Source of the DNA: a virus | Virus record (IMG/VR): IMGVR_UViG_3300025759_000802 | Coordinates: 1-21,856 of that record | Strand: one strand, 5' to 3' | DNA: 21,856 nt | Shown here: positions 1 to 21,856 of the stretch, in pieces | How positions within the stretch are numbered: position 1 is the stretch's first letter | How the letters are laid out: each line of letters begins with the position of its first letter | Program-made: the position numbers and the translations under genes | The notes under the pieces: generated by a model | Databases searched by the model: none | Told to the model about the DNA's origin: nothing | The model's input: the letters and a program-made list of their open reading frames with translations, nothing else

Positions 1-141
1 ACGCCGCAGTACTCACAGCCTGCGCTGTCTGCTTTGGGTGGGGCGTTGGGTGGTGCTCAAATCGGTCAGATGATGGCTGGGCCGGGCGCAGCGGTTAATC
101 CTTTATATGCCCTCGGCGGCGGGCTTCTTGGCTTAATTTAG
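1..141 (+). CDS. C-terminal end of a glycine/alanine-rich structural-type protein (partial)
   Basis: The frame is open from the left edge and ends with TAG eight bases before the next start. Only 46 residues are visible. They are rich in Gly, Ala and Leu and end in GGGLLGLI. The position directly before two large virion-like proteins suggests another internal virion or tail-associated protein, but the visible part has no diagnostic motif. The GLLG string recurs at the N-termini of the next two proteins. The function is inferred from context only. Confidence 0.6.
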   Translation, partial: TPQYSQPALSALGGALGGAQIGQMMAGPGAAVNPLYALGGGLLGLI

Positions 142-149
142 GTGATGTA

Positions 150-1550
150 ATGGCAAACGGATTACTCGGCACATCTTTCGACGACCCGCGCACCCGGTTC
201 AACCTTGCCACGGCGATGGGCCTTCTTGAGGCTGGCGGGCCGTCTCCCGTCCGCACTTCTATTGGTCAAGGCATCGGGCGCGCCGGCATGATGGGCATGC
301 AGGCCTACGACGCGGCGCTTCAGGCACAGCGCGCAAAGAAACTGGAAGACTTGCAGTTCAAAGTGGCGCAGTCGAAACTTGCGACGGCTGAGGCTGAGGC
401 CGCTAAGAGGCGTCAGATGGCGACAGCTATGGGGCGCTATAAGATGGCCGCGACCCCTGAGATGCGGCAGCAAATTTACGCCACAGAAATCGACCCGCTT
501 GGCGCGGCGAAGTTCCAAATGGAGCAGCGCGCAAAAGCGCCGACAACGCAGGAGTTTGTGGACGATGCCACAGGGCAGACCGTGCTTAGGGCATACAACC
601 CCCAGACCCGACGGTTCGACATTGATATGGGGCCGACGAAACGCGCGCCCGACCCGAAGACAATCACTTCAGGTGGTGTGACCGGCACTGTGAGCAGAAA
701 TGTTTTCGGCCACCCGACGTTTATTCCACTTTCGGGCGCGCCTGTGACGCCTCAGAAGCCAACCATTGTCCAGACGGGCGTTGCCGACATTCCGGGCGCG
801 ACGCAGCAGAACATACCTGTGCCTGACCCCACCGCGCCGGGCGGGTTTAAGCTGGTGCCGGTCGGGCCGGTGAAGTTGCCCAAGCCGAGTACCGGCACCG
901 TCACAAGCATTGACCCCGAAACAGGGCAAATAACTATATCTCAAGGCGTTCCCGGTGCTGACTTGGCAAAGCCAACCGTAAAGGCGATTGAGACGCAGAT
1001 ACTTGAGACGCAGAACGTCCTCTCAAGCCTAGACCAGATCGAAAATATGTTTGATCCGTCGTATCTTACTATCCCTACTCAGCTAGAAAACTACGTCTCC
1101 TTGCAAATGGAAAGGCTGACCGGGGTCCCCGTTGCTGACGCGCAAGGGCTTATGAATTACTCGCAGTTCCGAGCGCAGACGCAAAATCTGTTCAGCACAA
1201 TTCTGAAGCAACTTTCTGGCGCGGCGGTCACCAAGTTTGAACTTGATAACGCCAAACGGTTCCTGCCAGACGTAAAAGACAGCCCGACGGAGTTCAGGGC
1301 GAAGCTGGACAACTTCCGCAATGTGACGGCGGCGGCGCTTTACCGGGCGCAGCAACTTCGTTCTGGTAACGACAAAATCACTGACAATCTGGCGCGAAAG
1401 TATCCGTTGTCGCTCCAAACGCAAGGTGGCAACCTGATGTATATTGACGACTTCGTCCAGCAGTGGACGGCCCACCCGGACAACGCTGGCAAGACGCAAG
1501 CTGACGCCCTGTCTGTTTGGGCCGAAAGCGCGAAGAAGCAGGGGGCATAA
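150..1550 (+). CDS. Putative internal virion / structural protein
   Basis: The protein has 466 residues. The ATG at 150 follows a GGTGATG-type ribosome site and lies 8 bases after the previous stop. It begins MANGLLG, then has an Ala/Gly-rich segment and a charged helical stretch at about residues 50-95 (many Lys, Arg, Gln, Glu and Ala) that could be a coiled coil. The middle, about 150-270, is rich in Pro, Gly and Thr, and the C-terminal third is again helical. No enzyme motif is visible. Size, composition and place before a second large protein with a similar N-terminus fit the internal or ejection proteins of podoviruses. A tail-tube or linker component is the main alternative. Confidence 0.6.
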   Translation: MANGLLGTSFDDPRTRFNLATAMGLLEAGGPSPVRTSIGQGIGRAGMMGMQAYDAALQAQRAKKLEDLQFKVAQSKLATAEAEAAKRRQMATAMGRYKMAATPEMRQQIYATEIDPLGAAKFQMEQRAKAPTTQEFVDDATGQTVLRAYNPQTRRFDIDMGPTKRAPDPKTITSGGVTGTVSRNVFGHPTFIPLSGAPVTPQKPTIVQTGVADIPGATQQNIPVPDPTAPGGFKLVPVGPVKLPKPSTGTVTSIDPETGQITISQGVPGADLAKPTVKAIETQILETQNVLSSLDQIENMFDPSYLTIPTQLENYVSLQMERLTGVPVADAQGLMNYSQFRAQTQNLFSTILKQLSGAAVTKFELDNAKRFLPDVKDSPTEFRAKLDNFRNVTAAALYRAQQLRSGNDKITDNLARKYPLSLQTQGGNLMYIDDFVQQWTAHPDNAGKTQADALSVWAESAKKQGA

Positions 1551-1551
1551 A

Positions 1552-3606
1552 ATGAGCAACGGTCTTCTAGGATTTACGCCCACAGGCATGACCCGGCCAA
1601 TCGTGGAAACCGGCACAATGGACGCTGCGTCGGTCCCCACTACTGCGGCTGCGTCGTTAATCCAAGACCCGCAGGCGCGGATGCGTTACTACTCGCAGCA
1701 GATGGGCATCCCTATGGAGCGCTTTGGAGTTAGCGATGGGCGCATCGTCTACCGCACTGATCGCGGCACCTTGCAGGCTGTGTCGCCCGGGCCGCTGCGG
1801 TCTTTTGTAAAAGGTCTCGGCCCATCCATCCCCGCAACAGGGGCGGCTCTTGGGACGGTCGGCGGATCACTCTTCGGCCCCGGCGGTATGGTCGCTGGTG
1901 GCACGACAGGGGCAATGACTGGGCAGTATCTGCGCGAGGCGATGGCCCGGCAGATGGCTGGTCAGCGCATCAGCCCCTTCCGCGTCGCCGCTGAGGGCGC
2001 GATTGATCTGACTGCGTCTCTGACTGGCATGTTGATTGGAAAGGGTCTCAGCCGCGCGGCAATTAAGGACGCAGCGAAACAGTTCGACAGGGCGATTAAA
2101 CAGACAGGCTCAACCGCAGCCAATGCGCTCAAGTCAACGCTCGATACGGTAAATCGAAAATACGGCACAAACATCAGGATCACTCCTGCGGAACTTACCG
2201 GAAACGCTGACCTGATCGCGATGCAGAAGGCTCTTGCTGGAGACCCCCGCACAGGCGAGACGATGGCGCAGTTCGCCGCCGAGCGTGGTACTCAGATCGG
2301 TCGCGCAGCGGGGCAGGCGTTTGAAGACATTGCGCCGGGCGCGCCGCCGCGTGAGGTTGCTGGGGCGCAGATGGCGAGGGCATCAGAGGACGCGATGGTG
2401 CAGCTTGCAAGGGATCGCGCTCGCGCGGGCGCACCGGCTTATGCGGAGGCGTTTGAGAAGGGCGCTGAGGTGGATGTGTCCCGTGTCGTTAGGGCGTTTG
2501 AGCAGTCAATAAAAGACAACCCCCGCCTTGGTGCAAAGATGCGGTCCGCTCTCAAATTTATTGCGACGCCGGTCAAGAACAAGGAAGGAACCGTTGTTGG
2601 TTACCGACCGAACAAAAGTGTCAGCCTTCAGTTCGTTCAAGACAACGTGAAAGAATTGATGGACGACATGATTGGTGCGGCGAAACGGGCTGGTCGGAAT
2701 AAGGAGGCGCTTCGTCTGCAAGAAGTTCAGGGAACGCTTCTCAAGGAGATGGACGCGCAAGTTTCTGAGTACGCTGGCGCGCGCAAAATCTGGGGCGACC
2801 TGAGTCGCCCCATTGATGACGTTGAGGGCGGCATCCTTCCCCTGATCGCCAACAAGAACCTCCGAGACTTTGAGTATATGGGCGGCAGGCTGTTCAAAAA
2901 CGCCTCACCGTCCTCTATTGCTGCGGCTAAGGCAAACATCCTCAAGGTCGATGGCGGCGAAAAAATATGGGATAGCTTCACACGCGGCGCACTTGAGAGC
3001 ATCTGGGAGGGCGCGTCCAAAATACGGCAGGGAGAGATTTCTCGGCCAGACGTTGCGGCGTCTATGGCCCCGGCGCGCTTTTGGACAGATTTCGGTCAGG
3101 GAGAGGGTTACAAGCGCCTCAAGGCCGCTCTGTCTCCTGATCAGATGGAGGCAATGGACAATCTGCTCAAGGTTATGCAGGCGTCCTCTCGCGCGATCTA
3201 CACAGGCACTGACACGGCAGCTAAGGAAAGCGCACAAGACCTCATCAACAAGACAGGCTTCCAAGGTCTCTTGCAATTCGCTTCTGCGCCGTGGCGCGCC
3301 CTTGGAGCCGCCAGCGACGCCACCGCGCGCCAGCTTCAGAACGTCAACGTCAGGAAGCTGGCCGACACGATAACTGGCGAGGGTTCGGTTGAAACGCTCA
3401 AGGAAATCGCCGCCGGGCGCGAGGGCGGGTTCTTTAACGAGCGCAACTTGACCATTGTGGGTCGCGCACTGGCGCAGGGTGGTGGTATTATCAGGCCGAT
3501 GGTCACAGACGGCATCGCAGGCAGGGAGCCAGCGCCGATTGAAGAACTTGGCAAGACGCCAGAGGCCGGTTACCCCGGCGGCGCGTCAAACCCGCTCAAC
3601 CAGTAG
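1552..3606 (+). CDS. Large internal virion / DNA-ejection-like protein
   Basis: The protein has 684 residues. I chose the ATG at 1552, one base after the previous stop, because it gives an N-terminus (MSNGLLG) matching that of the upstream protein; the longer upstream frame only overlaps that gene. Residues about 95-175 are rich in Gly and Ala, with GG repeats and an amphipathic helix of the kind that could cross a membrane. The rest is mostly helical, with many Ala, Arg, Lys and Glu, and has no visible catalytic motif. Podovirus ejection proteins commonly combine a glycine-rich membrane-active segment with long helices. Context, between a structural gene and tail-fibre genes, supports this. 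I see no lysozyme or transglycosylase motif. Confidence 0.6.
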   Translation: MSNGLLGFTPTGMTRPIVETGTMDAASVPTTAAASLIQDPQARMRYYSQQMGIPMERFGVSDGRIVYRTDRGTLQAVSPGPLRSFVKGLGPSIPATGAALGTVGGSLFGPGGMVAGGTTGAMTGQYLREAMARQMAGQRISPFRVAAEGAIDLTASLTGMLIGKGLSRAAIKDAAKQFDRAIKQTGSTAANALKSTLDTVNRKYGTNIRITPAELTGNADLIAMQKALAGDPRTGETMAQFAAERGTQIGRAAGQAFEDIAPGAPPREVAGAQMARASEDAMVQLARDRARAGAPAYAEAFEKGAEVDVSRVVRAFEQSIKDNPRLGAKMRSALKFIATPVKNKEGTVVGYRPNKSVSLQFVQDNVKELMDDMIGAAKRAGRNKEALRLQEVQGTLLKEMDAQVSEYAGARKIWGDLSRPIDDVEGGILPLIANKNLRDFEYMGGRLFKNASPSSIAAAKANILKVDGGEKIWDSFTRGALESIWEGASKIRQGEISRPDVAASMAPARFWTDFGQGEGYKRLKAALSPDQMEAMDNLLKVMQASSRAIYTGTDTAAKESAQDLINKTGFQGLLQFASAPWRALGAASDATARQLQNVNVRKLADTITGEGSVETLKEIAAGREGGFFNERNLTIVGRALAQGGGIIRPMVTDGIAGREPAPIEELGKTPEAGYPGGASNPLNQ

Positions 3607-3618
3607 AGGAACACACAG

Positions 3619-4053
3619 ATGGCCAAGGACAAGCTGTCCCAATACGACAACAGCGCGGCGAACAACACCGACGTCGGCGGGATCAACCTGTCCGAGGGCG
3701 TGATGGTCCCAAGCGATTTGAATAACTCGCTCAGGGAAATCATGTCCCACCTCGCTGACTTCGCCGACGCGACTGAGGCGGTTGATGCGGTTGCGGTTGA
3801 TAACCTGAAGCTTGACGGCAACACGCTGTCATCCACCGACACAAACGGCAACGTCATCGTCTCGCCAAACGGCACCGGAAACGTCGAGATCGCAAAAGAC
3901 CTTCAGCTTAACGGCACCACAAACAACTGGACTATCGAGGTCGACGGCAGTGATCACCTGATCTTCAAGTATAACGGCACCGCCGTCCTGAAGATCGAAG
4001 ACAACGGCCACATCACGTCAGGCAATGACGTGACGGCATTCGGTACAGTTTAA
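3619..4053 (+). CDS. Tail-fibre-like structural protein
   Basis: The protein has 144 residues and the start is preceded by GAGGAA about eight bases upstream. The N-terminus includes NNTDVGGINLSEG, followed by a segment resembling SDLNNSLREIMSHLADF. This is a recurrent opening in phage tail fibres and appendages, where the form IGGINIAE...NNAIRELM is familiar. The C-terminal half is a run of short Asn-, Gly- and Thr-rich beta strands (SPNGTGNVEI, LNGTTNNW, VLKIEDNGHI) typical of fibre shafts. It is short for a whole fibre, so it may be an adaptor or a base to which the next protein attaches. Its stop overlaps the next start by one base. Confidence 0.65.
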   Translation: MAKDKLSQYDNSAANNTDVGGINLSEGVMVPSDLNNSLREIMSHLADFADATEAVDAVAVDNLKLDGNTLSSTDTNGNVIVSPNGTGNVEIAKDLQLNGTTNNWTIEVDGSDHLIFKYNGTAVLKIEDNGHITSGNDVTAFGTV

Positions 4054-4748
4054 TGCCAGTGAACGGTGGAGCAGGGAGCGCGATCTCGCTGTCTGAGGTT
4101 CAGACATTTTACGGCGGCTCTAACCCGATCAGCATGAGCGAGTATTATCGCGGCGGGTCTGAAGTGCCGGACGCCGCCGTCGCCGCTGCGTCTGCCAGTG
4201 GCACAGCGTCAAACACAACGTCAAACATCGCGGTCGTTGTGACGACTGGCTCGACAAGCAGCACCATCAGCGGCACTCACATCTCGGGCACACAGACAAT
4301 GGATACCGGCACTGCCGGAGGCGCGACGGCCACCTTGACTTGGGGCAATAACAGCAATGAAGGCTCGGTAGGACTAGAGGTGAACGGCACCTATGTCGGC
4401 GGCGTCGGGGAGAGCACCACCACCACTGCAACCCTCAGCGACGGTGATACCTTCCGAGTTTTTGTGCAAAGTGGCGACGGGTTTGGCATATTTAGCTACA
4501 CGCGCCTCACTACCGCATACGACATGACAATCACAAACAACACCGGCCAGACTGTGGACATGACAATGTCACCGTGGTCTGACGACAGCAGTTTCACGAA
4601 CGGTGAGGTCGCGACGGCCAACGGGCAGGCGTCTAACGCGTGGTCGTGGTCGCACCCGGCGGTGACGGGCACCGGCAACACCAACGTCCCGACGTCAGGC
4701 GTGATTAGCCTCGACACTTTCAACGACCCCGGAAGCCCGGCCCCGTGA
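4053..4748 (+). CDS. Tail fibre / tip protein with SLSEVQTFYGG motif
   Basis: The protein has 231 residues and overlaps the previous stop by one base, so translation is probably coupled. Residues 11-35 contain ISLSEVQTFYGGSNPISMSEYYRGG, a motif common near the start of small phage tail-fibre or virion proteins. The rest is almost all Ser, Thr, Gly and Asn in a beta-rich pattern with few charged residues, as expected of an exposed adhesin-like structure. The likely role is host recognition together with the preceding protein. The receptor cannot be inferred. Downstream begin the lysis-type genes. Confidence 0.65.
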   Translation: MPVNGGAGSAISLSEVQTFYGGSNPISMSEYYRGGSEVPDAAVAAASASGTASNTTSNIAVVVTTGSTSSTISGTHISGTQTMDTGTAGGATATLTWGNNSNEGSVGLEVNGTYVGGVGESTTTTATLSDGDTFRVFVQSGDGFGIFSYTRLTTAYDMTITNNTGQTVDMTMSPWSDDSSFTNGEVATANGQASNAWSWSHPAVTGTGNTNVPTSGVISLDTFNDPGSPAP

Positions 4749-4755
4749 GGATGTA

Positions 4756-4920
4756 ATGCCAGAAGAACAGAAAATCGCCCTCGACGTTGCGGCTGGGACA
4801 GGCACCGCTGCTGCGATGATGGATATGGCCCCAAACGCTGTGGCGCTGATCACGGGCGTGTGGGTGTTGATCAGGATCTGGGAGACCGAAACAGTCAAGC
4901 GATTGACCGGGCGCGACTGA
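4756..4920 (+). CDS. Small holin-like membrane protein
   Basis: This 54-residue ORF starts at ATG 4756 after the ribosome-site-like GTGAGGATGTA and ends at TGA 4918-4920. It has a moderately hydrophobic stretch at about residues 17-41 ending in VWVLIRIWETETVKRL. That WxLIRIWETxTV ending followed by a basic tail is familiar from small phage holin-like proteins. The predicted topology is one membrane segment with a charged cytoplasmic C-terminus. It opens the block of small membrane proteins and lysozyme. The holin role is inference; a structural membrane peptide is possible. Confidence 0.55.
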   Translation: MPEEQKIALDVAAGTGTAAAMMDMAPNAVALITGVWVLIRIWETETVKRLTGRD

Positions 4921-4921
4921 T

Positions 4922-5110
4922 GTGGAGATGCTGCACGTTTTCTGCTTGGTGGTTGTCCTCGACGACAGGACGGTGAGCCGCGACGCCTGCTGGTATGACC
5001 TCGACCGCTGCATCTATTTTGCGCGACGCATAAAGCAGCAGTCTCCAAGGCGGTTCAAAACGTACTGCCTGCCGGAGTTTATCGAAGCAGGAAGCAGGAA
5101 GGTGTACTGA
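4922..5110 (+). CDS. Small hypothetical protein (62 aa)
   Basis: The GTG at 4922 starts two bases after the previous stop; an in-frame ATG at 4928 is an alternative but has no room for a ribosome site. The N-terminus (MEMLHVFCLVVVLDD) is hydrophobic. The body contains RDACWYDLDRCIYFARRI and ends in KVY, with four Cys in total. Proteins of this pattern, hydrophobic start followed by DACxxxDLxRCxxFA, seem familiar from lysis-neighbouring regions of marine phages, but I know of no function. The Cys residues could form disulfides if the protein is exported. Confidence 0.5.
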   Translation: MEMLHVFCLVVVLDDRTVSRDACWYDLDRCIYFARRIKQQSPRRFKTYCLPEFIEAGSRKVY

Positions 5111-5187
5111 TGATCGCAATCCCGATGATCGACCTGATACAGGTAGGGCTGTTGCTAGCGATCCTTGTTCTTGTAACGAGGCGCTAG
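5110..5187 (+). CDS. Tiny membrane peptide (25 aa)
   Basis: ATG 5110 overlaps the stop of the previous gene (TGATG) and follows a good ribosome site, AGGAAGG, about seven bases upstream. The 25 residues are nearly all hydrophobic (MIAIPMIDLIQVGLLLAILVLVTRR), one membrane helix ended by two Arg. Its TAG overlaps the following GTG by one base. Start/stop overlaps on both sides argue that it is translated. It could be a regulator or partner of holins, but nothing in the sequence proves a role. Confidence 0.45.
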   Translation: MIAIPMIDLIQVGLLLAILVLVTRR

Positions 5188-5618
5188 TGCTTGCAGAATT
5201 AGCCGCTGCCAACGCCGCCTTTGCGGTGATCAAAACTGCTGTGCAAAATGGCAGGGAAATCGCGTCGGCTGGCAGTGCGATTGCTGACTTTGTTGGCGCG
5301 AAAGAAGCCCTCCAGAAGAAGGCGCAAAAGAAGGGCGGCGGTTCTGACCTCGAAGAATTTATGGGGCTGGAGAAAATCCGCCAGCAAGAGGAGGAGCTAA
5401 AGACCATCATGATCTACGCTGGCCGTCCGGGCCTCTGGCACGACTGGCAAAAGTTTCAGGCCAAGGCGCGGATCGCACGGCGTGAGGCTGAGATAGCCGC
5501 CGCGAACAAGCGCCGCAAGATCATCGACGGCTGCATCATCGCGGCTTTTGTTGTCGGCTGTCTGGCGGTGATCGCCGGGCTGGTGCTTCTGATACTGCAC
5601 GAACAGGGGAGACTGTGA
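5187..5618 (+). CDS. C-terminally membrane-anchored helical protein, possible lysis accessory
   Basis: The protein has 143 residues from a GTG that overlaps the previous stop. The first 100 residues are charged and helical, with a Lys-rich patch (KKAQKKGGG), a Glu/Gln stretch (EKIRQQEEELK) and the motif AGRPGLWHDWQ. Near the C-terminus is one strong membrane segment (IIAAFVVGCLAVIAGLVLLIL), followed only by HEQGRL. This is tail-anchored rather than the N-terminal signal anchor expected of an inner spanin, so I do not call it Rz. Similar proteins occur in marine phage lysis regions as far as I recall. Confidence 0.5.
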   Translation: MLAELAAANAAFAVIKTAVQNGREIASAGSAIADFVGAKEALQKKAQKKGGGSDLEEFMGLEKIRQQEEELKTIMIYAGRPGLWHDWQKFQAKARIARREAEIAAANKRRKIIDGCIIAAFVVGCLAVIAGLVLLILHEQGRL

Positions 5619-6040
5619 CGACGTCCGCAACAACAACCGGCCTCGCCGGAGAGTATCTGACGGCGGCCGCCATCCTCGGGCTTGGCTGGCGCGTCTCCCC
5701 GGCGCAGCAGGACAGCGTGGATCTTGTGGCGTGGAATTCCGCCGGCGTCTTCATGCGGGTGCAAGTGAAGTCGTCGCAGCTTCGCTTTGAGAAGAACCAC
5801 CGGCCCTGTTATCAATTCCAGAACGGGGCCGGGCGAGTAAAGAAGACGCTGCCATCGCTTGAGAAGTTTGACATTCTCGCGCATTGCGCCATCAACTGCC
5901 GGAAGGTACATTTTCAGGCGGCGTGCTGCGTCAACCAATACTCGCAGCGCCGCCCGCAGGGTTGGTTCGACCAGCCGGATCTGGAGCTAGACAGCTTTGA
6001 GAAGGCGTATCAGATAGTGATGGAGACGCGGAATGGATAA
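5615..6040 (+). CDS. PD-(D/E)XK nuclease-like protein
   Basis: The protein has 141 residues from a GTG overlapping the previous stop (GTGA). Residues 9-54 fit the compact PD-(D/E)XK fold: E13 in GLAGEYLTAAAIL, D36 in DSVDLVAW, then VQVKSS with Q50 and K52. The general family pattern is E...D...(E/Q)xK, and a Gln in place of the second Glu is known in some families. Small proteins of this type are annotated as group I intron endonuclease-like or PD(D/E)XK endonucleases. A nuclease between lysis genes is out of place. It may degrade host DNA, exclude other phages or be an accessory gene. Activity is unproven. Confidence 0.55.
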   Translation: MTTSATTTGLAGEYLTAAAILGLGWRVSPAQQDSVDLVAWNSAGVFMRVQVKSSQLRFEKNHRPCYQFQNGAGRVKKTLPSLEKFDILAHCAINCRKVHFQAACCVNQYSQRRPQGWFDQPDLELDSFEKAYQIVMETRNG

Positions 6041-6452
6041 ACTGATTGAGATGATCAAGCATCACGAGGGTGTGGTGGCGCACGCTTATGAGGACAGCCG
6101 TGGGTATCTCACCATCGGCGTGGGGCGGCTCATCGACGAGAAGCTGGGCGGCGGACTGTCCGACGACGAAATCGACTACCTGCTGGCGAATGATCTCAAG
6201 CGCTGTCAGGCAGAGGCGGAGACATACCCGTGGTTTGCTGGCCTCTCAGAGCCGCGTCAGGCGGTTGTGGTCTCGATGCTGTTCAATCTAGGCAAGCCAC
6301 GCTGGGATGGCTTCAAGAAGGCTCAGGCGGCGATTGAGGCGGGTGATTACGGTGAAGCTGCGTCGCAGATGCTCGACAGCCGATGGGCGGCGCAAGTCGG
6401 CAAGCGCGCCGAGGATATGGCCGCGATGATGGTTAGCGGGGAATGGGCATGA
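6033..6452 (+). CDS. Endolysin: T4-type lysozyme (GH24 muramidase)
   Basis: The protein has 139 residues. The catalytic arrangement of T4 lysozyme is directly visible: E12 in KHHEGVVAHAY, D21 in YEDSRGYLTIGVG and T27, with the same spacing as T4 E11-D20-T26. Later segments LSDDEIDYLLANDL and RQAVVVSMLFNLG match the conserved helical lobe. The enzyme cleaves the MurNAc-GlcNAc bond of peptidoglycan. There is no signal peptide or signal-arrest segment, so export probably depends on a holin encoded next door. It overlaps the upstream nuclease-like gene by 8 bases. Confidence 0.93.
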   Translation: MDKLIEMIKHHEGVVAHAYEDSRGYLTIGVGRLIDEKLGGGLSDDEIDYLLANDLKRCQAEAETYPWFAGLSEPRQAVVVSMLFNLGKPRWDGFKKAQAAIEAGDYGEAASQMLDSRWAAQVGKRAEDMAAMMVSGEWA

Positions 6453-6506
6453 TCGTGTGGGACATGCACAACAGGACAACCAAAGAACAGGCGAAGAGAA
6501 ACCGAG

Positions 6507-6704
6507 ATGAGCAAGACGCTGCTAGAGTACAAGATTATCCCCCGGTTCATGATGTTGGCGTTCACGCTGATGGCGTGGAACGTGTGCGACTGGTTCATGA
6601 GCCTCGGGCCTGACGCGACAACGCAGCAGACCGCGTTCGTCTCGACCATCGTCGGTGCCGCCACAGGCGCGTTCGCCGTGTGGATGGGCAACGAAAGCAA
6701 ATGA
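6507..6704 (+). CDS. Two-helix holin-like protein
   Basis: The protein has 65 residues. ATG 6507 is preceded by GCGAAGAGAAACCGAG. Two hydrophobic segments are visible, at about residues 11-32 (IPRFMMLAFTLMAWNVCDWFM) and 42-60 (TAFVSTIVGAATGAFAVWM), joined by a short polar turn. This is the size and shape of a class II holin, and its place directly after the lysozyme supports that role. The 54 bases between lysozyme and this gene hold only a leader. The next gene starts inside its stop (ATGA). Confidence 0.65.
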   Translation: MSKTLLEYKIIPRFMMLAFTLMAWNVCDWFMSLGPDATTQQTAFVSTIVGAATGAFAVWMGNESK

Positions 6705-6889
6705 AGTGGCTGCTGCTGATGATCATCGCCAGCGCGGATGGCGAGATCGCGGTCAATGTGCTGTCGGCGCATGAGACGATGGCGCACTGCCACGTCGCTG
6801 GCACCAAAATCAACTGGGAAGAGCGCATGCCGATCAACAAAGAGATGCTATGCTTCCCCACTGAATTTCAATTTGAGGTGATGGAATGA
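6701..6889 (+). CDS. Small secreted-type hypothetical protein in the lysis block
   Basis: I take ATG 6701, which overlaps the holin-like gene's stop, rather than an upstream in-frame ATG within that gene. The product has 62 residues. It begins MKWLLLMIIAS, a short hydrophobic N-terminus that could act as a signal or anchor, and two Cys follow later (in MAHCHV and MLCFPT). An exported protein with two Cys could make a disulfide. An Rz1-like role cannot be claimed, since no lipobox is obvious. The stop overlaps the next start by four bases. Confidence 0.5.
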   Translation: MKWLLLMIIASADGEIAVNVLSAHETMAHCHVAGTKINWEERMPINKEMLCFPTEFQFEVME

Positions 6890-7260
6890 TACAGGCATTA
6901 ATCCCCGCAGTGTCCGGCATCCTCGACAAGTTTGTCGAGGACAAGGACCAGAAGGCAAAGCTGGCGCACGATCTTGCGACGATGGCGGAGCGGCACGCGC
7001 AGGAACAGATACTCGCGCAGATCGAGGTGCTGAAGGCCGACGCAAAGGGCAACTGGTTTCAGGCGTCGTGGCGTCCGCTGATCGGATGGATATGCGGCCT
7101 GAGCCTCGGTATCAACTATATGGTCAGTCCGATCTGCGCCGGGTTCGGCGTAGTGATCCCGCAGGCTGATATGTCTGTGATGATGCCTCTGATGTTTGGA
7201 ATGCTCGGCATCTCTGGCATGAGGTCATACGACAAAGCTAAGAAGACCGACACGAAATAA
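6886..7260 (+). CDS. Holin of the 3TM type
   Basis: The protein has 124 residues. The N-terminal half is a charged helix (FVEDKDQKAKLAHDLATMAERHAQEQI), followed by DAKGNWFQASWRPLIGWICG and two to three membrane segments (about residues 63-95 and 98-115), ending in a Lys-rich tail. The order of acidic amphipathic helix, NWFQASWRPLxGW and membrane helices is characteristic of the holin family called 3TM, also known from gene-transfer-agent release. It would permeabilise the inner membrane for the lysozyme. It is the last gene of the plus-strand late block; its stop overlaps the A-tract of the terminator on the opposite strand. Confidence 0.8.
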   Translation: MIQALIPAVSGILDKFVEDKDQKAKLAHDLATMAERHAQEQILAQIEVLKADAKGNWFQASWRPLIGWICGLSLGINYMVSPICAGFGVVIPQADMSVMMPLMFGMLGISGMRSYDKAKKTDTK

Positions 7261-7287
7261 AAAAGACCCCACGCCGAAGCGCGGGGC
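7258..7287 (-). terminator. Intrinsic terminator of the minus-strand operon
   Basis: Read on the minus strand, CCCCGCGC and GCGTGGGG form an 8-bp stem (one G-T wobble) around the stable loop TTCG, followed by TC and six T. Read on the plus strand the stem has an A-C mismatch and no good T-run, so the site mainly stops leftward transcription from the early cluster; weaker action on the rightward late transcript is possible. It sits exactly between two converging operons. Confidence 0.8.
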
Positions 7288-7331
7288 CAGTTTCGGAGGA
7301 ACCTGCGGGTATAACGCCACCCGCCAAGCGA

Positions 7332-7508
7332 TTAGTCAAAAGGATCGTAAGCTTCGGCGACGTCCTCGTCAACCTGCCCCGCGCCCTCGCACAGACGGCA
7401 CTCCATCTGCGCCTCGTCGATGTAGCCACCGCGCCAGTCTCCCGGCGCGGCGACCCTCACCTCATACCACGCGACGCCTTTCCCGTCGCACTCAGGGCAG
7501 GTGGTCAT
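7332..7508 (-). CDS. Small DnaJ-type zinc-finger protein
   Basis: The protein has 58 residues; the start ATG overlaps the upstream gene's TGA (ATGA), which decides it over a longer in-frame start. It has two CxxC pairs in DnaJ-like repeats: C4-C7 in CPECDGKG and C37-C40 in CRLCEGAG, which probably bind one zinc. The C-terminus is acidic (DEDVAEAYDPFD). It is the last gene of the leftward cluster. Such mini zinc fingers are common in phage early regions, without known partners. Between its stop and the terminator is a GCGGGT/ACCCGC hairpin at 7305-7324. Confidence 0.6.
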   Translation of the reverse strand: MTTCPECDGKGVAWYEVRVAAPGDWRGGYIDEAQMECRLCEGAGQVDEDVAEAYDPFD

Positions 7509-7777
7509 GCCGCCACCTCCTCGTAAGCGGTCGCCCATTCAATGAGCAGGTGATGGCACTTGTCGATTTGATCGTCAGTCATGCCAAGTTCATCGCGCGC
7601 GATGTTTACGGCGAGAGAGGCATGCGCGTAAGAGATGCGGCTAAGGCGAGCGTACTCGTCATAATCGTCCTCACTGACAAGCACAGAGGCCGCCTGCCGG
7701 TTGTGAGCTTCTGCCTTGTGCTGGTGGAACGCAAAGTCCACAAAAGTCTCAATCTGGGCTTCGGTTGGCTTTTTCAT
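7505..7777 (-). CDS. Hypothetical early protein (90 aa)
   Basis: The ATG at 7777 is preceded by the shared leader CATCATCGAAGGGAGA and six spacer bases. The product is acidic and helical, with the N-terminus MKKPTEAQIETFVDFAFHQHKAEAHNRQAASVL and the acidic YDEYARLS segment. I do not recognise a family. Tight coupling with the zinc-finger gene downstream suggests they are expressed together. Confidence 0.55.
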   Translation of the reverse strand: MKKPTEAQIETFVDFAFHQHKAEAHNRQAASVLVSEDDYDEYARLSRISYAHASLAVNIARDELGMTDDQIDKCHHLLIEWATAYEEVAA

Positions 7778-7783
7778 CGTATG

Positions 7784-7822
7784 TCTCCCTTCGATGATGG
7801 AAATGGGGCCGTTAGGCCGCCA
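7784..7822 (-). repeat. Intergenic linker copy A: stop-in-loop hairpin plus conserved leader
   Basis: Plus-strand GGGGCC-GTTA-GGCC(G)CC folds as a stem with a one-base bulge; its GTTA loop holds the stop codon of the gene ending at 7812. It is followed, in minus-strand order, by CATCATCGAAGGGAGA, the leader of the gene starting at 7777. The string GGGGCCGTTAGGCCGCC recurs exactly in the copy near 11133. Confidence 0.6.
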
Positions 7823-8063
7823 CCCAGTTAGCTTGCTCCACGAGCCACGTCATATGCTCGTCGCGAGCGACAACCTGAATTTGATAATACAGGATATCCT
7901 CGGGGCCGACGGCCTCGATCTCGCTGTAGTCGAGATCGTGGAGCGCCTTGGACTGCTCGACGGCGCGGTCATAGCAGGCCATCGCGTCAATCCCATTGTC
8001 GAATTCCTTGACCCGATGGCAGGAGCCATCCTTCTTGAAAAAGCGAACTTCACAGTAAGTCAT
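7812..8063 (-). CDS. Hypothetical early protein (83 aa)
   Basis: I chose ATG 8063 because the conserved leader CATCATCGAAGGGAGA lies seven bases before it; the longer frame runs through the leader. The product is short and acidic, starts MTYCEVRFFKKDGSCHRVKEFDN and ends NWVAA. It has a beta-rich N-terminus and a helical middle with Cys at position 31 (DAMACYDRAVEQ). No family is recognised. It lies in a chain of equally arranged small genes. Confidence 0.55.
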   Translation of the reverse strand: MTYCEVRFFKKDGSCHRVKEFDNGIDAMACYDRAVEQSKALHDLDYSEIEAVGPEDILYYQIQVVARDEHMTWLVEQANWVAA

Positions 8064-8069
8064 CGTGTG

Positions 8070-8109
8070 TCTCCCTTCGATGATGGTGAGGGGTGGCGCT
8101 AGGCCACCC
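8070..8109 (-). repeat. Intergenic linker copy B: stop-in-loop hairpin plus conserved leader
   Basis: GGGTGGC at 8091-8097 and GCCACCC at 8103-8109 form a perfect 7-bp stem. The five-base loop GCTAG contains the TAG stop (minus strand) of the gene ending at 8099. On the minus strand it is followed by CATCATCGAAGGGAGA. The stem bases differ from those of copy A while pairing is kept, which suggests the fold matters. Confidence 0.65.
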
Positions 8110-8707
8110 ACTCTGCTTTTGTCGGGCGCTTGAAGAACCCGAACTTCTCGTCGTCAGCACTAGGCGTGACGGTTGCGGTGAATGTGACGCGCTTGCCCGG
8201 CATGTCCTCGGCGCGGAGATGTGGAAAGTCCGTCTCGCCATCCCAGTTAAACAGGGATGTCGGAATCGTACCCCAGAGCTTGAAGCCGTCGTCCGACTTG
8301 AACAGCATCTTCCACGTCCAGCCGAAAGCGTTCTCGCGCTGATCGGTCGAGACAATGACGCCGGTCAGGACGACGCGACCCTCCGGGCAGTCGGCAGCGC
8401 TGGCGCGCTCTGCCTCGCGCTCGGCGTTGCGCTTTGCTTCGCGCTCCTTGCGGTCGGTCATGATCTTGCGGACGGCAGCTTCCTGCTTTTCGGTGAGGTG
8501 GCCCCACTCGTCAAGCTGCGCGCACATTGCGCCGAGGAAGCCGTCGGTGCCGAACCAGCCGAAGAGGAAGCCCTCGACCTCGCGGCGGGTCTCGTCCGCA
8601 GCGATCCAGCGGTCGTTGCGACCCTTGCTGGCGTTCGCCTTGATGGCGGCGTCGCGGCCCCGCTCCCAAGCCTCTGCGTTCATAATCACTGTTTCAAACT
8701 TAGGCAT
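8099..8707 (-). CDS. Putative nucleic-acid-binding (OB-fold-like) early protein
   Basis: The protein has 202 residues; the leader CATCAAGGGAGA precedes ATG 8707. Residues about 1-105 are charged and helical with a long Lys/Arg/Glu run (DRKEREAKRNAEREAERAS). The C-terminal half is beta-rich: GRVVLTGVIVSTDQRE, FGWTWKMLFKSDDGFKLWGTIP, KRVTFTATVTP, DEKFGFFKRPTK. That order of strands is familiar from phage proteins of unknown function with an OB-fold look. DNA or RNA binding is inference. Its stop codon lies in the loop of linker copy B. Confidence 0.55.
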   Translation of the reverse strand: MPKFETVIMNAEAWERGRDAAIKANASKGRNDRWIAADETRREVEGFLFGWFGTDGFLGAMCAQLDEWGHLTEKQEAAVRKIMTDRKEREAKRNAEREAERASAADCPEGRVVLTGVIVSTDQRENAFGWTWKMLFKSDDGFKLWGTIPTSLFNWDGETDFPHLRAEDMPGKRVTFTATVTPSADDEKFGFFKRPTKAEWVA

Positions 8708-8729
8708 CTCTGTCTCCCTTGATGAATGA

Positions 8730-8930
8730 TTACTCGCTGATCCACTCAGCGATCTTGGCCTTGGCTTCGGTCAGGTTGCCGACGAAGGCGAAGCGGGTTG
8801 CGGAGCCAGTCTGGCGAACCTTGAGGCGAGCGCCCGAAGCGAAAACGGCACCAGCCTGACGAGTGATGGCGAAAACCTTGCCACCGTGTTGCGTCGTCCA
8901 GCCCTGAGTGCCTACCTTTTTGATTTCCAT
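8730..8930 (-). CDS. Hypothetical small basic early protein (66 aa)
   Basis: The ribosome site AAGGAGA precedes ATG 8930 with eight spacer bases. The product is basic in its N-terminal two thirds, starts MEIKKVGTQGWTTQHGGKVF, has predicted short beta strands and ends in a helix (EAKAKIAEWISE). No family is recognised. It is the first gene after the candidate operator/promoter at 8969-8999, so it may head its own transcript. Confidence 0.5.
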   Translation of the reverse strand: MEIKKVGTQGWTTQHGGKVFAITRQAGAVFASGARLKVRQTGSATRFAFVGNLTEAKAKIAEWISE

Positions 8931-8968
8931 CTGCCTGTCTCCTTGTCCTAAAAATGTCCTACCCCAAG

Positions 8969-8999
8969 AAGATAAGGGGATATCGATACAATATCAATA
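8969..8999 (-). promoter_or_regulatory. Candidate promoter with overlapping operator-like repeats
   Basis: On the minus strand, TTGATA and TATCTT are separated by 17 bases, a plausible sigma-70-type pair. On the plus strand, TATCGATA at 8981-8988 and TATCAATA at 8992-8999 are near-identical and one helical turn (11 bp) apart, flanked by GGGG and CCCC, so the whole block is nearly symmetric. One repeat covers the -35 box and the other the spacer. It lies between the LexA-like gene and the next gene leftward, so that protein or a host regulator could bind here. Confidence 0.45.
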
Positions 9000-9016
9000 C
9001 CCCCAGATCATTTTTT

Positions 9017-9223
9017 TCACAGCACCTCAATCGCCCGGTGCGTGTACTTGTCGTGCTTGATCGCGCCTCGCTTCGCAAGCTGCGCTATCAGAGCGTGGGC
9101 CGCCGTTCGGGATCGGCCTGTCGCCTCGGCTACCTCCCGCACGCTCGGCGCGTATCCATAGCGCCTGATGTGCCGGGAGATATAGGCCAGCACGGTGGCC
9201 TGCTTCTCGGTGAGCGATACCAT
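9017..9223 (-). CDS. LexA N-terminal-like winged-helix DNA-binding protein
   Basis: The start at 9223 overlaps the previous stop (TGATG) and is preceded by AGGAGGA. The 68 residues match the LexA DNA-binding domain in layout: LTEKQATVLAYISRHIRRYGYAPSVREVAEATG followed by SRTAAHALIAQLAKRGAI and a short beta wing ending RAIEVL. The catalytic peptidase half of LexA is absent, so it cannot self-cleave in the LexA manner. It is probably a transcription regulator of the early genes; the operator-like repeats at 8981-8999 lie just beyond its stop. Confidence 0.75.
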   Translation of the reverse strand: MVSLTEKQATVLAYISRHIRRYGYAPSVREVAEATGRSRTAAHALIAQLAKRGAIKHDKYTHRAIEVL

Positions 9224-9438
9224 CACTTCCTCCTGTCTTCCGTCACCTGCATCCACGGTCGGGTCATGTTGTGTATCTGAGTGAAGATGGACTTCTCGGC
9301 TCCGTTGAGGCCGCTTGCGCCGTCCTCATAAACCTCGGATATGCCCATATATCCCTCGTCGTGGATTTGTTGCAGCACCTTCCACTCGGTATTCGTGACG
9401 CGGATCACATATCCGCCCTTGTTCCTGATGACCTGCAT
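9223..9438 (-). CDS. Hypothetical early protein (71 aa), possible HTH
   Basis: The ribosome site GAAGGAGG precedes ATG 9438, and the upstream exonuclease stops two bases before. The N-terminus is beta-rich (MQVIRNKGGYVIRV), followed by helices NTEWKVLQQIHDEGYMGISEVYEDG and GAEKSIFTQIHNM, which could form a winged-helix-like fold. I do not recognise a family. It is translated in line with the LexA-like gene, so a joint regulatory role is possible. Confidence 0.5.
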   Translation of the reverse strand: MQVIRNKGGYVIRVTNTEWKVLQQIHDEGYMGISEVYEDGASGLNGAEKSIFTQIHNMTRPWMQVTEDRRK

Positions 9439-9439
9439 C

Positions 9440-10396
9440 TTATGCCTCCTTCACGATCAGAGTTTTGGCGCGCACCTGCCGGGCAGGCTTGGCCTCGGTG
9501 GTCTTGGCGGGCTGCGCCTTGTAGTTACGCATCGGCCACTTGACGTAGTAGGTCGAGCCGCCGACTTGCACCTGCCCCTCCTCGTGATTGCCGAGCATCT
9601 CCTTGAGCATCGTCTCGGCCTCGTCAATCTCCGCCTCCAGCGCGCGCTTCTCCTCTCGACGGTTGATCAGCACCTGCGTCCAGTGGTCGCCGTCCTCGAT
9701 GCCGTTGAGGTCCATCGCCGGCGCGCCGTCATCGACACGCTCCCACGCCACGTTCGCGTCGTCGGACGACAGCGGAGGATACCAGTCGACGTCGCGCTTG
9801 CGGCGCTCGAAGTCATGCACCGCATCCTCGATCCGCGCCTGCATGTCCGGGTCTTGCCGGTACAGGAACAGGCGAAGCTCTGAGCCGCGGTACAGGACGC
9901 ACACAGCGCCCCACGATGCGTCAGTGCACATCATCTGCGCCTGTAGCTGCCACGGGCCCCTGTGCGGCGCAGGCGCGTCTTCCGGGGCTGCGCTGGTGTT
10001 CTTCGCCTCCAGCACGCCAAGGCCGTGCGTGTCCACCACGCCGCCCTGCGGGACGTAGATGCCGTTCGCAGGGTCGTGTTCCCACACCAGCGTGCCGTCG
10101 CCGCGACCGTCGAGCGAACAGGCGAGCGGCAGGTCCGGGTGGTGGATCGCCTCGGTTATGTTCGTGTTGACGTGATCGAGGTCGAGACGGTAGGCCGCCT
10201 CGTCGAGGATCGGGCCTTCAAGCAAATCGCCAAGCCGCATCTGCTCATTTTGCGGAAGCCGCGACGGCGGGTTGCCGGCGGCTGCGTCGATGGCCTCTTT
10301 CAGAAGCTCGTTTGGCGTCTTGTATGGCGACAGGCCCATCAGGACCGGCACGCGGGATGCGGTGATGATGTCGTCGGGTGTGAGTTTACCTACCAT
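9440..10396 (-). CDS. YqaJ-type viral recombinase / lambda-exonuclease-like 5'-3' exonuclease
   Basis: The protein has 318 residues and the ribosome site AAAAGGAGA precedes ATG 10396. The family layout is clear: SRVPVLMGLSPYKTPNELL at about 14-32, RLGDLLEGPILDEAAYR with E60, ACSLDG with catalytic D96, GVLEAKN with E130 and K132, then PWQLQAQMMCTDASWGAVCVLY, the helix and strand after the active site. The C-terminal 100 residues include a Glu-rich helix and a basic tail. These enzymes resect double-stranded ends to give 3' single strands for annealing, used in recombination-dependent replication. Its annealing or SSB partner may be the plus-strand protein at 12511-13143. Confidence 0.85.
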   Translation of the reverse strand: MVGKLTPDDIITASRVPVLMGLSPYKTPNELLKEAIDAAAGNPPSRLPQNEQMRLGDLLEGPILDEAAYRLDLDHVNTNITEAIHHPDLPLACSLDGRGDGTLVWEHDPANGIYVPQGGVVDTHGLGVLEAKNTSAAPEDAPAPHRGPWQLQAQMMCTDASWGAVCVLYRGSELRLFLYRQDPDMQARIEDAVHDFERRKRDVDWYPPLSSDDANVAWERVDDGAPAMDLNGIEDGDHWTQVLINRREEKRALEAEIDEAETMLKEMLGNHEEGQVQVGGSTYYVKWPMRNYKAQPAKTTEAKPARQVRAKTLIVKEA

Positions 10397-10628
10397 TTTC
10401 GGTCTCCTTTTTTACGCGCTTAAACATCAGCGAAAAATGCACGACCTTTTTGCCATACCACACGCGCATGTAATGGCTCCTAGAAAAGCCATAAATGGTG
10501 AACTTGGCGCGGCGCTTGTACCTTTTCCAAGCAAGCACCTTGACGCCAGCGAATATCCACTCGCCCTCGCCAAGCTCTGTCCAAGGCCTCGGCCAGTCGG
10601 TGGGTATGTCCAGTTTGCCTTTTTTCAT
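10386..10628 (-). CDS. Hypothetical basic early protein (80 aa)
   Basis: ATG 10628 follows the shared leader CATCATCGAAGGGAGA. The product is basic and aromatic, with DIPTDWPRPWTELGEGEWIFAGVKV and KRYKRRAKFTIYGFS. A beta-rich fold is likely. Its 3' end overlaps the exonuclease start by 11 bases, so it may be translationally coupled to that enzyme. No family is recognised; an exonuclease accessory role is possible but unproven. Confidence 0.55.
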   Translation of the reverse strand: MKKGKLDIPTDWPRPWTELGEGEWIFAGVKVLAWKRYKRRAKFTIYGFSRSHYMRVWYGKKVVHFSLMFKRVKKETENGR

Positions 10629-10633
10629 CTCAA

Positions 10634-10673
10634 TCTCCCTTCGATGATGCGCCCGGCCACGACAGCCGGGCGC
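10634..10673 (-). repeat. Intergenic linker copy C: hairpin plus conserved leader
   Basis: GCGCCCGGC at 10649-10657 and GCCGGGCGC at 10665-10673 make a perfect 9-bp stem with a seven-base loop. On the minus strand it comes six bases after the stop of the gene ending at 10680 and runs straight into CATCATCGAAGGGAGA. Unlike copies A, B and D, the stop codon is outside the loop. There is no T-run, so an ordinary terminator is unlikely on this strand. Confidence 0.6.
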
Positions 10674-10679
10674 TTTGGT

Positions 10680-10949
10680 TTAAGACACGAACGAGACCGT
10701 TCCGGTCGCGCTGCGTGCATACTTGGTTCCCCGCATCTTGTTGATGTAATCGTAATGCTCGATCATCTCGCTGGGGATGTCCTTCGGCTTGCACTCCTCG
10801 ACCTTGGCGAGGCGGCGGCGGTAGAGCAGCAGCAAGCGCCGATGCTCCTTCTCCGCTACCTCGTTGCCGGTGAAGTCCACCGAGTTGAGGCAAATCCAGA
10901 TCACGCCGAGGTCGGCATTCTCTGCTGGCAGTGTGATGATGTTTTCCAT
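10680..10949 (-). CDS. Hypothetical early protein (89 aa)
   Basis: I chose ATG 10949, about ten bases after GAAAGGGAGA; the longer frame runs into the previous gene. The N-terminus is MENIITLPAENADLGVIWICLNSVDFTG, then comes a strongly basic helix (KEHRRLLLLYRRRLAKVEEC) and a C-terminal GTKYARSATGTVSFVS. The basic helix could contact nucleic acid. No family is recognised. Confidence 0.5.
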   Translation of the reverse strand: MENIITLPAENADLGVIWICLNSVDFTGNEVAEKEHRRLLLLYRRRLAKVEECKPKDIPSEMIEHYDYINKMRGTKYARSATGTVSFVS

Positions 10950-10966
10950 TCTTTCGGTCTCCCTTT

Positions 10967-11110
10967 CTAGTTGCCGATGTGGACGATGAGCGCCCACCAA
11001 GTGTAGGACCGAGAACTCTCGATCCCGAAAACCCAGAGCCAGTCGATCCAGCCCAAGGTGAAAAGAGTGATCAGCGCCGCGCCGATGATGTCGTCTGCGT
11101 ACTGTTTCAT
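10967..11110 (-). CDS. Small membrane protein (47 aa)
   Basis: The leader CGAAGGGAGA precedes ATG 11110 by six bases, which decides this start against a longer frame. The product is hydrophobic: DIIGAALITLFTLGWIDWLWVFG is one membrane helix and WWALIVHIG a second possible one, with five Trp in 47 residues. It could act at the host membrane early in infection, for example in exclusion of other phages, but the sequence gives no proof. Confidence 0.5.
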   Translation of the reverse strand: MKQYADDIIGAALITLFTLGWIDWLWVFGIESSRSYTWWALIVHIGN

Positions 11111-11116
11111 GATGTG

Positions 11117-11151
11117 TCTCCCTTCGGGGGCGGGGCCGTTAGGCCGCCGCC
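11117..11151 (-). repeat. Intergenic linker copy D: stop-in-loop hairpin plus conserved leader
   Basis: GGCGGGGCC and GGCC(G)CCGCC fold as a 9-bp stem with a one-base bulge around the loop GTTA, which contains the TAA stop (minus strand) of the gene ending at 11139. On the minus strand CGAAGGGAGA follows. It shares GGGGCCGTTAGGCCGCC exactly with copy A, about 3.3 kb away. Confidence 0.6.
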
Positions 11152-11375
11152 TTCTTGATTTCTGCGATGATGGCGTCGATCCAAGGCTCAAGCAGCGGAC
11201 GATCATCACAAATCGTGTTGATCAGGCTTGAGGCTGCATGCGCGTCGTCGGCAGGGTCTGGCATGTCCTGATGCAGGCAATCAATGACGACGCCCAGATC
11301 AACGGCGGCCTCGCGGTCTTCCTGCCAAATCACCTCAACCGAGAAGCGGTCAATCTTGTCAAGCAGTGTGGTCAT
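11139..11375 (-). CDS. Hypothetical acidic early protein (78 aa), first gene of the leftward operon
   Basis: ATG 11375 follows CATCGAAGGGAGA with five spacer bases. The product is acidic and helical: MTTLLDKIDRFSVEV, REAAVDLGVVIDCLHQDMPDPADD, and the C-terminus WIDAIIAEIKKAAA. It is the first gene of the leftward cluster after the divergent control region and so probably the earliest translated. No family is recognised. Small acidic first-transcribed proteins are often host-takeover or DNA-mimic factors; that is speculation here. Confidence 0.55.
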   Translation of the reverse strand: MTTLLDKIDRFSVEVIWQEDREAAVDLGVVIDCLHQDMPDPADDAHAASSLINTICDDRPLLEPWIDAIIAEIKKAAA

Positions 11376-11483
11376 CGGTATCTCCCTTCGATGTGTTCTA
11401 TCAACGTCCTATTTATCGCATGATATGGTTATGCTATCAACAACTAAATCGCATCTGGCGAAAACTATTTTAAAGAGGCGCAA
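11376..11483. promoter_or_regulatory. Divergent promoter/operator region
   Basis: This AT-rich stretch of about 110 bases separates the leftward and rightward operons. TTTATCGCAT at 11412-11421 and ATGCTATCAA at 11431-11440 form an imperfect dyad (8 of 10 bases) nine bases apart, and ATCGCAT is repeated directly at 11448-11454. On the minus strand TTGATA inside the dyad could be a -35 box, the same hexamer as in the candidate promoter near 8995; the matching -10 is weak. Rightward, TATTTT at 11466 is a weak -10. A phage or host regulator could control both operons here. Confidence 0.5.
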
Positions 11484-11636
11484 GTGTCTGACATCGAACA
11501 ACAATTGCTGCGGCTGCGGGCATCGACGCGCGAAATGCTGCGCGAAGAGCTAGAGCTTTCGCCGCACCGGAGCCTCTCGGCGCTGGCGGATGAGCTTATC
11601 GAGCAGGCCATATTGAAGAGGCGGGAAGAGCGTTGA
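11484..11636 (+). CDS. Small helical hypothetical protein (50 aa)
   Basis: GTG 11484 follows AAAGAGGCG and starts the rightward operon. The product is highly charged and helical, with MSDIEQQLLRLRASTREMLREELELS followed by SLSALADELIEQAILKRREER. The pattern of a short coil and a helix pair could dimerise. Its stop overlaps the next start (TTGA). No family is recognised. Confidence 0.5.
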   Translation: MSDIEQQLLRLRASTREMLREELELSPHRSLSALADELIEQAILKRREER

Positions 11637-12082
11637 CGAACGGCAGGCAGAAGGGCGCGGCTGCTGAACGCGAGATCGCCAAGATCTTGTTCGACGAGCT
11701 TGGCATGACGTTCAAGCGCGACCTCGAACAGTACCGCTCGGCGGATCACGGCGACCTGATCTGCGACGAGCCGTTCCCCTTCGTCATCGAGGTGAAGCGA
11801 TATAAGTCAGGGTGCGCGCCGCAGCCTAAGTGGTGGGATCAGGTTTGCAGCGCGGCACAGGCGTGTGAGAAGCAGCCGCTGCTCGTGTACAAATACAATC
11901 ACCAGCAGTGGCGCTGGCGTCTGCCGGCTCAAGTGTTAATCGACCTCGGTCACCCGCACGGCAACGTCGGCATGCGCGAGGACGTGACGCTGGACTGGGG
12001 ATATGCCGTCGAGATGGACACGCATACGGCGATGACGATTATCAGGGAGGTGCTGGCGCATGCGTCCGAAATACGAGACTGA
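11633..12082 (+). CDS. PD-(D/E)XK nuclease, Holliday-junction-resolvase-like
   Basis: The TTG start overlaps the previous TGA; the frame has no better start before the conserved region. In the 149 residues the nuclease motif is clear: E12 in GAAAEREIAKIL, D41 in DHGDLIC, and E53-x-K55 in FVIEVKRYKSG. A Trp-rich segment, KWWDQVCSAAQACEKQPLLVYKYNHQQWRW, follows in the place of the family's later strands and helix. Small phage proteins of this type act as Holliday-junction or recombination nucleases. It probably works with the replication proteins downstream. It overlaps the next gene by 23 bases. Confidence 0.65.
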   Translation: MTNGRQKGAAAEREIAKILFDELGMTFKRDLEQYRSADHGDLICDEPFPFVIEVKRYKSGCAPQPKWWDQVCSAAQACEKQPLLVYKYNHQQWRWRLPAQVLIDLGHPHGNVGMREDVTLDWGYAVEMDTHTAMTIIREVLAHASEIRD

Positions 12083-12497
12083 TCACGACATCGCCAACGA
12101 GCGGATCGTCGCCGACGCGCTTGAGAATATCGGCGTCGAGGTTTACAAGCTGCCGGTGCAGTACCGCCTCGACTGGTTGCTGCGTCGCGACGGTCAGCCG
12201 ATAGGCTTTGCCGAGGTGAAGGCTAGGCGCTGCGACCTCAACACATACCCAAGCGTGATGATCAGCCTGTCGAAGGTGATGCACGCGAAAATGCTTACCG
12301 AGGCGACGGGCTTGCCCTGCCACCTCATTCTGCTTTACCGTGATGCGCTCGCGAAGTTGGACTTCGCGGCGGACTTCACGGTAAGTCCGGGCGGTAGGTC
12401 AGACCGAAATGATCCACAGGATCTGGATGTCTGCGCCTACTACCCAATCGAGCGGCTGACAGTGATCAGCCAAACATCAACTGACGTTAGCGTTTAG
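12060..12497 (+). CDS. Second PD-(D/E)XK-like nuclease (VRR-NUC-like)
   Basis: The protein has 145 residues and the ribosome site GGGAGGT lies inside the previous gene. Motif residues are E14 in ANERIVADALE, D38 in YRLDWLL, and E52-x-K54 in GFAEVKARRCD, followed by SLSKVMHAKMLTEATGLPCHLILLY, the expected helix and strand. The spacing fits a compact PD-(D/E)XK domain, most like VRR-NUC or similar phage nucleases. The C-terminal 40 residues are extended and polar. Two such genes in tandem suggest paired or diverged roles in processing recombination intermediates. Confidence 0.55.
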   Translation: MRPKYETDHDIANERIVADALENIGVEVYKLPVQYRLDWLLRRDGQPIGFAEVKARRCDLNTYPSVMISLSKVMHAKMLTEATGLPCHLILLYRDALAKLDFAADFTVSPGGRSDRNDPQDLDVCAYYPIERLTVISQTSTDVSV

Positions 12498-12510
12498 GAG
12501 TTATAGAGCT

Positions 12511-13143
12511 ATGGCGTTAGGATTTAACCTTGAGACTAAAAGCGGCGGGGACATCCTGCCAATCGTGAAGTGGGACGCTAAGGCGGGCGACTTCATCAAG
12601 CAGGACCGGTATCAGGCCGGTGACGGGACTTGGCAGAAAGATGAGCAGGAACTCGGACTTCCCCTCCAGATCGCGATGGACTTGGCAAACATCGAGATCG
12701 GGTGGCTGTCCTTCGCGTCAGGCGCGCCTGACTTTCAAATGGTCAAGGCAGGCGAGCCCCTCCCGGCACAGCCGAGCCCGGACCACAAGCAGGCGTTCCG
12801 CGTCCGCATCGGGACGACTGAGCTTGGCCTTCGTGAATTTTCTCATTCTGCGAAAACTGTATTGCGTGCGATGGACACTCTTTACAATCAGTTTGAGGCG
12901 GAGGCTCCGGCAAATCCGGGCAAGATGCCGGTGGTGACAATCGCCGGCACAGAGCGGATCAAGATCAATTCGCCGCAGGGCGAGTTGACCTTCAAGGTGC
13001 CGCAGTGGTCGATCACGTCGTGGATTGATCGCCCGGCCCTGATGGACGGCGGTGCGGCCGCTCCATCTGAACCCGCGCCAGCAGCGGCGGTGTCGCAACC
13101 TCCCGCAGCCACTGCTGAGGCAACAGGTGCGAACCTGTTCTAG
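12511..13143 (+). CDS. Probable ssDNA-binding / annealing-type protein
   Basis: The protein has 210 residues and the ribosome site TTAGGAG precedes ATG 12511. The N-terminal about 170 residues are mixed beta and helix: GFNLETKSGGDILPIVKWDAK, GWLSFASGAPDFQMV, FRVRIGTTELGLREFSHSA, LTFKVPQWSITSW. The tail from about 175 is Ala-, Pro- and Gln-rich and flexible, ending ATGANLF. A folded core plus a Pro/Ala tail with a short hydrophobic end is the build of many phage SSBs. Context supports it: nucleases upstream, primase-helicase downstream. I cannot exclude a strand-annealing protein; no Erf, RecT or Beta motif is seen. Confidence 0.5.
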   Translation: MALGFNLETKSGGDILPIVKWDAKAGDFIKQDRYQAGDGTWQKDEQELGLPLQIAMDLANIEIGWLSFASGAPDFQMVKAGEPLPAQPSPDHKQAFRVRIGTTELGLREFSHSAKTVLRAMDTLYNQFEAEAPANPGKMPVVTIAGTERIKINSPQGELTFKVPQWSITSWIDRPALMDGGAAAPSEPAPAAAVSQPPAATAEATGANLF

Positions 13144-13150
13144 CGCGGTA

Positions 13151-13211
13151 GCTCCCGGCGGTGTTTCTCCCTTCGCCGCCGGGAGCGTCTACCGAAGGGG
13201 GGAAGGGAGAA
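13151..13211 (+). promoter_or_regulatory. Hairpin whose loop is complementary to the downstream ribosome site (candidate pseudoknot switch)
   Basis: GCTCCCGGCGG at 13151-13161 and CCGCCGGGAGC at 13176-13186 pair perfectly over 11 bp. The 14-base loop contains TTCTCCCTTC at 13165-13174, the exact complement of GAAGGGAGAA at 13202-13211, which is the ribosome site of the primase-helicase six bases before its ATG. A 15-base connector separates stem and site, compatible in length with an H-type pseudoknot. No T-run follows, so it is not a standard terminator. Ten loop bases (13166-13175) also complement CGAAGGGAGA in five minus-strand leaders. Confidence 0.6.
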
Positions 13212-13216
13212 CGTCA

Positions 13217-15058
13217 ATGACACAGAACATCACGGCTCACGCGGAGAGGATTGCCCGGCACTACTGGGGCGAGCCGAACGCGAAGCTGTCAGTCAACGGT
13301 CGCACCTTGCGCTGGGGCACAAAGGGCAGCAAGGAACTCGACCTGATCAAGAAGACTTGGTATGACTTCGAGGCCGATGAGGGCGGCGGGGTCATCGACC
13401 TCGTCAAGCGCCACGGCAAGCTCGGCATTTCCGGCTCTGTCGCCGACGTGCTGGAGCGCGAATTCGGCATTCAGAAGCAAGCGCAAAAAGCGCTGGAGCC
13501 GAAGCAATACATCCAGCGCATCTATCCGTATTTCGACGCTGACGGCGCTGAGGCTTATCAGGTGTGCCGGATGTACCCGAAGACGTTCCGACAGCGCAGG
13601 CCGGACGGCAGAGGCGGCTACATCTACAAGATGGACGGCGTCGAGCCGCTGCCCTACAACCTGCCGGCGATCATGCAGAACCCGGACCAGCCGGTGTTCG
13701 TGGTGGAGGGCGAGCAGTGCGCCGACGTGCTATCGGAGGCAGGCTTGCTCTCGACAACAAACCACGGCGGGGCGGGCAAGTGGCTGGACGCGCACGCGCA
13801 GCACTTGGAGGGCCGCAACGTGATCGTCATCCCCGACAACGATGAGGCGGGCGCACGACACGCGGACAAGGTGGTGGCGTCGCTGTGGGGTAAGGCGGGG
13901 CAGATCAAGCGCGTGGATCTGCCGGGCTTACCGGATAAGGGCGACGTCGTCGACTTCCTGCGCGAGCACACGCTCGGCGAGCTTGTCGAGATCGTGCAGG
14001 ACACGCCGGCGCTGTCAGAAGCGCCGCAGGTCAGCGATGACGCGGTGGCGGATGAGGACGGCGCGATAGAGCGATACCAGACGATGCGCCGCGACGCGGT
14101 GTTTTCGATGCCGCCCGTCGAGTTTCTCGTGGATGGGCTGATCACCGACACGGGCTTCACGATGATGTACGGTGCGCCCGGCACGGGCAAGTCGTTCCTC
14201 GCCATCGACATAGCGCTCAGCGTCGCGCACGGCGTCCCGTGGCAGGGGCAAGAGGTCAAGTCCGGGCCGGTACTTTATATTGCGGGCGAGGGCATCGGCG
14301 GATTTTCAAAAAGATGGAAGGCGTGGGAGAACCACCACGGCGTCAAGGATGAGCCGGACCTGTACCTGCTGCCGACGGCGGTCAACTTCCGCGAGGAAGA
14401 GGACATAGCGCGGCTGGTGGCGACGATCGAGGACATCGGGCAGCGGTTCTCGCTCGTGATCGTGGACACGGTGGCGCGCGCTATCGCTGGTGCCGAGGAA
14501 AACAGTAGTACGGATATGGGGCTGTTCGTCGCAGCGTGTGACGAAATTAAGGCGCTGACGGGCGGTGCGCTGCTCGCGGTGCATCACGCGGGCAAGGACA
14601 GCAGCAGGGGCGCACGCGGCTCTACGGCGCTTCTGGGTGCTGTTGACACGTCGCTGATGGTCGGCAAGTCAGAAGAGATCGTGACGCTGCGTACCGAGAA
14701 GATGAAGGACGCGGAGCCGATGGACGACATCAACCTGCAAATGCTGGTGGTGCCGGCGTCGATTTCCGAGACGTCCGTCGTGCTGGAGCGCACCGACGAG
14801 AAGCCGAAGAAGAAGAAGGAGTGGCGTCCCGTCGGTGCACAAAAGAGGGCGCTGCAAGTGTTTGAGAACCTGTGCGTGGATCGCGGCTCGCCGAAGATCA
14901 GATACAACGATTGGACGGCCAAAATGCACTCCGATATGCCCGACACGCCGGACAGCACGAAGGGATCGGCTCGCGACGCATTAATCGACAATGAATGGAT
15001 CATCTCCGTTGATGGTGTATGTTGGAAAAACAAAGAGATAGATGGTGTTTCATCGTAG
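13217..15058 (+). CDS. Primase-helicase: TOPRIM domain fused to RepA-like hexameric helicase
   Basis: The protein has 613 residues; ATG 13217 follows GGAAGGGAGA, which decides it over a longer frame. Residues about 15-90 resemble the CHC2-primase entry domain (KTWYDFEADEGGGVIDLVKR) but have no zinc-binding Cys. The TOPRIM core follows: E164 in FVVEGEQCADVL, then D207 and D209 in IPDNDEAG and D243 in KGDVVDFL. The helicase part has Walker A GAPGTGKS at 319-326, E358 in YIAGEGI, Walker B ending D417 in LVIVD and AVHHAGK at 454-460, as in RepA-type AAA_25 ATPases. A Lys-rich linker (about 529-535) leads to a C-terminal winged-helix-like segment. It would prime and unwind DNA for replication by a host polymerase, since no phage polymerase is visible. 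Confidence 0.85.
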   Translation: MTQNITAHAERIARHYWGEPNAKLSVNGRTLRWGTKGSKELDLIKKTWYDFEADEGGGVIDLVKRHGKLGISGSVADVLEREFGIQKQAQKALEPKQYIQRIYPYFDADGAEAYQVCRMYPKTFRQRRPDGRGGYIYKMDGVEPLPYNLPAIMQNPDQPVFVVEGEQCADVLSEAGLLSTTNHGGAGKWLDAHAQHLEGRNVIVIPDNDEAGARHADKVVASLWGKAGQIKRVDLPGLPDKGDVVDFLREHTLGELVEIVQDTPALSEAPQVSDDAVADEDGAIERYQTMRRDAVFSMPPVEFLVDGLITDTGFTMMYGAPGTGKSFLAIDIALSVAHGVPWQGQEVKSGPVLYIAGEGIGGFSKRWKAWENHHGVKDEPDLYLLPTAVNFREEEDIARLVATIEDIGQRFSLVIVDTVARAIAGAEENSSTDMGLFVAACDEIKALTGGALLAVHHAGKDSSRGARGSTALLGAVDTSLMVGKSEEIVTLRTEKMKDAEPMDDINLQMLVVPASISETSVVLERTDEKPKKKKEWRPVGAQKRALQVFENLCVDRGSPKIRYNDWTAKMHSDMPDTPDSTKGSARDALIDNEWIISVDGVCWKNKEIDGVSS

Positions 15059-15150
15059 TATCGGAGCGCTCCGTCGGAGCGTCGTAGCACTCCGTCCGAT
15101 ACGACGCGCCCTATGGGCGTCGTAGCGTCGGAGTACGAACCGGATCGTAG
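15053..15150. repeat. Structured repeat region, candidate replication origin or regulatory RNA
   Basis: TCGTAG occurs four times (15053, 15082, 15120, 15145), twice within GCGTCGTAGC. CGGAGCGCTCCG at 15062-15073 is a perfect 12-bp palindrome. CGTAGTATCGGA (15054-15065) can pair with TCCGATACGACG (15094-15105 region) with one mismatch, enclosing that palindrome. CGACGCGCCC and GGGCGTCG form a third hairpin around TAT. The region follows the primase-helicase stop and precedes a gene whose product ends like SSB. Repeats, palindromes and position fit an origin; a leader RNA is the alternative. Confidence 0.45.
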
Positions 15151-15163
15151 AAGGGGAAAGGAT

Positions 15164-15754
15164 ATGGCTACAAGGAAGAGAGTGCCGAAGGGTAAGACGT
15201 CGAGGGATTGGCGGTTCTATCCGTCAGAGCGAGACGCCGATAAGTGCCGGGCTGCGCTTGCGACATATGACGCTGTCGTGAGGGCGCTGGAGGTGAAGTG
15301 GGGGGTCGACCGATTGCCGCTTCTGGTTGAGGCGGATCTGCGGGATCGCTTCTGGGCGCAGATGGATGTGCTTAATGCGGCGCTGACGAAAGGTAGCGGC
15401 GTCGAGGTCGAGGAGGCTGTCGCGGCGACGGTGCGAGGTATGCAGGCGCTGGAGCGCAGGGCGATGGAGCTTGGGGCGGAGACGGTGACGGGCGAAGTGT
15501 GGGAAGAGACCACGCCGAACGGAGCCGTCGTGGCTGTGTGCCGAGACGCAAGCGAGATCGCGAAGATACGCGACGACGGCCGGCTCGACCGGGTCTACAC
15601 GATGAGCGAGGTCGCGGCTATTGTCGAGGCGTGGGAAGAAGGCAAGGCGGGCCAGTTGACGAACAAGGTGAAGTCACTGTTCGATGGTGCTACAATCGAG
15701 AGCGTGAAGCCAAAGGTCGTCGAGGCTGACCTAAATGACGAGATTCCTTTCTGA
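15164..15754 (+). CDS. Replication-associated hypothetical protein with SSB-like C-terminal tip
   Basis: I chose ATG 15164, preceded by GAAGGGGAAAGG, over a longer frame that runs into the repeat region. The 196 residues start with a basic tail (MATRKRVPKGKTSRDWRFYPSERDADKCR), continue in long helices (LATYDAVVRALEVKWGVDRLPLLVEADLRDRFWAQMDVLNAAL) and end VVEADLNDEIPF. The last residues closely match the acidic-hydrophobic tip of bacterial SSB (consensus like DDDIPF), which docks onto many repair and replication proteins. The body does not look like an OB fold. It may recruit host SSB-binding partners or act as a phage SSB variant. Confidence 0.55.
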   Translation: MATRKRVPKGKTSRDWRFYPSERDADKCRAALATYDAVVRALEVKWGVDRLPLLVEADLRDRFWAQMDVLNAALTKGSGVEVEEAVAATVRGMQALERRAMELGAETVTGEVWEETTPNGAVVAVCRDASEIAKIRDDGRLDRVYTMSEVAAIVEAWEEGKAGQLTNKVKSLFDGATIESVKPKVVEADLNDEIPF

Positions 15755-16011
15755 TGGCTAACAATGATGGATGGGAAAACACGTTGGACATAATTTACTC
15801 CAACAAAGAGTACCAGCTTCTGGGTAGCCACGCTTGGGTCGACGTGCACACGCTGACGGTCCACATCATGCGTGTGAAAGATGGCGTTAAGGTGGAGATC
15901 TTCCCGGCGGCACATGACGGGGTGAGCGGGCCGATGGCGACGTGCAAGGCGAAGTGGACTGAGCCTGACCGCGGTAACAAAACAAAGGTGGTGAAACGAT
16001 ATGTTCGTTGA
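15754..16011 (+). CDS. Hypothetical protein (85 aa)
   Basis: ATG 15754 overlaps the previous stop by one base. The product is beta-rich with a basic C-terminus: NTLDIIYSNKEYQLLGSHAWVDVHTLTVHIMRVKDGVKVEIFP and KTKVVKRYVR. I do not recognise a family. It overlaps the next start by 11 bases, so it belongs to the same tightly packed transcript as the zinc-ribbon genes. Confidence 0.5.
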   Translation: MANNDGWENTLDIIYSNKEYQLLGSHAWVDVHTLTVHIMRVKDGVKVEIFPAAHDGVSGPMATCKAKWTEPDRGNKTKVVKRYVR

Positions 16012-16273
16012 GGGCGATGGCAGCTTCGCAAAGTGGCTTGACCGCGGATGCTGCCCGAAGTGTCAGGTCGGGCCGTTGGAGGGCGCTGAGGGCGTCAGGA
16101 AATGCTGCCGATGCGGCTTGATGATTGGAGACAGGGATGAACAAGTTACAGGCGCTGGACAAGGCCACAAACGCCGTGGCCGAGCGTGGCGAGAATTATG
16201 GCGACGTGCGGGAGAACCATCAGCGGATAGCGGCGCTCTGGTCGGTCGTGCTTGGGCGAACCGTAACGCCTGA
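16001..16273 (+). CDS. Zinc-ribbon protein with a long out-of-frame overlapping tail
   Basis: The 90-residue frame starts at ATG 16001 behind AAAGGTGG. The first 45 residues hold a zinc ribbon, C18-x2-C21 (CPKC) and C35-x2-C38 (CCRCG). From residue 46 on, the frame lies over the next gene in another phase for 137 bases; that tail is Arg-, Gly- and Ala-rich without visible structure. The zinc domain looks real, while the tail may simply be the absence of a stop. Whether it is translated to the end is unclear. Confidence 0.5.
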   Translation: MFVEGDGSFAKWLDRGCCPKCQVGPLEGAEGVRKCCRCGLMIGDRDEQVTGAGQGHKRRGRAWRELWRRAGEPSADSGALVGRAWANRNA

Positions 16274-16412
16274 GCAGGTGGTGCTTTGCATGACGTGCCT
16301 GAAGGTGGCGCGTCTGGTCGAGACGCCGGATCACGAGGACAGTTGGGTCGACATCGCTGGGTATGGAGCGTGCGGAGCAGAGGTGGCGACAGATTGGACC
16401 GACGATGGCTGA
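16137..16412 (+). CDS. DUF6378-type phage protein
   Basis: ATG 16137 follows TTGGAGACAGGG. The 91 residues have the recognised layout NAVAERGENYGDVRENHQRIAALWSVVLG, TVTPEQVVLCMTCLKVARL, and DSWVDIAGYGACGAE. This is the all-helical domain I know as DUF6378, common in phages of proteobacteria, of unknown role; the D..Y..N and VDIAGY patterns are fairly conserved, and a distant likeness to MazG-type folds might be tested. It overlaps the next gene by eight bases. Confidence 0.65.
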   Translation: MNKLQALDKATNAVAERGENYGDVRENHQRIAALWSVVLGRTVTPEQVVLCMTCLKVARLVETPDHEDSWVDIAGYGACGAEVATDWTDDG

Positions 16413-16614
16413 GGTGATTAACCTCGAAGAGCAAGAGCGTGACTATGTGCGCTTCTTTCGTGAGCACTGGGACTGTGACTGGTGTGGCATGCCGACGCGA
16501 GGTCGGGTGTATGAAGAGACGCAGACTGTCGTGTGCAGCGCCTGTCGTAAGCCGTTGCTTGAGATAGACAGCGACCCGCAACACTACATTGCGTTTGAGG
16601 AGGATTTCGACTGA
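16405..16614 (+). CDS. Small zinc-ribbon protein (69 aa)
   Basis: I chose ATG 16405, overlapping the previous stop by eight bases. The protein has C24-x2-C27 (CDWCG) and C44-x2-C47 (CSAC), a treble-clef or zinc-ribbon spacing, and an acidic C-terminus (FEEDFD). It lies directly before the small terminase, whose start overlaps its stop (TGATG). DNA or protein binding is likely for such a domain, but no specific role can be read. Confidence 0.55.
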   Translation: MAEVINLEEQERDYVRFFREHWDCDWCGMPTRGRVYEETQTVVCSACRKPLLEIDSDPQHYIAFEEDFD

Positions 16615-17105
16615 TGGCGTATCCGAAAGTGGATGAGAGCGTCTGGCCGGAATTCTTGGAGCGGATCAGCAACGGCGAAGCCGTGCGGGTGATCTGTAAG
16701 GACAAGAGCATGCCAAGCTGGGCGACAGTGGCGAGGAAGATCGCCGCCGAGCCGGACTTCGAGAAGCAATATCGGATGGCGCTAGAGTTTCGGGGCATGA
16801 TGCTCGCCGAAGAGCTTGACGAGATTTACCGAGACACACGAGCCGGGATGATTGACCCGGCAAGCGCTCGTGTTGCTGCTGACATCCTCAAGTGGCAGGC
16901 GGCTCGGATGACGCCAAAGATCTACGGAGACAAGCAGCAAGTCGAGGTGACGCCGTCGAAGGGCGGGTCGTATCTTGAGGCGCTCACGCAGGTCAACGCG
17001 ACCGAGCCTGTGGCGCTGACAGACGAGCGAGACACACAAGCGGATACACTACGCGCGCGCGGCGGTAACACTCAAAACGAGTGTCCTGATAGCGACATAA
17101 TATAG
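16614..17105 (+). CDS. Terminase small subunit-like protein
   Basis: The protein has 163 residues, and the ribosome site GAGGAGG lies inside the preceding gene. The N-terminal helix-turn-helix part (VWPEFLERISNGEAVRVICKDKSMPSWATVARKIAAEPDFEKQYRMA) matches the DNA-binding layout of Sf6/bacteriophage-type small terminases. The central helices (EELDEIYRDTRAGMIDPASARVAADILKWQAARMTPKIYGDK) are the usual oligomerisation part ending in the KxYGDK motif. The tail is polar and flexible. It binds the packaging site and hands DNA to the large subunit encoded next. TerL follows after a 186-base gap. Confidence 0.8.
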   Translation: MAYPKVDESVWPEFLERISNGEAVRVICKDKSMPSWATVARKIAAEPDFEKQYRMALEFRGMMLAEELDEIYRDTRAGMIDPASARVAADILKWQAARMTPKIYGDKQQVEVTPSKGGSYLEALTQVNATEPVALTDERDTQADTLRARGGNTQNECPDSDII

Positions 17106-17291
17106 GGCTGGAAATGGGAAATGCGTAAGTCATTGAAAACGTTACATCGCGGAAACGCATAATGGACATTATGCGACATTCGGCAGAAAGTTAACCAGAT
17201 TTCGGTAGACCCCCCCGTCATCGCACACGGCCGGGGCCGAAGAAAATATATATACCCCTCCCCACCCCCACCCCGCTCTCGGAGAACCCGC
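17106..17291. other. TerS-TerL intergenic region: dyad, AT and C-rich tracts
   Basis: This 186-base gap has no gene. CGCATAAT and ATTATGCG at 17156-17175 form a perfect 8-bp dyad around GGAC. CGGCC and GGCCG at 17228-17239 form a second short palindrome. A run of seven C (17210-17216), the alternating TATATATA at 17247-17254 and a C-rich tract (17255-17275) follow. The ribosome site of terL (CGGAG) is at the end. Candidate roles are late promoter, regulator site or packaging signal. Confidence 0.5.
17133..17163 (+). promoter_or_regulatory. Candidate promoter for the packaging/head genes
   Basis: TTGAAA at 17133-17138 and CATAAT at 17158-17163 each match the sigma-70 consensus at five of six positions, but the 19-base spacer is longer than the ideal 17. 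The -10 box overlaps the left arm of the 17156-17175 dyad, so a bound protein would block it. The position upstream of terL fits a late or middle promoter. It is only a pattern match. Confidence 0.35.
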
Positions 17292-18704
17292 ATGACCCCC
17301 AGCGCCGCCGAAAATAATGACCTCGTAGCGATGATCGCGCAATTCCGCGACGATCCGCGCTTTTTCGTGCAGTCCGTCCTCGGCGCAACGCCTCAGCGCT
17401 GGCAGGCCGAGGCGCTCGACGCGATTGCGACGCACGACAAGCTCGCGATCAAGTCGGGCCACGGCGTCGGGAAGACGGCTTTCGAGAGTTGGGTCGTGCT
17501 GTGGTGGCTGTTGACCCACTACCCTTGTAAGGCAGCCGTGACCGCCAACAGCGCGCACCAGCTTTCGGACGTGCTGTGGACGGAGATCGACCGCTGGGCG
17601 CGAAATATGCCGCAGGCGTTCAAGGATTTGCTCGATTTCAAGTCAGACAAGATCGCGCTCAAGGGTGCGTCGGACAGCTTCGCCGTCGCGCGGACGAGCC
17701 GCCGGGAGAACCCGGAGAGTCTCGCCGGATTTCACTCCCCGCACATGCTTTTTGTGATCGAGGAGGCATCCGGCGTGCCGAACGTGATTTTCGAGACGGC
17801 GTCGGGCGCTCTGTCCACCCCCGGCGCGAAAATTATGATGTGCGGTAACCCGACCCGCTCCGATGGGTATTTTTACGACGCCTTTCATAGTGACCGCGAG
17901 AAATGGCACTGCATGACTGTGTCGTGTGAGGACGGCGACTATGTCGATCCGAAATTCATCACCGATATGGCTGAGAAGTACGGCGAGGCGAGCAACGTGT
18001 TCCGCGTTCGCGTGTTGGGTGAATTCCCTACGCAGTCGGACGACGTGCTGCTGCCGCTGCACCTTGTGGAGGATGCGACGCACCGCGACGTTGAGGCGGG
18101 CCCAACCACGCCGTCGGTTTGGGGGCTCGATGTCGCCCGCTTTGGCTCGGACAGGTCCGCGCTCGCGAAACGGCAGGGGAACGTGCTGGTTGAGCCGATC
18201 AAGACGTGGCAGAACAAGGATTTGATGGAGTTGGCCGGGATCGTGCTTGCGGAGTACGACGCCGTGCCGTACAGCAAGCGCCCGCAGGCGATTTACATTG
18301 ACGCCATCGGGCTGGGAGCCGGTCTGGCGGACCGCCTGCGCGAGTTGGACATGCCTGCGGTCGCTGTGTCGGTCAGCGAGACCGCGTCCCTGAAAGATCG
18401 CTTCAATCGCCTGCGCGATGAGTTATTCTGGGCCGCGCGCGAGTGGTTCGAGGCGCGGGACTGCAAGATACCGCAGGACGACACGCTGATCTCGGAGTTG
18501 ACGGGGATCAGGTACAAGTATCTGAGCAGCGGCAAGCTGAAGATTGAGAGTAAAGACGAGATGAAGAAGCGCGGCCAGCGCTCGCCCGACGTGGCGGATG
18601 CTTTCGTGCTGACGTTTGCGGCGCAGGGTGCGGTTGCCGGTGGCTTCTCTAGGGGTTACAATAGCAACCGCGTAGTCAAGCCGAAAACGAACTGGGTGGT
18701 GTGA
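17292..18704 (+). CDS. Terminase large subunit (packaging ATPase and nuclease)
   Basis: The protein has 470 residues. The ATPase motifs are visible: Walker A SGHGVGKT at 55-62, Walker B LFVIEE with E157/E158, and the coupling motif CGNPTR at 184-189. The RNase-H-like nuclease has acidic residues at D280 (GLDVAR), D337 (YIDAIGLG) and D433/D436 (SPDVADAF). It powers DNA translocation into the prohead through the portal and cuts the concatemer. Length and layout are normal for the family. Ribosome site CGGAG lies eight bases before ATG 17292. Its stop overlaps the next ATG. Confidence 0.95.
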   Translation: MTPSAAENNDLVAMIAQFRDDPRFFVQSVLGATPQRWQAEALDAIATHDKLAIKSGHGVGKTAFESWVVLWWLLTHYPCKAAVTANSAHQLSDVLWTEIDRWARNMPQAFKDLLDFKSDKIALKGASDSFAVARTSRRENPESLAGFHSPHMLFVIEEASGVPNVIFETASGALSTPGAKIMMCGNPTRSDGYFYDAFHSDREKWHCMTVSCEDGDYVDPKFITDMAEKYGEASNVFRVRVLGEFPTQSDDVLLPLHLVEDATHRDVEAGPTTPSVWGLDVARFGSDRSALAKRQGNVLVEPIKTWQNKDLMELAGIVLAEYDAVPYSKRPQAIYIDAIGLGAGLADRLRELDMPAVAVSVSETASLKDRFNRLRDELFWAAREWFEARDCKIPQDDTLISELTGIRYKYLSSGKLKIESKDEMKKRGQRSPDVADAFVLTFAAQGAVAGGFSRGYNSNRVVKPKTNWVV

Positions 18705-20185
18705 TGGCGACAGCTTATGAATACGGGAGGACGCCAGAGCAGGGTCAGGGCATTATGGGTCTGCTCGACTTCTTCACGCCGCTGCGTCGCCCCGTAATTT
18801 CGCCCGGTGACACCCGCTACGAAGAGATTGACGGCGCTATGCACCCCGTCGAGACGGTTCCGGGCGAATACGGCGACCCGGAGTTCGGTTTTTCGTACAT
18901 GCCCGCCGTGCAGGCCGTGTCCGGCCTTCTGAGCGACCCTGTGGGGGCCGCGAAGGCCGTACCCGGCGCTATGGCTGGTCAGATCGAGGATTACGCCACC
19001 GCGTCCCTTGGCGCGCTTGAGGGCGGCTATGAGGGCATGATCACGCCGGAGGGCGTGCCGATTGAGGCCAGCCCGATCCTGCCGATTGAGTACCTGCTGG
19101 GTGGCGGCGTCGCCGCTATGCGCCAGCCGGGCGTCACGCTCGGCGCTGCTGGTGGGAAGCTGTCAAAAGCTGAAAAAGACCCGATGAAATATTCGGGCAT
19201 TGAAATGCCTTACCGCATTGAAGACACCCCAATGGAGATAGACGACTTGTCTGGCTTGCTGATGCCGCGCCGTCAAGTTGATGTGGAGCAGTTTCAAGGC
19301 AAGCTGCTAATGCCGTTTTTCACCGACAGAAGCGCCATCGGGGGAGAGGTTAGGTCTGTTGATGGGGTCGACCTAACTAGCCCGGTTTTCCTTGAGGGCG
19401 GGTCAGGGTTTATGCGTGGAGAGGCCGCCCAAAATCAAGATGCTTTGTGGGCCAGCAAGCAAGGCATTGTGTCAAAGATGGCTAAAAAGGCACAACGAGA
19501 GTCAGACAAAGCCGGGGGCGCTGATGTTGTTGGTGTTAATGTGGTTATGGGCGTTGACGCTATAGATCACTCCACTATGCCTTCAAAGATCGTGGCCAGA
19601 ATGATGCCCAATATGGACATTGACGCAAGCGCCAAAAAATCTTTTGACGAGACTATGCGGAAGGTGGACGAGGACTTTCCGGGTGTGGATGCGATCAATC
19701 TTGAGGCGTATCTTGATGCGGCTTCGGGCGATCTTCGCAAGCAGTTTATTCGGCTTATGGATAAGTCCACGGCCAGAAAGGCCGGGTTCCCAAATGTTGG
19801 GGCTGTCCGTCGCGCGGTGACCGACCCTGAACTTTATGATACGCCGACTTTTTCTGAGGGCGTCTCTTTTGGCTTGCTTGATGTAAACAGGCCCATCATT
19901 GAAAACCCGTTGTTCCCTCACACCACATACAGCGGGCAACTGCGCGCTGGGACGGTCCCCAATCAAAGGGGTGGCTATATGGGTTCGCTTTTGGATGGCG
20001 GCCTTGCCCCGCAAGGCACGTTCTTCCCTCAGTCGTACAACGCTTTAGCGTCACAAATTGATAAAAGCGGGAACCCGCTGACGGCGCAGAACATAAAATA
20101 TGCTCAAGAGCGTCAGCTTCCGACGCAGATGGTTGACCAACAGATGCTCGATGCTCTGATGGAAAGATCACTCTTGGGCCGATAG
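18704..20185 (+). CDS. Large hypothetical, possibly virion-associated, composite protein
   Basis: The protein has 493 residues; ATG 18704 overlaps the terL stop. The N-terminal about 150 residues are Gly-, Pro- and Ala-rich and include GQGIMGLLDFF and a hydrophobic loop (ILPIEYLLGGGVAAM). From about residue 152 (base 19160) codon use changes to more A- and T-ending codons, and the content becomes a mixed alpha/beta domain with GSGFMRGEAAQNQDALWAS, VVGVNVVMGVDAIDHSTMPSK, DETMRKVDEDFPGVD, FPNVGAVRRAV. That order resembles a region I recall from large polyvalent-type phage proteins, but I cannot verify it. A transferred domain joined to a resident head protein is likely. No catalytic motif is identified. 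Confidence 0.5.
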   Translation: MATAYEYGRTPEQGQGIMGLLDFFTPLRRPVISPGDTRYEEIDGAMHPVETVPGEYGDPEFGFSYMPAVQAVSGLLSDPVGAAKAVPGAMAGQIEDYATASLGALEGGYEGMITPEGVPIEASPILPIEYLLGGGVAAMRQPGVTLGAAGGKLSKAEKDPMKYSGIEMPYRIEDTPMEIDDLSGLLMPRRQVDVEQFQGKLLMPFFTDRSAIGGEVRSVDGVDLTSPVFLEGGSGFMRGEAAQNQDALWASKQGIVSKMAKKAQRESDKAGGADVVGVNVVMGVDAIDHSTMPSKIVARMMPNMDIDASAKKSFDETMRKVDEDFPGVDAINLEAYLDAASGDLRKQFIRLMDKSTARKAGFPNVGAVRRAVTDPELYDTPTFSEGVSFGLLDVNRPIIENPLFPHTTYSGQLRAGTVPNQRGGYMGSLLDGGLAPQGTFFPQSYNALASQIDKSGNPLTAQNIKYAQERQLPTQMVDQQMLDALMERSLLGR

Positions 20186-20338
20186 CAGAAAGAACGGAGG
20201 GCTTTCATTTGTGTCTATGCCGATTGCTTCGCATATGATCTCGTCCAGCTTTTCCGCCTCTTCAAGAGGCAGATCGACAGACTTCATCACGCGCCGCATG
20301 ATGCGCTCTCGGTGCATTTCGGGTGTTAGCTCAAACAT
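20168..20338 (-). CDS. Convergent small gene in the head module (moron-like)
   Basis: On the minus strand, ATG 20338 is preceded by GGAGGTTGAG, a far better ribosome site than for the upstream in-frame ATG at 20350. The product has 56 residues, is acidic and helical (MFELTPEMHRERIMRRVMKSVDLPLEEAEKLDEIICEAIGID) and ends in SPPFFLLSAQE. It converges on, and overlaps by 18 bases, the end of the preceding plus-strand gene. Antisense single genes in head operons are often morons acquired by transfer. Function unknown; a binding partner of the neighbouring protein is one idea. Confidence 0.5.
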   Translation of the reverse strand: MFELTPEMHRERIMRRVMKSVDLPLEEAEKLDEIICEAIGIDTNESPPFFLLSAQE

Positions 20339-20350
20339 CTCAACCTCCAT

Positions 20351-20400
20351 TGTGGGGCATGATTATAGGATATATCAGAACGATATAAAAGGTAAAAACA
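20351..20400 (+). promoter_or_regulatory. AT-rich gap before the small-protein/portal genes, possible promoter
   Basis: The 50 bases between the antisense gene and the next plus-strand gene are AT-rich, unlike the surroundings. GATATATC and GATATAAA occur close together. TTGTGG (20350) with TATCAG (20373) is a weak promoter pair with a 17-base spacer. A restart of plus-strand transcription after the antisense gene would make sense here. Evidence is weak. Confidence 0.25.
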
Positions 20401-20694
20401 ATGGCCCCACGCGCCCCTAAAGACCCCCGCCTAGCGCGCGCAGGCGTTAGCGGTTACAATAAGCCGAAGCGCACCCCGAACCACCCTAAGAAGTCGCATG
20501 TGGTTGTGGCGAAGGAGGGCGACAAGGTTAAGTTGATCCGCTTCGGCCAGCAGGGCGTCAGCGGGTCGCCGAAAAGAGAGGGCGAGAGCAAGGCAAGCGC
20601 CGCGAGGCGCAAATCGTTCAAGGCGCGTCATGCGAAGAACATCGCAAAGGGGAAGATGTCGGCGGCCTACTGGGCGTCTCGCGAAAAGTGGTAA
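20401..20694 (+). CDS. Small basic head-region protein (DUF6321-like)
   Basis: The protein has 97 residues and is strongly basic: LARAGVSGYNKPKRTPNHPKKSHVVVAKEGDKVKLIRFGQQGVSG, then ARRKSFKARHAKNIAKGKMSAAYWASREKW. I recognise this pattern from the region between terminase and portal of many podovirus-like phages, often labelled DUF6321. Role unknown; a DNA-binding or scaffold/structural part of the head is plausible. The start ATG 20401 has a modest AAAAGGT ribosome site. Confidence 0.65.
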   Translation: MAPRAPKDPRLARAGVSGYNKPKRTPNHPKKSHVVVAKEGDKVKLIRFGQQGVSGSPKREGESKASAARRKSFKARHAKNIAKGKMSAAYWASREKW

Positions 20695-20797
20695 TCCGGC
20701 AGCCGCGGCACTTCGCGGGTTGAGGCAACAAATCGTGAAGCCGCGCAAGGGGCGTGGCTCTTATTCAAGGAAGGACAAGCACGATGGCATACGGTAA
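20688..20797 (+). pseudogene. Tiny basic gene split by an apparent one-base frameshift
   Basis: From GTG 20688 the frame reads VIRQPRHFAG and then stops at TGA 20721. The overlapping next frame reads GLRQQIVKPRKGRGSYSRKDKHDGIR and stops at 20797. The two halves join into a sensible basic peptide if one G is added to the run GGG at 20717-20719. The second half has the KPRKGxGSYxRK pattern that I associate with small phage proteins near the portal. Either a mutation, an assembly error or programmed frameshifting accounts for this. The second half could also start alone at TTG 20720, but has no ribosome site. Confidence 0.4.
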
Positions 20798-20855
20798 GGG
20801 CAAGGGCGGGAAGAAGTCTGGTGGACACAACACCAAAACCGGGAAGTATTGCTAA
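20784..20855 (+). CDS. Tiny basic Gly/Lys protein (23 aa)
   Basis: ATG 20784 follows AAGGAAGG. The 23 residues are MAYGKGKGGKKSG and GHNTKTGKYC, rich in Lys and Gly. Short basic peptides of the MAYGK...GGKK kind occur directly before portal genes in related phages as far as I recall. It overlaps the end of the split gene. Its size makes it easy to miss; a good ribosome site supports translation. Confidence 0.45.
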   Translation: MAYGKGKGGKKSGGHNTKTGKYC

Positions 20856-20857
20856 CA

Positions 20858-21016
20858 ATGCCGCGCGGTCTCTACGCGAACATCAACGCCAAGCGCAAGC
20901 GCATCGCCGCTGGCTCTGGCGAGAAGATGAGAAAGCCCGGCGCGAAGGGCGCGCCGACGAACGCCGCGTTCAAGAAGGCGGCGAAGACGGCGAAGAAGAA
21001 AAAGGCGAAAAAATGA
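20858..21016 (+). CDS. Small basic Lys-rich protein (52 aa)
   Basis: ATG 20858 lies two bases after the previous stop. The product begins MPRGLYANINAKRKRIAAGSGEKMRKPGAKGAPT and ends in a Lys/Ala-rich tail. This MPRGLYANIxAKRKRI opening is a recurrent small phage protein next to the portal and large terminase. The strong positive charge suggests contact with DNA or with the acidic portal or head parts; nothing in it is catalytic. The stop overlaps the next start (ATGA). Confidence 0.6.
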   Translation: MPRGLYANINAKRKRIAAGSGEKMRKPGAKGAPTNAAFKKAAKTAKKKKAKK

Positions 21017-21216
21017 CCACCTGCAATAACTGCGGACACCCGCGCCGCTGTGCCACTATGGACCGCTGCATTATGGGCAAGATGCCCCCGGCACCCGAAA
21101 CGCCGAAGGAGCCAGCGGTGAAGAACGTCAACACGACCAGCGGAAACGTCCTGATGAAGGGCGACAAGCAGGTCAAAAACGTCTTTAAGAAGAAGGCGAA
21201 GAAAAAGGCAAACTGA
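21013..21216 (+). CDS. Small protein with Cys cluster and basic tail (67 aa)
   Basis: I chose ATG 21013, overlapping the preceding stop, since the longer frame reads over the tiny genes in the wrong phase. The N-terminus MTTCNNCGHPRRCATMDRC contains four Cys (4, 7, 13, 19) that could bind zinc. A Pro/Glu-rich linker, an NTTSGNVLMKGDKQVKNV segment and a Lys-rich tail (FKKKAKKKAN) follow. It overlaps the portal start. Function unknown; a head-joining or DNA-binding accessory is possible. Confidence 0.5.
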   Translation: MTTCNNCGHPRRCATMDRCIMGKMPPAPETPKEPAVKNVNTTSGNVLMKGDKQVKNVFKKKAKKKAN

Positions 21217-21856
21217 TGGCTGAAATGGACGACGTACAGCTTGGCTCAATCGTCAGCGGAGAGATCACTGACGCGCTGAACCACTTCGACAGCGAGTACA
21301 CTCAGGATCGCCTGCGCGCGCTGGATTTCTACCTCGGTGAGCCGCTCGGCAACGAGGTAGAAGGTCGATCTGCCGTCGTCGACACGACCGTGGCTGACAC
21401 GGTCGAGGCCATCATGCCAAACCTGATGCGCGTCTTCACGACGAACGACAAGTACGTTCGCTTCGCGCCGCGCTCTGGGGAGGACACAGAGGCGGCGGAG
21501 CAGGCGTCAGATTACGTTAATTATGTGATCCAGAACCAGAACGACGGCTATAAGCTGCTTCACAATTTCTTCAAGGATGCGCTTCTGTTCAGGATGGGCG
21601 TCATCAAATACTTCTGGGAAGAGACCGAAGAGGTTGACGAAGAAGAGTATAACGGCTTGAGTGAGCCCGAGATGGTGATGCTGCTCAACGACCCGAACGT
21701 CGAGATCGTCGAGCAACGCGAAAACGTTATGGCGAGCTACACCGACGAAGACGGCGCGGAAGTGCCGATTGACGTCAACTATGACCTTTCGGTTCGCGTC
21801 ACCCGCAAATCGGGCCAGATTAAGGCAATCAACGTGCCGCCAGAGGAGTTTCTGTG
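21216..21856 (+). CDS. Portal protein, P22/podovirus type (partial, cut by the right edge)
   Basis: ATG 21216 overlaps the previous stop; 213 codons are visible and the frame is open at the edge. The N-terminus carries the typical run SEYTQDRLRALDFYLGEPLG, GRSAVVDTTVADTVEAIMPNLMRVF, then KYVRFAPRSGEDTEAAEQASDYVNYVI and HNFFKDALLFRMGVIKYFWEE, as in P22-like portal proteins. It forms the dodecameric ring through which DNA is packaged and ejected and to which the terminase docks. The acidic EETEEVDEEEY segment is a variable insert. The rest lies beyond the window. Confidence 0.88.
   Translation, partial: MAEMDDVQLGSIVSGEITDALNHFDSEYTQDRLRALDFYLGEPLGNEVEGRSAVVDTTVADTVEAIMPNLMRVFTTNDKYVRFAPRSGEDTEAAEQASDYVNYVIQNQNDGYKLLHNFFKDALLFRMGVIKYFWEETEEVDEEEYNGLSEPEMVMLLNDPNVEIVEQRENVMASYTDEDGAEVPIDVNYDLSVRVTRKSGQIKAINVPPEEFL

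Follow-up and report, generated by a model that had tools for sequence, protein, structure and literature searches.

H-type pseudoknots that mask ribosome-binding sites, such as those of the preQ1-II riboswitches, are built from a hairpin whose loop pairs with a downstream ribosome site and can occlude it. A phage pseudoknot that serves translational control of an SSB gene is known from the gene 32 operator of T4 and RB69. In T4 its position is about 67 nt ahead of the start of the SSB gene, where it nucleates gp32 binding (PMC535899, PMC3014915), and a 2010 review described it as possibly the sole viral case of a pseudoknot used for translation autoregulation (PMC3014915). Loops directed against ribosome sites also occur in the anti-Shine-Dalgarno sRNAs of Rhizobiales, which are separate, trans-encoded molecules with several hairpins and the loop CCUCCUCCC (PMC3927594). 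The SAS and ESAS sequences of Cluster K mycobacteriophages are repeated extended ribosome-site leaders, some with an upstream inverted repeat; their 13-bp consensus, GGGATAGGAGCCC, lies next to start codons, and the ESAS repeats were judged by the authors not to support RNA hairpins (PMC3203893). Rho-independent terminators, finally, also place a GC-rich hairpin right after a stop codon, with a U-run behind the stem.

Here we describe a hairpin on the plus strand of the IMG/VR virus record IMGVR_UViG_3300025759_000802, whose whole 21,856-base stretch we call the window, at the junction between a putative SSB-like gene and a primase-helicase gene. We think it fairly likely, from sequence comparisons, that the hairpin loop and the leader behind it form a cis-acting H-type pseudoknot that limits translation of the helicase relative to SSB. 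The arrangement resembles the preQ1-II pseudoknots in its loop and downstream ribosome site, but it has no visible ligand pocket or conserved unpaired core, and instead has a long GC stem of 11-15 bp that varies freely in sequence and sits between two phage genes. Unlike the T4 element it lies downstream of the SSB-like gene and would involve the ribosome site of the next gene directly, a position that differs from that of the T4 gene 32 autoregulatory pseudoknot. It shares a free stem and an anti-ribosome-site loop with the Rhizobiales sRNAs, but is a single hairpin within an operon, next to the leader that it matches. The window's minus strand has repeated leaders reminiscent of SAS/ESAS, but their leader word is a different sequence, CGAAGGGAGA, so we rejected membership in that family; the hairpin here, moreover, covaries and occurs once per junction. 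Relatives often have a terminator-like hairpin at this place, whereas the window copy has a long antisense loop and no U-run (2 U in 10 nt in G1), and no intrinsic terminator was called there. Rfam gave no match at the gathering threshold and only chance-level matches at E up to 5, and literature searches on pseudoknots with a complementary loop and on cuckoo RNA found nothing direct. The element is thus probably uncatalogued until now, and it probably limits helicase output. Translation-controlling RNA pseudoknots of phages are few, and this putative one, which is short, recurs among uncultivated phages in about five deep lineages.

Results

The hairpin in the window

Reading the sequence directly, we recovered the perfect 11-bp stem, the 14-base loop, the 10-base complement of the downstream ribosome site and the 15-base connector that the original prediction had reported (Table 1). 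The loop segment TTCTCCCTTC is the exact complement of GAAGGGAGAA, and the stem, S1, grows to 13 bp with a 10-nt loop if the U-G and G-C pairs on top are counted. Its calculated energy is -25 to -30 kcal/mol, that of the loop-site helix ranges from -8.6 (6 bp) to -15.2 kcal/mol (10 bp), and the ribosome site is about 80% unpaired when loop pairing is left out. A scan of both strands for perfect stems of at least 10 bp with a loop complementary to the next 60 bases found this hairpin-plus-complement to be unique in the window, even at 6 complementary bases, and 30 dinucleotide shuffles of the window gave no match on either strand at an 8-base cut-off. The window also encodes an Sf6-type small terminase and an SU10-type portal.

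Table 1. Coordinates of the junction elements, flanking genes and minus-strand leader copies in the window.
Feature	Position	Strand	Remarks
Upstream gene, 210 aa, SSB-like	12511-13143	+	Predicted OB-fold; stop TAG 13141-13143
Outer helix CGGUA / UACCG	13146-13150 / 13190-13194	+	In the minimum-energy fold; varies among relatives
Stem S1, 5' strand GCTCCCGGCGG	13151-13161	+	Read directly; extendable to 13163; covariation
Loop TGTTTCTCCCTTCG	13162-13175	+	14 bases, read directly
Anti-ribosome-site segment TTCTCCCTTC within the loop	13165-13174	+	Read directly
Stem S1, 3' strand CCGCCGGGAGC	13176-13186	+	Extendable down to 13174; no U-run after it
Connector from S1 to ribosome site, 15 nt	13187-13201	+	Contains most of the proximal purine target
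Proximal purine segment CGAAGGGGGG	13193-13202	+	Alternative loop partner, with G-U pairs
Distal partner, ribosome-binding site GAAGGGAGAA	13202-13211	+	Exact loop complement; 5 bases before ATG 13217
Primase-helicase, 613 aa, Toprim-like and AAA_25 RepA-type	13217-15058	+	Putative regulated gene
Leader copy CGAAGGGAGA, gene starting at 7777	7784-7793	-	Possible trans target
Leader copy CGAAGGGAGA, gene starting at 8063	8070-8079	-	
Leader copy CGAAGGGAGA, gene starting at 10628	10634-10643	-	
Leader copy CGAAGGGAGA, gene starting at 11110	11117-11126	-	
Leader copy CGAAGGGAGA, gene starting at 11375	11381-11390	-	

The flanking genes

The protein encoded upstream of the hairpin has no family match in Pfam, PHROGs or NCBIfam, and our description of it as SSB-like draws on its predicted structure and its C-terminus. 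The AlphaFold model (pLDDT 77) has a mostly-beta, OB-like core with weak matches to the T4 gp32 core (Z 4.7), RPA and SSBs. A disordered A/P-rich linker leads to a C-terminal ANLF, and homologues end in DDDLF, EDDLF, TGDIF, DPLF or ANLF, with DDDLF or EDDLF in many; SSBs use such C-terminal tips to recruit partners. The phiC31 recombination directionality factor gives the model's best PDB match (Z 7.8), possibly a hint of a distant link between that factor and the OB-fold SSBs. On the far side of the primase-helicase gene, before the next gene, the window has tandem GC-rich, partly palindromic repeats of about 22 nt (15046-15134) that are candidate iterons or a candidate replication origin, and palindromes resembling GTGTGATCACATG lie 3' of the primase in the relatives L019, L038 and L040.

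Relatives of the junction

Repeated scans of viral contigs and one scan of genome contigs yielded 86 distinct stretches of DNA lying 3' of the SSB-like gene, 73 of which were classified and placed on a tree of the SSB-like protein; the genome contigs contributed a single relative, L253, of the terminator type. A GC-rich hairpin follows the SSB-like stop codon in all 73 classified junctions, usually 6-10 nt later. Loops that complement the purine leader occur in 51 of them, which fall into about five deep lineages of the tree, and the label "matching" switches at least 4 times on it. No loop-leader helix of 6 bp or more was found in the 21 non-matching junctions that we tested. Most of the 22 non-matching hairpins are terminator-like with a U-rich tail, and the ten bases after the stem hold on average 2.9 U in matching and 5.1 U in non-matching junctions (p 4e-4). 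A phage record outside IMG/VR, MW202711, likewise has the junction hairpin without a loop match. The reading frame between the two genes varies freely, with frames 0, 1 and 2 all occurring among relatives, so we discarded the idea of a frameshift or readthrough signal made up of stop codon, 7 nt and pseudoknot.

It is as if loop-matching and terminator-like hairpins were two ways to damp the same gene, exchanged for one another. Such swaps let two ways of setting the ratio of replication proteins be compared in nature. The close relatives L008 and L009 (primase 83% identical) count against the proposed pairing: the leader AAAGGGAGACAC is kept and the loop is unrelated to it, the very combination that had been named in advance as grounds for refutation, but the entire hairpin has given way there to a terminator-like hairpin and its U-run. 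In L013 and L038, a gene inserted behind the hairpin-leader has taken over the hairpin-leader and left the primase without it, so that control of the primase is not indispensable. The inserted gene, at 3556-4395 in L013 and at the equivalent place in L038, looks by inspection like a PAPS-reductase gene (SGGRTS motif) and is found in these two lineages; it has the same leader, starts with ATGACAAA and, in L013, overlaps the start of the primase.

Covariation and loop-leader matching

The original prediction had pointed to aligned relatives as the place to look for co-varying stem bases and for loop and leader changes made together, and we found both. Among relatives there are 30 distinct stems, 7 of 13 pairs in S1 have changed on both sides, none of 500 shuffles was as good, and sliding controls were far lower. 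These counts come from a MAFFT alignment (A3) in which the G5 rows are shifted, which counts against S1; only S1 was counted on it, because it misregisters the ribosome site in some rows. Loops and leaders have diverged together into lineage-specific matched letters, of which those of G12 (UUGCUCCCUG/CAGGGGGCAA), G7 (UCUCCCGA/UCGGGAGA) and G8 (UUUCCCUUG/CAAGGGAAA) are, judged by sequence, the strongest single cases; G4 has GUUUCCCUG/CAGGGAGAC and G1 has UUCUCCCUUC/GAAGGGAGAA. The match is poor in G6, G10 and G13.

To score matching we took the strongest loop-leader helix without gaps, allowing one G-U pair at most, an earlier energy test with gapped duplexes having proved too blunt (p 0.01-0.28). 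Across 13 groups the loops pair better with their own leaders than with swapped ones (sum -150.5 versus -123.4, sd 6.3; permutation p 8e-5). When five deep clades are treated as independent units, own pairing is among the best 2 of 120 arrangements (exact test, 0.017), and it ranks first of 6 inside the clade that G7, G12 and G13 make up. For G1-G6, the clade to which the window belongs, an exchange of loops and leaders matters little (172/720, not significant), and combining the clade strata conservatively by Fisher's method gives only about 0.04, the signal lying mainly between clades. We set aside a permutation on anchored segments (p 0) as biased, the segments having been chosen by their own partner. 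A CCC/GGG core is common to loops and leaders, so any anti-ribosome-site loop would show some of this complementarity. Measured against typical leaders of the same genomes, the cis leader is the better loop partner (mean rank fraction 0.26, p 0.001).

Two purine targets in the leader

The window's loop can also pair with the purine run upstream of the ribosome site, which gives it two alternative targets, and the leaders of relatives likewise offer a pair of purine segments, one a few bases 3' of the stem (proximal) and one at the ribosome site (distal). For the window's group the distal site is the best partner, with a connector of 14-15 nt, a length that fits an H-type pseudoknot over a stem of 11-13 bp. 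The connector is 14-20 nt in G1 and G3-G6, where the distal repeat falls on the ribosome site and keeps a constant distance from the ATG. Loop-to-partner spacing varies widely among relatives as a whole: the loops of G8 and of most of G7 match best to the proximal segment, which lies 2-5 nt after a stem of 13-15 bp and ends about 17-20 nt upstream of the ATG. A linker of 2-5 nt is too short to span an intact stem of 13-15 bp in a pseudoknot. Either the stem partly opens in these groups or the proximal pairing is an alternative state, and this geometry is the main weakness of the simple pseudoknot picture. In the leaders of L043, L208, L048 and L005 the purine target is repeated in tandem almost perfectly (CAAGGGACAAGGGACAAG; CAGGGGGCAGGGGGCAA). 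Every copy complements the loop, and copy number varies while the loop match is kept.

Discussion

The hairpin is conserved at this junction, its stem covaries, and its complementarity to the leader has been kept by changes on both sides. Since the match persists in relatives with different letters, the element is probably real. We envision that a GC-rich hairpin forms in the mRNA just 3' of the SSB-like stop codon, and that its pyrimidine loop would pair over roughly 6-9 bases with the purine-rich leader containing the next gene's ribosome site, giving an H-type pseudoknot. Such a pseudoknot could hide the ribosome site and lower helicase synthesis relative to SSB, and synthesis could rise if the site were freed, be it by SSB, by ribosome traffic or by some other factor. 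Reduced initiation at the helicase gene would put the SSB-like protein in excess, and setting the SSB:helicase ratio may be the purpose of the arrangement. Where the loop does not match, the more terminator-like hairpin may instead end transcripts, to much the same effect. Of the pseudoknot switch originally proposed, then, we retain the cis pairing of loop and leader, which stem covariation and matched letters favor, along with an H-type geometry at the ribosome site it had named; a regulated switch would be a further possibility.

It is also possible, albeit doubtful, that S1 simply separates the two genes, by protecting a 3' end, by partial termination or by blocking reinitiation, and that the loop is incidental or merely avoids purines. 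Such an insulating or processing hairpin would fit its presence in 73 of 73 classified relatives, including those that lack a leader match and often have a U-run, and SSB genes are commonly expressed above helicase genes in any case. It would leave unexplained why 51 relatives have a loop-leader helix of at least 6 bp when none of the non-matching junctions tested does, and why loop and leader letters change together between clades. The same co-divergence could in principle follow the changing specificity of a DNA-binding protein if loop and leader were inverted half-sites of an operator or replication signal beside the replication genes, and a DNA-level role is the preferred reading of the ESAS repeats (PMC3203893). 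We regard this as very unlikely here, given that the stem, unlike ESAS, covaries as a base-paired hairpin, that the distal repeat in G1 and G3-G6 falls on the ribosome site itself, and that the spacing between loop and partner is far from fixed. Least credible of all is the notion, offered as a simple alternative in the original prediction, that the loop is a functionless inverted leftover of the repeated leader: its minus strand does read CGAAGGGAGA, the genome-wide leader word, but the leader repeat does not include the stem, and a leftover would decay, whereas complementarity persists, in different letters, across five deep SSB clades.

The original prediction had further suggested that the loop, as part of a rightward transcript, could act in trans on the CGAAGGGAGA leaders and lower translation of the leftward early genes, an idea that we now consider unlikely. 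In its favor, the word occurs exactly in five minus-strand leaders (Table 1), giving each a 10-base exact complement to the loop, where it lies at 13166, and with one mismatch allowed there are 7 matches where 1.65 are expected. Loops track the other leaders of their genomes (p 6e-5 averaged over all, 0.008-0.05 for minus-strand leaders); in G2, G3 and several G8 phages the loop has a stronger partner in a minus-strand leader than in the one in cis, and trans-encoded sRNAs with anti-ribosome-site loops are known in Rhizobiales (PMC3927594). But an extended ribosome-site word recurs ahead of many genes in these phages, which accounts for the tracking, and the minus-strand leaders match the loop because they are strong, repeated ribosome sites: they are told apart from plus-strand leaders about as well by the 16S anti-SD (AUC 0.64) as by the loop (AUC 0.71), so that site strength explains most of the preference. 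The effect per group is about -0.9 kcal/mol, against -2.1 in cis, and the hairpin always lies directly upstream of a matching leader. We found no promoter or terminator consensus around the window hairpin, and hence no promoter-terminator pair that would yield a short RNA. Nothing we found specifically supports lowering of the early genes, the minus-strand match running parallel to ordinary ribosome-site strength and the cis leader ranking better. A combined reading, slightly less likely still, would make the loop a shared antisense sensor that pairs in cis with two alternating sites in the helicase leader and in trans with the early-gene leader word. If this were true, one hairpin would set the balance of replication proteins and coordinate the leftward and rightward operons, and loop and leader word would evolve together within each phage lineage. 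The cis-acting pseudoknot thus continues to be the reading we favor.

On the minus strand, copies of a repeated extended leader, CATCGAAGGGAGACAC, lie at 7774-7824, 8060-8093, 10625-10660, 11107-11151 and 11372-11393, before small early genes, and for several of them the upstream stop codon lies inside a GC hairpin (GGCGGCCTAACGGCCCC). They resemble the SAS leaders of Cluster K mycobacteriophages, which are unexplained, and through recombination they could allow small genes to be shuffled. Also on the minus strand, positions 7332-7538 encode a small zinc-finger-like protein (CxxCxG) whose similarity to the DnaJ central domain and to Anti-TRAP stays below threshold.
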